Part shown: positions 1 through 64,000 of the stretch, piece by piece
How the letters are laid out: the number at the start of each line of letters is the position of its first letter
Numbering within the stretch: the stretch's first letter is position 1
Assembly: GCF_012163155.1 (NCBI RefSeq)
Contig: NZ_JAAVUN010000011.1
Span: forward strand, 1-64,000
Source: Kocuria subflava
Lineage (GTDB): Bacteria; Actinomycetota; Actinomycetes; Actinomycetales; Micrococcaceae
DNA: 64,000 nt
Direction: 5' to 3'
The notes under the pieces: generated by a model
Told to the model about the DNA's origin: nothing
What the model saw: only the letters and a program-made list of their open reading frames with translations
Databases searched by the model: none
Translations under genes and position numbers: made by a program

Positions 1-354
1 GGCCATCAACCAAACAAAACAATATTTGGTATCAACAAACATGAAACACTATTGAGTTCTCAAACAACAGACCAGTGGAACCAGCACCCACCACAACCGT
101 GATGACCACCAAGAACCCCGGAGTTCTTTGTTGCTGCGATCCTGTCCGGATCACTGCGGCCCGCAACGTTACTCGCCTTCCCGGCTCTTGGCAACTCGGT
201 GATTCCCGTACGTACGCACGGCAACTAGCGGTTGCTGAGTTGGGGGGGTGTGGAGTAGGTCTTGGACCTTGCGTGCCGCGGCTGCTGAACTTCTGTTCGT
301 CAGCCCCTTGCGGCAACAGATGAAAACACTACACCCGCCTCCAGGGGCTCGCAA
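1..354 (-). promoter_or_regulatory. rRNA operon promoter and leader (16S gene lies off the left edge)
   Basis: Read on the minus strand, positions 66-43 contain TTTGAGAACTCAATAGTG, the conserved actinobacterial rrn leader segment (antitermination/processing region) that precedes 16S rRNA. A boxB-like hairpin AAGAAC/GTTCTT sits at 128-111. A possible promoter is TTGCGA (354-349), a 17-bp spacer and TAGTGT (331-326); this promoter is a guess by pattern. The 16S coding part is not in the window. Positions 355-551 hold no gene that I can support. Confidence 0.75.
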
Positions 355-551
355 CCGGATGAGGCCGTAAGGGCCGGTGCCCTCCATCACAGACCCCACC
401 CTCGGAGTGGCTCGCCCCGCAAGAGGCCCGCCAGCACGAGCTGCCCGTCACCACGAGCCGCCCGTCACCACGCGGGATCCGCGCCCACAACGACTCCGCA
501 CCACAGCGACTCGGCACCACGGCACCTGAGCGACGCGGTGCCTCAGCACCA

Positions 552-586
552 CAGTGGCCCGGCACCCCAAGGGTGCCGGGCCACTG
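552..586 (-). terminator. hairpin terminator after tyrS
   Basis: A perfect 15-bp inverted repeat (552-566 with 572-586, arms CAGTGGCCCGGCACC) with a 5-nt loop lies 45 bp past the tyrS stop codon. There is no long U tract, as is common in high-GC actinobacteria. It separates tyrS from the rrn promoter region that reads in the same direction. Confidence 0.7.
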
Positions 587-630
587 TTCCCGTGAGAGGC
601 GCCCCGTCCCATGGGCCACTCAGGTGACGG

Positions 631-1941
631 TCATCCCGTCACGGTCACGATTGCCATGTTCTTCTTGCCGCGCTTGATCAAGGCGTACTTCCCCAGAAGG
701 AGTTCCTCCGGGGACAGCTGGGCATCAGCCCCTGTGACCTTGGTGTTGTTCACGGACACGGCACCCTCGGCCAGCATGCGCCGCGCCTCCGACTTGGACC
801 CGGCCAACGGAGTCTCAACCAGCACGTCCACCAAGGCCAACTGTTCGGGTGACACCTGCGCCGACGGCAGTTCCTTGGCAAGGTCGGTCAGGGTTGCCTC
901 ATCGAGCTGGGCAAAGTCACCCTTGCCGAACACGGCCTCAGATGCGGCAATCGCCTGCCGAGTCGCGGACTCACCATGCACCAAGGTGTTCACGTCCGTG
1001 GCCAGCACCTTCTGTGCTTCACGTCGGAAGGGTTCCTCTGCCACCTTGCGCTCGAGTTCAGCAATCTCATCACGCGTGCGGAAGGTGAATACCTTGAGCC
1101 GATCAATCACGTCGGCATCTGCCGTGTTGAGCCAGAACTGGTAGAACGCGTACGGAGTGGTCATCTCCGGGTTGAGCCAGATGGCGTTGCCTTCGGACTT
1201 GCCGAACTTGGTGCCGTCCGAGTTGGTGATCAGCGGTGTGCCGATCGCATGGACGTTGACGCCCTCGGTCTTGCGGATCAGTTCCGTGCCAGCAGTCAGG
1301 TTGCCCCACTGGTCAGATCCGCCGGTCTGCAGAACGCAGTTGTAGTCCCGGTAGAGGTTCAGGAAGTCATTGCCCTGCAAGACCTGGTAGCTGAACTCGG
1401 CGTAGGAGATGCCCTCATCAGAGTTCAGGCGCTTGGCCACGATCTCCTTCTTGATCATGGTTCCCACGCGGAAGTTCTTGCCCACCTCACGCAGCAGGTC
1501 AATGGCAGAGAGCTTGGAGGTCCAGTCCAGGTTGTTGACCATCCGGGCGGCGTTGGAGCCGTCGAAGGACAGGAAGCGTTCGATCTGCACGCGCAGCTTC
1601 TCCACCCATTCGGCCACGATCTCCCGGGAGTTCAGAACACGTTCGGTGCTCTGCCGAGGATCGCCGATCAGGCCCGTGGAGCCACCCACAAGACCCAACG
1701 GTTTGTGGCCGGCCAACTGCAGACGCCGCAGGGTCAACAGCTGGACCAGGTGGCCCAGGTGGAGGGAGGCGGCAGTGGGATCGAATCCGCAGTAATAGGT
1801 GATCGGATCGCCTGCCAGGACTTCTTCCAGCGCGGCTTCATCCGTGGACACGTGCACCAGGCCGCGCCACTTGAGCTCCTGCCAGACGTTGGGGAAGGAG
1901 GGATCGTTGTGCTGCTGATCGAAGTCAATGCTTTCCGTCAC
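631..1941 (-). CDS. tyrS: tyrosyl-tRNA synthetase
   Basis: Cytoplasmic class I aminoacyl-tRNA synthetase that charges tRNA-Tyr with tyrosine; 436 residues, normal length for bacterial TyrS. The class I signature HIGH appears as HLGH at residues 61-64, the tyrosine-site motif GGSDQWGN at 208-215, and the KMSKS loop as KFGKS at 246-250. The last ~70 residues form an S4 RNA-binding domain. The gene lies between the HelR-like ATPase and an rRNA operon, an arrangement I associate with Arthrobacter relatives. No T-box or other leader was recognised upstream. Confidence 0.97.
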   Translation of the reverse strand: MTESIDFDQQHNDPSFPNVWQELKWRGLVHVSTDEAALEEVLAGDPITYYCGFDPTAASLHLGHLVQLLTLRRLQLAGHKPLGLVGGSTGLIGDPRQSTERVLNSREIVAEWVEKLRVQIERFLSFDGSNAARMVNNLDWTSKLSAIDLLREVGKNFRVGTMIKKEIVAKRLNSDEGISYAEFSYQVLQGNDFLNLYRDYNCVLQTGGSDQWGNLTAGTELIRKTEGVNVHAIGTPLITNSDGTKFGKSEGNAIWLNPEMTTPYAFYQFWLNTADADVIDRLKVFTFRTRDEIAELERKVAEEPFRREAQKVLATDVNTLVHGESATRQAIAASEAVFGKGDFAQLDEATLTDLAKELPSAQVSPEQLALVDVLVETPLAGSKSEARRMLAEGAVSVNNTKVTGADAQLSPEELLLGKYALIKRGKKNMAIVTVTG

Positions 1942-1972
1942 CCGCGCAAATTTACCAGCCCGTCACCCCCGG

Positions 1973-4255
1973 TCACGACGCCGTCAGCCCGGCTGGCATG
2001 GCGCCGGCACCTATGATCCTCAACCGCTGGGTGGGACGGGTCATGGCCACGTAGAGGGAACCCACACCGTCATACTCCTCCACAATTTCCGAAGGTTCCA
2101 CCAGCACCACGGAGTCGAACTCGAGGCCCTTGGCCTCCCAGGTGGAGAGCACCACCACGCTGTTCTCCACGCGGCGCATCCCGGCACCAACCTTCCCCGG
2201 AAGACGTCCGCTCAGGACCTCGCCCAGGTGCGCCACACGGTGCTCGGGGGCAATCACGGCAACCAGACCACCGGCCACAGCCTCAACTTCAGCTTGGGTC
2301 TGATCCGCAACCTCGGCGGCCAGGGCGGCGTCGTCGGTGTTGGTGGGCAACTGGGTGAGCAGCGGCGCCTGGCCATCGCGGACAGCCTTGGGTGTGGAGA
2401 TCTTCAGACGCGCGGCACGGGCCACAGCCACTGCGGCATCCGCAATCGCAGCGGGCGTGCGGTAATTGACGGTGAGCTCGTCCAGGGCAAAGCGGTCCCC
2501 CACAAACGGTTCAAGGGCCGCGTCCCAGGAGGTGGCTGCCGATGCTGCACCGCCCTGGGCGATGTCCCCGACCACGGTGAATGACTTCATGGGGCAGCGG
2601 CGCATGAGCACCCGCCACTGCATGGGAGTCAGTTCCTGGGCCTCGTCCACCACCACGTGCCCGTAAGCCCAGGTTCGGTCCGCGTGCGCTGCCTCGGCTG
2701 CCGTCATGCGGTACTCGGATTCCTCATTGAACGCGGTCAGGTCCGCAGCAGTGACCACCCCGTCCACGCCAACGTCCTCCAAGGACTGGTGCATGTTGTA
2801 GAGCGCTTTCTCGGCGTTCTCCGTGGCCTTGGCCCGCTCAGCCTCAGAAGTTCGGAAGCGCACACCGGCTTCTTCCAAATCACCCAGCAGTTCAGCGGCC
2901 TCGTCCAACAGCGGCACGTCCGAGACCGTCAGTGGGGCATCCGCTGCACGGGCCAGGAGGTCGCGCTGGGCTGAGGTGTAGGTGCGGAAGGCCGAATCCA
3001 GATAGTGCCGCTTGGCAAAGACCTGCCGCACCAGCGTCTCCGGGGAAACCGGCAACCAGCACAGGTTCAGCGCCTTGCGCACCTCCGGTGCCTGACGCAG
3101 GTCCTCCACCAGGTAGGAACGGTCAATGGCATTTCCGGAACGCTTGTTCAAATCCTGGCCGAGCCGATCCGCCAGTTCCCGCAGCACGATCTTCACAAAC
3201 GTGGCCCGCGCCTGGTTGTGCGGCTTGCCCGTGGCCCGCGCCTTGTCCCGGGCACGGCGCACCAGTTTGCGCGGCAGCACCACCTCATAGGAGTCCGCAC
3301 GCAACTTCTGGTCCGTGGCCGGAACCTTTTGGCGGTCCCGCACGGCCTGTCGGATCACGTCTGCCATGTCCAGACCGGCCTTGATCCGGGCAACCTCCCG
3401 GTTGCACTCCGGCACACCGTGCACCCCGGGATACAGGTCGGCCAGCGAGGACATCACCACGCCGGTCTCCCCCAAGGAAGGCAGCACGCGGTCGATGTAC
3501 CACAGAAACGACGACGACGGCCCAACAATCAGCACACCCGACTTCCTCAGCCGTTCACGGTGTTCGTAGAGCAAATACGCGGCACGGTGCAGGGCCACAG
3601 CGGTCTTTCCCGTACCCGGGCCACCCTGCACCACGTGCACACCGGGCAGCGGTGCGCGGATGATGCGGTCCTGTTCGGCCTGGATGGTGGAGACAATGTC
3701 CGTCATCCGCCCCGTCCTCTTGGAGTTCAGGGCAGCCAACAGGGCACCTTCGCCCTGGAGCACACCGTCCTCCCCCAACATCTGAGGATCCAGGACGTCG
3801 TCCTCAATGGCAGTCACGTCCCGGCCGTCCAGGATCAGATGCCGCCGCCTACGCACTCCCATGGGATGACGAGCCGTGGCCTGGTAGAACGCGGCAGCTT
3901 CACGCGCACGCCAGTCCACCATCAACCGCTGATGGTCTTCCGTGGCCAGCCCGATTCGGCCGATGTACCGGGTGTGGGCGCCGTCGTCGTCCGTGGCGTC
4001 CAAGCGACCGAAGACCAAACGGTTGTCCACGGAATTCAGCTGAGCCAAACGGTCCTCGTAATGCGTGGCAAAGGCATCACGTTCGGAGCGGCTCTGGTGG
4101 TTGCTGCCCGTGTCCGTGCGGCGCACCCGGGCCAGTTCCTCTGCCTTCTCCTGACGCAGCGCATCCAAGCGGGCGTAGAGAATCCGAACGTACTCACGCT
4201 CCACGTCCAACTGACGCTGAACCATTTGGGGCGTCTGAGTGGTGGCCTCGGTCAT
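1973..4255 (-). CDS. HelD/HelR-type RNA polymerase recycling ATPase (superfamily 1 helicase-like)
   Basis: 760 residues. An N-terminal coiled coil (about 1-70) is followed by a SF1 ATPase core: Walker A GGPGTGKT at 211-218, Walker B VVDEAQEL near 570 and a C-terminal WEAKGLEFD/VAMTRP region typical of UvrD/HelD proteins. HelD-class proteins bind RNA polymerase and strip it from stalled complexes; the actinobacterial HelR branch removes rifamycin from polymerase. Start chosen at 4255 because GGAGGAG lies 8 bases upstream; the longer in-frame extension to 4345 has no such site. No palindromic rifamycin-associated element was seen upstream. The exact subclass (HelD or HelR) is inferred from architecture only. 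Confidence 0.85.
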   Translation of the reverse strand: MTEATTQTPQMVQRQLDVEREYVRILYARLDALRQEKAEELARVRRTDTGSNHQSRSERDAFATHYEDRLAQLNSVDNRLVFGRLDATDDDGAHTRYIGRIGLATEDHQRLMVDWRAREAAAFYQATARHPMGVRRRRHLILDGRDVTAIEDDVLDPQMLGEDGVLQGEGALLAALNSKRTGRMTDIVSTIQAEQDRIIRAPLPGVHVVQGGPGTGKTAVALHRAAYLLYEHRERLRKSGVLIVGPSSSFLWYIDRVLPSLGETGVVMSSLADLYPGVHGVPECNREVARIKAGLDMADVIRQAVRDRQKVPATDQKLRADSYEVVLPRKLVRRARDKARATGKPHNQARATFVKIVLRELADRLGQDLNKRSGNAIDRSYLVEDLRQAPEVRKALNLCWLPVSPETLVRQVFAKRHYLDSAFRTYTSAQRDLLARAADAPLTVSDVPLLDEAAELLGDLEEAGVRFRTSEAERAKATENAEKALYNMHQSLEDVGVDGVVTAADLTAFNEESEYRMTAAEAAHADRTWAYGHVVVDEAQELTPMQWRVLMRRCPMKSFTVVGDIAQGGAASAATSWDAALEPFVGDRFALDELTVNYRTPAAIADAAVAVARAARLKISTPKAVRDGQAPLLTQLPTNTDDAALAAEVADQTQAEVEAVAGGLVAVIAPEHRVAHLGEVLSGRLPGKVGAGMRRVENSVVVLSTWEAKGLEFDSVVLVEPSEIVEEYDGVGSLYVAMTRPTQRLRIIGAGAMPAGLTAS

Positions 4256-4341
4256 GCGATTGCTCTCCTCCGCTGAATACCGACCCACCATGGTAGTGCC
4301 GGGCGGCCTTTCGGGGCAGGTGGCTTCCGGTGAAGAAAACC

Positions 4342-4902
4342 TCACACGCGGTAAAGGGCCCGAACGCGGTGACCACCCAACTTGGCGCGGCCACGCAGGT
4401 CCGTCAGTTCCATGACCAGACCGAATCCTGCAATGTGAAGCCCGGCGCGGTGCAGCAGGTGACCCGTGGCCTCCAGCGTTCCACCGGTTGCCAGGAGGTC
4501 ATCCACCACCAGGACTCGAGAGCCGCGGGGCAGGTCATCCGTGTGGACCTCCAAGGTGGCAGAGCCGTACTCCAGCTGATAGCTCTGCTTGAAAGTCTCC
4601 CGTGGAAGCTTGCCCTCCTTGCGGACGGGCAGCACACCGCAACCGGCCACATTGGCGATGGCCCCAGCAAGGATGAACCCGCGGGCCTCCACACCAGCCA
4701 CACAGTCGAACTGGCCGTCAAAGGCATCCGCCAAGGCCTCCACGGTGCGTTTGAACCCGGGTCCGTCTGCAAACAGTGGGGTGAGATCCCGGAAGAGCAC
4801 CCCGGGTTCGGGGTAATCGGGGATCTTGGCGCACAGACGATCAATCATCTGCTCAACGGATTCGGACGGCTGCGCGGTCTGCTGGTGATTCACAGGCGAC
4901 AT
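4342..4902 (-). CDS. apt: adenine phosphoribosyltransferase
   Basis: Purine salvage enzyme that converts adenine and PRPP to AMP; 186 residues. The PRPP-binding loop VVDDLLATGGT is at residues 132-142, and the KLPRET motif near the adenine site is at 98-103. An N-terminal extension of about 15 residues before the conserved core is common in actinobacteria. The stop codon lies about 90 bp before the HelR-like start in the same direction, so co-transcription is possible. Confidence 0.95.
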   Translation of the reverse strand: MSPVNHQQTAQPSESVEQMIDRLCAKIPDYPEPGVLFRDLTPLFADGPGFKRTVEALADAFDGQFDCVAGVEARGFILAGAIANVAGCGVLPVRKEGKLPRETFKQSYQLEYGSATLEVHTDDLPRGSRVLVVDDLLATGGTLEATGHLLHRAGLHIAGFGLVMELTDLRGRAKLGGHRVRALYRV

Positions 4903-4945
4903 CGTAGCGGCTGCCCACCGCCCGTGCCGCGCCGCGGGCCTGAGA

Positions 4946-5620
4946 TCAACGCCCTTTACGCGGGGCGGCAGCCCGGTACGGGGAGACCGTGGGGTCCCCC
5001 GTCACCGCGAATCGCCAGGGGAAGCTCTCACCGTCACCACCAGGCCCGGACACCCCCGTCCGTGCCGTGACCGTGACCGCCTCCACAGCCTCCCCCAGTT
5101 CCAAGTGAACCCCCGGTTCCTGGGGATCGGCGGTCAGCGGGGCGGCGTCGTGATCCAAGGTCAGCCCGAGAGCTTGGGCAACATTGCCCGGTCCGCGCGC
5201 CAAGGCCACATCCGCAACGGCCGTGGAGCGGCGAGCCGCACGACGACGCCGCGCCAGCTCCTGCCCGTGGATGACCTCACCGGCGCGGATCAGGCAACCG
5301 CCGGCAGAGCCCACCGGGCGGCAGACCAGATTCACAGCGTGGTGCATGCCGTAGGTGAAGTAGACGTAGATGTGTCCGGGGGCTGCGAACATGGAGGAAT
5401 TGCGCGCAGTCTGCCCGCGGTAGGTGTGGGCACCAGGATCCGGCAGGTCGGAGTCCGCGGGTCCACCGTAGGCCTCCACCTCAGTGATCCGCAGGGCCAC
5501 GCGCCCCTCAGCACCGGTGGTGGAGAGCACCGCACCCAACAAGCGCGGGGCAACCTGCGGTGCCGGGGCGCTCAAGAGCTCCAGCACCGCAGGATCCAGT
5601 TCCGCACGTCCTTCAGGCAT
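4946..5620 (-). CDS. DNA-3-methyladenine glycosylase (AAG/MPG family)
   Basis: Base-excision repair glycosylase of 224 residues in the AAG fold. The active-site segment ITEVEAY (residues 45-51) supplies the catalytic glutamate by analogy with human AAG. It is followed by the H-T-YRGQTARN stretch (65-74) and the YVYFTYGMH segment (85-93) that forms the damaged-base pocket. A basic tail is present at the C terminus. It lies directly downstream of argH (35 bp), so readthrough from the arginine operon is likely. Confidence 0.92.
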   Translation of the reverse strand: MPEGRAELDPAVLELLSAPAPQVAPRLLGAVLSTTGAEGRVALRITEVEAYGGPADSDLPDPGAHTYRGQTARNSSMFAAPGHIYVYFTYGMHHAVNLVCRPVGSAGGCLIRAGEVIHGQELARRRRAARRSTAVADVALARGPGNVAQALGLTLDHDAAPLTADPQEPGVHLELGEAVEAVTVTARTGVSGPGGDGESFPWRFAVTGDPTVSPYRAAAPRKGR

Positions 5621-5654
5621 CCGGGCTGCTCGGCCTTTCAGATGGTTCAGGCGT

Positions 5655-8464
<2,810 letters not shown>

Positions 8465-8497
8465 GAAAGTTCTCCTTGATGTCAGTTCGCTCGACGT

Positions 8498-8537
8498 TCA
8501 TGCATGACTATACACACCACAGTGTATTTATGCATTG
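8498..8537 (-). promoter_or_regulatory. tandem ARG boxes upstream of argG
   Basis: Two ArgR-type operators lie head to tail. On the minus strand the half-sites read AATGCATAAATACACT and GTGTATAGTCATGCATGA, matching the bacterial ARG box pattern of AT-rich TGCATA/TATGCA dyads. They are 35-75 bases before the argG start and overlap the last codons of the upstream acyl-CoA synthetase. Arginine-bound ArgR would repress argGH here; this is inferred from pattern and position. Confidence 0.75.
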
Positions 8538-10045
8538 CTGCCGGTTCGGACGGCGTCCTCCCCCACCTCGATGGTGCGCTTGAGGATCTTGCCGGTGGGA
8601 CCCTTGGGCAGCGCCTCCACAATCTGCCACACACGCGGCACCTTGTAATTGGCCAGTTGGGCTCGGACATGCTCATCCAGTTGCGTGATCACCGCACCTG
8701 GATCTTCGGGTTGCTCCACAAAGGCGACGACGGCGGCCACCTCCTGCCCCAGGCGATCATCCGGGACACCGATCACCGCACATTCGGAGACACCCTGGAA
8801 CTCAAAGATGACTTCCTCGACCTCGCGCGGATACACGTTGTAACCACCCCGAATGATCATGTCCTTCATACGGTCCACGATGTAGAACAAGCCGTCGTCG
8901 TCCTGACGGCCCAAGTCCCCGGATTGGAGCCAGCCGTCCCGAATGGCCTGGGCCGTGGCTTCCTCCTTGCGCCAGTAGCCGGCCATGACGTACTGCCCGG
9001 AGATGGCGATTTCTCCGACTTCCCCATAGGGGACCTCCTCACCCATAGCATCCACCACCCGCAGGTCGGCACCGCGCACGGGCGTGCCGATGGAACCTGC
9101 CGCACGGGGTCCACCGAACTGGTTGAAGCAGACCACAGGTGAGGTCTCGGAAAGCCCGTAACCTTCCAGCACCACGGCATCGAACACCTTCTCCGCCCGC
9201 CGCAGCACCTCCACCGGGAGCGGGGAGCCCCCGGAGATGAGACCACGGATGTGTGGAAACTCCTCAGCCTTGCGCTTGACCGCTTCCTGCACCATGGCGA
9301 TGTGCATGGAGGGCACGGCGGCCACCAGGGTCACGGCGTCGCGCTTCAGAACATCCACAGCCTTGACGGGCTCAAACCGGCCCAGCAACGTGACTGAGGC
9401 ACCGGCCGCCGCCACAGCATTCATGGCCACGGTCTGACCGAACACGTGGAAGAACGGCAGCCCACCGAACAAGACGTCCTCCGGGGTGATGCTGAACAGC
9501 TCCACCACCAGTTCCGCATTGGTGCGCATGTTGCGATGGGTCAGCATGGCACCCTTGGGGCGCCCCGTGGTCCCGGAGGTGTAGAGCAGCACGGCGACGT
9601 CGTCCTCGTCCTTGTCCGCCACGTCCTGCGCAGGCTCTTGTTCCCCCATGCCCTGGAGAGACCCCGCCTCCAGCGTGATGACCGTGCGGTCCCCGGCGGC
9701 TGCCTCAGCGGTGACTGCCATGGCTTCCCACACGACGACGGCAACCGCCTGCGAATCTTCAAGGTGATAGGCGACTTCACGCTCCGTGAGCAGTGGATTC
9801 AGCGGCACCACAATTGCACCCAGGCGCAGGATCGCGTTGTAGATCACGGGAACGTGCGGCACGTTCGGCAGGATGATGGCCACCCGATCACCATCAGAAA
9901 CCCCTGCTCTGCGCAGCTGACCAGCAAAACACGCACTCAGGTGATGCACCTGGGCGTAGGTCAGCTGGGCGTCGTCGAGTTTGACCATCACCCGGTCGGC
10001 ATGCGTTCCAGCGGAGGTGGTCAGCAGGGTTGCCAGATTGGTCAC
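8528..10045 (-). CDS. acyl-CoA synthetase (AMP-forming, long-chain fatty acid--CoA ligase type)
   Basis: 505-residue member of the ANL superfamily that activates a carboxylic acid to its CoA thioester through an acyl-adenylate. P-loop-like motif LLYTSGTTGRPKGAMLTH near residue 155, GYGLSETSP near 295, the hinge region GDLGRQDDDGLFYIVDR near 385 and the C-terminal catalytic lysine in PTGKILKR. GTG start at 10045 chosen because AAGGAG lies 7 bases upstream; the extension to 10267 overlaps the ankyrin gene. Very similar in layout to the synthetase at 10528-12039, so an old duplication is likely. Natural substrate unknown. Confidence 0.9.
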   Translation of the reverse strand: MTNLATLLTTSAGTHADRVMVKLDDAQLTYAQVHHLSACFAGQLRRAGVSDGDRVAIILPNVPHVPVIYNAILRLGAIVVPLNPLLTEREVAYHLEDSQAVAVVVWEAMAVTAEAAAGDRTVITLEAGSLQGMGEQEPAQDVADKDEDDVAVLLYTSGTTGRPKGAMLTHRNMRTNAELVVELFSITPEDVLFGGLPFFHVFGQTVAMNAVAAAGASVTLLGRFEPVKAVDVLKRDAVTLVAAVPSMHIAMVQEAVKRKAEEFPHIRGLISGGSPLPVEVLRRAEKVFDAVVLEGYGLSETSPVVCFNQFGGPRAAGSIGTPVRGADLRVVDAMGEEVPYGEVGEIAISGQYVMAGYWRKEEATAQAIRDGWLQSGDLGRQDDDGLFYIVDRMKDMIIRGGYNVYPREVEEVIFEFQGVSECAVIGVPDDRLGQEVAAVVAFVEQPEDPGAVITQLDEHVRAQLANYKVPRVWQIVEALPKGPTGKILKRTIEVGEDAVRTGSNA

Positions 10046-10121
10046 GGGGTACTCCTTGCAGCCGAACGAGTGATGTGCGCCACAGTCTAAATCCGCAGTA
10101 CAGGTCAGACACAATGGAGTC

Positions 10122-10523
10122 ATGACCCAACCCCCAGAGCTCAGCCCCCAAGAACTCGAACTCCTGCAGTCCATGTTCGACGCCGCCCGTGATGGCCGCA
10201 CCCAGTACCTGGCCTCAGCCGTGGACCAAGGCGTTCCCGTGAACCTGACCAACAGCAAGGGCGACACCCTGTTGAACCTGGCGTCCTACCACGAACATCC
10301 GGAGACGGTGGCTGCCCTGCTGGAGCGCGGTGCAGACACGGAACGAGTGTCAGACATGGGCTTCACGGCCCTGATCTGTGCCGTGTTCCGCGGCAACCAG
10401 GCCATCACCCAGATGCTGTTGGAGGCCGGCGCCCGTCAGGACACCGGCCACCACCACGCCCAGGCCGTGGCTCGCGAGTTCGGCCGCACTGCGGTGCTGG
10501 AACTGCTCGAAGCCAACGACTGA
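10122..10523 (+). CDS. ankyrin repeat protein
   Basis: 133 residues made mostly of ankyrin repeats: a first repeat around KGDTLLNLASYHEHPETVAALLERG and a second around MGFTALICAVFRGNQAITQMLLEAG, with degenerate ends. Ankyrin repeats mediate protein contacts; there is no catalytic domain or signal peptide. It is encoded opposite to, and between, two acyl-CoA synthetase genes that both point leftward. The partner is unknown. Its 3' end is 4 bp from the stop of the second synthetase. Confidence 0.88.
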   Translation: MTQPPELSPQELELLQSMFDAARDGRTQYLASAVDQGVPVNLTNSKGDTLLNLASYHEHPETVAALLERGADTERVSDMGFTALICAVFRGNQAITQMLLEAGARQDTGHHHAQAVAREFGRTAVLELLEAND

Positions 10524-10527
10524 CGGC

Positions 10528-12039
10528 TCAGTCCAGCACGATCTCCCGCTTGAGGATCTTGCCCGTGGGGCCCTTGGGCAGCGATTCCATGACCCGGTAG
10601 TGCTTGGGTCGCTTGTAGACGGCCAGGCCCTCACGCGCTGCGTGGCGCAGTTCAGTCACCACGGAATCGGCGTCCGCGCCGTCGTTGAGCACGATGCACG
10701 CGACCACGTCCTGTCCCACGGTGATGTCCCCCTGCCCCACCACGGCAGCCTCATGGACGGCAGGGTTTTCGTAGAGGATTTCCTCGATCTCGCGCGGGTA
10801 CACGTTGTAGCCGTTGTGCAGGATCATGTCCTTCTTGCGGTCCACGATGAAGAACCGGTCCGTCTGATCCTGGCGGCCCACATCCCCGGTGCGGAAGAAC
10901 TCCCCGCTGAATGACTTTGCGGTGATCTCCGGGAGGTTCCAGTACCCGGCCATCACAAACTGCCCACGCACCACGATCTCCCCGATCTCGCCGCGGGGAA
11001 CCTCTTGGCCGTCGTCGTTGAAAATGCGGACGTCAGCGCCATCGCAGGCCGTGCCGATGGAGCCGGGCACGCGGTCATTGACGGGGTGGTTGAAGCAGAC
11101 CACCGGGGAGGTTTCGGACAACCCGTAGCCTTCATACACCGTCACGCCGAACAGGGATTCGAATTCCTTGAGCACTTCCACGGGCATGGAGGCACCACCG
11201 GAAATGGCATTGACCAGGGTGGGATAGCTCTCCCGTTCTGCGCGCTTCAGGCTGTTGACGGCCACGAACATGGAGGGCACCCCCACAAACCGTGTGACGC
11301 CGTGGGCCTGAATCTGCTTGAGCACGGAGCGGGGCTGGAAGGCGGCGACGGCGCTGACGCATGCACCCACCGCAATCACTGCGTTGAGCACCACGGTCTG
11401 GCCGAACACGTGGAAGAACGGAAGGGCCCCCAGGAACACGTCCTGGGAGCGGTAATCGAACATGCGCGTGGTCATCCAGGCGTTGGAACTCAGGTTGTGG
11501 TGCGTGAGCATGGCCCCCTTGGGGGTGCCGGTGGTCCCGGAGGTGTAGAGCAGAACCGCAAGGTCGTCATCCACGCGCTGGACCATCTCCGGCGCATCAG
11601 AGCGGGCACCTTCGGCCACCTGATCAGTGTCCACCGTGGCAGCATCCAGCGTGATGACCTCAATGGACTCGTCCATGGTGGCCACCACCTCCCGCACGTG
11701 ATCGGCCATCACCTGGAACACCAACACGGCACTGACCTGGGCGTCACGGAACAGCCCCTCCAGCTCACGTCCCGTCAGCAAGGGGTTCAGCGGAACCACC
11801 ACGGCTCCAGCCTTGAGCACCCCGTAGTAGGCAACGGGCATAGCCGCGACGTTTGGGGAGATCAGGGCCACCCGATCACCCGGCTGAACACCCACCGCTT
11901 TGAGACGGGCATGCATGGCATCCGCCAGATGATCCAGCTGCTGGTAGGTGATCTGCTGGGAGTCGCTGCGCACAGCAATGTTCTGGGGATGCCGTTCGGC
12001 GGAACTTGTGAGCAGTGTGGCCAGGTTCGACACGGTCAT
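10528..12039 (-). CDS. acyl-CoA synthetase (AMP-forming, long-chain fatty acid--CoA ligase type)
   Basis: 503-residue ANL-superfamily ligase. Adenylate-binding motif LLYTSGTTGTPKGAMLTH, the GYGLSETSP motif, the GDVGRQDQTDRFFIVDR hinge and terminal PTGKILKREI are all present. The N terminus (SNLATLLTSSAERHP) parallels that of the neighbouring synthetase, supporting a duplication. Together the two genes interrupt the arginine cluster between argR and argG. Substrate not deducible from sequence. Confidence 0.9.
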   Translation of the reverse strand: MTVSNLATLLTSSAERHPQNIAVRSDSQQITYQQLDHLADAMHARLKAVGVQPGDRVALISPNVAAMPVAYYGVLKAGAVVVPLNPLLTGRELEGLFRDAQVSAVLVFQVMADHVREVVATMDESIEVITLDAATVDTDQVAEGARSDAPEMVQRVDDDLAVLLYTSGTTGTPKGAMLTHHNLSSNAWMTTRMFDYRSQDVFLGALPFFHVFGQTVVLNAVIAVGACVSAVAAFQPRSVLKQIQAHGVTRFVGVPSMFVAVNSLKRAERESYPTLVNAISGGASMPVEVLKEFESLFGVTVYEGYGLSETSPVVCFNHPVNDRVPGSIGTACDGADVRIFNDDGQEVPRGEIGEIVVRGQFVMAGYWNLPEITAKSFSGEFFRTGDVGRQDQTDRFFIVDRKKDMILHNGYNVYPREIEEILYENPAVHEAAVVGQGDITVGQDVVACIVLNDGADADSVVTELRHAAREGLAVYKRPKHYRVMESLPKGPTGKILKREIVLD

Positions 12040-12177
12040 TCCTCAGGTTGCGGAGCACTGGATACCCGGGCCTGGGACACACCATGTGACGACGTTCCCC
12101 CATTGACCCGAATCCTTATTGGATCACACACGGTCACCGCCGTGCTGGGGCCCGGTGCCCCACCACCCGAGGTGTGA

Positions 12178-13748
<1,571 letters not shown>

Positions 13749-13762
<14 letters not shown>

Positions 13763-15038
13763 CGGCTGTACGAGCTCGGGCCACGATCTTTGGCAGCTGG
13801 GTCAGGAAGGACTCTGCTTGCTCTTCCGTGAGGATCAGCGGTGGAGCCAGTCGAAGGGTGGCTCCACCAGTGCTGTTGACAATGAATCCCTGGGCGCGGG
13901 CAGCCGCCACCACGGCCGCACCCAACGGGGCCGTGGTTTTTGAGTGCTCGTCACGGGTGTCCACCAGATCGAAGCCGATCAGGAAGCCGTGGCTTCGAAC
14001 TTCCGCGACGTCATCCAGCTGACCCAAACCATCGGCAATCACCTTGGAAACAGAGCGAACATTCGCCATCAGATCCTGTTCTTGGATGATCCGCAACGTG
14101 GCCAGACCAGCCGCAGTGGCCAGAGGGTTGCCGCCGAACGTGGTTCCGTGCTGGCCGGCAGTGAGCAGGTCAGAGACCTCCTGCCCCAGGGTGATCATGG
14201 CGCCGATGGGGAATCCACCACCCAGGCCCTTGGCCAAGGTGATGGCATCCGGGAGCTCGCCGGGGTTGAGCTGATCAGGGAAGGCCAGCCACTGGCCGGT
14301 GCGCCCAATGCCCGTTTGGACTTCGTCTAGGATCAGCAGGGCGCCGTGCTGACGGGTCAACTCACGCGCACGTTGGAGCCAGCCCTCAGGTAGTGCGTGC
14401 ACACCCTGTTCACCGCGGATGGGTTCCACCACCAGCGCGGACACGGTGTTGTCCATGACCTCTTCCAAGGCTTCCAGCGTGGGCGCAATGTGCACCACAC
14501 CGCCCGGCAACGGCTCAAAGGGTTGCCGGTACGCCTTCTTGGCGGTCAGGGCCAAGGCCCCCATGGTGCGCCCGTGGAATGAACCATCCACCGCCACGAT
14601 CTTGGTGCGGGCTCCGTCCTCCCCCGCTTTCTGGTGTCCGTTGCGCCGAGCCAGCTTGAAGGCAGCCTCATTGGCCTCAGCTCCGGAGTTGGCAAAGAAC
14701 ACGTGTGAACCAGCCGGTGCACCGGAGATCTCCAACAGCGCATCTGCCAGTTCGATCTGCTGGGGTGAGGTGAAGAAGTTGGAGATGTGCCCCAGCGTCC
14801 GGGCTTGGTCTGCAACCGCCTCCGCCCACTGAGGATGGGCATGGCCCAACACGTTGACCGCAATGCCGCCCAACAGGTCCAGTAGTTCGTGACCATCGGC
14901 ATCCCACACTCGCGCGCCCTCACCGCGGACCAGAACTGCCTGGGGCGCACCAAAAACACCCAGCAGGTGGTCACGGTACTGCTGCAACAGGTGGTCCTGG
15001 GTGGAGATGGGCGAGCCGTTGGAGGGTTCCGCGGTCAT
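13749..15038 (-). CDS. argD: acetylornithine aminotransferase
   Basis: PLP-dependent class III aminotransferase that makes N-acetylornithine from N-acetylglutamate semialdehyde; 429 residues. Motifs: [14 protein letters not shown], the [14 protein letters not shown] segment with the PLP-contacting aspartate, and the Schiff-base lysine in [17 protein letters not shown] 15038 overlaps the argB stop by ATGA. The very end of the gene overlaps the degenerate last unit of the 18-bp tandem repeat. Confidence 0.96.
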
Positions 15039-16054
15039 GATGTCTTTCCTCGAAAGTCCGGGTCGATGATCTGCAGGGCGGCGGTGTCCGCCACAGGTGT
15101 TTCCAGCTTGGGAGCCAGAACGGCAGGTGGTTGGGCGGGCAAGGCACCGTCGGGACGGACCTCTGTACCGATACCACGGTCCGTGAAGATCTCCAGGAGT
15201 ACGGAATGGGCTTCACGGCCATCCACAATGGTGGCCCGCCCCACCCCGCCGTCCACTGCCGCCAAGGCAGCCTCCATCTTGGGGATCATCCCGGACTGCA
15301 GGGACGGCAGGAGTTCACGCAGCTCGGAAGCGGTGAGGGAATCAATCAGGGAGTCCCGGTCCGGCCAGTTGGCGTAGAGCCCCTCCACGTCCGTGAGGGC
15401 CACGAACTTCTCCGCCTGCAAGGCAACTGCCACGGCAGCCGCGGCAGTGTCTGCGTTGATGTTGAGCACTTCCCCGGTCACGTTGCCGTGGGCATCAACC
15501 TCCGGTGCGATCGAGGAGATCACCGGGATGTTGCCATTGGCAATCAGCTGGCGCAGCGGCTCCGGATTCACGGACACCACTTCCCCCACGTGCCCCAGGT
15601 CCACTTCCTGGCCGTCCACCACGGTCCCGCGGCGCACGGCGTTGAACAAGGAGGCATCCTCCCCGGAGAGCCCCACCGCATACGGCCCGGTGGAGTTGAT
15701 CAGATACACCAGTTCCCGTTGGACCTGACCGGTGAGCACCATGCGGATGGCATCAATGGCTTCACGGGAGGTCACCCGGAGGCCACCACGGAACTCCGAT
15801 TCGATCCCCAATCGCTCCAACATCGCGTTGATCTGGGGGCCGCCCCCGTGTACGACGACGGGTTGGATGCCCACTGAGCGCAGGAAGACCATGTCCGCGG
15901 CGAATGCGCGACGCAATTCATCCGAGACCATGGCGTTGCCGCCGTACTTGAACACCATGACGCTGCCGCTGAATCGTGTGATCCACGGCAGGGCTTCCAT
16001 GAGTACGCCGGCTTTGACCTTGGCGGTCTCGAACCGGGAATAAGGCGATGTCAT
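15035..16054 (-). CDS. argB: acetylglutamate kinase
   Basis: Phosphorylates N-acetylglutamate; 339 residues, amino acid kinase fold. Glycine-rich VFKYGGNAM near the N terminus, [11 protein letters not shown] for substrate binding, and [11 protein letters not shown]. It carries an extra C-terminal tail of about 40 Ala/Pro-rich residues beyond the usual end near [12 protein letters not shown]; the tail has no assigned function. Start at ATG 16054; the longer frame to 16204 overlaps argJ. Confidence 0.95.
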
Positions 16055-16112
16055 GTGGGTCTCCGAGTAGTTCCTACGGGTGGTTGAACACAGCTCGTGT
16101 GAAGAACGCGCC

Positions 16113-17336
16113 TCAGGTGGAGTACGCGCTGTTTTCTTCCACGTAGTCATGGGTGAGGTCATTGGTCCAGATGGTGGCTTCATGGGACCCCACCTTGAGG
16201 TCAATCAGCACCTCTACCTGGCGAGTGGATGCCAGATCCACGCCGTCGCGCGAATCCCCGATCATGCCGTCACGGCACACGGTCACTCCGTTGATGGTCA
16301 CATCCAGCTCATCAGGGTCGAACACCGCCTGGGTGGTGCCCACGGCGGAGAGCACACGCCCCCAGTTGGGGTCGTTGCCGAAAATGGCGGTTTTGAACAG
16401 ATTGGAGCGGGCCACGGAGCGGGACACCTCAGCGGCGTCGTCCTCACTGACAGCGTTGTAGGTGGTGATCACGACGTCGTGACTGGCGCCTTCGGCGTCG
16501 TGGATCAGTTGTGTGGCCAGGCTGTGGCACACGGCAGTCAGGGCTTGCAGGAACTCGGGTTCATCAGCTGCCACCCCGGAGGCGCCTGAGCCCATGAGGA
16601 CCACGGTGTCATTGGTGGACATGCAGCCATCCGAGTCCGCGCGATCAAAGGTGCGCGAACACGCCTCTTCCAGGCAGCGCTGCAGCACCGAGGAGGGGAT
16701 CTGGGCATCCGTGGTGATGACCACCAACATCGTGGCCAGCCCCGGTGCCAACATGCCCGCGCCCTTGGCCATGCCGCCCACACTCCACCCCTCCGGGCTC
16801 ACGTAGGCGGCCTGCTTGGGCACCGTGTCCGTGGTCATGATGGCAGTGGCAGCAGACAGACCGGCAGCGTCGTCCTCAGCAAGGGCTGCAACCACGGGGT
16901 CAATGCCGCCGCGGACGGTCTCCAGCGGCAGCTGTTCACCGATCAACCCGGTGGAGCAGACCACCACGTCCCCGGCACCGATTTCCAGAGCCGCACCCAC
17001 CAGCTCTGCGGTGGTGTGCGAGGTCTGGAAACCTTGCGGGCCGGTGCACGCGTTGGCGCCACCGGAGTTGAGGACCACGGCACGGGTAGTGCCATCGGCA
17101 ACCACCTGCCGGGACCAGTGCACGGGGGCTGCGGCCACACGGTTGGTGGTGAACACCGCCCCCACGGCGGTCTGAGGGCCGTCGTTGACCACCAAAGCAA
17201 AGTCCGGGTTGCCGGAAGGCTTGAATCCCGCCGTGATCCCGGAAGCCCGGAATCCCGATGCAGCGGTCACACCGCGGTCGGTCACCACGGACATGCCTCC
17301 ACCGGGGTTCTGGGACGGGTGCATGGAATCGTTCAC
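16113..17336 (-). CDS. argJ: bifunctional glutamate N-acetyltransferase / ornithine acetyltransferase
   Basis: Recycles the acetyl group from acetylornithine to glutamate, making the cyclic version of the arginine pathway; 407 residues. The self-cleavage site is [14 protein letters not shown], with the nucleophilic threonine in ATM, so the protein is expected to mature into alpha and beta chains. ATG 17336 overlaps the argC stop (ATGA). An alternative start is the internal ATG about 14 codons in (MSVVTDRGV). Confidence 0.95.
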
Positions 17337-18385
17337 GGGGCCACTCCCTGTTGTGTCAGACCTGTCTGCTCCGGCAGACCCAAGGCGATGTTCATGGACT
17401 GGATGGCACCACCGGCGGTGCCCTTGGTCAGATTGTCCAGAGCGGCCACCACAATCAGGCGGCCGGCCCGTTCATCAGCAACCACCTGCAATTGCACGTG
17501 GTTGGATCCCAGCACCGCCTGGGTAGTGGGCATCTGCCCCTCAGGCAGCACGTGGACGAACGGCTCCTGGGCGTAGGTGTCCACGTAGAAATCGCGTACG
17601 GCGGTGGCTGCCATGGTGCCGGTCAGTTTGGCGGTCGCCGTCGTCAAAATGCCGCGGGGCATGGGCGCCAACGTGGGGGTGAAGGAGACGGTGACCTCAC
17701 GGCCACCGGCCACCCAGCCCAGTCCCTGTTCGATCTCCGGGGTGTGACGGTGGACGCCCCCCACGCCGTAGGCGGACATGTTCCCCATGACTTCAGCCCC
17801 CAGCAGGTGCGGTTTGAGAGCCTTGCCTGCCCCTGATGTACCGGAGGCGGCCACAATCACAATGTCCGTGGTCTCCACCGCACCGGCTGCAACGGCCGGT
17901 GCCAGTGCCAGCTGCGATCCGGTGGGGTAACAACCAGGCACCGCGATCCGCGACTGGCCCTCCAACCGCGAGCGCTGCCGGGTGCCGTGCGGGTCCACAA
18001 TCATCTCCGGCAGACCGTACGGCCACGTCCCCGCATGGGCGGAACCGTAGAACTGCTCCCAGGCCTCGGCTGATTCCAGGCGGTGATCCGCTGCAGCGTC
18101 GATCACGATGGTGCCTTCTGGCAGTTGCGCCGCGATCTCCCCGGAGCGTCCATGCGGAAGTGCCAGGAACACGACGTCGTGACCGGCCAACGACTCCACG
18201 GTGGAATCCACCAACACTCGATCGGCGAACGCATGCAGGTGCGGTTGCAGATCCCCCAACCGCTGGCCTGCATTGGAGTGGGCTGCCACAGCCCCGATCT
18301 GGACCTGTGGGTGATGGGCCAACAGCCGCAGGACCTCTCCGCCTGCGTAGCCCGTGGCGCCGGAAACAGCTACGGAAAACGTCAT
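17333..18385 (-). CDS. argC: N-acetyl-gamma-glutamyl-phosphate reductase
   Basis: NADPH-dependent reductase, 350 residues, first gene of the argCJBDFR operon. Rossmann motif GATGYAGGE at residues 9-17 and the active-site cysteine in AVPGCYPTG. ATG at 18385 chosen because the conserved N terminus begins there; there is no convincing Shine-Dalgarno, and the ARG boxes lie only 10-50 bases upstream, so the transcript may have a very short leader. Confidence 0.96.
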   Translation of the reverse strand: MTFSVAVSGATGYAGGEVLRLLAHHPQVQIGAVAAHSNAGQRLGDLQPHLHAFADRVLVDSTVESLAGHDVVFLALPHGRSGEIAAQLPEGTIVIDAAADHRLESAEAWEQFYGSAHAGTWPYGLPEMIVDPHGTRQRSRLEGQSRIAVPGCYPTGSQLALAPAVAAGAVETTDIVIVAASGTSGAGKALKPHLLGAEVMGNMSAYGVGGVHRHTPEIEQGLGWVAGGREVTVSFTPTLAPMPRGILTTATAKLTGTMAATAVRDFYVDTYAQEPFVHVLPEGQMPTTQAVLGSNHVQLQVVADERAGRLIVVAALDNLTKGTAGGAIQSMNIALGLPEQTGLTQQGVAP

Positions 18386-18394
18386 GCGCACCAC

Positions 18395-18434
18395 TTTACG
18401 CAAATTTATGCAGTCGTGTCGATATTTATACAAC
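18395..18434 (-). promoter_or_regulatory. tandem ARG boxes upstream of argC
   Basis: On the minus strand two adjacent ArgR-type operators read GTTGTATAAATATCGACA and ACTGCATAAATTTGCGTA. They lie 10-50 bases before the argC start and probably overlap the promoter of the argCJBDFR operon. The same tandem layout occurs before argG. Confidence 0.8.
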
Positions 18435-18550
18435 TGCGTCCGTGGCGCTGCGGCGATAGGCTCGTGACACACGCCATATGACCGCTGCAGAGCTCTCCGC
18501 TCGGGCATCTCGGGCGTGACCAGCGCTACCCAGAGTGAGGAGACAGTCCC

Positions 18551-19510
18551 ATGCGAGCCGTCCGAATCCACAAACACGGTGGCCCGGAAGTCCTGACCGT
18601 GGATGACGTGGACACCCCCACCCCAGGACCCGGTCAGGTCCTGGTGCGCACGGCACGCACCGGGGTCAACTTCATCGAGACCTACCAGCGCGAGGGGGTT
18701 TACGACGTCGAACTCCCCTTCCTTCTGGGCTCAGAAGGCTCCGGAGTGGTGGAGGCCGTTGGCGACGGTGTCACCCATCTCTCCCCCGGTCAGCGTGTGA
18801 TGACCTCCCAAGGTGTGGGCACCTACGCCGAATACTTCCTGGTCAACGCCGATCAAGCCGTTGTGGTGCCAGATTCCATCAGCGATGACGACGCCGGTGC
18901 CCTACCCCTTCAAGGTTTCACCGCGCATTACCTCACCCGTTCCACCTACGCCGTGGGCCCAGAAACCACTGCGGTCATCACCGCTGCTGCGGGTGGTGTG
19001 GGCGGTCTGGCCATTCAGTACATGAAACAGTTGGGCGCCACGGTGATCGGACTGACCTCCAGCCAGGACAAGGCGGAGACCGCGCGGTCCCTGGGAGCAG
19101 ACCATGTTCTTCCGTACGACGGATTCGCAGACGCAGTGCTGGATCTGACCGACGGCCAGGGGGCGGACGTGGTGTACGACTCCGTGGGCAAATCCACTTT
19201 TGACGAATCCTTGGCGGCCACCAAGACCCGCGGGACCGTGGTGCTCTTTGGTGGCGCCTCAGGCCAGGTTCCGCCGTTCGACCTCCAGCGCCTCAACGCC
19301 ATGGGATCGCTCTACGTGACCAGGCCGTCCCTCAACGCCTACCTGCGCACCCCGGAGGAACTGCAGTGGCGCGCCCAGGAGATGTTCCAGGCCATTGAAT
19401 CCGGGCTCACAGTCCGCGTGGGTGGAAATTACACGCTGGAGGATGCCGCATCAGCACACACGGATCTGGAGTCACGGGCTACGCAGGGCAAGCTGCTGCT
19501 CACCCCGTGA
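18551..19510 (+). CDS. NADPH:quinone oxidoreductase-like protein (zinc-free MDR family)
   Basis: 319 residues, medium-chain dehydrogenase/reductase of the quinone oxidoreductase branch. Catalytic-domain segment GVNFIETYQREG, nucleotide-binding motif AAAGGVGGLAIQYMKQLG and the segment VYDSVGKSTF typical of Qor. No zinc-binding cysteines. Divergent from argC; its start is preceded by GTGAGGAG. The physiological quinone is unknown. Confidence 0.93.
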   Translation: MRAVRIHKHGGPEVLTVDDVDTPTPGPGQVLVRTARTGVNFIETYQREGVYDVELPFLLGSEGSGVVEAVGDGVTHLSPGQRVMTSQGVGTYAEYFLVNADQAVVVPDSISDDDAGALPLQGFTAHYLTRSTYAVGPETTAVITAAAGGVGGLAIQYMKQLGATVIGLTSSQDKAETARSLGADHVLPYDGFADAVLDLTDGQGADVVYDSVGKSTFDESLAATKTRGTVVLFGGASGQVPPFDLQRLNAMGSLYVTRPSLNAYLRTPEELQWRAQEMFQAIESGLTVRVGGNYTLEDAASAHTDLESRATQGKLLLTP

Positions 19511-19545
19511 TGTCCTTGGTGTTCTTGTGAGAGCGCGCCGGGGCC

Positions 19546-20262
19546 TCAGTCACGGTCCCGGCGGCGCAACCACAGGGCACCAGCAATGCCTGCCGCCAAG
19601 GTCACCAACGCCGCTGCGGCCAGCAACCAGCCCTTGACCTGCTGCTGGCTCACACTGCGGTCAGTGACCGCACCATCCAGGCTTCCGTGTTCCTCCGTGG
19701 AGAGCACCTGCAAGGTGTCGTCCTCCACACCCAGCACAATGTCCGCGCTCTGATCAAAGTCACCGGTCACCTCACCGATGTCCGTACCGCGGACCTCCGC
19801 GGCCTGACCGGGGCGAGCAAAAATCGGGTCTGCCATGCCGGAGTCGAACCGCTGGTTGGCCACCTCCGGATCATCCGGCAGCGCGATCTGGTAGACGGGG
19901 TTGAACCCGCTGCCTTCCAGGGCATTGGTCATGTTGGAGTAGTGCCCGCTGACCACCCAGGTGTCATTGGCCCATCCGCGCAACTGGTATGCGCGCTGGA
20001 AAGCGTTGTGGGAAAAAGCCACCAGCAGCACCGCCAGCAACAGCCCCAGGATGGCCACACCCACGGAAGACCACGTCACGGAAGAGTCACTGGAGGATTC
20101 TGCGTCCAGTCGGTTGAATCCCTGCAGCGGGTCGTCTCCGCCTGTCTGGTGGGCGTCCTCGGCAGAGCCCTCAACTGCATCCGGCTCCCGTTCCGGGACC
20201 GCGTCACCGCCCAGAAGGTCGGACTGCTCGTTGCCGTCGTCAAAGAGGTTGTGCTTGTCCAT
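19546..20262 (-). CDS. membrane protein of unknown function, two transmembrane helices
   Basis: 238 residues. A ~60-residue acidic N-terminal region is followed by a membrane segment (VAILGLLLAVLLVAF), an extracytoplasmic domain of about 120 residues and a C-terminal membrane helix (LLAAAALVTLAAGIAGALW) ending in a basic RRRDRD tail. Both ends should be cytoplasmic. I do not recognise the family. Start 20262 chosen for the AGGAGC site upstream; the longer frame to 20328 lacks one. Convergent with the quinone oxidoreductase gene. Confidence 0.75.
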   Translation of the reverse strand: MDKHNLFDDGNEQSDLLGGDAVPEREPDAVEGSAEDAHQTGGDDPLQGFNRLDAESSSDSSVTWSSVGVAILGLLLAVLLVAFSHNAFQRAYQLRGWANDTWVVSGHYSNMTNALEGSGFNPVYQIALPDDPEVANQRFDSGMADPIFARPGQAAEVRGTDIGEVTGDFDQSADIVLGVEDDTLQVLSTEEHGSLDGAVTDRSVSQQQVKGWLLAAAALVTLAAGIAGALWLRRRDRD

Positions 20263-20407
20263 CGTCTGCTCCTGCCGGGTCAGGTTGTGTGGTGCGGCAG
20301 AGCCGAGTCTGCCGCACCACCAATCCACGGTCTGGTGAGGGAAGTGTGAGCACCCCGCGGGCCGTCATGCTGTCTCCCACGGTATCGCCCGCACCGGATG
20401 CGGTGAG

Positions 20408-22984
20408 TCAGCCGCGCAAAACGGCGCCGTGACGCTCAGCGGCCAAAGCCACCGCCGCTTCACGTGAGGCCGAAGCCTCATCAGCGGTCAAGGTGCGGTC
20501 CGGGGCACGGAAGCGCATGGCCAGAGCCACGGACTTCTGTCCTTCCGGAAGTCGATCACCCTGGTAGACGTCAAAAACGCGGACGTCTTCCAGGAGATCT
20601 CCGGCGCCTTCGCGCAATGTGGTGACCAGAACACCCGCCGGAAGATCCGCATCCACCAGCAGCGCCACGTCTTGAGTGGCAGCGGTGTGCACGGAAAGAT
20701 CCTGCGCCTGGACGCCATCGGGCCGGGCTGCCAGCAGCGCATCCAGGTCCAGCTCCACGGCACACGTGCGCTCGGGCAGGTTGCCGGCAGCCACGATCTG
20801 CGGGTGCAGTTCACCGGCCCAGCCCACCAGCGCGCCGTCGGCCGTGGTGAACGTGGCCGTACGGCCCGGGTGGAAGCCCTGGTGCGAGCCATTGGCGATC
20901 TGCATCTCCACGCCCAAGGTGTCAGCCACCATGAAGGCGTAGTCAACGGCGTCCTGCCACCCCAGGGCTCGGGCACCCACGCCTGGTGCCGTGGGAGCTT
21001 CCTGACCAGCCAGAACCACACCCACGCGCCATGGTTGCTCGGGGATGCCGGCGTTGACATCGGCCAGGACGTCGTCGTCGAGCTTGAGGCCACCGGCCGG
21101 TACGTGACGGGATCCCACCTGGCTTGCCGGGAGGAACACCAGACCGGCCTGGAACAGTGCCAGGTCCCGGAAGCCACGCGAGTGGTTACGCCGCAGCGTT
21201 TCCAAAAGACCGGGCAGCAAGGAGACCCGCATCCAGCCCTTGACCTCGGAAATCGGGTTGAACAATTTGATGCTGGGAACGTGGGTGCCCGCCTGAGCTG
21301 CACCCCAGAGGTTGTTCTCTGCCTGGGACACGAACGGGTAGTCCAACACCTCGGTCAGACCGGCTGCAGCCAGCGTGTTCATCACACGACGACGCCCGAT
21401 CTGCTGCCGCGTCAGTCCCCGCCCGGGAGGTGCCACGGGCAGGCGGGACGGAATCTTGTGGTAGCCGTCCAGCCGCGCAACTTCCTCTGCCAGGTCCTCC
21501 TGGGCCACCAGGTCTGAACGCCACGACGGCGGGGTGACCATCCATGCGGTCTGCCCTTCACCTGCGGTGGTGGACTCCAGGGAACAGCCGATCTGGATCA
21601 GGAGTTCCTCGATGCGTTCTGGCGAATACTCCACACCCACGCGCTGAGCCGGGTAGTCCGCCTCCAAGCGCACCGCCTGCGGCTCAGGCCGTTGACCCGC
21701 CACCACGTCTCCGGCGGCGTCCTGAGCTGAGCCACCGGCCAATTCCACCAGCAGTTCCACCGCGCGCTGGGCTGCGGCGGCCTGAATGGTGGGATCCACC
21801 CCGCGCTCAAAGCGCTTGGAGGCCTCAGACGGCAGTCGGTGCCGCCGTGCGGAACGAGCGATGGTGATGGGGTCAAAATGAGCGGCTTCCACCAGTACGT
21901 CAGCGGTCTGCGCGCTGACCTCGGTGGAGGCCCCGCCCATGACTCCGGCGATCCCAATAGGGCCGGAGGCATCCGTGATCAGCAGGTCCTCGGGATCCAG
22001 CGTGCGCTGCTTGTCATCCAGCGTGGTCAGGGTCTCCCCGGCCTGGGCGCGACGCACGGTGATCTTGTCCTGAAGTGTGGCCAGGTCATAGAAGTGCAGA
22101 GGCTGGCCGAACTCCAACATCACGTAGTTGGAGATGTCCACGGGCAAGCTCAAGGACCGAATGCCGGCCAGACGCAGGCGGGAAGCCATCCACGGCGGCG
22201 TGGGTGCCTCCGGGTTGATGCCCGTGACCACGCGGGTCACAAAACGATCGCATCCGGGCACCCCGTTGATGGGGTTCTGATCGGCCAGCTCGACCGGGAA
22301 TCCGGCGTCGTCGTTGGCCTGCGGCGCGCGGTCTGCGGCATCCAGCACAAAGTCGTGGAAGGGCTGGTTCACGGCGTGACTGTATTCGCGGGCCACACCG
22401 CGGATGGAAAAGCCGTAACCGCGGTCCGGGGTCACGTTGATCTCAGCAGCTTCGTCGTAGAGGCCCAGCAGCTCCAGCGCGTCCGCGCCGATCTCCGGGT
22501 CCAGTCCGATGCGGGAGAGCACCAAGATGCCGTCGTGATCCTCACCGATCCCCAGTTCGCGCACAGAGGCGATCATGCCTGCGGAGGTGTGGCCGTAGGT
22601 CTTGCGCGGTGTGATGCGGAAATCACCGGGCAACACGGCACCGGGCAGGGTGACCACCACCTTGTCCCCGACCTCAAAATTGTGCGCACCACACACAATG
22701 CCCTGAACACCGGTCGGGTCGATCCCCTTCCCGGTCAAAGTCTGCTCCTGGCCCTCAGGAACCACGCGGACCTGGCACCAGTTCACGGTCTTGCCGTTGG
22801 AGTGCTCCTCCGGCTCACGGGAGAGCACCTGGCCCACGACCACGGGGCCCTGGATCTCATCCGTGGGGCGGTGGACTTCCTCTTCCTCGAAGCCCACGGT
22901 GACCATGGTGTCCAAAACCTGCTCAGCGGTGGCGTCCTCCGGGACGGGCGCGTACTCACGCAGCCATGACAAAGGAACTCGCAT
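20408..22984 (-). CDS. pheT: phenylalanyl-tRNA synthetase beta subunit
   Basis: 858 residues, beta chain of the (alpha-beta)2 PheRS. Begins MRVPLSWLREY as usual, then an N-terminal tRNA-binding (EMAP-like) domain, B3/B4 editing domain, B5 and a C-terminal anticodon-binding domain (FDVYQGDRLPEGQKS region). ATG 22984 follows the pheS stop by one base, so the genes are coupled. Length is slightly above E. coli PheT, typical of actinobacteria. Confidence 0.97.
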   Translation of the reverse strand: MRVPLSWLREYAPVPEDATAEQVLDTMVTVGFEEEEVHRPTDEIQGPVVVGQVLSREPEEHSNGKTVNWCQVRVVPEGQEQTLTGKGIDPTGVQGIVCGAHNFEVGDKVVVTLPGAVLPGDFRITPRKTYGHTSAGMIASVRELGIGEDHDGILVLSRIGLDPEIGADALELLGLYDEAAEINVTPDRGYGFSIRGVAREYSHAVNQPFHDFVLDAADRAPQANDDAGFPVELADQNPINGVPGCDRFVTRVVTGINPEAPTPPWMASRLRLAGIRSLSLPVDISNYVMLEFGQPLHFYDLATLQDKITVRRAQAGETLTTLDDKQRTLDPEDLLITDASGPIGIAGVMGGASTEVSAQTADVLVEAAHFDPITIARSARRHRLPSEASKRFERGVDPTIQAAAAQRAVELLVELAGGSAQDAAGDVVAGQRPEPQAVRLEADYPAQRVGVEYSPERIEELLIQIGCSLESTTAGEGQTAWMVTPPSWRSDLVAQEDLAEEVARLDGYHKIPSRLPVAPPGRGLTRQQIGRRRVMNTLAAAGLTEVLDYPFVSQAENNLWGAAQAGTHVPSIKLFNPISEVKGWMRVSLLPGLLETLRRNHSRGFRDLALFQAGLVFLPASQVGSRHVPAGGLKLDDDVLADVNAGIPEQPWRVGVVLAGQEAPTAPGVGARALGWQDAVDYAFMVADTLGVEMQIANGSHQGFHPGRTATFTTADGALVGWAGELHPQIVAAGNLPERTCAVELDLDALLAARPDGVQAQDLSVHTAATQDVALLVDADLPAGVLVTTLREGAGDLLEDVRVFDVYQGDRLPEGQKSVALAMRFRAPDRTLTADEASASREAAVALAAERHGAVLRG

Positions 22985-22985
22985 T

Positions 22986-24107
22986 TCAGACCTCCATCCC
23001 GAAGTGCTGGGTGAAGCGAACATCGCCTTCAACCATGTCGTGCATGTCAGGCACGTTATTGCGGAACATCAACGTTCGGTCAATTCCCATGCCGAACGCG
23101 AACCCTGAATAAACCTCCGGGTCCACACCGGCAGACCGCAGAACGTTGGGGTGGACCATGCCGCAGCCGCCCCACTCGATCCAGCGGGGACCGCCCTTGG
23201 CGTTCGGGTGCCACACGTCCATCTCCGCTGACGGTTCTGTGAAGGGGAAGAAGTTCGGCCGCAGGCGGATCTGTGCCTCCGTGCCCAGGATCTGCCGGGC
23301 AAAGTGCTCCAACGTGCCCTTGAGGTCCGCCATGGACAGACCCTTGTCCACGGCCAGACCCTCGATCTGGTGGAACACGGGGGTGTGCGTTGCATCCAGC
23401 TCATCGGTGCGGAACACACGGCCCGGTGCCACAACGTACAGGGGTAGGTCACGAGTCAGCAGGGAACGCATCTGCACCGGGGAAGTGTGGGTGCGCAGCA
23501 CCAGGTGAGAGTCCAGGGGATCCACAAAGAAGGTGTCCACCAGCTGGCGGGCCGGGTGATCCGGCTTGAAGTTCAGGGAGTCAAAGTTGTACCACTCGGA
23601 CTCGATCTCCGGACCCTCGGCCACCTCCCAGCCCATACCCACAAAGATGTCAGAGGCCCGCTCCATGAGCGTGCTGATGGGATGCCGCCCACCGATCCGG
23701 CGCCTGCGCCCGGCTGCCGTGACGTCCACGGCCTCCTCCACCAGGATGCGTTCGGCATGCTCAACCTCAAGAACCTCCTGGCGTACGGCAATGGCCTTGT
23801 TCACGCGACCCCGGGCCTGGCCCATGAGCTTGCCAGCCACGGCCTTCTGGTCCTTGGGCAACTTGCCGATCTTGCGGTTGCCCAGTGCCAGCGGAGACTT
23901 CTCACCGGTGTGCGCCAAACGCACGGTTTTGAGCTGGTCCAGATCCGCTGCTGCCTGGATCTCACCCAGCGCCGTCTCCACGGCAGCATTCACAGCAGCC
24001 TCATCCGTGGGCTCAACAGCCACATCCGTTGCTCCGTCCGCCACGGGGTCGACCTGCGGTGCGATCTGCTCCTCCCCCGGCGTTGTCTCAGGTGTGCGTT
24101 CGGACAT
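22986..24107 (-). CDS. pheS: phenylalanyl-tRNA synthetase alpha subunit
   Basis: 373 residues, catalytic class II subunit. Motif 2 region around HTSPVQMR and motif 3 around [13 protein letters not shown]. About 40 extra acidic residues at the N terminus precede the coiled-coil domain. Start 24107 is supported by CAGGAAG five bases upstream; the longer frame to 24395 runs through the 69-bp repeat and is not credible. No tRNA-Phe attenuator leader was seen. Confidence 0.96.
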
Positions 24108-24235
24108 GCGGCTTCCTGACCTCTGCTTTCGGTGACGTTCTCCCGCCAGGGGCGCATACGCCATGGTGGTGGGGGCGGCGCCCAGTCTAGCGAGCCCGCC
24201 GACGGGGTAGGTAACCGACCCCGGTTGTCTCTGCC

Positions 24236-24304
24236 GTGAGATCACCTCCTGTTGTTGAGATGACACCCCGTTGCTGGTGGTCTCAACAGTTGGCGGTGAT
24301 CTCA
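24236..24304. repeat. 69-bp structured repeat, left copy (flanks DUF559 gene)
   Basis: Matches the copy at 35713-35781 without gaps, 57 of 69 positions by eye. Inside are four 9-bp half-sites spaced exactly 19 bp: GAGATCACC, GAGATGACA, then GGTGGTCTC and GGTGATCTC in inverted orientation, so the whole can fold into nested stems. Its last three bases are the stop codon of the DUF559 pseudogene. Confidence 0.85.
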
Positions 24305-24882
24305 GCGGCGGACGGCCAGTTCCCGGCGCACCATCGCCACCAGCGCGTAGGGATGGCGGGTGACCATGGCCCAGTCCACGCGGATAACCCGCCACCCCGC
24401 GTTGGTCAGCGCCTTTTCACGACGAGGTTCGGCCCGGATGACCCCTGACGGATCTCCGAACTGGCCGGAATACTTGACCTCTCCGTCGAACTCCAGGATC
24501 AGCTTTTCTCTCTCCCAGGCGAAGTCCACCCGGAAGCGCTCCCCACCCACTGTGACCTGAAACGGGGGTACAAAGCCGGTCAGGTGGTTTTCCACCAGCA
24601 CCAAGCGGGTCAAGGTTTCGGCCACGGACTCGCTGCGTGGATCCGCAAGCTCAATGACCTGGCGCGCACGTGCAACTCCGCGCTTGGTGGTGGATCGACC
24701 GAGCTGCTCCACCAGAATCTCCCGGCTACCGTGGCCCTACATGAGGCGGAGGTACCCGTCGACCACCACCAGCCCCTCACGCAGAGGCAATTCGCGCGCA
24801 CAGTCGGCTGCGGTTCGGGCCAGCGTGGTGAGCCGAAAACCGTCAAACTGAGTCACGTCGGAATGCTCAATGGGCCACACCT
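24302..24882 (-). pseudogene. DUF559 protein, C-terminal part (gene split by element A)
   Basis: The C-terminal two thirds of a DUF559-type (restriction-endonuclease-like fold) protein. Reading from the insertion point on the minus strand: VWPIEHSDV, LARTAADC, then an in-frame TAG (24737-24739) after DGYLRLM. Reading continues in the same frame with ILVEQLGRSTTKRGVARAR, the nuclease-like strand FRVDFAWEREKLILEFDGE and the C terminus WAMVTRHP. The N-terminal third is at 35155-35560. The gene is therefore broken twice, by insertion and by a nonsense codon. Such genes are common in actinobacteria; their function is not established. Confidence 0.88.
24874..24882. repeat. 9-bp target-site duplication of element A, left
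   Basis: GCCACACCT directly abuts the TGTG end of element A at 24883 and is repeated at 35155-35163. Joining the flanks through one copy restores the DUF559 reading frame exactly (AAG GTG TGG CCC ATT). Confidence 0.93.
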
Positions 24883-24934
24883 TGTGACTTCGTCTGCTGA
24901 ATGGCGGGGTTCTTCGGTCGCTTCGTGGCGGGGT
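24883..24934 (+). repeat. terminal inverted repeat of element A, left end
   Basis: Begins TGTGACTTCG. TGGCGG occurs at TIR positions 20-25 and 44-49, the same two positions as in the other three ends of elements A and B; these are probable transposase-binding repeats. The stop codon of the fused transposase overlaps its inner edge. Confidence 0.9.
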
Positions 24935-26916
24935 CAGGTGACACCGATGACCAGGGTGCTCTGTGCGGCTTCGATGACGTCGTTGGTGATGGTGTCGAGT
25001 TCGTTGATCTTCAGGACCCGCTGGATCTGGGGGAAGAGGCGTTCGAGGAGCCGGAAGTTGCCGCGGGTGATCCGTGCGATGGCTGCGATGGCTTGGGCGT
25101 CGGTGAAGTCGTCGGGGTCGAGGGTCTTGCCGAGGGATCGCCAGTGTCGCTCGAGGACGAACAGCAGTTCGTCTTGTCCCAGGGGCCGGTACTGGTGGGC
25201 GAAGCCGACTCGGCTGTAGAACTGGGGGTAGTGGCTGAACTGCTTCTCCAGGCCGGGCATGCCGATCAGGATCAGGGCGATGTCGTCGCGGTCGTAGCGA
25301 TCGCGCAGCAGTTCCAGAGCGGCGGGACGCAGTCGTTCGGCCTCGTCGACGATGATCAGCTCCACGTAGTTCCTGCCGTCTCGCCATCCCCAGGCCTCGG
25401 GAGTGGCCGTGCCGGGAGGTACGAGGTGCTGCTCGATGCACATGTTGGTGCGGGTGATGGCTTGGGTCAGCTCGTCCTTCAGGGTCCGCGGGGTGGTCAG
25501 CACGCTGGGGGTGTAGAGCACGGTGCGGCTCCGGTTCAAGGCGGCGTAGATCTTGGCGTCGTTGTCGGAGCACGGCCCCCAGTAGGTCAGCAGGTCATGA
25601 GCCTTCTCGTAGTGTGCGTAGCGGCGCGCGGAGAGTGTCTTTCCTACGCCGGCTGATCCGAAGCACAAACCGATGGTGTGCCCGCGGCGCACGGCCTGGT
25701 CGTGGTGCTCCTGGTTGACGGCCTTGCAGAGGAACTCGTCGTGGTCGAAGACGCGGATCTCGGTGATGTCGCGGGGGTCGTAACGGATCACGACCGACTG
25801 TCCGACGTAGCCGGCCAGGGTCGGGGAGACGTAGCGCAGGCCCTGGAAGCGGATGCCATCGCGGCGCACGACGCGGGTCTTGGCCACGGTCAGCAACAGT
25901 CCGTCGAGAGCTTCCAGGCTCTCGGGCATGCGGGGCAGCCAGCCCTCGGCGATCCACGCGCTGCGCGGGGAGGTGCCGATCTCGCTGTGCGTGCGGTCGT
26001 TGTAGGTGGCCACGAACGCCTCCAGGGCGCTATAGAGGGCGGCCAGGGACAGTTTCGGTGTCGGCCAGGGGTGCCCTTCGGTGATGTGTCCGGGCAGGTC
26101 GGCCAGCAGCTCGGTGTTGACGGTGCCGAAGAACCGCTCGATCTTGCCCCGTCCCTGGGGTCGGGCGACGGTGGAATGGATCAGCCGGATGTGGAGGTCG
26201 ACGGCGGTGCCGGCGAGCTGGTGGCTGATGAAGTCGCTGCCGTGATCGACGTAGAGCACGTCCGGTAGGCCGCACATCGGCCAGGCCGGGTCGGCCTTGT
26301 GCCAGATCGCTTGGCGCAGCGCCAGGGCGGTGTTCATCGCCGACGGTGCGCCCAGGAAGACTGTGTAGCCGCAGACCGCCCGGGAGCAGTCGTCGAGGAT
26401 CGTTGTCAGCCATGGCCGTGCAGGCTTGCCGTCGGTGCCCACCACCAGGATGTCGAGCATGGTGTGATCGGATTGCCACATCGCGTTGGGCAGCTCTGCT
26501 TGCCGGCGTAGCACCAGCTCGTGCTTGTCGCGGTAGGACGCTGCGCCCTCCAGGGCGAGGGTGACCATGCCGGGATCCAGGGTCCGCACGATGTCCCACA
26601 CCACCGAGTAGGAGGGGACCGGCCATCTCCGGGCGGCGCAGATGCCGGTGACTTTGCGGTGGATCGTGGCGATGGCCGGCCGCGGCTTGCTCAGTGCCAG
26701 GCCCTCGATCAGGTGGACGAGGTCGGGCGGAAGGCGGCGGGAGCCGGTGTCCGCTCGCGAGGCTGTCTCCAGTCCGGCGTAGCCGTCGGCGCGGTAGCGG
26801 GCGTGCGAGCGCTCCAGGGTCCGCAGCCCAACATCGGTCTCGCGAGCTAAGCGCGCGAGGGGCACCTGGTCCTCGACGTGGAGCCTGAGGATTCGCCACC
26901 GCGCTCGAGCGTCCAC
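24934..26916 (-). CDS. fused DD35E transposase - AAA+ ATPase (TniA-TniB type) of element A
   Basis: A 660-residue single open frame. Residues ~1-60 are helix-turn-helix; an rve/DDE core follows with D150 (WQSDH), D224 (VDHG) and E260 (GKIE), exactly 35 residues between the last two. A Mu-type beta-barrel region runs to ~395. After a short linker comes an AAA+ ATPase with Walker A GSAGVGKT (420-427) and Walker B IIVDEAER (521-528), ending in a TniB/TnsC-like C-terminal domain. In element B these are two genes (486 + 307 residues). The fusion lacks about 75 residues of the transposase tail and about 50 of the ATPase N terminus. GTG 26916 is 8 bp after the resolvase stop. Confidence 0.88.
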   Translation of the reverse strand: MDARARWRILRLHVEDQVPLARLARETDVGLRTLERSHARYRADGYAGLETASRADTGSRRLPPDLVHLIEGLALSKPRPAIATIHRKVTGICAARRWPVPSYSVVWDIVRTLDPGMVTLALEGAASYRDKHELVLRRQAELPNAMWQSDHTMLDILVVGTDGKPARPWLTTILDDCSRAVCGYTVFLGAPSAMNTALALRQAIWHKADPAWPMCGLPDVLYVDHGSDFISHQLAGTAVDLHIRLIHSTVARPQGRGKIERFFGTVNTELLADLPGHITEGHPWPTPKLSLAALYSALEAFVATYNDRTHSEIGTSPRSAWIAEGWLPRMPESLEALDGLLLTVAKTRVVRRDGIRFQGLRYVSPTLAGYVGQSVVIRYDPRDITEIRVFDHDEFLCKAVNQEHHDQAVRRGHTIGLCFGSAGVGKTLSARRYAHYEKAHDLLTYWGPCSDNDAKIYAALNRSRTVLYTPSVLTTPRTLKDELTQAITRTNMCIEQHLVPPGTATPEAWGWRDGRNYVELIIVDEAERLRPAALELLRDRYDRDDIALILIGMPGLEKQFSHYPQFYSRVGFAHQYRPLGQDELLFVLERHWRSLGKTLDPDDFTDAQAIAAIARITRGNFRLLERLFPQIQRVLKINELDTITNDVIEAAQSTLVIGVT

Positions 26917-26923
26917 GACGCAC

Positions 26924-27520
26924 CTACTGCAAGGCGTTCTCGCGCCCGCGCTCGGCGCGCTGAAGGGCGCGGTAGACCGTGGAGCGGCCCACGCTGAACA
27001 GCTCGGCCAGCTCGCCCACGGTGTGCTCGTCGGCGGCATGTAGCTGGACGAGGTGAGCTTCTTGCCGGGGGGTGAGTTTCGGTGACTTCCCGCGCAGCCG
27101 GCCCTTGGCCTTGGCAACCTTCATCCCCTCGCGGGTGCGGGCACGGATGAGGTCGGCTTCGAATTCGGCGACCATCGCCAGCACGTTGAACAACAGTTTC
27201 CCCATCGGGTCGGTCGGGTCGTACACCGATCCGGCGATGCTCAGCTTCACTTCCCGCGCCGCGAGGTCGTCGGCGATCTGGTGGGCATCACGGACCGAAC
27301 GCGCCAGCCGATCGAGCTTGGTGACCACGAATGTATCGCCGTCCCGACACGCTGCCAGCGCCTGCTGCAGGCCCTCACGGTCGGCGTTGCGGCCCGTGAG
27401 CCCGTGATCGACGTAGATGCGCTTGGGATCGACGCCGAACGCCGCGAGTCCGTCACGCTGCGCGGTCAGGTCCTGCTCGTCGGTGGAGACTCGGGCATAG
27501 CCGACCTTCAAGGGGGACAT
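26924..27520 (-). CDS. serine recombinase (resolvase) of element A
   Basis: 198 residues, resolvase/invertase family. The catalytic serine is in GYARVSTDEQDL; the KLDRLARS active-site helix follows near residue 68, and a C-terminal helix-turn-helix (HTVGELAELFSVGRSTVYRAL) binds DNA. Presumed to resolve cointegrates made during replicative transposition, like TniR or BinL. The gene precedes the fused transposase by 7 bp, so they form one operon. Its upstream region, the expected res site, is where element B inserted. Confidence 0.93.
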   Translation of the reverse strand: MSPLKVGYARVSTDEQDLTAQRDGLAAFGVDPKRIYVDHGLTGRNADREGLQQALAACRDGDTFVVTKLDRLARSVRDAHQIADDLAAREVKLSIAGSVYDPTDPMGKLLFNVLAMVAEFEADLIRARTREGMKVAKAKGRLRGKSPKLTPRQEAHLVQLHAADEHTVGELAELFSVGRSTVYRALQRAERGRENALQ

Positions 27521-27600
27521 GCTCCCCAGTGTGTCATATAGCCTCCCTTCACCGGACAGTTCACCGGACGGGTCTTACGGGACAGCCCGCCAGGCGTGCC
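27521..27600 (-). promoter_or_regulatory. probable res/promoter region of element A resolvase
   Basis: The 80 bp between the resolvase start and the element B target duplication contain two direct copies of TTCACCGGAC (27549-27558, 27560-27569). A related inverted GTCCGGTGA occurs on the other side of element B, about 25 bp past 33951. This is where a resolvase recombination site would be expected. No function was tested; the assignment is by position and repeats. Confidence 0.4.
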
Positions 27601-27609
27601 GTCGTTCCT
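27601..27609. repeat. 9-bp target-site duplication of element B, left
   Basis: GTCGTTCCT directly abuts the TGTG end at 27610 and is repeated at 33942-33950. Confidence 0.93.
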
Positions 27610-27659
27610 TGTGAACCGCATCGATAAGTGGCGGTGTTCTGACGGAGCTAAATGGCGGC
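27610..27659 (+). repeat. terminal inverted repeat of element B, left end
   Basis: Begins TGTGAACCGC; TGGCGG occurs at positions 20-25 and 44-49. The central GTGGCGGTGTTCTGAC is shared with the right end of B. Confidence 0.9.
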
Positions 27660-27740
27660 ATCGAGGTCTTGCGTCCCGATCGGAGTCGTCGGGCCGGCCG
27701 AGCTCGAGGTGATCGACGTGTTGATCGCTCTCGGGCGACT

Positions 27741-27764
27741 GTCCCACTTCCTTGGTAGTGGGAC
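27741..27764. promoter_or_regulatory. small hairpin upstream of element B resolvase (candidate res region)
   Basis: GTCCCACT (27741-27748) pairs with AGTGGGAC (27757-27764). About 90 bp further on, an imperfect dyad GTACGGAA / TTCCGGTAC (27851-27872) sits just before the resolvase start at 27882. Either may be a recombinase-binding subsite. The 220 bp between the left end and the resolvase hold no gene. Confidence 0.4.
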
Positions 27765-27881
27765 GGCCCGCGTGGGGATCCTTGCCCGATGTGCACGATC
27801 GGCGATTCCTGTACCAGAACTTGGACCAAAAGTGCTGAACCATTTAGGTCGTACGGAACCGACTTCCGGTACGCTGGGCGC

Positions 27882-28514
27882 ATGGAATTGGGCTACGCGC
27901 GGGTCTCGACGGCCAAACAGGACCTCGACCGGCAGATCGATGCCCTCCGGCAGGTCGGGATCGCCGCCGAGCGGATCTATGTGGACAAGAAGTCCGGGGC
28001 CACCACGGAGCGTCCCGGGCTGACCGCGGCGCTGGCCTACGCCCGGGAGGGTGATGTGATCGTGGTGCACACCCTGGACCGGCTCGGGCGCACGGTGCGC
28101 GACACCTTGAACCTGATCCATGACCTCGCCGAGCGGGGGGTGGGGGTGCGCAACCTGGCGGACCCGATCAAGGTGGACTCCACCAATCCGAGTGATCCGA
28201 TGGCGCAGTTGGCGGTGGTGCTGCTGGCGTTGTTCGGGCAGATGGAGCGCACCTACACCCTCGAGCGGGCTGCTCATGCCCGGTCGGTGGCCGCGGCGAA
28301 GGGCCGGCGGATCGGGCGGCCTACGGTGGTGGATCCGGACAAGCTGGCCTACGCGGCGCATCTGCGCGAGAGCGGGCACACGATGGCGGAGATCGTGGCC
28401 AAGACCGGGATCACGCGCACCAGTCTCTACCGTCACCTCCCGCCGCGGTCCCCGGAGCCGGTGACGGCCGGACCGGTCACCGCCGCCGAGCCCGAGCCCG
28501 GTCCGGCGGACTGA
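27882..28514 (+). CDS. serine recombinase (resolvase) of element B
   Basis: 210 residues. Catalytic serine in GYARVSTAKQDLDRQ, conserved VVHTLDRLGRTVRD helix, and a C-terminal helix-turn-helix (HTMAEIVAKTGITRTSLYRHL) followed by a Pro/Glu-rich tail. ATG 27882 chosen because the family's N terminus MELGYARVS begins there; the frame upstream to 27789 runs through the candidate res region. Presumed cointegrate resolution function. First gene of the resolvase-transposase-ATPase operon. Confidence 0.93.
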   Translation: MELGYARVSTAKQDLDRQIDALRQVGIAAERIYVDKKSGATTERPGLTAALAYAREGDVIVVHTLDRLGRTVRDTLNLIHDLAERGVGVRNLADPIKVDSTNPSDPMAQLAVVLLALFGQMERTYTLERAAHARSVAAAKGRRIGRPTVVDPDKLAYAAHLRESGHTMAEIVAKTGITRTSLYRHLPPRSPEPVTAGPVTAAEPEPGPAD

Positions 28515-28524
28515 CCCAGGTGGG

Positions 28525-29985
28525 GTGATGGTGGTGGTGCAGCTGGGTCCGCAGGAGAGAGCGGCATTGTTGCGCCAGCACCTCGACGAGGGGGTGCCGC
28601 TGACCCGGCTCGCCGCCCACGCCCAGGTCTCGGTCCGCACCCTGCAGCGCTGGGCCGCCGAATACCGGGCGGACTCCTCCGCGGCCGGCTTGCAGCGCAA
28701 GGCCCGCAGCGACCGCGGCCAACGCCGGCTGCCTGCGGAGCTGATCGCGGTGATCGAGGCCCTGGCGCTGCGCCGCCCGGCGCCGACGACCAGGTTCATC
28801 CACCGCCGGGTGTGCGATCTGGCCCCGGAGCGCGGCTGGGCACCCCCGAGCTACTCGAGCGTGCGCAGCGTGATCGCCGCGATCGACCCCGGGCTGCGCA
28901 CCCTGGCCCTGGAGGGAGACACCGCCTACCGGGACCGATACGAGCTGGTGCACCGCCGGTCGGCGGTGAGGCCCAATGAGCAGTGGCAGGCCGACCACAC
29001 CCTGCTCGACGTGGCGATCCTCGACAACCGGGGGCGCCCGGTGCGGCCGTGGCTGAGCGTGATCCTCGACGACTACTCCCGCGCGGTCGCCGGCTACACC
29101 GTCTTCACCGGCGCCCCGAATGCCGAGCAGACCGCCCTGGCCCTGCACCAGGCCGTGCGAGCCAAGCCCGACCCGCGGTGGCCGGTCCAGGGGTTGCCCG
29201 AGGTGCTCTACAGCGACCACGGGGCCGACTTCACCAGCACCCGGCTGGACCGGGTCTGCCTGGACACCCACATCCGGCTCATCCACTCCCGCGTCGGGGT
29301 CCCGCAGGGGAGGGGCAAGATCGAACGCTTCTACGGCACGATCACCACCGAGGTGCTCCCGCACCTGCCCGGGCACATCCCGCACGGCACCGGCGGCACC
29401 CCCACCTCACCACCTGCCCTGAGCCTGGAGCAGCTCGAGGCAGTGGTCCAGCGCTACCTGATCGAGGACTACCACGCCCGGGTGCACTCCGAGACCGGAC
29501 AGGCCCCCGCCGCCCGCTGGATCGGGGCCGGGTGGATCCCGCGCACCCCGGCCCGGGGCGAGGATCTCGACCTGCTGCTGCTCACCGCTGCGACCACCCG
29601 CATCGTCCAGCGCGACGGCATCCGCTTTCAAGGCACCCGCTACATCTGCCCGGTGCTGGCCGCCTACGTCAGTGAGACCGTGACCATCCGCTACGACCCC
29701 CGCGACGCCGGCGAGGTGCGCGTCTACCACCAGGACACCTACCTGTGCCGGGCGATCGCCCCCGAACTGGCCGCTGAGACCATCACCCTCCAACAGCTGC
29801 AGCAGGCCCGGGGCGCCCGACGCGCCGCGCTCAAGCAGCAGCTGCGCGCCCGGCGCAGCCTCGCCGACGCCCTGCCCGCCGACGACCGCTGGGCACCACC
29901 ACCCGCCCCGGCGCCGGGCCCGACGGCAGACCCGCCGGCGGAGCCGGCGCCCCGACACCGGTTGCGGACCTATGCCACCGACTGA
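28525..29985 (+). CDS. DD35E transposase (TniA-like) of element B
   Basis: 486 residues. N-terminal helix-turn-helix, then an rve catalytic core with D157 (WQADH), D231 (SDHG) and E267 (GKIE), 35 residues between the last two, followed by a Mu-C-like barrel and a ~75-residue Arg/Pro-rich tail. In TnsB/TniA proteins the C-terminal tail contacts the ATPase; that tail is missing from the fused homologue in element A. Start could be GTG 28525 or ATG 28528. Overlaps the ATPase gene by 14 bp. Confidence 0.93.
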   Translation: MMVVVQLGPQERAALLRQHLDEGVPLTRLAAHAQVSVRTLQRWAAEYRADSSAAGLQRKARSDRGQRRLPAELIAVIEALALRRPAPTTRFIHRRVCDLAPERGWAPPSYSSVRSVIAAIDPGLRTLALEGDTAYRDRYELVHRRSAVRPNEQWQADHTLLDVAILDNRGRPVRPWLSVILDDYSRAVAGYTVFTGAPNAEQTALALHQAVRAKPDPRWPVQGLPEVLYSDHGADFTSTRLDRVCLDTHIRLIHSRVGVPQGRGKIERFYGTITTEVLPHLPGHIPHGTGGTPTSPPALSLEQLEAVVQRYLIEDYHARVHSETGQAPAARWIGAGWIPRTPARGEDLDLLLLTAATTRIVQRDGIRFQGTRYICPVLAAYVSETVTIRYDPRDAGEVRVYHQDTYLCRAIAPELAAETITLQQLQQARGARRAALKQQLRARRSLADALPADDRWAPPPAPAPGPTADPPAEPAPRHRLRTYATD

Positions 29986-30895
29986 GCCCGACTCCTCCCG
30001 GAGCCTGCTGGGCAAGGACGACGACGGCCGGCGCTTCCTCTCCGGCACGTTCGGGGAAATCGCAGCCTTGGGCCCACCCCCGGACCCCGCATCACCCCTG
30101 CTCCTTCCCACCCGGGAGCACCGCCGTTTCACCGAGTTCGCCGACACCGTCCGCGCCCACCGCTACATCGGCCTGTGCTGGGGCCCACCCGGGGTCGGCA
30201 AGACCCTCTCGGCCCGCCACTACGCCGGGGCCCCGCAATGGGAGCAGTGGCAAAGAGACCTGGGCGAGGACCGCGAGCCCGGCCCCATCCCTGAGCAGGT
30301 CCTGCAGGCCCGCACCGCGCTGTGGACCCCGACCGTCACCGCCAGCCCCCGACAGGTCGACCAAGCCCTCCCGCGGGCCTGCCAACAGATCTCCTACGCC
30401 ATCGACTACCACCACCACGGCCGCGTCGACCCGTTCGTGCACCCCGACTCGCGTTCCTCCGGGCTCACCGAGCTGCTCATCATCGACGAGGCCGACCGGC
30501 TCAAGACCACCGGCCTGGAACAGGTCCGCGACTACTACGACCGCCACACCCTCGGGGTGATCCTCATCGGAATGCCCGGCATCGACAAACGCCTGGCCCG
30601 TTACCCCCAGCTCTACAGCCGTGTGGGCTTCGCCCACGAATACCGCCCCCTCACCCCCGAAGAGCTCACCGCCGTCCTGAACCGCCGCTGGCACACCGAC
30701 GGACTCGCCGGCGAGGACGACGAGTTCACCCAGGCGGTCGCGATCGCCACCATCGCCCGGATCACCGGCGGCAACTTCCGTCTCGTCGACCGCCTCCTCA
30801 CCCAGATCCAACGCATCCTCACGATCAACCAGTTGGCCACCGTCACCCCCGAAGTGGTCGAAGCCGCCCGCGAGTCACTCCTGATCGGTCACTGA
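29972..30895 (+). CDS. AAA+ ATPase (TniB/TnsC-like) of element B
   Basis: 307 residues. Walker A GPPGVGKT at 71-78, Walker B LLIIDEADRLK near 170, sensor-like segment VILIGMPGIDKRLARYPQLYSRVGFAHEY and the C-terminal helical domain GGNFRLVDRLLTQIQRI. Such ATPases select target DNA and activate the transposase. Start ATG 29972 lies inside the end of the transposase gene, indicating coupling. There is no third target-selection gene (TniQ/TnsD) in the element. Confidence 0.92.
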   Translation: MPPTEPDSSRSLLGKDDDGRRFLSGTFGEIAALGPPPDPASPLLLPTREHRRFTEFADTVRAHRYIGLCWGPPGVGKTLSARHYAGAPQWEQWQRDLGEDREPGPIPEQVLQARTALWTPTVTASPRQVDQALPRACQQISYAIDYHHHGRVDPFVHPDSRSSGLTELLIIDEADRLKTTGLEQVRDYYDRHTLGVILIGMPGIDKRLARYPQLYSRVGFAHEYRPLTPEELTAVLNRRWHTDGLAGEDDEFTQAVAIATIARITGGNFRLVDRLLTQIQRILTINQLATVTPEVVEAARESLLIGH

Positions 30896-31023
30896 GCACA
30901 CGGGCCGGCCACCAGCTCCTGAGATCCACCGGCCAGGCAATCGCCTCTGGCAGCGACTCCTCGAAAGGGCCCCCGGGTCTGGGGCACATACGGTCGTGCA
31001 CATGACATTGCCGCGGTGACGTC

Positions 31024-31055
31024 TTGACCTTCCTCTTCAGGGGAAGGTGCAGGCT
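31024..31055 (+). promoter_or_regulatory. MerR-type operator/promoter before merA
   Basis: TTGACC (31024-31029) is followed, about 20 bp later, by a CAGGCT -10-like hexamer. The spacer carries the dyad ACCTTCC / GGGAAGGT characteristic of MerR, CueR and ZntR family promoters, whose over-long spacer is untwisted by the metal-bound regulator. It sits 70-100 bases before merA. The 128 bp before it (30896-31023) contain nothing that I recognise. Confidence 0.82.
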
Positions 31056-31123
31056 GGGCACAGCACAGCACCGCACACAGACGGCCCGTCGGGGCCTTCA
31101 TCACGGACTTACGGAGGCCGGTC

Positions 31124-32569
31124 ATGCCTGAGACGGGAACGCACGAAGTGGACCTGGCGATCATCGGTTCCGGCGGTGGTGCGTTCGCCGCCGCGATCCG
31201 GGCCACCAATCTCGGCAAATCAGTGGTGATGATCGAGCGTGCCACGGTCGGGGGCACCTGCGTGAACACCGGGTGCGTGCCGTCGAAGGTGCTGCTGGCC
31301 GCCGCCGAGGCCCGCCACGTGGCGCTGGACGCCACAGGACGGTTCCCCGGTCTGAGCACGTCGGCCGCCGGGGTGGACATGCCCGGGCTAATCGTCGGCA
31401 AGGACGCGCTGGTGGAGGGAATGCGCTCGGACAAGTACCTGGATCTGATCGCCGACTACGGCTGGGAACTGGCCACCGGCGAAGCGGTGTTCACCGGCAC
31501 CGCCGAGGATCCGGCGCTGGAGGTCACCGGAGCCGACGGTTCCTGCCGCCGGGTGCGGGCGGCCCACTATCTGGTGGCCACCGGCTCCACCCCGATCGTC
31601 CCGGAGATCGAGGGTCTGGATCAGGTGGAGTATCTGACGTCGACCACGGCCATGGAGTTGGACGAGGTGCCGGAATCGCTGCTGATCATCGGTGGCGGGT
31701 ACGTGGGCCTGGAGCAGGCTCAACTCTTCGCCCGCCTGGGCTCGATGGTCACCATGGTCGTGCGGTCCCGGCTGGCCTCCCATGAGGAACCCGAGGTCTC
31801 CCGGACCCTGAGGGGCGTGTTCGCCGAGGAGGGCATCCGGGTGATCCCCCGGGCCACCGTCTCCTCCGTGACGCCCGACCGGGACACCGGGGAGGTGGTG
31901 GCCACCGTCACGGGCCCGGGCGGGCAGGACACCCTGCGGGCGGGCCGGCTCATGGTCGCGGTCGGGCGCCGTCCGGTCACCGAGAACCTGGGCCTCGGCT
32001 CGGTCGGGGTGGACACCGGGGCGCGCGGGGAGATCCTCGTCGACGCCCGGATGGCGACCTCGAATCCGAAGGTGTGGGCGGCCGGGGATGTGACCGGGCA
32101 CCCCCAGTACGTCTACGTGGCCTCGGCCCACGGGGTCACCGCGGTGGAGAACGCCTTCCACCACACCGGCCAGCAGATCGACTACACCCACCTGCCGCGG
32201 GTCACTTTCACCTCCCCGGCCATCGCGGCGGTGGGCATGACCGACCAGCAGGCCCGGGAAGCCGGCCTCCGGTGTGAATGCCGGGTGCTGCCCCTGGAGT
32301 ACGTGCCCAGGACGCTGGTCAACCGTGACACCCGCGGGTTCGTGAAGATCGTCGCCGAGGCCGAGACTGGGCGGATCGTGGGTATCACCGCGGTGGCCAA
32401 GGACGCCGGGGAGCTTGCCGCGGCCGGGGTCTACATCTTGTCCGCGGGCATGACGGTGGATCAGGTCTCCACCCTGTGGTGCCCGTACCTGACGATGGCC
32501 GAAGGCCTCAAGATCGCCGCCCAGTCCTTCCGCACCGACGTCTCCAAACTCTCCTGCTGCGCCGCGTGA
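31124..32569 (+). CDS. merA: mercuric reductase
   Basis: 481-residue flavoprotein disulfide reductase that reduces Hg(II) to Hg(0) with NADPH in the cytoplasm. Redox cysteines C46 and C51 in GGTCVNTGCVPSK, NAD-binding IIGGGYVGLEQAQ, FAD-binding WAAGDVTG and the vicinal C-terminal pair CC at 478-479 that hands mercury to the active site and distinguishes MerA from lipoamide dehydrogenase. It lacks the N-terminal heavy-metal-associated domain, as in many short MerA forms. No merT/merP transporter or merB lyase gene is present in the element. Confidence 0.95.
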   Translation: MPETGTHEVDLAIIGSGGGAFAAAIRATNLGKSVVMIERATVGGTCVNTGCVPSKVLLAAAEARHVALDATGRFPGLSTSAAGVDMPGLIVGKDALVEGMRSDKYLDLIADYGWELATGEAVFTGTAEDPALEVTGADGSCRRVRAAHYLVATGSTPIVPEIEGLDQVEYLTSTTAMELDEVPESLLIIGGGYVGLEQAQLFARLGSMVTMVVRSRLASHEEPEVSRTLRGVFAEEGIRVIPRATVSSVTPDRDTGEVVATVTGPGGQDTLRAGRLMVAVGRRPVTENLGLGSVGVDTGARGEILVDARMATSNPKVWAAGDVTGHPQYVYVASAHGVTAVENAFHHTGQQIDYTHLPRVTFTSPAIAAVGMTDQQAREAGLRCECRVLPLEYVPRTLVNRDTRGFVKIVAEAETGRIVGITAVAKDAGELAAAGVYILSAGMTVDQVSTLWCPYLTMAEGLKIAAQSFRTDVSKLSCCAA

Positions 32570-32644
32570 GGATCGGTCGGCCTCGAGCATCGAGCACAGC
32601 CGGGAGCTGACGACTCAGCAGGCACTGTAACGGAAGGGGAAGTC

Positions 32645-33389
32645 ATGGCCCAGAGGTTGATCGTCATCGGTGGGGACGCCGCGGGGATGAGCGCGGCCTC
32701 CGCCGCCCGCCGCCAGCTGCCCCAGGACCAGTTGGAGATCGTGGCCTTCGAGCGGGGCCACTACACCTCGTATTCGGCCTGCGGGATCCCGTACTTCATC
32801 GGCAAGGACGTCGCCGACACCACGGAGCTGATCGCCCGTACCCCGCAACAGTTCCGCGACCACCACGCCATCGACGCCCGCACCGGTCACGAGGTCCTGG
32901 AGATCGACCTGCACCGCCGCGCCGTGCTCGTGCGCGACCTGACCGCCGGCCGGGAGGCCTGGGAGGGTTTCGATCAGCTCATGGTCGCCACCGGGGCCAC
33001 CCCGGCCCGCCCGCCACTGCCCGGGATCGATGCGGCCGGTATCCACGGGGTGCAGACCCTCGACGACGGCCTGGCCCTGCGGGCGGTGCTGGAGCGGGAC
33101 CGGCCGGGCCGGCTACTACCCCGGGGCCAAACCCATCCGCACCAAACTCATCGCCGAACGCGGCACCGGACGGCTGCTCGGCGCCCAGATCGTCGGGGAA
33201 GAAGGCGCGGCCAAGCGCATCGACGTGCTCTCCGTGGCGCTGTGGCACGAGACCCCGGTGGAAGAGCTGCTCAACATCGACCTCTCCTACGCCCCGCCGT
33301 TCTCCCCGGTGTGGGACCCGGTGCTCATCGCCGCGCGCAAGACCTGGCAGGCCGTCGAGACCGACCGCGCCCGCACCGAACCCGGATGA
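32645..33389 (+). pseudogene. CoA-disulfide reductase-like flavoprotein, internally deleted and frameshifted
   Basis: The N-terminal frame (32645 to about 33100) gives a FAD-binding domain with LIVIGGDAAGMSAAS and the single active-site cysteine in SACGIPYF (C46), up to LMVATGATPARPPLPG. The C-terminal frame (about 33090-33389) gives the dimerisation domain, GRLLGAQIVGEEGAAKRIDVL and SYAPPFSPVWDP. The NAD-binding middle domain of ~200 residues is missing and the two halves are in different frames. Intact homologues are about 450 residues. The gene is therefore probably dead, unless the short N-terminal product has a role. Confidence 0.85.
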
Positions 33390-33430
33390 CCACCGGCCCC
33401 TCCAGGGGCAGGCAGTGCCCTGCCCCCGGA

Positions 33431-33452
33431 GCCTTCCTCTACCGTGGAAGGC
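33431..33452 (+). promoter_or_regulatory. operator-like dyad before the MerR-type regulator
   Basis: GCCTTCC (33431-33437) and GGAAGGC (33446-33452) form a perfect 7-bp dyad with an 8-nt spacer, 32 bp before the regulator start. The arms resemble those in the merA promoter, so the same regulator may control both. Confidence 0.65.
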
Positions 33453-33483
33453 CACAGACCAGTCCAGGATCGAGGTGCGCACC

Positions 33484-33873
33484 GTGCGGATCGGTGAAGC
33501 GGCCGCAGCCGCCGGCATGACCACCAAAGCCCTACGGTTCTACGAACAGCACGGGCTGCTGCCCCCGGTGCACCGCGGCCCCAACGGGTACCGCGACTAC
33601 CCACCCGAGGCCCTCGCCCGCCTGCAGTTCATCCGCCGAAGCAAGGCCGCCGGACTCAGCCTGGCCGAGATCCGGAACATCCTGCAGATCCGCGACGCCG
33701 GGCAGGCCCCCTGCGCCCACGTAGCCGCACAGCTCGCCCAGCAACTCACCGACCTCGACCAGCACATCGCTGAGCTCACCGCCCTGCGGGCCTCCGCGGC
33801 CGAGCACTACCAGGCCGCCTCCCAAGGCGACCCCACCCAGTGCGATCCCGCCCAAATCTGCAGCTACCTCTGA
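33484..33873 (+). CDS. MerR-family heavy-metal-responsive regulator
   Basis: 129 residues. The N-terminal winged helix begins VRIGEAAAAAGMTTKALRFYE and is followed by the dimerisation helix. The likely metal site is formed by C77 (APCAHV), C120 and C126 (QCDPAQIC), the spacing seen in Zn/Pb/Cu/Hg-type MerR proteins. The short CX5C loop differs from the CX8C loop of classical MerR, so mercury specificity is inferred only from linkage to merA. GTG 33484 is supported by GAGGTG upstream; GTG 33475 is an alternative. Confidence 0.85.
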   Translation: MRIGEAAAAAGMTTKALRFYEQHGLLPPVHRGPNGYRDYPPEALARLQFIRRSKAAGLSLAEIRNILQIRDAGQAPCAHVAAQLAQQLTDLDQHIAELTALRASAAEHYQAASQGDPTQCDPAQICSYL

Positions 33874-33891
33874 GCCCACAGCCGCACCACG

Positions 33892-33941
33892 GCCGCCAAA
33901 TACCTCTGTCAGAACACCGCCATTCACCGTCGACAGTCACA
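33892..33941 (-). repeat. terminal inverted repeat of element B, right end
   Basis: On the minus strand begins TGTGACTGTC. TGGCGG at positions 20-25 and again (TTTGGCGG) at 44-49. Matches the left end of B at 37 of 50 positions. Confidence 0.9.
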
Positions 33942-33950
33942 GTCGTTCCT
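33942..33950. repeat. 9-bp target-site duplication of element B, right
   Basis: GTCGTTCCT, identical to 27601-27609. Immediately followed by TCGATAAGTAGCGGTGG (from 33952), which resembles the inside of the left end of element B. Confidence 0.93.
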
Positions 33951-34054
33951 CTCGATAAGTAGCGGTGGTGTCCGGTGAGGGTTCCCCTTACGGGCATGCG
34001 ATCTGGGCTGACGCCTGTGACCGAGTGTTCAGTGCGCGCTGTATAGTTCAGTTC

Positions 34055-34414
34055 ATGCTGACTATTGCTTCGCGTCTCGACGTGATGAACCGCCTGGGTC
34101 GTGCACTGGCCGACCCCACTCGATCCCGGATCATCTTGACCCTGCTCGACCATCCCGCTTACCCGGCGGAACTGGCCCGAGATCTGGACCTGACACGCCC
34201 GAACGTGTCCAACCACCTGGCATGCCTGCGCGATTGCGGGATCGTCGTCTCCGAGCCCGAGGGTCGTCGGACACGATATGAGATCGCCGATTCGCACCTG
34301 GCGCAGGCGCTGACGGCACTGGTCGATGCCACCCTGGCAGTGGACGAAGACGCCCCGTGCATCGATCCCGCCTGCTCGCTTCCCGGATGCGACGCAGCTG
34401 GGGAGGGCGCATGA
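34055..34414 (+). CDS. cmtR: cadmium/lead-sensing ArsR-family repressor
   Basis: 119 residues. Sequence pattern GRALADPTR, LTRPNVSNHL, CLRDCG closely follows Mycobacterium tuberculosis CmtR, and the three Cd(II)/Pb(II) ligand cysteines are at the same numbers, C57, C61 and C102; an extra C107 follows. A TATAGT -10 element (34042-34047) lies 7 bases before ATG 34055, suggesting a leaderless transcript and an operator overlapping the start. Stop overlaps the transporter start (ATGA). Confidence 0.92.
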   Translation: MLTIASRLDVMNRLGRALADPTRSRIILTLLDHPAYPAELARDLDLTRPNVSNHLACLRDCGIVVSEPEGRRTRYEIADSHLAQALTALVDATLAVDEDAPCIDPACSLPGCDAAGEGA

Positions 34415-35004
34415 TCCTCACCTCGGTCTTGCAGGCGATGGGCCTGTTCGCAGCGACCAACATCGACGACATCATCGTGCTCTCCCTCTTCTTCGCGCGA
34501 GGGGCAGGCCAGCGCGGCACTACCGCCCGCATTCTGGCCGGCCAGTACCTCGGATTCGCCGGCATCCTCGGTGCCGCGGTCCTGGTGACCATCGGTGCCG
34601 GAACATTCCTGCCCTCGGCAGCCATCCCGTACTTCGGTCTCATCCCTCTGGGCCTCGGCCTCTGGGCCGCATGGCAGGCCTGGCGCGGAGACGATGACGA
34701 CGAGGCCAAGGTTGCCGACAAGAAGGTCGGCGTGTGGACAGTCGCAGGCGTCACCCTTGCCAACGGCGGCGACAACATCGGCGTCTACACCCCTGTCTTC
34801 CTCAGCGTGGAACCTCTCGCAGTAGTCGCCTACTGCATCGTCTTCCTCGCGCTCGTCGCGGTCCTGGTGGCCCTGGCAAAGTTCGTCGCCACCCGCCCCC
34901 CGATCGCCGAAGTGCTCGAACGCTGGGAGCACATCCTCTTCCCCATCGTTCTCATCGGCCTCGGCATCGCGATCCTCGTCAGCGGCGGAGCCTTCGGACT
35001 CTGA
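34411..35004 (+). CDS. CadD-family cadmium resistance transporter
   Basis: 197-residue inner-membrane protein with about six hydrophobic segments. The first contains LFAATNIDDIIVLSLFFARG, matching the N-terminal Asn-Ile-Asp-Asp motif of CadD; a later TLANGGDNIGVYTPVF segment is its internal counterpart, and a short acidic cytoplasmic loop (DDDDEAK) lies between the halves. CadD proteins confer Cd(II) resistance. ATG 34411 overlaps the cmtR stop, so regulator and transporter are coupled. Cargo of element A. Confidence 0.92.
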   Translation: MILTSVLQAMGLFAATNIDDIIVLSLFFARGAGQRGTTARILAGQYLGFAGILGAAVLVTIGAGTFLPSAAIPYFGLIPLGLGLWAAWQAWRGDDDDEAKVADKKVGVWTVAGVTLANGGDNIGVYTPVFLSVEPLAVVAYCIVFLALVAVLVALAKFVATRPPIAEVLERWEHILFPIVLIGLGIAILVSGGAFGL

Positions 35005-35102
35005 CGTAGCGGCAGCGATCCAAACGGCCCCGACCGGGCGCACCCATCTCGGTTCAGACCGCGACACCTACCTGCAGCCAGTCCTGCGTGATCGCGGCAA
35101 CA

Positions 35103-35154
35103 AGACCGCCACGGAGCGCTGCAAAAACCCCGCCACCAAGCGAACGAAGCCACA
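35103..35154 (-). repeat. terminal inverted repeat of element A, right end
   Basis: On the minus strand begins TGTGGCTTCG. TGGCGG at positions 20-25 and 44-49; 38 of 52 positions match the left end. The 98 bp between the cadD stop and this end hold no gene. Confidence 0.9.
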
Positions 35155-35163
35155 GCCACACCT
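35155..35163. repeat. 9-bp target-site duplication of element A, right
   Basis: GCCACACCT, identical to 24874-24882 and part of the interrupted DUF559 gene. Confidence 0.93.
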
Positions 35164-35560
35164 TGCCAACCACGGGCCGCGCGGTTCGCCTTCTTCCTCC
35201 CCCGTTACCGGAGGTCACTTGCGGCTTGGGCGGAACCTTCAGGACGGGAAGTCGCCACAGCAACGCCGCGGAGGCCAGGCAGAAGACGGGAGGTTGGGGC
35301 GAGGTCTTGTCCACTGCATAGTGCCTGGCCAAGGACCTTGCCCACGGTGGCAACGATTCCCACAGTGCAACGCTCACCCAGGCGCCACGTGAGACCCGTA
35401 GCAGGCCCGTGGCTTCATCCACACCGTCAGCATTGGCACGCGGTGCTCGGCCCCATCGGCTGCGCACTTGAGCAGTGGTCAAAATGGAGTCCGGGGTCAG
35501 GTGGCGTGTACCGGTTGAACTTACGGTGGGTGCCTGCGGGACGGGATACGTAGTGGCCAT
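35155..35560 (-). pseudogene. DUF559 protein, N-terminal part (gene split by element A)
   Basis: From ATG 35560 this frame encodes about 135 residues: a Thr/Pro-rich start, an AbiEi-like N-terminal DNA-binding-type segment (TTAQVRSRWGR, LLRVSRGAWVSVALWE) and VFCLASAALLWRLPVLKVP. It is then cut at ...VVGKVW by element A. The continuation is at 24882 and downward on the same strand, in the same frame. Upstream lies the right copy of the 69-bp repeat. Confidence 0.88.
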
Positions 35561-35712
35561 ATGGAGAGCGTCCCCACTCTTGAACGCCAGCCGTCAGCTG
35601 AATTCTCCGAATGTGGACAACCCCCAGGGCCTCACGGTGTCCACAGTGCAACGGTGCCTGCCTTAGCCAGGGTGCGCCGGCGTCGTCGTTACACCCCGCC
35701 CCACCCCGCCCC

Positions 35713-35781
35713 GGGAGATCACCACCAAGTGATGAGATGACACCCCGTTGCCGGTGATCTCAGCAATTAGCGGTGATGTCA
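35713..35781. repeat. 69-bp structured repeat, right copy (flanks DUF559 gene)
   Basis: Gap-free match to 24236-24304, 57 of 69 positions. The half-sites GAGATCACC, GAGATGACA, GGTGATCTC and GGTGATGTC again start every 19 bp. It lies 153 bp upstream of the DUF559 start. The remaining bases of the 35561-35806 gap contain no gene and include one CGTCGTCGT motif. Confidence 0.85.
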
Positions 35782-35806
35782 CGGCCGGTAGTGCGGAGGA
35801 CGCGCC

Positions 35807-36295
35807 TCAGCGGTACAGCGCCAACAGCGCTTCCACGATCGGGCGGTCCGCCGGGATCCATTCGAGGTCCCGGGCGGCCTGTCCGGCGTCTTCCATGGGG
35901 ATCCAGCGCAACTCAAGGTGGTCGGCGCCGTCGTACTGGTGGCCAAGCATCAGCTCACCGTCCACCACGGTGGCGGTCCAAACCCGCATGGCTGCGGAAT
36001 CCTTCAACGGCCAGCCTTGCGGGTGTGGCCCCGGGATCTCCTGGTGAAGTCGAAGGTCAACGTCGAGTTCCTCGGCGCACTCGCGGATCAGGGCGTCCTG
36101 GCAGGTGGCGTCTTCCGGGTCGGCCTTCCCGCCCGGGAACTCCCACATGCCGCGCAGGGTCTCCGGGTAGGCGCGCTGAGCGGCCAGGAAACGGGCGGGG
36201 TTCTCAGGGTCGTCCAGGACGGCGGCCCCCACAACTTGGGTACGGAACACGTGGTCCTGCGGATAAGACTCGGGACTGTCACTTTCGGCGGTCAC
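35807..36295 (-). CDS. NUDIX hydrolase (MutT-like)
   Basis: 162 residues. NUDIX region around WEFPGGKADPEDATC followed by IRECAEELDV. Compared with the usual GX5EX7REUXEEXGU pattern it appears one residue longer between the glycine and the REXXEE part and ends in D rather than G, so catalysis should be confirmed. The closest functional class is (d)NTP pyrophosphohydrolase, including 8-oxo-dGTPases. GTG 36295 chosen on conservation; there is no good Shine-Dalgarno, and a TACGCT -10-like sequence sits just upstream, so it may be leaderless. Confidence 0.85.
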   Translation of the reverse strand: MTAESDSPESYPQDHVFRTQVVGAAVLDDPENPARFLAAQRAYPETLRGMWEFPGGKADPEDATCQDALIRECAEELDVDLRLHQEIPGPHPQGWPLKDSAAMRVWTATVVDGELMLGHQYDGADHLELRWIPMEDAGQAARDLEWIPADRPIVEALLALYR

Positions 36296-36375
36296 CGGAT
36301 CAGCGTAACCCGCCTGTGAATCTGTTTCACATTGTGCAGCTTCACGCACCGAACGACGACGGCGCCCGCCCACCC

Positions 36376-37341
36376 TCAGCGCCGTTGCGCTCTGGCGGAG
36401 GCGTAGAGGCACAGGGTTGCAGCTGTGCCCACGTTGAGGGACTCGGCGCGACCGTACAACGGGACCGCCACGCGGTGCGCTGCTGCCTGCTTCTCCGTGT
36501 CTGAGAGGCCCTGTGCCTCATTTCCGAACAACCACACGGTGGGTGTTGCCAGGTCACAGGCAACCGATGCGCCGGTCAATGGGGCATCCTGGAGCTCATC
36601 CAGGTTCAGCGCGGCATATCCGTCGGCGGCCAACATTTGCGCTCCCACGGCTCCAGCCGCGCGCACCAGATCGGTGAACTCCACCTGGGTGAGGACCGGC
36701 AGGTGAAACAGGGAACCTGCAGTGGAGCGCACGGTCTTGGGGTTGTGCAGATCCACGGAGCCACTGGTCAGGATCACGGCATCGGCACCGGCGGCATCAG
36801 CGGCGCGGATGATGGTTCCGGCGTTGCCCGGGTCCTGAACGCGGCACAGGGCTGCAGTCAGTCGTGCCGGCCCCTGGGTGTTGGTCTCACCCGCAGGCCC
36901 CAGTACGTCGGCCACAGACACCGTGGGAATCCGACACACCGCCACGGCCCCCTGCGGGGTCTGGGCGTCGGAGATGACCTTCAGGACCTCGTCAGTCACC
37001 AGGCGGATGAACACTCTGTGCGGCCCCGCGCCGTCCGCCACGGCCTCAACCAACTGGGCGATGTCCGGGTGACGATCCAGGCAGGATTCCGTCACGTAGA
37101 GCGCATCCAGGACAGGCAACAGGGCTGAGGATGCCCCACGGGGCGTCGTCGTCGCGGGGACCTGGAAAGATCCCAAGGCAACTTGCGTGGACAAGGCCTC
37201 CCGCACGTTCTGCGGCCCCTCCGCCAGGAACAAACCCTGTTTGCAACGCGCAGAACGCCTCGCCAAACCCGCAACTGCCCTGACCCGATCGGCTCGGGGG
37301 TTGGACAGCAAGGATTCGGCGAGGCGTTCCGAAATGCTCAC
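36376..37341 (-). CDS. TrmH/SpoU-family RNA 2'-O-ribose methyltransferase
   Basis: 321 residues. N-terminal substrate-binding domain (FLAEGPQNVREAL), then the SPOUT knot with motif 1 DPGNAGTIIRAADAAG, motif 2 WLFGNEAQGLS and motif 3 VPLYGRAESLNVGTAA. Methylates 23S rRNA or tRNA; the exact base cannot be read from sequence. Lies 24 bp downstream of rplT in the same direction, the usual position of this gene in actinobacteria. Confidence 0.93.
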   Translation of the reverse strand: MSISERLAESLLSNPRADRVRAVAGLARRSARCKQGLFLAEGPQNVREALSTQVALGSFQVPATTTPRGASSALLPVLDALYVTESCLDRHPDIAQLVEAVADGAGPHRVFIRLVTDEVLKVISDAQTPQGAVAVCRIPTVSVADVLGPAGETNTQGPARLTAALCRVQDPGNAGTIIRAADAAGADAVILTSGSVDLHNPKTVRSTAGSLFHLPVLTQVEFTDLVRAAGAVGAQMLAADGYAALNLDELQDAPLTGASVACDLATPTVWLFGNEAQGLSDTEKQAAAHRVAVPLYGRAESLNVGTAATLCLYASARAQRR

Positions 37342-37364
37342 GTCAGTGCGCGTCTGAGGGTGAC

Positions 37365-37751
37365 TCAGGCGGCGTCGCGCGGAGCGGAGGTGTCAGCCGG
37401 CAGAGCGTTCTTGGCAACCTCAACCAGCGCCACAAAGGCAGCGTTGTCGTTGACGGCCAGCTCGGCCAGCATGCGACGGTCAACCTCAACCTCAGCCAGC
37501 TTCAGGCCCTGGATGAAACGGTTGTAGGTCAGGCCGTTGGCGCGAGCGGCAGCGTTGATGCGCTGGATCCACAGGCGACGGAAGTCACCCTTGCGGGCGC
37601 GGCGGTGATCGTAGTTGTAAACGTACGAGTGGATGACCTGTTCCTTGGCCTTGCGGTACAGGCGCGAGCGCTGTCCGCGGTAGCCGGAGGCGGCTTCCAG
37701 GGTGGTCCGACGCTTCTTGTGGGCGTTTACCGCCCGCTTCACACGTGCCAC
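37365..37751 (-). CDS. rplT: 50S ribosomal protein L20
   Basis: 128 residues, basic; begins [15 protein letters not shown] and contains [21 protein letters not shown] typical of L20. Early 50S assembly protein and, in other bacteria, autoregulator of the infC-rpmI-rplT operon. Here it is the last ribosomal gene of that operon. Confidence 0.98.
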
Positions 37752-37856
37752 GTGTGTACTCCTTACGGTCTTGCTCCCGGTTCAACGCGGGAACGGCTTA
37801 CAAGTTTTGGGGTGCGGAGCTGAACATCAGCCCGCCAAGTGCTCAATGAGCCAGGG

Positions 37857-38051
37857 TCACTTTCCCAGCATCTTCTTGACAACCTTGGCCTCACCGGGGG
37901 TGACGATCTTGTCACCGGCCAGGCGGCGGGTCAGTCGCGAGGACTTGTGCTCCAGGTAGTGGCGGCGGTTGGCCTGCTGACGCTTGACCTTGCCCGAACC
38001 CGTGATCTTGAAGCGCTTCTTGGCACCCGAGTGGGTCTTCATCTTCGGCAT
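37857..38051 (-). CDS. rpmI: 50S ribosomal protein L35
   Basis: 64 residues beginning [15 protein letters not shown], the standard L35 N terminus. ATG 38051 chosen because AGGAGA is 9 bases upstream; the frame to 38096 adds non-conserved residues. A strong hairpin lies between infC and this gene. Confidence 0.98.
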
Positions 38052-38117
38052 GTCGGCCGTCTCCTTGTTTCTCTCACCGCGGTCGCGGTGCGTCACCGTC
38101 CTGGTGACCTGGTCTGC

Positions 38118-38148
38118 GCTGTGCCGCGCTGGGGTTGCGCGGCACAGC
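38118..38148 (-). promoter_or_regulatory. 12-bp hairpin between infC and rpmI
   Basis: Perfect arms at 38118-38129 and 38137-38148 (GCTGTGCCGCGC on the plus strand) with a 7-nt loop and no U tract. A smaller stem GTCACC/GGTGAC is at 38092-38108. Could be a processing or L20-binding structure that sets the ratio of infC to rpmI/rplT. Confidence 0.55.
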
Positions 38149-38200
38149 CCTTAGGTGCTCGTTCTGCTCGATCCCTGGCGGGTTCAGCAGGTGAGTCGGG

Positions 38201-39430
38201 TCAGCCCTTGCTCGGACCCGGCTTGGGGCCGGGCTTGGGAGTTGCGCCGGGCTTCGGCGCGGGGCTTGCGGAACCGCCCGGTTTGGGGGCTGCTCCTGGC
38301 TTGGGTGCCGCACCGGTTGCGGCGGGGCGGGCGGCTGCCGGTCGCGGTGCTGCTGCACCCGGGGCACCCGCCGGACGCGGGGAACCGGTGCGGGGACCGG
38401 ACGACGACGCCGGACGCGGCGCACCTGAGCGGGCCGGTGCACCGGTACGCGGACCGGATGATGCCGGACGGCCACCCTCCGGTCGGCCGCCACCAGCAGG
38501 CCGACCTGCCGGACGTCCACCACGATCGGAACCACGCTCCGGGCGCTCCGTGCGATCCGGCCGTTCGCCACGATCGGCGCCACGGGAACCACCACGCTCG
38601 GTGGGACGTCCACGGCCACCGGCGGGGCGTTCACGGCGCTCCTCCTTGGGTGCCATGACCGGCGGCTGGTCTTCGGAGACCTTCAGAGGCGGTGCCCCTT
38701 CCGGAACCTCGAACTTCTGCTCAGCCATCTTGCGCAGTTCCTCGGGGATGGCCTCACCAATGCTGTTGCCACCCACGGGCAGAGCCGAATCGGTGTCGAT
38801 CATCCCGGCGGCGCGGGCTTCACGCTCGCGGTCACGACGGGAGGACTTGGTCTTCTGCGGCAGGCGCTCTTCAGCGCCGTCCGACACCTTGGCGCGACGC
38901 GCAGCTGCACGGGCCTCGGACTTGTTCTTGAGCGGGCCCAGGACCATGACCATGTTACGTCCGTCCTGACGCGGGCTGGACTCGACCTGACCGAACTCGC
39001 CCAAGTCTTCTGCCAGCTTCTGGAGCAGACGCACACCCATCTCCGGGCGTGACTGCTCACGGCCGCGGAACTGGATCATGGCCTTGACCTTGTCACCCTC
39101 GCCCAGGAAGCGGCGGGCGTGGCCAACCTTGGTCTCGTAATCGTGGTCATCGATCTTCAGACGGAAACGGACCTCTTTGAGGTTGGTGTTCGTCTGGTTC
39201 TTGCGGGACTCACGGGCCTTGACGGCAGCCTCGTACTTGTACTTGCCGAAGTCCATGAGCTTGGCCACAGGCGGCTTTGCGTTGGGAGCCACCTCGACCA
39301 GATCCAGGTCCGATTCGCGGGCAAGTCGCATGGCATCCTCAACTCGGACTATGCCAACCTGCTCGCCACCGGGGCCCACAAGACGGACCTCGGGGACTCG
39401 GATTCTGTCGTTGATGCGTGGATCGCTGAT
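38201..39430 (-). CDS. infC: translation initiation factor IF-3 with long C-terminal tail, AUC start
   Basis: 409 residues if translation starts at ATC 39430. From there the frame reads [19 protein letters not shown], the conserved IF3 N terminus, and AGGAG lies 6 bases upstream; no ATG, GTG or TTG fits this end. Rare start codons in infC are the basis of IF3 autoregulation in other bacteria. Residues ~1-90 are IF3-N, ~95-180 IF3-C. The last ~190 residues are a Pro/Gly/Arg/Ala-rich tail with repeats (APKPG, GPRTG), predicted disordered, much longer than in E. coli (180 residues in total). Confidence 0.93.
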
Positions 39431-39779
39431 GCTTGACTCCTGATCTAGTGCCAGGTTCCACCCCGGCTACATGGTGCTCTTCGAGTGCTGGTGGCAACAA
39501 AAAACCTCCGCTGCCACGTGGGGCAAGCGGAGGTCACCTGACTAATCACACCGGAACTTCACGTTCCACACGTCATCCTGAAGATGCTGTGACGGTTCAC
39601 ATTTGAACCGTGGCGGACGGTCATCGTCTCTGACCCGGGGGCTGTTCCAGCTGATGACTTCAGATGGCGGCCCGCGCGGGTGGGAGTCACCTCCACTTGC
39701 GCACTGCCGACCATCATACACACTGAGGCGCCGGACCAGCAGGGGGCGGAACGTGATCCCGCTTTCGTCACCCCCAGGA
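39431..39779 (-). promoter_or_regulatory. infC leader with attenuator
   Basis: No gene in these 349 bp. A TATGAT -10 box is at 39718-39713 (minus strand), so the leader would be about 275 nt. It holds stems ACGGTTC/GAACCGT (39592-39611) and GGAAC/GTTCC (39553-39567). It ends in an intrinsic terminator: ACCTCCGCT / AGCGGAGGT (39504-39534) followed by a U6 run on the minus strand, about 70 bases before infC. This layout indicates transcription attenuation of the infC-rpmI-rplT operon. Confidence 0.8.
39504..39534 (-). terminator. intrinsic terminator inside infC leader
   Basis: 9-bp stem (39504-39512 with 39526-39534), 13-nt loop, then TTTTTT on the minus strand. The only classical stem-plus-U-run terminator that I noted in the window; it lies upstream rather than downstream of its gene, as an attenuator. 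Confidence 0.85.
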
Positions 39780-40718
39780 TCACAAGTCGGAATCTTCGGC
39801 CAGGAAAGGGGCAGTGAGCGATTCCATCACTTCCCACAATTCGTCCTCGCGGCCGACGTCGTACGACTCCGCTGACGAACTGGTGATGTGGTCACGGTCT
39901 ATGTAGGCACCTGACGGGCCAGACACATCCCCGACCAGGGCATTCTTGAACAACTGGCCGGCCCTCTGCTGAGTGGTGGCCAATGGCGAAAGCGTGAGAA
40001 CCGGCAGGACGTACCGCAGGGCAAAGCGCGCGGCAGGCCCGGCATCACGCCCCAGACCCGTGCTCGGCACAAAACCCGGGTTGAACGATTGAATCGACCA
40101 CGACTCTGCGCAACGGCGTGCCCAGGCATGAACCAGGTAGATGGCCGCCAGTTTGCTGGTTGAGTAGGCCATGCGACCCGCCCTTGGACTCAATGGATTC
40201 TCGAAGGCACCCGGGCGAACAAGAACTTGAGGGTACATCCACTGCGGAGCTGGCACCATGCCCAAGTTGTGCCGGAGATCGCCAAAATGAGTGTCGCTGA
40301 CGGTGACCACTGCGTGCACACCTGTGGCACCACTGGCGTGAAAGCTTCGAAGCAGCAGGTGGTTGGCCAGGACGTTCACCGCGAACGTTGCCTCGTAGCC
40401 GTCCATGGAGTCCCGGGTGGCCGTTACGTACTGGGCCCCCGCATTGAGTCCCAGAACACCCAGTGGAGGAAGTGCGCCACGGCGGATGCGGCCGGTCACC
40501 TCAACCGCTGCTTGCCGCACACTGGTCAAAGACAACAGGTCAGCGTCGATTGTGGATATTCGCTCCGTGGAGCTCTCACGGGTTTGTAACGCACCTCGAG
40601 CTCGGGGCCGCGCCAACACCACCAAGTGGGCGTCAGGGTTCTCAGCCAGGACGCGTCGTGCTGCCGTTGCCCCGATGCCGCGAGAGGCTCCCGTCATCAC
40701 GATGGTCTGCTCTGCCAC
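39780..40718 (-). CDS. short-chain dehydrogenase/reductase
   Basis: 312 residues, NAD(P)-binding Rossmann fold. TGASRGIG nucleotide motif at the N terminus, NAG motif (LGLNAGAQ) and catalytic YSTSK. The layout resembles retinol/protochlorophyllide reductase-like SDRs. GTG 40718 chosen because a strong GAGGAGG is 9-10 bases upstream; ATG 40754 is possible but lacks a site. The substrate is unknown. Its upstream neighbour ends at 40751. Confidence 0.88.
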   Translation of the reverse strand: MAEQTIVMTGASRGIGATAARRVLAENPDAHLVVLARPRARGALQTRESSTERISTIDADLLSLTSVRQAAVEVTGRIRRGALPPLGVLGLNAGAQYVTATRDSMDGYEATFAVNVLANHLLLRSFHASGATGVHAVVTVSDTHFGDLRHNLGMVPAPQWMYPQVLVRPGAFENPLSPRAGRMAYSTSKLAAIYLVHAWARRCAESWSIQSFNPGFVPSTGLGRDAGPAARFALRYVLPVLTLSPLATTQQRAGQLFKNALVGDVSGPSGAYIDRDHITSSSAESYDVGREDELWEVMESLTAPFLAEDSDL

Positions 40719-40750
40719 GGGAATCCAACCTCCTCGCGTGATGTGTGTAG

Positions 40751-41611
40751 TCAACCATCACTTTCGAGCGTTTCCAATGCCAGTACCTCTACATCAACAG
40801 TTGGAGTGGGTGTGATCACGGACACGAATGCGCCGCGGCATCGCTCCAGATCGATGATCAGATGGGATGCGAACCCAGCGGCGAATCCGCTGTGCCAGGC
40901 CATGTCCCGACCGTTGGTCTTGTCCACGAAGAAGCCTGCGGCAACCCTGCCCTTGGAATCGGTGTGCAGTGTTTTGAAGCAGTCTTGAAATGGACCGTCT
41001 TGGACCAGTAGCGCTGTCAAAATGGTGGCGAAATCCTGGGCACTCCCGCGAATGGCCCCTGCAGGTGCGTATCCGCGCCCTGTCCAGGACCGTGCCCGTC
41101 CGCCGAACACCGTGTAGCTCACGGCATCATCCACGCAGTGGTGTTTCACCGCTTCTTCCACCCGAAGAGTGGGACAGGCCAGCGCGGTGGCCAGATGTTC
41201 CTGAACCAGTCCGGGGTAATTCACCCCGGCCGCCGCTGCCAAAGCATGACCGAGTGCTGCTCCGCCAACAGTGGAGTACCGGCACACCCCGGCGTCCGTC
41301 ACAGTGGCTTCTCTGAGGTGACGCATGAACTCTGCGACGTCCTGCGGCTGGGGATCCCGGCCGAGCACCGTAGCCATGCCTTGCTTGAAGCGAATGCAAC
41401 GACCGCCCACTTCTCGTGGCAAACCAGAGGTGTGCGTCAAACACGATTGCAGCGTGATCCTGCCGACTGCAGTTCCATGAACAGGTAAGTACTGTTCCAG
41501 CCTGTCATTGGCTGCGATGAGACCTTGATCCAGCAACTTGGTGTAGATCATGCCGGCCAGGCCGGTGTCACCGTCCAGTCTGGTGGTCGACGACACAGGA
41601 TCAGGCCTCAT
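40751..41611 (-). CDS. serine hydrolase-like protein (beta-lactamase/CubicO fold), catalytic SxxK not seen
   Basis: 286 residues. Family features: LQSCLTHTSGLP, the YxN-like motif YSTVGGAALG, and the HSG triad (AWHSGFAAGF) near the C terminus. The N-terminal region that should hold the catalytic SxxK reads STTR followed by LDGDTGLAG; no intact SxxK is visible and the protein starts late compared with the family. It may be a pseudoenzyme or the decayed 3' part of a longer gene. ATG 41611 has a weak GAGGG site. Confidence 0.7.
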   Translation of the reverse strand: MRPDPVSSTTRLDGDTGLAGMIYTKLLDQGLIAANDRLEQYLPVHGTAVGRITLQSCLTHTSGLPREVGGRCIRFKQGMATVLGRDPQPQDVAEFMRHLREATVTDAGVCRYSTVGGAALGHALAAAAGVNYPGLVQEHLATALACPTLRVEEAVKHHCVDDAVSYTVFGGRARSWTGRGYAPAGAIRGSAQDFATILTALLVQDGPFQDCFKTLHTDSKGRVAAGFFVDKTNGRDMAWHSGFAAGFASHLIIDLERCRGAFVSVITPTPTVDVEVLALETLESDG

Positions 41612-41717
41612 GAGCCCTCACGCTACTGAGACCTGGCACCAGGTGAAAGTCACCTCGCGGTCGGTCTCCGCCCGCTCCGTGCTCTGGGTTCACACGCGCA
41701 CCGCATAGGCTGGGGCC

Positions 41718-42182
41718 ATGACTTCCGAGAACACTTTCCGCTTTGGGGCAGCTGGTTCCGACGACGCCGCAGCCACCTCCGCAGGACACGACGATCCGGT
41801 GAACCAGGACACAAGCTCCACTGGCTTGGACGCTGACACCAAGGCCGCGGTCGATGAGCAGATGCGCGACATTGCAGAGGTCCCGGCGATCGAGGTCATC
41901 ACCACTTCGGCCGTTCACCTGATGTCAGCTGCGGCCGTCAAATGTGGGTTGGCGGATGGCCCGGATGCTGATGAGCTGAAGGACCTGGATGAGGCCCGCA
42001 AACTGATCACCGCTCTGGCCGGGTTTGTGACCGCTGCGGCGCCTGAGATCGGGTCCCAGCACGCCGCGCCCCTGCGCGACGGCCTGCGCTCACTACAGTT
42101 GGCCTTCCGTGAAGCCTCACCGTTCCCGGACCAACCGGGGCAAGGCCCGGGTGAGAAGTTCACCGGCCCCGTCTACGCCTGA
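41718..42182 (+). CDS. DUF1844 domain protein
   Basis: 154 residues. An acidic, variable N terminus of ~50 residues is followed by the conserved DUF1844 core: IAEVPAIEVITTSAVHLMSAAAVK, DLDEARKLITALAGFV and SLQLAFREAS. Function unknown. A TAGGCT -10 element (41706-41711) sits 6 bases before the ATG, so the transcript is probably leaderless. Confidence 0.9.
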   Translation: MTSENTFRFGAAGSDDAAATSAGHDDPVNQDTSSTGLDADTKAAVDEQMRDIAEVPAIEVITTSAVHLMSAAAVKCGLADGPDADELKDLDEARKLITALAGFVTAAAPEIGSQHAAPLRDGLRSLQLAFREASPFPDQPGQGPGEKFTGPVYA

Positions 42183-42202
42183 GTCGGACGGTCCCACCCT
42201 TC

Positions 42203-42256
42203 AGAACACGCTTTGAGCCACCTGGAACACCTGAAACATGGCTCAAAGCGTGTTCT
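42203..42256. terminator. 18-bp inverted repeat between convergent DUF1844 and sseB genes
   Basis: Arms 42203-42220 and 42239-42256 (AGAACACGCTTTGAGCCA and its complement) are perfect, with an 18-nt loop and no U tract. Position between two convergent stops suggests a bidirectional terminator. Confidence 0.6.
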
Positions 42257-42269
42257 CAATCCGACGACC

Positions 42270-43214
42270 TCAGATTCGGGCGGTTTCCAAGGAGATCTCC
42301 AGGGAATCAACCTGGCCAGCCACCACACTCTGCGTTGACAGTCGGTTCTGGAAGGCTGAAAGCACCTGATTGAGTTTGTGCTGATCCATTCCCGGCAGCA
42401 GCTGAAGCACCACCGTGAGTTCAGGACCAGATCCACCTCCGCGCAGGGCCGCATCAGATCCGGACTGCGCGGTATCAGATCCGTGCAGTGCCGCATGAGA
42501 TCTGGCTGAATCTGCAGTGCCAGCAACGTGTGCGGAAGCCACGGCATCCACCCCGCGCCCTGGCCGGACGTTGGCGCCGGCCACACCGTCCAGGCCCAGA
42601 GCTGCGTTGAGCACCGCTTGAGACACAGGTGCAGAAGCGTAGGAGGGCACCCAGGTTTCCCCCTTGGCCACGGCCCACAATGCAGGGCGGCGCACCACAA
42701 ACGGGCTGCCGGCACCCGGGTTGAGCACCAACAACTCGGTGCCGTCCTTGACCGCGGCGATCGCAATCTTGCGCACCTGAGCAGCCACGGGGCGTGCCTG
42801 CGCGTGCCACTGAGGAATCAGACGGTCGGAGGTGAACACCGGTTGCGCTTTGCGGCCATCAGCAGCCTGCAAAGTCACCAGGGACATGTCAGCTTCCTTG
42901 TCCGCCACCAGACCCTCAGCGGTGATCTCCGAATGGCTAACTTCTGCCATCACGGGCACGAACAAGCGGGTGTCAGCCAGGGCTGCCACCACGTCCGTTT
43001 CATCCACCAGCCCGTTCTGCCACTGCTCAAAGGTGCGTTCCAGGGCGGCGTCTGCAGCGCCGTCGTCGTGAGGGAACTGGTGGTGATGGCCGTGGGCCAG
43101 ATCCCGGCCGGCCCACGGCCGACCACCGGTGTCGGTCTCACCTCCCGCGCTGCGCAGCTGAGCCGCAATGTGCGGGGGCAGCGGTCGAGACCCGTCAGGT
43201 GTGCGTTCAGACAT
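42270..43214 (-). CDS. SseB-family protein
   Basis: 314 residues. The N terminus is His/Asp-rich. The SseB core includes GLVDETDVVAALADTRLFVPV, ...QPVFTSDRLIPQW and LVLNPGAGSPFVVRRPAL. A low-complexity Ala/Ser/Gly stretch (about 220-260) precedes the C-terminal domain. Actinobacterial SseB proteins sit next to hisA/priA, as here; the start codon overlaps the priA stop. Function unknown. Confidence 0.85.
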   Translation of the reverse strand: MSERTPDGSRPLPPHIAAQLRSAGGETDTGGRPWAGRDLAHGHHHQFPHDDGAADAALERTFEQWQNGLVDETDVVAALADTRLFVPVMAEVSHSEITAEGLVADKEADMSLVTLQAADGRKAQPVFTSDRLIPQWHAQARPVAAQVRKIAIAAVKDGTELLVLNPGAGSPFVVRRPALWAVAKGETWVPSYASAPVSQAVLNAALGLDGVAGANVRPGRGVDAVASAHVAGTADSARSHAALHGSDTAQSGSDAALRGGGSGPELTVVLQLLPGMDQHKLNQVLSAFQNRLSTQSVVAGQVDSLEISLETARI

Positions 43215-44002
43215 CAGGAGCCCGGGCGGCCGGCGACGTCCAGCGCCTGCTCCAGGGTGAAGCGCCCGGCGTACAGGGCCTTGCCCATGATGGCGCCCTC
43301 CACCCCGGAGCCGACCAACTGGCGCAGTGCTGCAATGTCCTCAAGCGTGGCGATCCCGCCGGAGGCCACCACGGGCTTGTTGGTCCGTTCAGCAACCTGC
43401 TTGAGCAACTCCACGTTGGGGCCCTTGAGCGTGCCGTCCTTGGTGACGTCCGTGACCACGTAACGCGAACAGCCGTCCGCTTCCAGACGGTCCAGGACCT
43501 CCCAAAGGTCGCCGCCCTCCTTGGTCCACCCGCGGGCAGCGAGGGTGGTGCCACGGACATCCAGACCCACGGCGATCTTCTCCCCGTACTGGCTGATCAC
43601 CTTGCGGGTCCACTCCGGGTTCTCCAGAGCTGCGGTGCCCAGGTTCACGCGGGCCGGATCCAGGGACAGGGCCCGCTCCAGGGATTCGTCATCCCGGATA
43701 CCGCCGGACATCTCCACTTTCAGGTCCAGGGACTGGGCCACGCGAGTCAGCACGTCAATGTTCTCCCCGGTGCCGAAGGCGGCATCCAGGTCCACCAGGT
43801 GCAGCCACTGAGCACCAGCGTTCTGCCAGGCCAAAGCCGCTTCCAAAGGATCCCCGTAACCGGTCTCCGAGCCGGATTCCCCCTGGACCAGACGCACGGC
43901 CTGGCCGTCGCGGACATCGACGGCGGGCAGCAGCTCCAGGCGGGGCAGCCCCTCGCCCTGAGCCACCAAATCGGATACGGACGGCGTGGTGTTCTCAGTC
44001 AT
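43214..44002 (-). CDS. priA: bifunctional phosphoribosyl isomerase A (HisA/TrpF)
   Basis: 262 residues, TIM barrel. [18 protein letters not shown] near the N terminus and [12 protein letters not shown] are HisA hallmarks; catalytic aspartates lie in AVDV and VVTDVTKDG. In actinobacteria this enzyme replaces both HisA and TrpF. ATG 44002 is supported by GAGGA five bases upstream. It follows the 55-codon membrane ORF in the his operon. Confidence 0.95.
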
Positions 44003-44066
44003 GGATTCCTCACGAGTTGTGATGATGTGGGTCAAAAGTCACGGGCAGGCAGATCAACTGGGCACC

Positions 44067-44234
44067 TCAAGCGTTGAGGCCGACCAGCCAGGACCACGCA
44101 CCGTAGAGAATCAGGGCCCCGGAGGCCACGGCCATCAAGGCCACCACCCACTTGGGGAAACCTTGTTGGTGGAAGGAGATGACTCCCCCGGCCAGGAACG
44201 CCCCGAGCACCAGGAGAATGACGGACCAGGTCAT
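44067..44234 (-). CDS. 55-residue membrane protein between hisH and priA
   Basis: ATG 44234 overlaps the hisH stop by ATGA, and the frame stays open for 55 codons to TGA 44067-44069. Translation begins [20 protein letters not shown] and contains a second hydrophobic stretch [19 protein letters not shown], so two transmembrane helices with a short loop (FHQQGFPK) are expected. I do not recognise the family. Position and coupling argue that it is real rather than chance. Confidence 0.75.
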
Positions 44235-45052
44235 GCAGCACCTGCTTGGCGGTTGGCCTGCTCCTGGGCTTCCGGCAGACCGTCGTCGTCATTGCGGGCA
44301 TCCAGCCGCGCGTCCAAACGGCCCGTGATGGGCAGGGTGCTGATCCAGTTGCGCAGCAACTGCAGTCCGGCCTCCCCCGATTTCTCCGGGTGGAACTGGG
44401 TGGCGCACAGCGGACCATTCTCCACCGCGGCAATGAACGGGGAACCGTGTTCGGCCCAGGTGACCTGAGGCGGGACCATGTGTTCGCTGCCCACGGTGAA
44501 GTTCCATTCCTGGACTCCGTAGGAGTGGACAAAGTAGAAGCGCTCGTCCTGGATGCCCTGGAAAAGCTGAGTCTGCTCCGGCGGCTGAACCGTGTTCCAC
44601 CCCATGTGCGGCACCACGGGCGCATTCAAACGCTCCACCACCCCGGGCCATTCCCCCAGGCCCTGGGTCTGCTCGCCGTGTTCAACACCCTGTTCGAACA
44701 GCACCTGCAAACCCACACAAATGCCCAGGACCGGGCGGCCACCCATCAGACGCCGTTCGATCAGGCCAACGGCACCCACCTCACGCAGCCCGTCCACCAC
44801 GGCCTTGAAGGCGCCCACACCGGGCACCACCAGACCGTCAGCGTCCAGTACCGCCTGCTTGTCCCGGGTCAACAGCACCCGGGAACCTGCGGCCTCCAAC
44901 GCGCGGACCGCCGAGCGCACATTGCCCGCACCGTAGTCCAGAACGACGACGGTCGGCACCGTCTGCGTGGACTGCGTGACCGGGGGGCCCACAGTTTCCG
45001 GGGCAGAAATGGTCTTGCCCTCCGGCGTCACACCTTCTTCAGGGCTGCGCAT
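44231..45052 (-). CDS. hisH: imidazole glycerol phosphate synthase, glutaminase subunit
   Basis: About 273 residues. Glutamine amidotransferase class [14 protein letters not shown] at the start of the conserved region, nucleophile cysteine in [14 protein letters not shown], and catalytic His/Glu in TQFHPEKSG. About 35 non-conserved residues precede the core and ~25 follow it. ATG 45052 has AGGGAG 7 bases upstream; GTG 45055 (overlapping the hisB stop) is an alternative. The partner hisF is not in the window. Confidence 0.94.
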
Positions 45053-45687
45053 CACAGCGCTCCCTTGGTGGAGGGCACACCCGTGACCCGGGGATCGGAC
45101 TCAACGGCGGTGCGCAAAGCGCGGGCCAGGGCCTTGAACTGGGCCTCGGCAATGTGGTGCGGGTCCCGGCCCCTGATGAGCTCCATGTGGAGGCAGATCT
45201 CCGCGTGGAAGGTCAGGGACTCGAACACGTGCTGGACCATGGAGCCGGTGAAGTGCCCACCGATCAGGTGGTACTGCTGACCTTCCGGCTCCCCCACGTG
45301 CACGCAGTACGGGCGCCCGGAAACATCCACCACGGCGCGCGCCAGCGTCTCGTCCAGGGGAACGGATGCCTCACCAAATCGGCGGATTCCGCGCTTGTCT
45401 CCCAAAGCCTGTTTGATGGCTTCACCAATCACAATGGCGGTGTCCTCCACCACGTGGTGAACGTCAATGTGGGTGTCCCCGGTGGCCTGCACGGTCAGGT
45501 CGATCAGTGAGTGCTTGGACAAGGCCGTGAGCATGTGGTCATAGAACGGAACGGTGGTGGAGATGTTGTTCTCCCCGGTGCCATCCAGGTTCAGTTCCAC
45601 CACGATCTGGGACTCACTGGTGGCACGTTCAACACGGGCACGCCGACCCTGACTGTTCTGATCGGGTTGCTGATCTGTGGTGGTCAT
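45052..45687 (-). CDS. hisB: imidazoleglycerol-phosphate dehydratase
   Basis: 211 residues. Metal-binding repeats [13 protein letters not shown] and [17 protein letters not shown] plus the C-terminal [20 protein letters not shown]. Monofunctional form, without the phosphatase domain found in E. coli. Upstream hisC ends 64 bp before its start. Confidence 0.96.
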
Positions 45688-45751
45688 GAATACTCCGCTG
45701 GGTGCTGGTGGATCAAAAGTGACGGTGGTGGGTGTGCTGCCCGGGGGACGG

Positions 45752-46861
45752 CTACCGGGTCAGGTGAGTTTCCACGGCTTCCAAGAACGCCGTGGTCTCC
45801 TCCTCCGTGCCGGCAGTGACCCGCAAATGCCCGGCAATGCCGACATCACGGATCAGGATGCCGCGACTCAGCAACTCCTGCCACAACGCCGGGGCATCAA
45901 AGTCCCCACCGAAGAACACAAAGTTGGAATCCGACTCGGAGGGTTGCAATCCCAATCGTTTCAGTTCATCAACAATGCGGTCACGCTGCATCTTGATGTC
46001 CTCCACATCAGCCAAGAGGCTGCTGCGGTGGCGCAGCGCTGCCAGCGCCGTGGCCTGCGAGACAGCGGACAGGTGGTAGGGCAGGCGGACCAACCGTATG
46101 GCATCGGCAATCTCGGCCGCGGCCGCAAAGTACCCGATACGGGCACCAGCCAGGGCGAAGGCCTTGGACATGGTGCGGGTGACCACCAGGCGTGGCCTGC
46201 CGGGCAGCAGGCTCAGAGCAGTGGTGGCTGGGTTGCGGGCGAATTCGGCGTAGGCCTCATCCACGATCACGATGCTGTTGCTAGCCTCACCGGCTTGGTA
46301 CACCGCATCCACGACGTCGTCCTCAAGTGCCGTTCCCGTGGGGTTGTTGGGAGAGCACAGGATCACGATGGACGGCTTGTGTTCACGCACCTGGGCTGCG
46401 GCTGATTCTGGGCTCAGCGTGAAGTCCGCTGCGCGTTGCCCGGCAATGAACTCCGTGTTGGTCCCGGCCGCCAGGATGGGGTACATGGAGTAGGTGGGAA
46501 CAAAGGACAGAACGCTGCGCCCGGGCCCACCAAAAGCCTGCATGAGTTGCTGGAGAATCTCATTGGAGCCATTGGCCGCCCACAGGTTCTCCGGCCCCAG
46601 ACCCTGGCCCAGATACGCCGCAAGTTCCTCCCGAAGTTCCGTGAACTCACGGTCCGGGTAGCGGTTGAGGTTCAAAGCGGCCATGGAGACTTCCTCCACG
46701 ATGGCCTGCTGCACCTCAGTGGGGACAGGATGGGTGTTCTCGTTGGTGTTCAACGTGACCGGAACTTCCAACTGCGGGGCTCCGTACGGGCTCTTGCCGC
46801 GAAGGTCCTCCCGCAGGGGCAGCGCGTTCAGGAGCTCAGTGCGTGGGTTGGTCTCAGTCAC
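45752..46861 (-). CDS. hisC: histidinol-phosphate aminotransferase
   Basis: 369 residues, class I/II PLP aminotransferase. [16 protein letters not shown] near the N terminus, [22 protein letters not shown], the VDEAYAEF motif and the Schiff-base lysine in [17 protein letters not shown]. First his gene of the hisC-B-H-orf-priA-sseB run. Confidence 0.95.
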
Positions 46862-46938
46862 CGCACCAGTCTACGAGGCTCAGCGACTGCCTGCAGGTTC
46901 GCTCCGCACCCGGACCCCACCTGCAGGGCCACAAGGCG

Positions 46939-47442
46939 TCAGTTGACAGGCACCATCAGCTGTTGACCGGTGGTCACGGACTGAGAGGTGAGGTCATTGA
47001 GTTCCATGATCTCAGCGATGACCACACGGGTGTCCCGGTCTGAATCGGCAGCCAGCGCCACGTCCCAGAGGCTCTCCCCAGTTGCCACTGTGACCACTTC
47101 CGTTCCGGAGCCCTGCACAGGATCCGTGCTGGCCGTGACCGTGGCCGGTGCCACCAAGATCAACAGGGCCATGGCAACGGCTGCAGTGGCCAGCATCACC
47201 GGCAAACCCACAAAGAGCAGACGCCCCCGGCGAGTGAGATGCACACGCTGCTTGGCAGCCGCCGCACCCAGCTTCCGAGTGTGCGAGGCTTGGGTGACCT
47301 CACGCGGCCCGCGCTGCAGCACCGGCACTGCTGCAACAACTTCTGAGGTGAAAGCACGGCAGCCCGAACGAACGCCGCGCAGCAGCGGGGCCTTGGGGGC
47401 CACGTGCGAGGTCAAGCGAGGTACAAAGCTGATGGCTGACAT
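46939..47442 (-). CDS. LysM-domain membrane protein, candidate SOS cell-division inhibitor (YneA/SosA-like position)
   Basis: 167 residues. A basic cytoplasmic N-terminal half (~80 residues), one transmembrane helix (VMLATAAVAMALLILVAPATV) and an extracytoplasmic C-terminal LysM-like domain (VVTVATGESLWDVAL ... IMELNDLTSQSVTTGQQLMVP). It is encoded divergently from lexA across SOS boxes, the arrangement of yneA and sosA-type division suppressors. Function inferred from architecture and neighbourhood. AAGGAG precedes ATG 47442. Confidence 0.82.
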   Translation of the reverse strand: MSAISFVPRLTSHVAPKAPLLRGVRSGCRAFTSEVVAAVPVLQRGPREVTQASHTRKLGAAAAKQRVHLTRRGRLLFVGLPVMLATAAVAMALLILVAPATVTASTDPVQGSGTEVVTVATGESLWDVALAADSDRDTRVVIAEIMELNDLTSQSVTTGQQLMVPVN

Positions 47443-47508
47443 GGGAAGCACTCCTTCTTGCTGAGGTGTTCTACAAACCGTTTGGTCCTGCATGACACCC
47501 CGAGGGGC

Positions 47509-47524
47509 TCGAACAGGTGTTCGA
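47509..47524. promoter_or_regulatory. SOS box (LexA operator), perfect
   Basis: TCGAACAGGTGTTCGA, a perfect palindrome of the actinobacterial LexA site. It is 67 bp upstream of the LysM gene and 236 bp upstream of lexA. A partial site TCGAACAGTTCTAG follows at 47532. Confidence 0.92.
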
Positions 47525-47575
47525 TTCCGTTTCGAACAGTTCTAGCACGTGTGTACGAATGATGTCGACACGCAT

Positions 47576-47591
47576 TCGAACATTTGTTTGG
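47576..47591. promoter_or_regulatory. SOS box (LexA operator), imperfect
   Basis: TCGAACATTTGTTTGG matches the LexA consensus except in the right half. It is the operator nearest to lexA (about 170 bp upstream) and probably serves lexA autoregulation. Confidence 0.75.
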
Positions 47592-47709
47592 TTGCGCCCA
47601 TCACCTCCCTTATGCTGAGAGGACGTTGACGGGCTGGTTCACCAGCCGATCAACCGCGGGATGACCCCCGTGACTCGACCGGCTTGTTCACCTGGAACCA
47701 GTCAACCGA

Positions 47710-47729
47710 GGGGGTCAGACAACACAAGG
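47710..47729. repeat. 20-bp sequence shared with the recA promoter
   Basis: GGGGGTCAGACAACACAAGG, 31 bp before the lexA start, is identical to 59838-59857 upstream of recA. It reads forward relative to lexA and backward relative to recA. Confidence 0.85.
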
Positions 47730-47759
47730 ATTTGGCCTCGGGCAGCACTAAGGACGGAC

Positions 47760-48530
47760 ATGGCACACAAGGACTCAGCCCCCGCAACGGCTGACAGCAT
47801 TCAGTCGCTTGATGCCCGAAAGCCCTTGTCAGCGCGCCAACAGAAGATCCTGGACGTGATTCGCGCCTCCATTGCCGAGCACGGGTACCCGCCGTCCATG
47901 CGGGAGATCGGAGACCTGGCCGGACTGGCGTCCCTGTCCAGCGTGACCCATCAGCTCAATCAGTTGGAGAAGCTCGGTCACATCCGCCGTGATCCCAAAC
48001 GCCCCCGTGCCATGGAGGTGCTGGATCCCACCGTGGAAACCGGGCAGACCGCTGCAGAGACCGGGCAGACCGCTGCGGAAGTGAACCTCCCGCCGAATGT
48101 CACGCCCCTCACGCCGCGTACCCACTCAGCGCAGAGCGAGTACGCGGATGCCGGGGAGATCGCCCTGGTTCCCCTGGTCGGACACATTGCCGCAGGTGTG
48201 CCCATCATGGCAGATCAGCAGGTGGAGGACACTGTGGCACTGCCGCGTCAGCTCACCGGCCAGGGCGAGCTGTTCATGCTCATGGTCCGCGGTGACTCCA
48301 TGATCGATGCCGCCATCTGCGACGGCGACTGGGTGGTGGTCCGCCAACAGAACACCGCGAACAACGGTGACATCGTGGCCGCCCTGCTGGATGACGAGGC
48401 CACGGTCAAGACCTTCCGCCAACGTGACGGTCACACCTGGCTGCTGCCCCAGAACACGCAGTACGAACCCATCCTGGGTGATCACGCCACGGTCATGGGC
48501 AAGGTGGTCTCCGTACTGCGTAGCCTCTGA
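47760..48530 (+). CDS. lexA: LexA repressor
   Basis: 256 residues. N-terminal winged helix ([34 protein letters not shown]), autocleavage site Ala-Gly in HIAAGVPI, and Ser/Lys dyad in GDSMID and TVKTF. A linker contains a direct duplication [14 protein letters not shown] (also at DNA level), lengthening it. Represses SOS genes, here probably itself, the LysM gene and recA. ATG 47760 follows AAGGACGG. Confidence 0.97.
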
Positions 48531-48576
48531 AATACCGGTGCCTACACCAACGTGAGGTCAGCGGTCCAGAGTTGGC

Positions 48577-49599
48577 TCAGGGACGGATCAGGGCCTTGAT
48601 GGCGCGGCGTTCGTCCATGGCTTTGTAACCTTCGGCGATCTCTCCCAGCGGTAGTTCCAGGTCGAAGACCCTGCCGGGATCGATCTTCCGGTCCCAGATC
48701 AGCTGGATGAGTTCGGGCAGGAATCGCCGCACGGGTGCGGGACCACCCAGCAAGCTGACTTCCGCAGCAAACAAGGTCTCACCGGGCAGGGAGACGTCAT
48801 GGGAGACGCCCACGAATCCCACGTGGCCGCCGGGCCGGGCCGAGTGGATGGCCTGGAGCATGGACTCCTGGGTGCCCACCGCTTCCACCACGGAGTGCGC
48901 CCCGTAGCCATCGGTCAGTTCCTTGATCTTGGCCACGCCGTCTTCACCGCGTTCCTCCACGATGTCCGTGGCGCCGAACTCCCGGGCCAGCTTCTGCCGG
49001 GACTCGTGGCGGCTCATGGCGATGATGCGTTCCGCCCCCAGTTCCTTTGCGGCCAGCACGGCCAGCAGTCCCACGGCGCCGTCGCCCACCACGGCCACGG
49101 TCTTGCCCGGACCGGCCTGCGCTGCCACGGCACCGAACCAGCCCGTTCCCAGCACATCGGAGGCCGCCAGCAAGGACGGGATCAGCTTCGGGTCGGGCTG
49201 CCCCGGCGTGGCCACCAGGGTGCCGTCAGCCAGCGGAACCCGGAGCAGTTCGGACTGGGCACCACCGGGGGTGGCGAATTCACCCTGGATGCACCGGGAC
49301 TGGAATCCGGATTCGCAGATTTCGCATGTGTTGTCCGAGGCCATGAAGGAGCCCACCACAAAGTCCCCCACGGAGACGTTGCGGACGTCGTCGCCAATTT
49401 GTTCCACCACTCCCACGTATTCATGGCCCATGGGGCGGGGATCTTGGATTTCGTCAATTCCGCGCCACGGCCACATGTCCGAGCCGCACACACACGCAGC
49501 AGTCACCCGGATGATGGCATCGGTGGGCTTCTGGATGGTGGGGTCCTCACGGTCCTCCACCCGTACGTCGCCAGGTCCGTGAATGATGGTTCCGCGCAT
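48577..49599 (-). CDS. zinc-dependent alcohol dehydrogenase (MDR family)
   Basis: 340 residues. Catalytic zinc site CGSDMWPWRG with GHEYVG, a structural-zinc-like cysteine cluster CEICESGFQSRC, and the Rossmann motif VVGDGAVGLLAVLAAKELG. Oxidises an alcohol or related substrate with NAD(P); substrate unknown. Lies 15 bp upstream-adjacent to the DinG-like gene in the same direction, so the two may be co-transcribed. Confidence 0.92.
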   Translation of the reverse strand: MRGTIIHGPGDVRVEDREDPTIQKPTDAIIRVTAACVCGSDMWPWRGIDEIQDPRPMGHEYVGVVEQIGDDVRNVSVGDFVVGSFMASDNTCEICESGFQSRCIQGEFATPGGAQSELLRVPLADGTLVATPGQPDPKLIPSLLAASDVLGTGWFGAVAAQAGPGKTVAVVGDGAVGLLAVLAAKELGAERIIAMSRHESRQKLAREFGATDIVEERGEDGVAKIKELTDGYGAHSVVEAVGTQESMLQAIHSARPGGHVGFVGVSHDVSLPGETLFAAEVSLLGGPAPVRRFLPELIQLIWDRKIDPGRVFDLELPLGEIAEGYKAMDERRAIKALIRP

Positions 49600-49614
49600 G
49601 GTTGCTCTCCTGTC

Positions 49615-51711
49615 TCAGGTGTTCGGATCGAGTCGCTTCAAGGCTCCCAGGACCACGGTGCGATCCGCCGTGGTCCACAACGGCGGCAGGCTTGCCCGCA
49701 GGAATCCCCCGTACCGGGCTGTGGCAATCCGTGAGTCCAGTATGGCCACCACACCGCGGTCAGAGGCGGAACGGATGAGTCGCCCCGCTCCTTGGGCCAG
49801 GCGAACGGCCGCGTGCGTGGCAGAAACGGCCATGAAGCCGTTGCCACCGGCCTCAGCGGTGGCCCGGGTCCGTGCCGTGGACAACGGATCATCGGGGCGC
49901 GGGAACGGAATGCGGTCAATCAGCACCAGACGGCAGGAGTCCCCGGGGACGTCCACCCCCTGCCACAGGCTCATGGTCCCGAACAGGCAGGTTTCCGGGT
50001 CCTCGGCGAACTCTTTGACCAGGGAGTTCAGTGAGGTCTCCCCTTGGCACAGGATGGGGATCTCTGCGCGCGAGCGCACATGTTCTGCTGCTTCTTCCGC
50101 TGCTCGCCGGGAGGAGAACAGCCCCAGAGCAGCACCCCCGGAGGCTTCGATCAACTCCAGGATTTCATCCAGCATGCCAGGGGAAAGTTGGCGCCCGGGC
50201 TTTTCCAGGTGCTTGGCCAGGTACAGGATGCCCTGCCGGCCGTAGTCGAACGGGCTTCCCACGTCCACGCCGTCCCACCGCGGGGCACCAGCACCCTGCA
50301 GTCCCAGATCACCGGCCACGGAGTCAAAGGACTCCCCCACGGAGAGCGTGGCCGAAGTCATCACCACGGTTCGCTCCGCAAACAGTCCGTCACGCAACTG
50401 ACCAGCCACGGACAGCGGGGCTATGTGCAGGGTGGCCGGGTCATCGTCCTGGGCGGGCACGTAGCCGCGTCCGGCTTCCCATCCGCCCACACGGGAGAGC
50501 CAGAGAACCTCGCGTTGTTCATCGGCCTCCAGCATGCGTTGACACAGTTCCAGGACCTCGGTCACCCGGGAACGCGCCATCTGCCGGCCGCCGTCGGTGT
50601 CGGCCTCCTGCCCGGTTCCTCTTTCCGGCTTGGAATCGGTCAACGCTTGCCGGGCGGCGTCACGGATGCGCGCCACCGCTGCTGTCATGGCCTCGGTGAG
50701 CCCGCGGGCCAGGAGTTCCGCGGGGACACCGGAGAGGGACCGTTCCAGATCATCGGCACCGGAGCTGAGATCATCGGTCTTGGCCGAGGTGTGCTTGCGG
50801 ATGGAGGTGGCCGCCGCTCGCACCGTGGCCGCGGACAGCGCCCCGGTCACAGCGCCGGTCACGCGGTCGCGCAGTTCGTGGGCCTCGTCAATGATCACAA
50901 CGTCGTGTTCGGGCAACACTTGAAGATCTTCAAAGGCGTTGATGGCCAACAGCGCGTGGTTGGTGATCACCACATCCGACTCTGCAGCGCGGGCCTTGGC
51001 CAGTTCCGCAAAACACTCCTCCACGAACGGGCAGGAGCGTCCCAGGCACTCGCGTGCCGTGACGGAGATCTGCCGCCAGGCCAGGTCGGTCACCCCGGGC
51101 AGGACCTCGTCCCGATCGCCGGCGTCCGTCTTGGCCGCCCAGCCGCGTAGTCGCTGAACTTCTTGCCCCAAGGACGAGACCGGCCCCGACGACGGATGGG
51201 AACCTTCCCCGGGGGCGGCGAACAGTGCGCCGTCGTCGTCTTCCGGATAACCGCCCTCCAACTTGTGCAGGCAGGCGTAGTTGCTGCGCCCCTTGAGCAG
51301 GGCGACCTCCATGCCCTCCGGCAGCTCGCCCTCCAGAGCGCCCAGGAGCCGCGGGACGTCACGGCCCACCACCTGGGACTGCAGCGCCAAGGTGGCGGTG
51401 GCGATCACCACTGGTTTGGAGGCAGCGCCGCGGTTTGCGGCGGCATGGTGAAGTGCTGGCGTCAGGTACGCCAGCGACTTTCCCGTACCCGTGCCCGCCT
51501 GGACCAACAGGTGCCGTTTGAGCTCAAGTGCTTCAGCCACTTTGGCGGCCATGAACCGCTGACCGTCACGGCGCTGCCCTCCCAGGGTCTCAACCGCGGT
51601 GTCCAGCAACGCAAGCGCATCGGCTGCGCCCGGCAAGGTTTCCGGACGGTCAGTGACCGCCCGGCCCTTGCCGTCGCGAATGCTGTCCGACGGGGAGGCA
51701 GGAGCGCTCAT
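49615..51711 (-). CDS. DinG/XPD-like ATP-dependent DNA helicase
   Basis: 698 residues. Walker A QAGTGTGKS, DEAH box IIDEAHELRDR and a C-terminal helicase half (LFGTMSLWQGVDVPGD, AQGAGRLIRS). Four cysteines between motifs Ia and II (NYACLHK, ARECLGRSC, VEECFAE) match the 4Fe-4S cluster of XPD/DinG proteins. Probably acts in repair of structured or damaged DNA. ATG 51711 overlaps the hflX stop by 4 bp. No SOS box was seen directly upstream. Confidence 0.93.
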   Translation of the reverse strand: MSAPASPSDSIRDGKGRAVTDRPETLPGAADALALLDTAVETLGGQRRDGQRFMAAKVAEALELKRHLLVQAGTGTGKSLAYLTPALHHAAANRGAASKPVVIATATLALQSQVVGRDVPRLLGALEGELPEGMEVALLKGRSNYACLHKLEGGYPEDDDGALFAAPGEGSHPSSGPVSSLGQEVQRLRGWAAKTDAGDRDEVLPGVTDLAWRQISVTARECLGRSCPFVEECFAELAKARAAESDVVITNHALLAINAFEDLQVLPEHDVVIIDEAHELRDRVTGAVTGALSAATVRAAATSIRKHTSAKTDDLSSGADDLERSLSGVPAELLARGLTEAMTAAVARIRDAARQALTDSKPERGTGQEADTDGGRQMARSRVTEVLELCQRMLEADEQREVLWLSRVGGWEAGRGYVPAQDDDPATLHIAPLSVAGQLRDGLFAERTVVMTSATLSVGESFDSVAGDLGLQGAGAPRWDGVDVGSPFDYGRQGILYLAKHLEKPGRQLSPGMLDEILELIEASGGAALGLFSSRRAAEEAAEHVRSRAEIPILCQGETSLNSLVKEFAEDPETCLFGTMSLWQGVDVPGDSCRLVLIDRIPFPRPDDPLSTARTRATAEAGGNGFMAVSATHAAVRLAQGAGRLIRSASDRGVVAILDSRIATARYGGFLRASLPPLWTTADRTVVLGALKRLDPNT

Positions 51712-53378
51712 GCGGAGTGTGGGGTGGAACCGACCGATTCTGCCTGACCATCGGCCACGGTGAACTCCGGCGGGTTCTCCGGCACGTAGTGCGCCAGTTC
51801 CCCGGCCAGGTCCTCACGGACCTTCACCAGAAGGTGCGTGCCCTCGGCAAGGTATTCGGTGCGCAGGATCTCCGCATCCCAGCTGTGCAGGCGAGAGACG
51901 ACGTCGCCGTCGCTGTAAGGCACCACCATGTCCAGAACGTGATCCGGACGCGGGATGGAGGAGGCGATCAAGTCCTTGAGCTCATCAATCCCGGCACCGG
52001 TGTGCGCGGAGACCACAGCCACGTTCCTGTACGTGTTGCGCAGTCGGTCGATCACAAATGGGTCAGCGGCATCAGCCTTGTTGACCACAATGATCTCCGG
52101 CAGCGTGGTGGCCTGGATGTCAGCAAGGACCTCACGCACCGCACGGATCTGTCCCTCCGCATCCGGGTGTGCTCCATCCACCACGTGCAGGATCAGATCC
52201 GCATCCGCGACCTCTTCCAGGGTGGAGCGGAATGCCTCCACCAGCTGGGTGGGCAAGGATCGGACGAACCCGACGGTGTCGGAGAGGGTGTATCCGATTC
52301 CATCCGGTGTGGTGGCCTTGCGGACCGTGGGGTCCAGGGTGGCGAACAGCGCGTTCTCCACCAGCACCCCGGCGTCCGTGAGCCGGTTCAACAATGAGGA
52401 CTTGCCGGCGTTGGTGTAGCCGGCAATAGCCACTGACGGAACGGAATTGCGACGACGACTGAGCCGCTTGGCCTCACGGGCCGGCTTCATCCCGGCGATC
52501 TCCCGCTTCAGCTTTGCCATGCGGGCACGGATGCGGCGGCGGTCCAACTCGATCTTGGTTTCACCGGGACCACGCGAGCCGATGCCTTCACCGGCTGCGG
52601 CCCGGCCACCGGCCTGACGGGAGAGGTTGCCACCCCAACCACGCAGACGCGGCAGCATGTACTCCAGTTGGGCCAGTTCAACCTGCGCCTTGCCCTCCTT
52701 GGACTTGGCGTGCTGGGCAAAGATGTCCAGGATCAGACCTGTGCGGTCGATGACCTTGACCTTGACCACGTCTTCCAGGGCACGGCGCTGGGAGGGGGCA
52801 AGTTCCTCATCCACGATCACGGTGTCCGCACCGGTGGCTGACACGATCTCCTTGAGTTCCAGCGCCTTGCCGGATCCCAGGTAGGTGGCCGGATCCGGGG
52901 TGGCACGGCGCTGAATCACGCCGTCCAACACCTCGGAGCCTGCGGTTTCGGCCAAAGCGGCCAGTTCGCGCAGGGAGTTCTCTGCATCCTCGGCGCGGCC
53001 AGAGGTCCACAGCCCCGCCAGAACCACCTTCTCCAGGCGTAGTTCTCGGTACTCGACCTCCGTGATGTCCTCGAGTTCCGTGGACAGATTGGCCACACGG
53101 CGCAAGGACTGCCGCTCGGCAAGGTCGAACTGGTCTCCGTCAGCTGTGGTGTGAACCGTGCGTTGGGACAGTTCGCGGGCGCGGCCACCCAGAACGTGGG
53201 GCTGCCAGTCTCCGGCATCTTGACCGTCGGCGGCGTCCACGATCGTCCCGGAGCCACGGCCTGCGCGGACGCGGGAGAGCACACGCTCCACCACGTCCTC
53301 AAGTTCTGACTGGGACGGCTGGTGGCCGCCCCGTGCCGGTGCCGTGGTGTGTTCGGGCGAGTTTTGGGAGTTGGTCAT
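51708..53378 (-). CDS. hflX: GTPase HflX
   Basis: 556 residues. N-terminal nucleotide-binding-like domain (LVGSGKALEL-type TYLGSGKALELKEIV), linker rich in Gly/Arg (GGRAAAGEGIGSRGPGET), then the G domain with G1 GYTNAGKSSL, G3 DTVGFVRSLP and G4 VNKAD. HflX splits stalled ribosomes and acts under heat or antibiotic stress. An extra ~90-residue N-terminal region is present, as in other actinobacteria. Coupled to the DinG-like helicase by ATGA. Confidence 0.96.
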   Translation of the reverse strand: MTNSQNSPEHTTAPARGGHQPSQSELEDVVERVLSRVRAGRGSGTIVDAADGQDAGDWQPHVLGGRARELSQRTVHTTADGDQFDLAERQSLRRVANLSTELEDITEVEYRELRLEKVVLAGLWTSGRAEDAENSLRELAALAETAGSEVLDGVIQRRATPDPATYLGSGKALELKEIVSATGADTVIVDEELAPSQRRALEDVVKVKVIDRTGLILDIFAQHAKSKEGKAQVELAQLEYMLPRLRGWGGNLSRQAGGRAAAGEGIGSRGPGETKIELDRRRIRARMAKLKREIAGMKPAREAKRLSRRRNSVPSVAIAGYTNAGKSSLLNRLTDAGVLVENALFATLDPTVRKATTPDGIGYTLSDTVGFVRSLPTQLVEAFRSTLEEVADADLILHVVDGAHPDAEGQIRAVREVLADIQATTLPEIIVVNKADAADPFVIDRLRNTYRNVAVVSAHTGAGIDELKDLIASSIPRPDHVLDMVVPYSDGDVVSRLHSWDAEILRTEYLAEGTHLLVKVREDLAGELAHYVPENPPEFTVADGQAESVGSTPHSA

Positions 53379-53514
53379 GAATCCTTTTCGTGTTGCAGCC
53401 GGCGCTGATCAGGTACCTGCTTGTGGTGTAGCGGCAGGGTGTGGGCCGGCGGGTCTTCCACGGGTACAACGGTGTAACGGTGTGTGTTGTTCCCCGCCGT
53501 CTAGGCTATCGGTC

Positions 53515-54159
53515 ATGACGGTGCACTACTTCCTCACCCCGGAAACTCCTGAACAACGTACTCAGATGCAGGTTGAGCTTCGCGGACGCACCGTCTCCGT
53601 GGTCACCTCCGCAGGGGTCTTCTCCCCCAAGGCCCTGGACAAGGGCACGGCCGTTCTGCTGGACTCCGCACCTGACCCGGCCGGAAGCGAGTTCTTGGAC
53701 CTTGGCTGCGGCTGGGGTCCCATCACCCTGGCCCTTGGCCTCTCTGGCGCGAACCTCTCAACGGAGTCAACCGACGACGACGCACCGCGGGTCACCGCCG
53801 TGGACGTCAATGAACGCTCTCTGGCCTTGACCCGGGACAACGCTGCCGCCAACGGCGTTCGCGCGGAAACCTACCTGCCGGAGGACGTTCCTGCCGAGCG
53901 GCGCTTTGACGTGATCTGGTCCAATCCGCCCATCCGTGTTGGCAAGGAGGCCCTGCACCAGATCCTGTTGCAGTGGCTGCCGCGGTTGAGTCCGGACGGG
54001 GTTGCCTGGTTGGTGGTGCAGAAGAACTTGGGGGCAGACTCCCTGCAGAAATGGCTGGTGACGGCTTTGGCGGAGGCCACCGGCCAGAGCTGGGACGTGA
54101 AGCGTAGTGCCACGTCCAAAGGCTTTCGGGTGCTTGCGGTCAGCCGAAAGTCCCGGTAG
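53515..54159 (+). CDS. RsmC-like class I methyltransferase
   Basis: 214 residues, single MTS-type methyltransferase domain: FLDLGCGWGPITLAL (SAM binding), VTAVDVNERSLAL, and the NPPIRVGK motif that marks N6-adenine or N2-guanine methylation. Short compared with two-domain RsmC, hence possibly an actinobacterial variant of the 16S rRNA G1207 enzyme. A TAGGCT -10 (53502-53507) lies 7 bases before ATG 53515, so the transcript is likely leaderless. Its 3' end overlaps the convergent dapF by 20 bp. Confidence 0.88.
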   Translation: MTVHYFLTPETPEQRTQMQVELRGRTVSVVTSAGVFSPKALDKGTAVLLDSAPDPAGSEFLDLGCGWGPITLALGLSGANLSTESTDDDAPRVTAVDVNERSLALTRDNAAANGVRAETYLPEDVPAERRFDVIWSNPPIRVGKEALHQILLQWLPRLSPDGVAWLVVQKNLGADSLQKWLVTALAEATGQSWDVKRSATSKGFRVLAVSRKSR

Positions 54160-55207
54160 CCACCACCACGGCGGGCCCGGCCAGGACCACGTGTTCAGCC
54201 CCGTGCGGGCCCTCCACGAATGTTGCTGAGACCACGCCACCGGGGACTTCCACCAACCATTCATCGGGTGCTGTCTCCCCGGCCCAGAAACGCGTGGCGG
54301 CAGCGGCAGCGCAGGCACCGGTTCCGCAGGACTGGGTCTCCCCCACGCCGCGTTCGTGAACACGCATGAGGATCCGACCGATCTCCTCGGAGCCCTCCCC
54401 TTCCTCGTCAATGGGCACCACAAATTCCACGTTGGTGCCTTCCGGCGGGGTGGGCCGCACTGTGGGTTCCGTGAACAGTTCCAGTGAATCCAGCTTTTCG
54501 CCCTCGGCGAGAGCCACCACCGTGTGCGGGTTGCCCATGGTGATGGACACCGCCGGACGCGGGACGCGCAGCCCACCACCCGTGACCACGGCATCAGATC
54601 CGCGGGAGCGAGCGGAATCGCCGTCGATGAATCCCCACGGCCCCATGTCCACGGCGTACCCGTCCGCCGTGCGAGCCACGGTCTTGACCCCCGCACGGGT
54701 GCCGATGCGGACCACCTCCCCCTGGGGCAGGTCGATCAATCCCTGTGCGGCCAGCACGTGGACGAAGACTCGGACACCGTTACCGCACATCTCAGCAATG
54801 GAGCCGTCCCCGTTGCGGTAATCCATGAACCATTCTGCTTCCGGCGCCTGGTCCAACAACGCCGCGCCCTCGTCCAGGTTGGCCGAACGGGTGATGCGGA
54901 TGAAACCGTCACCACCGATTCCCTGGTGACGGTCACACGCCAACTGCACGGTCTCTTCCGAGAGCAGCAGTTCGGCCTCAGGATCCACCACCACCACAAA
55001 GTCATTGCCTGTGCCGTGTGCCTTGATGAAAGGCCACCCGGTCAGCTCACCAAAAACCTCATCGGCACGGGTGCGCTCAGCGGCGGACAGTGCCTGGGAG
55101 CCGGCGTGCGTTGCCGCGTTGGGCTCGGCGTCAGTGTTGGGCTGGGCCTCAGCCCGGGACTGAGTGGATTCTGCCTGCTGCGGGGATTCGGGGTGCTCGG
55201 TAGTCAC
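54140..55207 (-). CDS. dapF: diaminopimelate epimerase
   Basis: 355 residues. Converts LL- to meso-diaminopimelate for lysine and peptidoglycan synthesis. The two catalytic cysteines are in SIAEMCGNGVRVF and TQSCGTGACA. About 55 Gln/Glu/Ala-rich residues precede the conserved FIKAHGTGNDF; other in-frame starts are possible there. Follows miaA with a 9-bp gap. Confidence 0.95.
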   Translation of the reverse strand: MTTEHPESPQQAESTQSRAEAQPNTDAEPNAATHAGSQALSAAERTRADEVFGELTGWPFIKAHGTGNDFVVVVDPEAELLLSEETVQLACDRHQGIGGDGFIRITRSANLDEGAALLDQAPEAEWFMDYRNGDGSIAEMCGNGVRVFVHVLAAQGLIDLPQGEVVRIGTRAGVKTVARTADGYAVDMGPWGFIDGDSARSRGSDAVVTGGGLRVPRPAVSITMGNPHTVVALAEGEKLDSLELFTEPTVRPTPPEGTNVEFVVPIDEEGEGSEEIGRILMRVHERGVGETQSCGTGACAAAAATRFWAGETAPDEWLVEVPGGVVSATFVEGPHGAEHVVLAGPAVVVATGTFG

Positions 55208-55216
55208 GCGACCATG

Positions 55217-56158
55217 CTAATCCGCAATTCCACTGCGCCGGATCAGCTCCAGTGTGTGCTTCACCAGCAGCGGATCAGTGGCATCAAGCCACTGCACCCG
55301 GGGGTCGCCACGGAACCAGGTCACCTGACGTTTGGCGAACTGCCGGGTGGACACCACGGTGGAGGTCACAGCCTCCTCAATGGTCATCTCACCGTCCAGC
55401 ACAGCCAAGAACTGCCCGTAACCCAGGGCTCGGGACGCCGTCTTGCCCTCACGCAGTCCCCTGGGAATCAAACGGCGGACCTCATCTTCCAGCCCCGCCT
55501 CCACCATGGCGTGCACCCGCTGCTCCAAGCGGTCGTGCAGCTGCGAACGGTCCAGGTCCAGGGCGATCTGGATGGCCGGTTGCACGTACTCCCGAGTGGG
55601 CATGAACGCCGTGAACGGCCGGCCCGTGACCTGGTGAACTTCCAGCGCGCGAACCAAACGGCGGTCATTCTTAATCCGCGCCGCAGACTCCGGGTCCACC
55701 GCCTGCAACCGCGTGCGCAGTGCACCCGGACCGTGCGCGGCCAGTTCCTCTTCCAAACGACGTCGGACCGCTGGATCCGTACCGGGAAACTCCATGTGGT
55801 CCAAGGCGGCCCGGACATACAACCCAGAGCCACCCACCAGGATGGGTACGTGGCCACGCTGCCAGATCTGCTCAAAGCACTGCCGCGCCTGGTGCTGGAA
55901 CGCGGCCACGGAGGCTTCCTGGGTGACATCCATGATGTCCAACAGGTGGTGGGCCACCCCGGCGCGTTCCTCCACCGTGGCCTTGGCCGTCCCGATGTCC
56001 ATGCCCCGGTAGAACTGCATGGCATCCGCGTTGACCACTTCCCCGCCCAGCTGCTGAGCAAGCTGGACACTCAGGGCAGTTTTGCCCGTGCCGGTGGGGC
56101 CCACCAGCGCAATGACGGGCAGGGAAGCCGGGGACGGCGTCGTCGTGAAATCAGCCAC
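55217..56158 (-). CDS. miaA: tRNA dimethylallyltransferase
   Basis: 313 residues. Adds the dimethylallyl group to A37 of tRNAs reading UNN codons. P-loop [30 protein letters not shown] and [12 protein letters not shown] are diagnostic. GTG 56158 lies inside the last codons of miaB (8-bp overlap), which indicates coupling; there is no strong Shine-Dalgarno, but the longer frame runs through miaB. Supplies the substrate for MiaB. Confidence 0.95.
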
Positions 56159-57764
56159 CGTTGACCGGGGCCGCGGCCACAGGCAGGGTGGGCATTCCCA
56201 AATTGACCTGGCCGGCTTTGGTGCTTCCGGCAGCGCCCGAGCCGGTCCCGCAGGACTGCGCCTGCTCACGTTCCCAGGCATCGCCCCCACGGGCACGCCG
56301 CAGGTGGTACTGGTCCGCGGCAGGATCGGCAATCAGGTGGTAGGCAGCCGCCTGGGTGACGGGAACCGTCACAAAATCACCCGGGCGTGGAGCCTCAGCG
56401 CCCTCCGGCACGGAGAAATGCACCAGGCGCTGATCCTGGGCGCGCCCGGACAGACGGTGGGTTTCACCGCTCTTCTTGCCGGCATTGGCCGTCACCAACA
56501 ACTCCACGGTACGGCCCACCAGAGCCGCGTTCTCCTCCGCGGCAATGCGATCCTGCAATGCCACCAGGCGTTCAAAGCGTTCCTGGACCACGGCCTTGGG
56601 CAACTGGTCTTCACGCTCACCGGCGGGGGTGCCCGGGCGCACCGAGTACTGGAAGGTGTAGGCCATGGAGAAACGGGACTCCTCCACCACACGCATGGTG
56701 TCCTGGAAGTCCTCCTCCGTTTCCCCGGGGAAACCCACAATGATGTCCGTGGTGATGGCAGCTTGCGGGATCTGATCCCGAACCTTTTCCAGAATGCCCA
56801 GGAACTTCTTGGACCGATAAGACCGTCGCATGTCCTTGAGCACGCGGTCGCTGCCGGACTGCAACGGCATGTGCAACTGGGGCATTACGTTGGGGGTCTG
56901 GGCCATGGCGTCAATGACGTCGTCCGTGAAGGCCGCCGGATGCGGAGAGGTGAACCGTACCCGCTCCAAACCTTGAATCTCACCGCAGGCGCGCAGCAGC
57001 TTGGAGAACGCCTGCCGGTCACCAAAGGACACCCCGTAGGAGTTCACGTTCTGACCCAACAGGGTGACTTCCACGGCACCTTGGTCCACCAGGGCCTGGA
57101 CCTCGGCCAAGATGTCACCGGGACGGCGGTCCTCCTCCTTGCCCCGCAACGACGGCACGATGCAGAACGTGCACGTGTTGTTGCACCCCACGGAGATGGA
57201 CACCCAACCGGCGTAAGCCTGATCCCGCTTGGTGGGAAGGGCCGAGGGGAAGGTCTCCAGGGACTCCAGGATCTCGATCTCGGCTTCCTCATTGTGCCGA
57301 GCCCTCTCCAGCAGCACCGGCAGGGAACCGATGTTGTGCGTACCGAACACCACGTCCACCACGGGGGACTTCTTGAGAATGGTGTCCTGGTCCTTCTGCG
57401 CCAGGCAGCCGCCCACGGCCACCTGGAAATCCTTGTTCTTCTGCTTCTGCGGCACCAGTTGGGACAGGTGTCCGTAGAGCTTGTTGTCCGCGTTCTCCCG
57501 CACCGCGCAGGTGTTGAACACCACCAGATCTGGATCCTCACCGTCACGGACTGGTGTGTAACCGGCGGTTTCCAACAGGCCGTTGATCCGCTCGGAATCG
57601 TGGACGTTCATCTGGCACCCGAAGGTGCGGACCTCAAAGGATCGGGGCGAATCCAGCACGGGGATCTCCGGGGCCTGCGTGGAGGGCCCGGTACGGGGTG
57701 TGCTGGTGGTCTGGGTGTGGGCGCTTCCAGCAGTTACCTGGGCGTCAACGTCGGTCATACTCAC
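56151..57764 (-). CDS. miaB: tRNA-2-methylthio-N6-dimethylallyladenosine synthase
   Basis: 537 residues. Radical SAM methylthiotransferase: N-terminal cluster cysteines in [17 protein letters not shown] and GGCLAQK, radical SAM motif CNNTCTFC, and a C-terminal TRAM domain. An N-terminal Thr/Pro/Ala extension of ~45 residues and a C-terminal tail of ~45 residues lie outside the conserved domains. Operon order recA-recX-miaB-miaA-dapF. Confidence 0.96.
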
Positions 57765-57806
57765 CCCACAAGAATAGTGGGGCCGTCAACTTGGCCGACC
57801 GGTGGC

Positions 57807-58529
57807 TCAGTACTCAGAATCCTGGGAGAGCTCACCCAGGACTTCTTTCACGACGTCGAACGCCATGCCCGGCGCATAGCCCTTTCTGGCCAGCATGGAA
57901 ACCAAGCGGCGCGTGAGCTTGTCCCGTGTGCTGCGTTCAGCCATCTGTGTGGCCAACTGTTCACCGGACGGCGCTTTGCGGCGGACCAACTCAAGAGCGT
58001 CCTGGCGCTCCTGTTCGTCAGTTCGTTGCTGCAACGCAGCTTCCGCCACATCGGGGTCAATGCCCTTGGCCTGAAGATCACGCCGCAGGGCCGGGCGAGC
58101 CAGTTTGCGGGTCTCCGCCCGCGACCGAACGAATGTCTGGGCAAAGGAGACGTCATCCACCAGCCCAACTTCTTGGAACCGGTCCAGAACAGTCATGGCC
58201 ACCGATTCCGGGACACCACGATCCGCCAGCTTGTCCTCAAGCTGGCGGCGTGACTTTGCAGAGGCCGTGAGCTGACGCAGCACAATGTTCCGGGCGGCCT
58301 CCACCTGACCCGGGTCCATGTCTCCGGAAGCTGTACCGGCGTGATGGCCGACCCCGCCAGTCTCCGCCGGTTGCCCCTCAACGTGCGCGGAGTTGATCTG
58401 CTCGGTGCCGGACTGCACGGTGTCCAACTCTGCCGAGTCGTACTCCGGTGATGGTTCAGCACTCCGACCCCTGGCCCGTTGACGCTGCTGCGCGCGGCGT
58501 CGGCGCTGTTCGTAGGGTGACTCTGACAA
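57807..58529 (-). CDS. recX: RecX regulatory protein
   Basis: 240 residues. Core from about residue 75: AARNIVLRQLTASAKSRRQLEDKLADRG, then VDDVSFAQTFVRSRA and two further three-helix repeats. The basic N terminus (RRRRAQQRQRARGRS) is non-conserved. RecX binds RecA filaments and limits their activity. It lies 83 bp downstream of recA, beyond a hairpin that probably reduces its expression. Confidence 0.93.
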   Translation of the reverse strand: MSESPYEQRRRRAQQRQRARGRSAEPSPEYDSAELDTVQSGTEQINSAHVEGQPAETGGVGHHAGTASGDMDPGQVEAARNIVLRQLTASAKSRRQLEDKLADRGVPESVAMTVLDRFQEVGLVDDVSFAQTFVRSRAETRKLARPALRRDLQAKGIDPDVAEAALQQRTDEQERQDALELVRRKAPSGEQLATQMAERSTRDKLTRRLVSMLARKGYAPGMAFDVVKEVLGELSQDSEY

Positions 58530-58560
58530 GGGAACCTCTCATCTGGGTCTGGATACTCCA

Positions 58561-58593
58561 CGACCCCGAAAGGAATCATCACTTTCGGGGTCG
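58561..58593 (-). terminator. hairpin between recA and recX
   Basis: 11-bp arms CGACCCCGAAA (58561-58571) and its complement (58583-58593) with an 11-nt loop, 20 bp past the recA stop. No U tract. Probably a partial terminator that keeps recX low relative to recA. Confidence 0.75.
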
Positions 58594-58612
58594 GGACTAC
58601 TGGCGGGCCACC

Positions 58613-59710
58613 TCAGAAGGCAGCCTTGGCGGAGGCATCTTCCGAGCCGAAGTCGGCCACCACGCCGTCGGCATCGACCTCCGGGGAATCGTCTCCCACG
58701 ATCCCGAGCTTGGTCAGGATCTTGTGTTCGATCTCCAACGCCATCTCCGGGTTGTCCCGCAGGAAACGGCGAGCGTTCTCCTTGCCCTGGCCCAGCTGGT
58801 CACCCTCATAGGTGAACCAGGCGCCGGACTTCTTGACGATGCCTTGCTCCACGCCGAGGTCGATCAGACCACCCTCGGTGGAAATGCCCTGGCCGTACAG
58901 GATGTCGAACTCGGCCTGCTTGAAGGGCGGGGCCATCTTGTTCTTGACGATCTTGGCCCGGGTGCGGTTGCCCACAGGGTTGGCGCCGTCCTTCAAGGTT
59001 TCAATGCGGCGGACGTCCACCCGGACCGAGGCATAGAACTTCAATGCCTTACCGCCGGTGGTGGTCTCCGGGGAGCCGAAGAACACACCAATCTTTTCAC
59101 GCAGCTGGTTGATGAAGATGGCTGTGGTCTTGGAGTGGGACAAACGGCCGGTGATCTTACGCAGGGCCTGGGACATCAAACGGGCCTGCAGACCGACGTG
59201 GGAATCACCCATCTCACCTTCGATCTCCGCCTTGGGCACCAAGGCCGCCACGGAGTCGATCACCACGATGTCGATGGAGCCAGAGCCCACCAACATGTCC
59301 ATGATCTCCAGAGCTTGTTCACCGGTGTCCGGCTGGGAGACCAAGAGGTTGTCAATGTCCACACCGAGCTTCTGGGCGTAGACCGGGTCCAGGGCGTGTT
59401 CGGCGTCGATGAAGGCGGCAATGCCCCCGGCCTTCTGAACGTTGGCCACGGCATGCAAAGCCACAGTGGTCTTACCGGAGGACTCAGGACCGTAGATCTC
59501 CACCACACGGCCGCGGGGGAACCCACCGGTGCCCAGCGCGACGTCCAAAGCGATGGATCCGGTGGGGATGACCTCCACCTTCTGCGCGGGGCGCTCCCCC
59601 AAACGCATGACGGAGCCCTTGCCGTAGTTCTTGTCGATCTGGGCCAGGACGGTTTCCAGTGCCTTTTCGCGGTCCGATACGGCGTTGCCCGAGCTGTTCT
59701 TGGGGGCCAT
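58613..59710 (-). CDS. recA: recombinase RecA
   Basis: 365 residues. Walker [11 protein letters not shown], loop L1/L2 region including [19 protein letters not shown], and Walker [12 protein letters not shown]. Drives homologous recombination and stimulates LexA cleavage. Upstream on the same strand are a RecA-NDp-type promoter and an SOS box. RBS AGGTGAACC precedes ATG 59710. Confidence 0.98.
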
Positions 59711-59827
59711 GGTTCACCTCGTGTGGGTTCGTGGTGCGGCCGCTGCGGCCGCCGTGAAGGGGCGGAGAAATCTGAGGCGCTTGAGCTGAGCCTCCGGTGA
59801 CCACTCCGCCATGAGCTGTCAGAAACA

Positions 59828-59850
59828 ACGCTAGACAGGGGGTCAGACAA
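59828..59850 (-). promoter_or_regulatory. RecA-NDp-type (PafBC/ClgR-linked) promoter of recA
   Basis: On the minus strand TTGTCTGAC, then CCCCTGT, then CTAGCGT. This matches the mycobacterial LexA-independent recA promoter pattern TTGTCRGTG-N8-TAnnnT. It lies about 120 bp before recA. Its -35 half is the 20-bp sequence shared with the lexA upstream region. Confidence 0.7.
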
Positions 59851-59962
59851 CACAAGGCTGGAGCACTGCAACCGTGGGGGAAGAACACCGTTGCGCAGGA
59901 ATCCAGAGCCCTGTGGAGTCTTGAAGGCTCGCCTCAAGCACCACCAGAACACTACACGGTGT

Positions 59963-59978
59963 TCGAACATTTGTTCGG
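59963..59978. promoter_or_regulatory. SOS box upstream of recA
   Basis: TCGAACATTTGTTCGG, one base off a perfect LexA palindrome, 253 bp upstream of recA and beyond the RecA-NDp promoter. The 326-bp recA-DUF3046 gap holds no gene besides these control elements. Confidence 0.88.
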
Positions 59979-60036
59979 ATAGGAGATCGTGGGCGTGTCA
60001 TTCACACCAGCCACGCGGTCCCCGCCGTCACGCGAA

Positions 60037-60258
60037 TCAGCGCTTGGGCTCCATGTCCGGTCCCCACCAACGCTCCCGGGGGACGTCCTGGTTCTTGCAC
60101 AGGGCGAACCACACGGTCTTGGGGTCTTCTCCCTGATTCAGAGCCTGCTCCGGTGTGCGATGCCCCAACTCCCCCAGCACGGTGTCCTGGACGAGCATTC
60201 GCCCCTGGCCCGCACCGAATTCATGCTCCAGCATCTGGTAAAAGCGACTCAGTCTCAC
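60037..60258 (-). CDS. DUF3046 protein
   Basis: 73 residues: MRLSRFYQMLEHEFG, then LGHRTPEQALNQGEDPKTVWFALCKNQDVPRERWWGPD-type sequence typical of DUF3046. Such small genes usually precede recA in actinobacteria, as here. Function unknown. Confidence 0.9.
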   Translation of the reverse strand: MRLSRFYQMLEHEFGAGQGRMLVQDTVLGELGHRTPEQALNQGEDPKTVWFALCKNQDVPRERWWGPDMEPKR

Positions 60259-60374
60259 AGTGGCTCCTCACAACACGACAGCGGGACCCAACGCCACCTG
60301 GGCATTGGATCCCGCTGTCTCCGGCAGGGACGCGATCAGCTCATGGCCGCGTGAGTCCGCCCGGGTGGAAAGTT

Positions 60375-60905
60375 TCAGTGGGCTCGTGCCCCGAATTCGT
60401 GCTGGTACTGCTCGCGCAGTTCAGCGGGCACGGTGTCCGGTGCCAGGTTGCCTTCAACCTCGGCAACACGGTCAGCCACCTCACGCAGCATGGCGGAGAC
60501 GGGGACATCGAGTGCAGAGCAGATCGATGCCAACAGTTCAGAAGAAGCTTCCTTCTGACCGCGCTCAACTTCACTGAGGTAACCCAGTGAAACTCGTGCG
60601 GAATGTGAAACCTCACGCAGGGTGCGCCCCTGACGCTGACGGACGGAACGGAGTACCTCGCCAATTTCCTGACGCAGCACAACCGGCTTGGGTTCCGAAT
60701 GAACGGAATCGTTGACGGTGGTGGTTTCGACGTCCTTCCAGCGGATGACGCCGTTGACTGACACGGGGGTCTTGGTCGTCGTGATGATTGGCTCCTCAAT
60801 AGTGCGGAAAAACTCCGCGTGGCCCGGAATTTTCACCGATCGGATCAGTTCCGGATGGCCCCTCCCTGGGCCGTCGACGGGTACAACCGCCTGACGGGTC
60901 ACCAT
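60375..60905 (-). CDS. XRE-family regulator, ClgR-like
   Basis: About 176 residues if ATG 60905 is used. The conserved part begins [51 protein letters not shown], a XRE-type helix-turn-helix nearly identical in pattern to ClgR/PopR regulators of Clp protease genes; the C terminus ends GARAH. The true start is uncertain: homologues begin near [10 protein letters not shown], and no good Shine-Dalgarno is visible for any candidate. Position between cinA and recA is the usual one for clgR. Confidence 0.85.
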
Positions 60906-60927
60906 TGTTCCCGATCGGTTCCGGGAT

Positions 60928-61452
60928 TTACTGGGAGAAGTCTGGGAACCGACAGTGTGCTGCAAGATTCTCCAGGGCAGCGGTCACGCTGGCCGTCCGG
61001 ATCTGGGCACGGGATCCACCTAAATGCAGTTCCTGAACGTGCGTGCCATCAGGCCCGGCCACACCCAGGAACACGGTGCCCACGGCCTTGCCGTCGTGCG
61101 GTTCGGGACCGGCAACTCCGGTGGTGGACACCGCCACGTCCACACCGAGGGCCTCACGCGCACCCTCGGCCATGGCTCGTGCCACCGCCGGATCCACAGC
61201 GCCCCCACGATCCAACAGATCGGCAGACACACCCAGGGTCCGGATTTTGACCGCATGTGAATAGGACACCACGGAGCCCTCGAACACCGCCGAGGCTCCC
61301 GGCACGGAGACCAACGCGGCCGCCACGGAACCGCCGGTCAGTGACTCGGCCGTGCCAATACTCAGCCCCCTGGCCGATGCCGCCGATATGGCTGCCTGGG
61401 CCGCTGCGAACACGGTGTCCGCGTGGGCCTCCTCACGACGGTCCATGTGCAT
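60928..61452 (-). CDS. nicotinamide-nucleotide amidohydrolase (CinA C-terminal/PncC family)
   Basis: 174 residues, only the C-terminal CinA domain: [38 protein letters not shown] and [18 protein letters not shown]. Deamidates NMN in NAD recycling in characterised members. Lies 5 bp after pgsA; likely one operon pgsA-cinA-clgR. Confidence 0.93.
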
Positions 61453-61457
61453 CCGCC

Positions 61458-62084
61458 TCAGCTGTTGTCCACGGGGCGTCCCGCGGCCAGGGCGTCACGG
61501 CGCAACTGCCATGCCTTGATCACGTAGTCGATGCCGGTCACTACGGTGGAGATCAGCGCCAGGGCCATGAAGAACCACCCGAGCCACGCCCACCAGGCAC
61601 CCACCACGGGCACCAGCGGCAGGATCATGACCAGCAACGCGATGGTCTGCAGGACGGTCTTGAGCTTTCCACCCTTGCCGGCTGCCATGACCCCGTAGCG
61701 GATCACCACAAAGCGCATGAGGGTGATGCCCCATTCGCGCACCAGGATCATGATGGTCACCCACCACCACAACTCACCCAGCATGGAGAGCACCACGAAG
61801 GCCGCGCCGGTGAGCAGCTTGTCCGCAATGGGATCGGCGATCTTGCCGAAGGATGTGATCAGACCACGGGCCCGGGCGATGTCGCCGTCGAGCTTGTCCG
61901 TCAGCATGGCCACGGCGAACACGCCGAAAGCTGCCCAGCGCATGGCCTGGGAGTCATGGCCGAAAGGACCACCGGCCACCAGGAACCACACGAAGAACGG
62001 AACCAGCAGGATCCGCAACGTGGTCAGCGCATTGGGCAGGTTCCAGTTGGAGGCGTTGGGCGGCTGTGCGTCAGTTCGTGTCAT
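61458..62084 (-). CDS. pgsA: CDP-diacylglycerol--glycerol-3-phosphate 3-phosphatidyltransferase
   Basis: 208-residue membrane enzyme of phosphatidylglycerol synthesis. CDP-alcohol phosphotransferase signature DKLDGDIARARG followed by GKIADPIADK, and several hydrophobic helices. N terminus NLPNALTTLRILLVPFFVW is typical. Starts 6 bp after ftsK ends. Confidence 0.94.
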   Translation of the reverse strand: MTRTDAQPPNASNWNLPNALTTLRILLVPFFVWFLVAGGPFGHDSQAMRWAAFGVFAVAMLTDKLDGDIARARGLITSFGKIADPIADKLLTGAAFVVLSMLGELWWWVTIMILVREWGITLMRFVVIRYGVMAAGKGGKLKTVLQTIALLVMILPLVPVVGAWWAWLGWFFMALALISTVVTGIDYVIKAWQLRRDALAAGRPVDNS

Positions 62085-62090
62085 TTCGGT

Positions 62091-64000
62091 TCATCGTCCC
62101 GTCAGCTGCCAGGCGTCGTCGGACTCGGACTCCTCGGCGTCGTCGTCGTAATCAGTGGCAGCCGGGCCCGTGGGCTCGGCCAGGGGGTCCACACCGGCAT
62201 CCCCGCCGGAACCGCCCGTACCCGCGTGCTCCTGAGCCCCCACCACGACGGCGGTGGGCGGCTCCTCCCCGCGGATCACGGCCAGCGTGGCGGCCAGATC
62301 GTCCGGGCGCACCAGGACGTCGCGGGCCTTGGAACCCTCGGAGGGGCCAACCACGCCGCGGGATTCCATGAGGTCCATCAGACGCCCGGCCTTGGCGAAA
62401 CCCACGCGCAGCTTGCGCTGCAGCATGGAGGTGGAGCCGAACTGGGTGGTGACCACAAGCTCGACCGCCTGCAGCAGAACGTCGAGGTCGTCTCCGATGT
62501 CCTCGTCGATCTCCTTCTTGGGGGCCTCCTGAACCACGTCTTCCCGGTAATTGGCCTTCATTTGGGACTTGACGTGCTCCACGACCTCGTGGATCTCGGA
62601 CTCGGCCACCCATGCCCCCTGGACACGCATGGGCTTGGAGGCACCCATGGGCAGGAACAGGGCGTCACCCTGACCGATCAGCTTCTCCGCACCCGGCTGG
62701 TCCAGGACCACACGGGAGTCGGTGACTGAGGAGGTGGCAAAGGCCATGCGGGAGGGCACGTTGGCCTTGATCAGACCGGTGACCACATCCACGGACGGGC
62801 GCTGGGTTGCCAGCACCAGGTGGATGCCGGCGGCACGGGCCAGCTGGGTGATGCGCACAATGGCATCTTCCACATCGCGGGGGGCCACCATCATCAGGTC
62901 CGCCAGCTCGTCCACGATCACCAACAGGTACGGGTACGGCTTGATCTTGCGTTTGGAACCGGGTTCCGGCTGCACCTTGCCGTTGCGCACACCCTTGTTG
63001 AAGTCATCGATGTGCTTGTAGCCGTAGTGCGAGAGGTCGTCGTAGCGGGCATCCATTTCCCGCACCACCCACTGCAGGGCCTCCGCGGCCTTCTTGGGGT
63101 TGGTGATGATCGGGGTGATCAGATGTGGCACGCCCTCGTAGGCGGTGAGCTCCACGCGCTTGGGGTCCACCATGACCATGCGAACTTCATCCGGGGTGGC
63201 CCGCATGAGCAGGGACACGATCATGGAGTTCACGAACGACGACTTACCGGCACCGGTGGCACCTGCCACCAGCATGTGCGGCATCTTGGCCAGGTTCGCC
63301 ACCACGAACCCGCCTTCAACGTCCTTGCCCACGCCCATCACCATGGGGTGATCGTTCTTCCGGGCCGCCTGGGAGCGCAGCACGTCACCCAGCACCACGG
63401 TTTCGCGGTCCGTGTTGGGGATCTCGATGCCGATGGCGGACTTGCCCGGAATCGGCGAGAGGATGCGCACGTCCGAGGACGCCACGGCATAGGAGATGTT
63501 CTTGGACAGCGCGGTGACCTTCTCCACCTTGGTGCCCGGTGCCAGCTCGATTTCATAGCGAGTGACCGTGGGACCCCGGGAGAAGCCGGTGACCTCCGCA
63601 TCCACCTTGAACTGCTGCATGGTCTCCGTCAGCGCCCGCACCACGGCGTCGTTGGCCTCGGAGCGTTCCTTGGCAGGGGCGCCCTGGATCAACGACGACG
63701 ACGACGGCAGCGAGTACGCCACATCCCCGTCCAGTTGCAGCTGTTCCGTGCGTTCGGGGATCGGGGTGGCCTGTACTGCCACGGGAGCGTGGGCAGCCGT
63801 GGTTTCACCATCGGCTCCGTCAGCGTCGATCACAGCGGCAGCACTCGAGCCTGCGGCAGTGTCGGCTGCTCCCCCGCTGCCGCCTTCCAGGCCCTGTTCG
63901 CGGCGCAGTTCCTGGGCAGCCAGCTGATCCCGGGTGGGTCGCTTCTGCCCCGGACGCAGGCCGGTGGGTGCTTGTTCGGCTGACGTTGCGGTGGAACCGG
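62091..64000 (-). CDS. ftsK: DNA translocase FtsK (3' part; runs off the right edge)
   Basis: The frame stays open to the end of the window, giving about 636 residues of the C-terminal part. RecA-like motor: ...[17 protein letters not shown], Walker [11 protein letters not shown], Walker [13 protein letters not shown], then [12 protein letters not shown]. The gamma domain ([24 protein letters not shown]) reads KOPS and activates XerCD. An acidic tail follows. The N-terminal membrane domain lies outside the window. A run of four TCG serine codons (around 63692) is unusual for this genome. Confidence 0.95.

Follow-up and report, generated by a model that had tools for sequence, protein, structure and literature searches.

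Nested Tn552-group transposons in Kocuria subflava: a mercury element within the putative res region of a cadmium element

The window analysed here (64,000 nt, positions 1 to 64,000 of Kocuria subflava contig NZ_JAAVUN010000011.1) carries a cadmium transposon, element A, that is split by a mercury transposon, element B. Judged from their sequences, both are Tn552-group transposons with a serine resolvase, a DDE transposase and an AAA+ ATPase, and without TniQ. It is very likely that A first inserted into a chromosomal gene and that B later inserted into the res region of A through a preference of the group for res, with flexible spacing of the target duplications. Targeting of res sites without TniQ is the reading of the nesting that we favour.

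Structure of the nested elements

The features of the island are as follows (L numbers denote loci and G numbers genomes in our collection).

24302-24882, minus strand: 3' part of a broken chromosomal DUF559-type gene (PF04480 over cut-off; continuous in the L224 homologue)
24874-24882 (left copy) and 35155-35163 (right copy): perfect 9-bp duplication of A, GCCACACCT
24883-35154: element A, TGTG ends, cadmium cargo
24883-24932, plus strand: left end of A, TGTG followed by two TGGCGG sub-sites
24934-26916, minus strand: fused transposase and ATPase ORF of A, 660 aa (rve, Mu-transpos_C and AAA_22 in one frame)
26924-27520, minus strand: serine resolvase of A (PF00239)
27521-27609, plus strand: left part of the putative res region of A, containing the repeated word ACCGGAC; insertion target of B
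27601-27609 (left copy) and 33942-33950 (right copy): perfect 9-bp duplication of B, GTCGTTCCT
27610-33941: element B, TGTG ends, mercury cargo, wholly inside A
27610-27659, plus strand: left end of B
27882-28514, plus strand: serine resolvase of B (PF00239)
28525-29985, plus strand: DDE transposase of B, TnsB/TniA type (rve/Mu-C domains)
29972-30895, plus strand: AAA+ ATPase of B, TniB/TnsC type (PF13401)
31124-32569, plus strand: MerA mercuric reductase, cargo of B (TIGR02053 above cut-off)
32645-33389, plus strand: remnant of a pyridine-nucleotide-disulfide oxidoreductase gene, cargo of B (CoA-disulfide-reductase-like, below cut-off)
33484-33873, plus strand: MerR-family regulator, cargo of B (PF13411; no NCBIfam cut-off reached)
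33892-33941, minus strand: right end of B
33951-34054, plus strand: right part of the putative res region of A and cmtR upstream region (joined to the left part in L034)
34055-34414, plus strand: CmtR, Cd/Pb sensor, cargo of A (NF047906 above cut-off)
34411-35004, plus strand: CadD cadmium transporter, cargo of A (PF03596 over cut-off, TIGR00779 below cut-off)
35105-35154, minus strand: right end of A
35164-35560, minus strand: 5' part of the target gene of A (by the L224 homologue; no domain in the Pfam search)

The first-pass annotation had described two elements nested by transposition, both with TGTG ends and flanked by a perfect direct repeat of 9 bp, and we found the coordinates and both 9-mers again. 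GCCACACCT and GTCGTTCCT occur twice each on the plus strand of the window, and, with the ends fixed, 9 bp would match exactly by chance with a probability of 4^-9 per element. The inverted ends are identical at 37 of 50 bases, the same figure for A and B, and TGGCGG is found at positions 20 and 44 in all four ends. Since relatives provide an empty site for each element, the duplications were made by insertion. Locus L034 contains A without B; it has a single copy of the target word of B (one mismatch), and the region around that target is identical at 214 of 216 bases. In locus L224 a homologue of the target gene of A (68% identity) is unbroken across the insertion site. The 3' part of this gene in the window also has an in-frame stop.

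The gene content predicted earlier, a resolvase, a DD35E transposase and a TniB/TnsC-like ATPase in both elements together with cadmium and mercury cargo, was confirmed by PF00239, rve/Mu-C and AAA matches; MerA and CmtR scored above NCBIfam cut-offs and CadD above that of Pfam only. The D-35-E spacing is consistent with the invariant D231 and E267 of the B transposase. A profile of an alignment that includes this transposase matched ShCAST TnsB (7svw) at 1.6e-64, and the match of the B ATPase to ShTnsC was weak (E 7e-4). The oxidoreductase remnant lacks about 640 internal bp at 33104-33112, and a longer form is found in L036. The res position of B and the fused ORF of A are both absent from the first-pass annotation.

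The absence of TniQ from A and B also agrees with the earlier prediction: a TniQ profile gave no match in the genome of the window, and the same model was silent in 14 control genomes too. A second run of this model detected TniQ beside TniB in two of three TniA-type records (none in the third, L216) and gave no match in G000, G120, G061, G274, G168 or the single Tn552 record searched. A TniQ gene is present elsewhere in genomes G225, G206 and G196, the hosts of the res-associated copies L038, L041 and L036. Given these genes and the silent TniA-type record, TniQ help in trans may occur.

Family placement and duplication length

The transposases of A and B group with that of staphylococcal Tn552 and are split from three TniA-type outgroups (100/100) in a tree that holds 48 of 53 duplicated insertions (identical and short proteins dropped; L220 and L222 used in the tree only), with the TniA and Tn552 row labels assigned from neighbours and annotation. 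A and B fall in two different clades of the group that includes Tn552. Support for the fork joining Tn552 to the side of A is weak, at 80/56, and the outgroups sit on long branches.

The end search left 93 transposase rows without an end pair under the end pattern, among them L041, which shows an 8-bp duplication in a looser scan. Of 89 unique end pairs, 81 remained after removal of contig-edge pairs and locus L035. Four of the 81 were picked with some regard to their duplication; they are counted within the 53 duplicated insertions, outside the 77 with ends picked blind to duplications. Because TGT[GA] and some of the first sub-site are prescribed by the pattern, their conservation is in part built in. 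Among the 77, 49 were duplicated and 28 were not; the background for duplications of 5 bp or more was 0.27% of 5852 with swapped flanks and 54 of 4312 with the right end shifted within the locus. Duplication lengths were 5 bp (1 insertion), 6 bp (9), 7 bp (10), 8 bp (13) and 9 bp (16).

The first-pass annotation had suggested for A and B a branch of their own, with a wider, 9-bp stagger of the strand cuts. Both have 9-bp duplications, 9 bp is the commonest single length, and 11 of the 12 rows in the clade of B show 8-9 bp, which gives the proposal partial support there. Against it, A lies in another clade, its sister L034 has an 8-bp duplication, almost identical transposases (L060, L174 and L181) gave 7, 6 and 8 bp, and two Tn552 copies and one Tn552-type element on S. 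epidermidis control plasmids gave 6, 6 and 8 bp. The range of the group is 5-9 bp, 33 of the 49 duplications differ from 9 bp, and a 5-bp homologue, which the earlier annotation had set against its own branch, was seen once in 49 (L149). A separate 9-bp branch was rejected on the duplication table and the tree, and we regard it as very improbable. Loose spacing of strand transfer would instead give duplications from 5 or 6 up to 9 bp. No effect of res targeting on duplication length was seen (mean 7.71 bp for 21 res-associated insertions, 7.69 bp for 32 others). Inspected by eye, the S. epidermidis controls show TGT ends and two spaced sub-sites. TniA-type controls L216 and L217 had no convincing ends, nor had L219; the 5-bp value for TniA types was therefore taken from print.

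Insertion at res regions

The insertion point of B lies 90 bp upstream of the resolvase start of A, within its putative res region. In 21 of the 53 duplicated cases the insertion is located upstream of a foreign serine-resolvase gene that points away, at a distance of 43-183 bp; among random flank points this holds for 31 of 15,900 (0.19%). In 16 of the 21 the transposase-upstream end is nearest the resolvase. Positions are also used repeatedly. GTCGTTCCT in an A-type res is the target of a 9590-bp insert with different ends in G061, and in L036 a B copy of opposite orientation has it as one of its borders. Another element (L115) sits in res 72 bp from the start of a resolvase 99% identical to that of A. 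In another res, one and the same cut position is used by L038, L040 and L041, with both orientations represented. In the S. epidermidis Tn552-type controls a second resolvase gene lies less than 200 bp outside the element.

Since B occupies the putative res of A, a type of place that many relatives also enter, the nesting looks targeted and not a matter of chance, and the res position accounts for it. The remaining 32 of the 53, A included, have no detected resolvase gene adjoining, and in L120 the resolvase neighbour faces the opposite way. Insertion elsewhere thus does happen, as A itself shows, and this would fit a coincidental arrival of B in A. On the count of 21 of 53 against 31 of 15,900 we rejected that explanation, and the two further insertions at GTCGTTCCT in an A-type res and the one nearby speak against it too; we consider it extremely improbable. 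In the preferred, res-targeted reading, A would have entered the chromosomal gene, and B would then have entered its res region at sharply preferred bases. The ATPase/transposase pair, rather than TniQ, would read the resolvase-bound res, presumably in a replicative mode with cointegrates that are subsequently resolved. The insertions may be older than the present host.

The G061 insert has one B-type and one A-type end, which suggests cross-recognition of ends between the types. The B part of this insert and the element in L042 share 99.88% identity, a level at which recombination between copies is easy, and homologous recombination of two B-type copies, in place of transposition of a hybrid-end unit, is a possible though less probable origin. 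Two insertions at GTCGTTCCT would still be needed, and a single hybrid transposition is simpler.

A literature search found no Tn552-like transposon of actinobacteria, Kocuria included, in titles and abstract openings among the matches listed, with subscription journals thinly covered. A near-DNA plasmid search returned no record covering 80% of the left part of A, or of B.

The fused transposase-ATPase of A and comparison with known systems

Compared with L147, A has a net 230-bp deletion that joins transposase and ATPase in a single frame, and L034, a sister copy at another site, has the same fusion junction. In-frame pairs without a stop were found in 2 of 198 transposase/ATPase pairs, a number that includes loci fetched twice from two collections. 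We take the fusion by deletion in A, as read from these alignments, to be new; no transposase-TnsC fusion appeared in titles or abstract openings among the literature matches listed, in which subscription journals are thinly covered. The exact 33-base word of the junction had no match in viral contigs.

The fused protein may simply be broken, its copies moved in trans by an intact relative, and we find this account somewhat the more probable one. Through the fusion the transposase is shortened by about 58 residues at its tail and the ATPase by about 20 at its start, and loss of the tail abolishes transposition by ShCAST TnsB, according to the available text of PMC9371665. The L034 resolvase is frameshifted, the A transposase has S where 10 of 11 aligned transposases have tryptophan (retained in L034), and the mixed ends in G061 point to cross-recognition. 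Against this, the Pfam domains of the fused ORF are nearly full-length, the D, D and E residues are kept, the junction is common to two sites, and neither G000 (284 contigs) nor G120 yielded an unfused A-type copy. Changes among A, L034 and unfused relatives were too few and mixed to separate a working gene from a drifting one. The fused copies would have moved either by themselves or in trans. It is rather unlikely that the full scheme holds, namely that the ATPase/transposase pair reads res without any TniQ and with flexible 5-9 bp spacing, and that the single chain of A still transposes, a covalent link replacing the tail-to-ATPase contact.

A review attributes the res targeting of Tn5053 "presumably" to TniQ (PMC11406308, available text). 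A large TniQ-free group at repeated res positions makes the reader of the resolvase-res complex directly testable and supplies natural repeated targets, and the fused gene of A is a ready-made test of the transposase-ATPase coupling that is needed. The 5-9 bp spread within one transposase group qualifies the claim that 5 bp marks all Tn7 relatives. Res targeting would also explain how metal-resistance genes are stacked into nested islands.

IS481 supplies the best NCBIfam transposase model for these elements, below its cut-off. To our knowledge, IS481 has neither a Mu-C domain nor an ATPase partner. TnsB-TnsC of Tn7/CAST show distant transposase homology to B and weak ATPase homology. Tn7-like elements make 5-bp duplications and use TniQ/TnsD target selectors (PMC11406308, available text), neither of which was found for A or B. 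The Tn5053/Tn402 family (TniABQR) resembles A and B in res hunting, mercury cargo, nesting in the res of other transposons and preferred orientation, as given in the available part of PMC7765201, but differs in its 5-bp duplications and its TniQ, where A and B have 9 bp and no TniQ match. TniA-type transposases of plasmid records, which stand in for Tn5053 itself, are 28-32% identical to that of B and fall outside the group.

Tn552 of Staphylococcus (p480, p271 and the bin resolvase) belongs to the group of A and B. Like A and B, it has a resolvase, transposase and ATPase core without TniQ, and TGT ends with two spaced sub-sites. Its res hunting is already known from print: the available text of PMC3276174 describes hot spots at res sites and rearrangement at res. 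The printed duplication is 6 bp, or 10 bp in two plasmid families (same source), whereas the clade of B shows 7-9 bp. Its transposase is about 41-42% identical to that of B, and its cargo is a beta-lactamase.

Ends, family and cargo of the two transposons

The contig that holds the window is 102 kb long and belongs to a 3.03-Mb genome assembled into 284 contigs. On recheck, the two elements, their ends and their 9-bp target duplications agreed exactly with the first-pass annotation: a cadmium-resistance transposon, A (24883-35154), with a mercury-resistance transposon, B (27610-33941), nested within it. Each of the four ends begins with TGTG and has TGGCGG twice, at positions 20 and 44. The consensus of 106 ends from 53 insertions (A and B among these) is TGTGACTttCagCGcTAaaTGGCGGgGTTCTggCggCGCTcaGTGGCGGt; the search pattern was pre-set to TGTG plus part of the first sub-site of this consensus and the second sub-site was left free. 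The paired sub-sites in each end are predicted to match two transposase-binding sites.

The transposases contain rve and Mu-C domains, and a profile search found ShCAST TnsB and other TnsB proteins as the closest solved structures. B's transposase matched 824 plasmid records (386 from Staphylococcus). Copies in S. epidermidis show the Tn552 gene order blaZ-blaR1-blaI, recombinase, transposase, ATPase; in one copy of this layout the transposase lacks annotation, and one Tn552-type element carries fosD in place of bla. The tree was built from 55 rows (48 of the 53 duplicated insertions, four Tn552-type and three TniA-type). A 100/100 branch places Tn552 with A, B and their relatives on one side, where A and B fall in different clades.

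B carries MerA (score above cut-off), a MerR-family regulator with no clear metal assignment and an oxidoreductase gene remnant, approximately 640 bases shorter than in a near-identical B copy at locus L036. A carries CmtR (above cut-off) and CadD. The metal-gene functions are putative assignments by family alone.
Window 33104-33112: junction of the oxidoreductase deletion in B, falling in a short shared word, by comparison with L036

Empty sites and duplication length

L034 is a copy of A without B in a single-contig genome of the same genus (G120), with 97.8% identity to A across 3931 bases. It occupies a different site, where an 8-bp duplication of its own, ACAACGCC, flanks it. B's target in L034 is a single copy of the target word with one mismatch, and 214 of 216 surrounding bases are equal. 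The resolvase gene of this sister copy is split between two frames (10178-10763). The gene broken by A is DUF559-type and has an additional in-frame stop in the window. Four loci were compared at A's site (L224, L225, L226 and L231); only L224 spans it, with an uninterrupted homologue (68% across about 900 bases).

Selection of 77 end pairs used only the end pattern and the inverted-repeat match. Exact duplications of 5 bp or more flanked 49 of these pairs and were absent from 28; the lengths were 5 bp (1), 6 bp (9), 7 bp (10), 8 bp (13) and 9 bp (16). Duplications of at least 5 bp arose in 0.27% of 5852 controls with swapped flanks and in 54/4312 with right ends shifted. Lengths vary within sets of close transposases: 7, 6 and 8 bp in L060, L174 and L181; 8, 7, 6 and 6 bp in L147, L169, L173 and L179; and 8 bp in L034 versus 9 bp in A. 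B's clade is narrower, with eight rows of 9 bp, three of 8 bp and one of 7 bp, the last picked partly for its duplication. None of the length classes forms a single clade. On the tree they cluster slightly more than they do after shuffling of the labels (28 changes, equally low in 1/200), a signal to which near-copies and the Tn552 and TniA labels contribute. Tn552-type copies gave 6, 6 and 8 bp; the accessible text of PMC3276174 gives 6 bp for Tn552 and 10 bp in two plasmid families. The separate branch with a 9-bp strand-cut stagger proposed in the first-pass annotation was thus not upheld, since relatives range from 5 to 9 bp and A and B belong to different clades.

L098, labelled Vibrio cholerae strain 35D, has an actinobacterial transposon region on its contig with 94% identity over 11 kb to L104 (Microbacterium); its source genome is likely mislabelled or contaminated. 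The Curtobacterium element of L139 (3655-13727) has near-identical inverted sequences outside it, perhaps an assembly artefact or a duplication.

Transposase-ATPase fusion and TniQ

Compared with L147, the transposase-ATPase junction of A has 1 base in place of 231, and this net loss of 230 bases puts both genes in one frame. The deletion costs the transposase about 58 residues at its tail and the ATPase about 20 at its start. Among the aligned unfused relatives whose tail is complete, most carry an L-x-x-Y motif at its end (by eye). Only two of 198 neighbouring pairs are fused, A and L034. Their sites and their duplications differ, so the fused form must have moved at least once, unless the deletion arose twice. 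In ShCAST, TnsB is recruited to TnsC by the TnsB tail and tail loss abolishes transposition (PMC9371665, in the text accessible). Help in trans in moving the fused copies is possible.

A TniQ model found no match in the window's genome; 14 control genomes of the same run were likewise blank. A second run gave matches in 6 of 14 genomes or records: two TniA-type plasmid records, with TniQ directly beside TniB; one Arthrobacter plasmid, where it lies a long way from the transposase under study; and genomes G225, G206 and G196, where it may act in trans. The model was blank in the window's genome (G000), G120, G061, G274, G168, the Tn552 record, a Rhodococcus plasmid and a third TniA-type record (L216). 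We conclude that TniQ is not part of the machinery that A and B carry.

Insertion into res regions

B lies in the putative recombination site (res) of A, 90 bp upstream of that element's resolvase gene. Among the 53 duplicated insertions, 21 lie upstream of a foreign serine-resolvase gene pointing away, at a distance of 43-183 bp; random points within those flanks scored the same position in 31/15,900 cases. One insertion (L120) adjoins a resolvase in the reverse direction. A resolvase gene also adjoins four of the 28 insertions without duplication.

The same positions were used repeatedly. In genome G061, an outer A-type element (8-bp duplication CCGCCGGG, taken from the printed flanks) has a 9590-bp insert in its res region at B's target word, GTCGTTCCT, with a 9-bp duplication.
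G061 contig C44, 111936-121525 (L232/L233): insert with a B-type left end (L042-like) and an A-type right end
This insert suggests that ends from different group members could pair functionally. The B copy of L036 (99.9-100% identity over matched parts) adjoins GTCGTTCCT in the opposite orientation, and its two flanks show no duplication.
L036, 1-167 and 7144-7364: flanks of the B copy, one being half of A's res and the other a different res-like sequence
This arrangement is possibly a res-res rearrangement. In L115 (Enemella), another element (duplication CAGCCCGCC) is inserted in a res, 72 bp from its resolvase gene; this resolvase shares 99% identity with that of A. In L038, L040 and L041 the cut falls at one common position of a further res (downstream regions 83-86% identical), with both orientations represented and duplications of 8, 9 and 8 bp.

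We judge A and B to be ordinary in kind, res hunters of the Tn552 group; the informative details are the repeated res positions without their own TniQ, the variable stagger and the rare fusion. The transposase-upstream end is closest to the resolvase in 16 of the 21 res-side insertions, and a preferred orientation is shared with Tn5053 elements, as described in the accessible part of PMC7765201.
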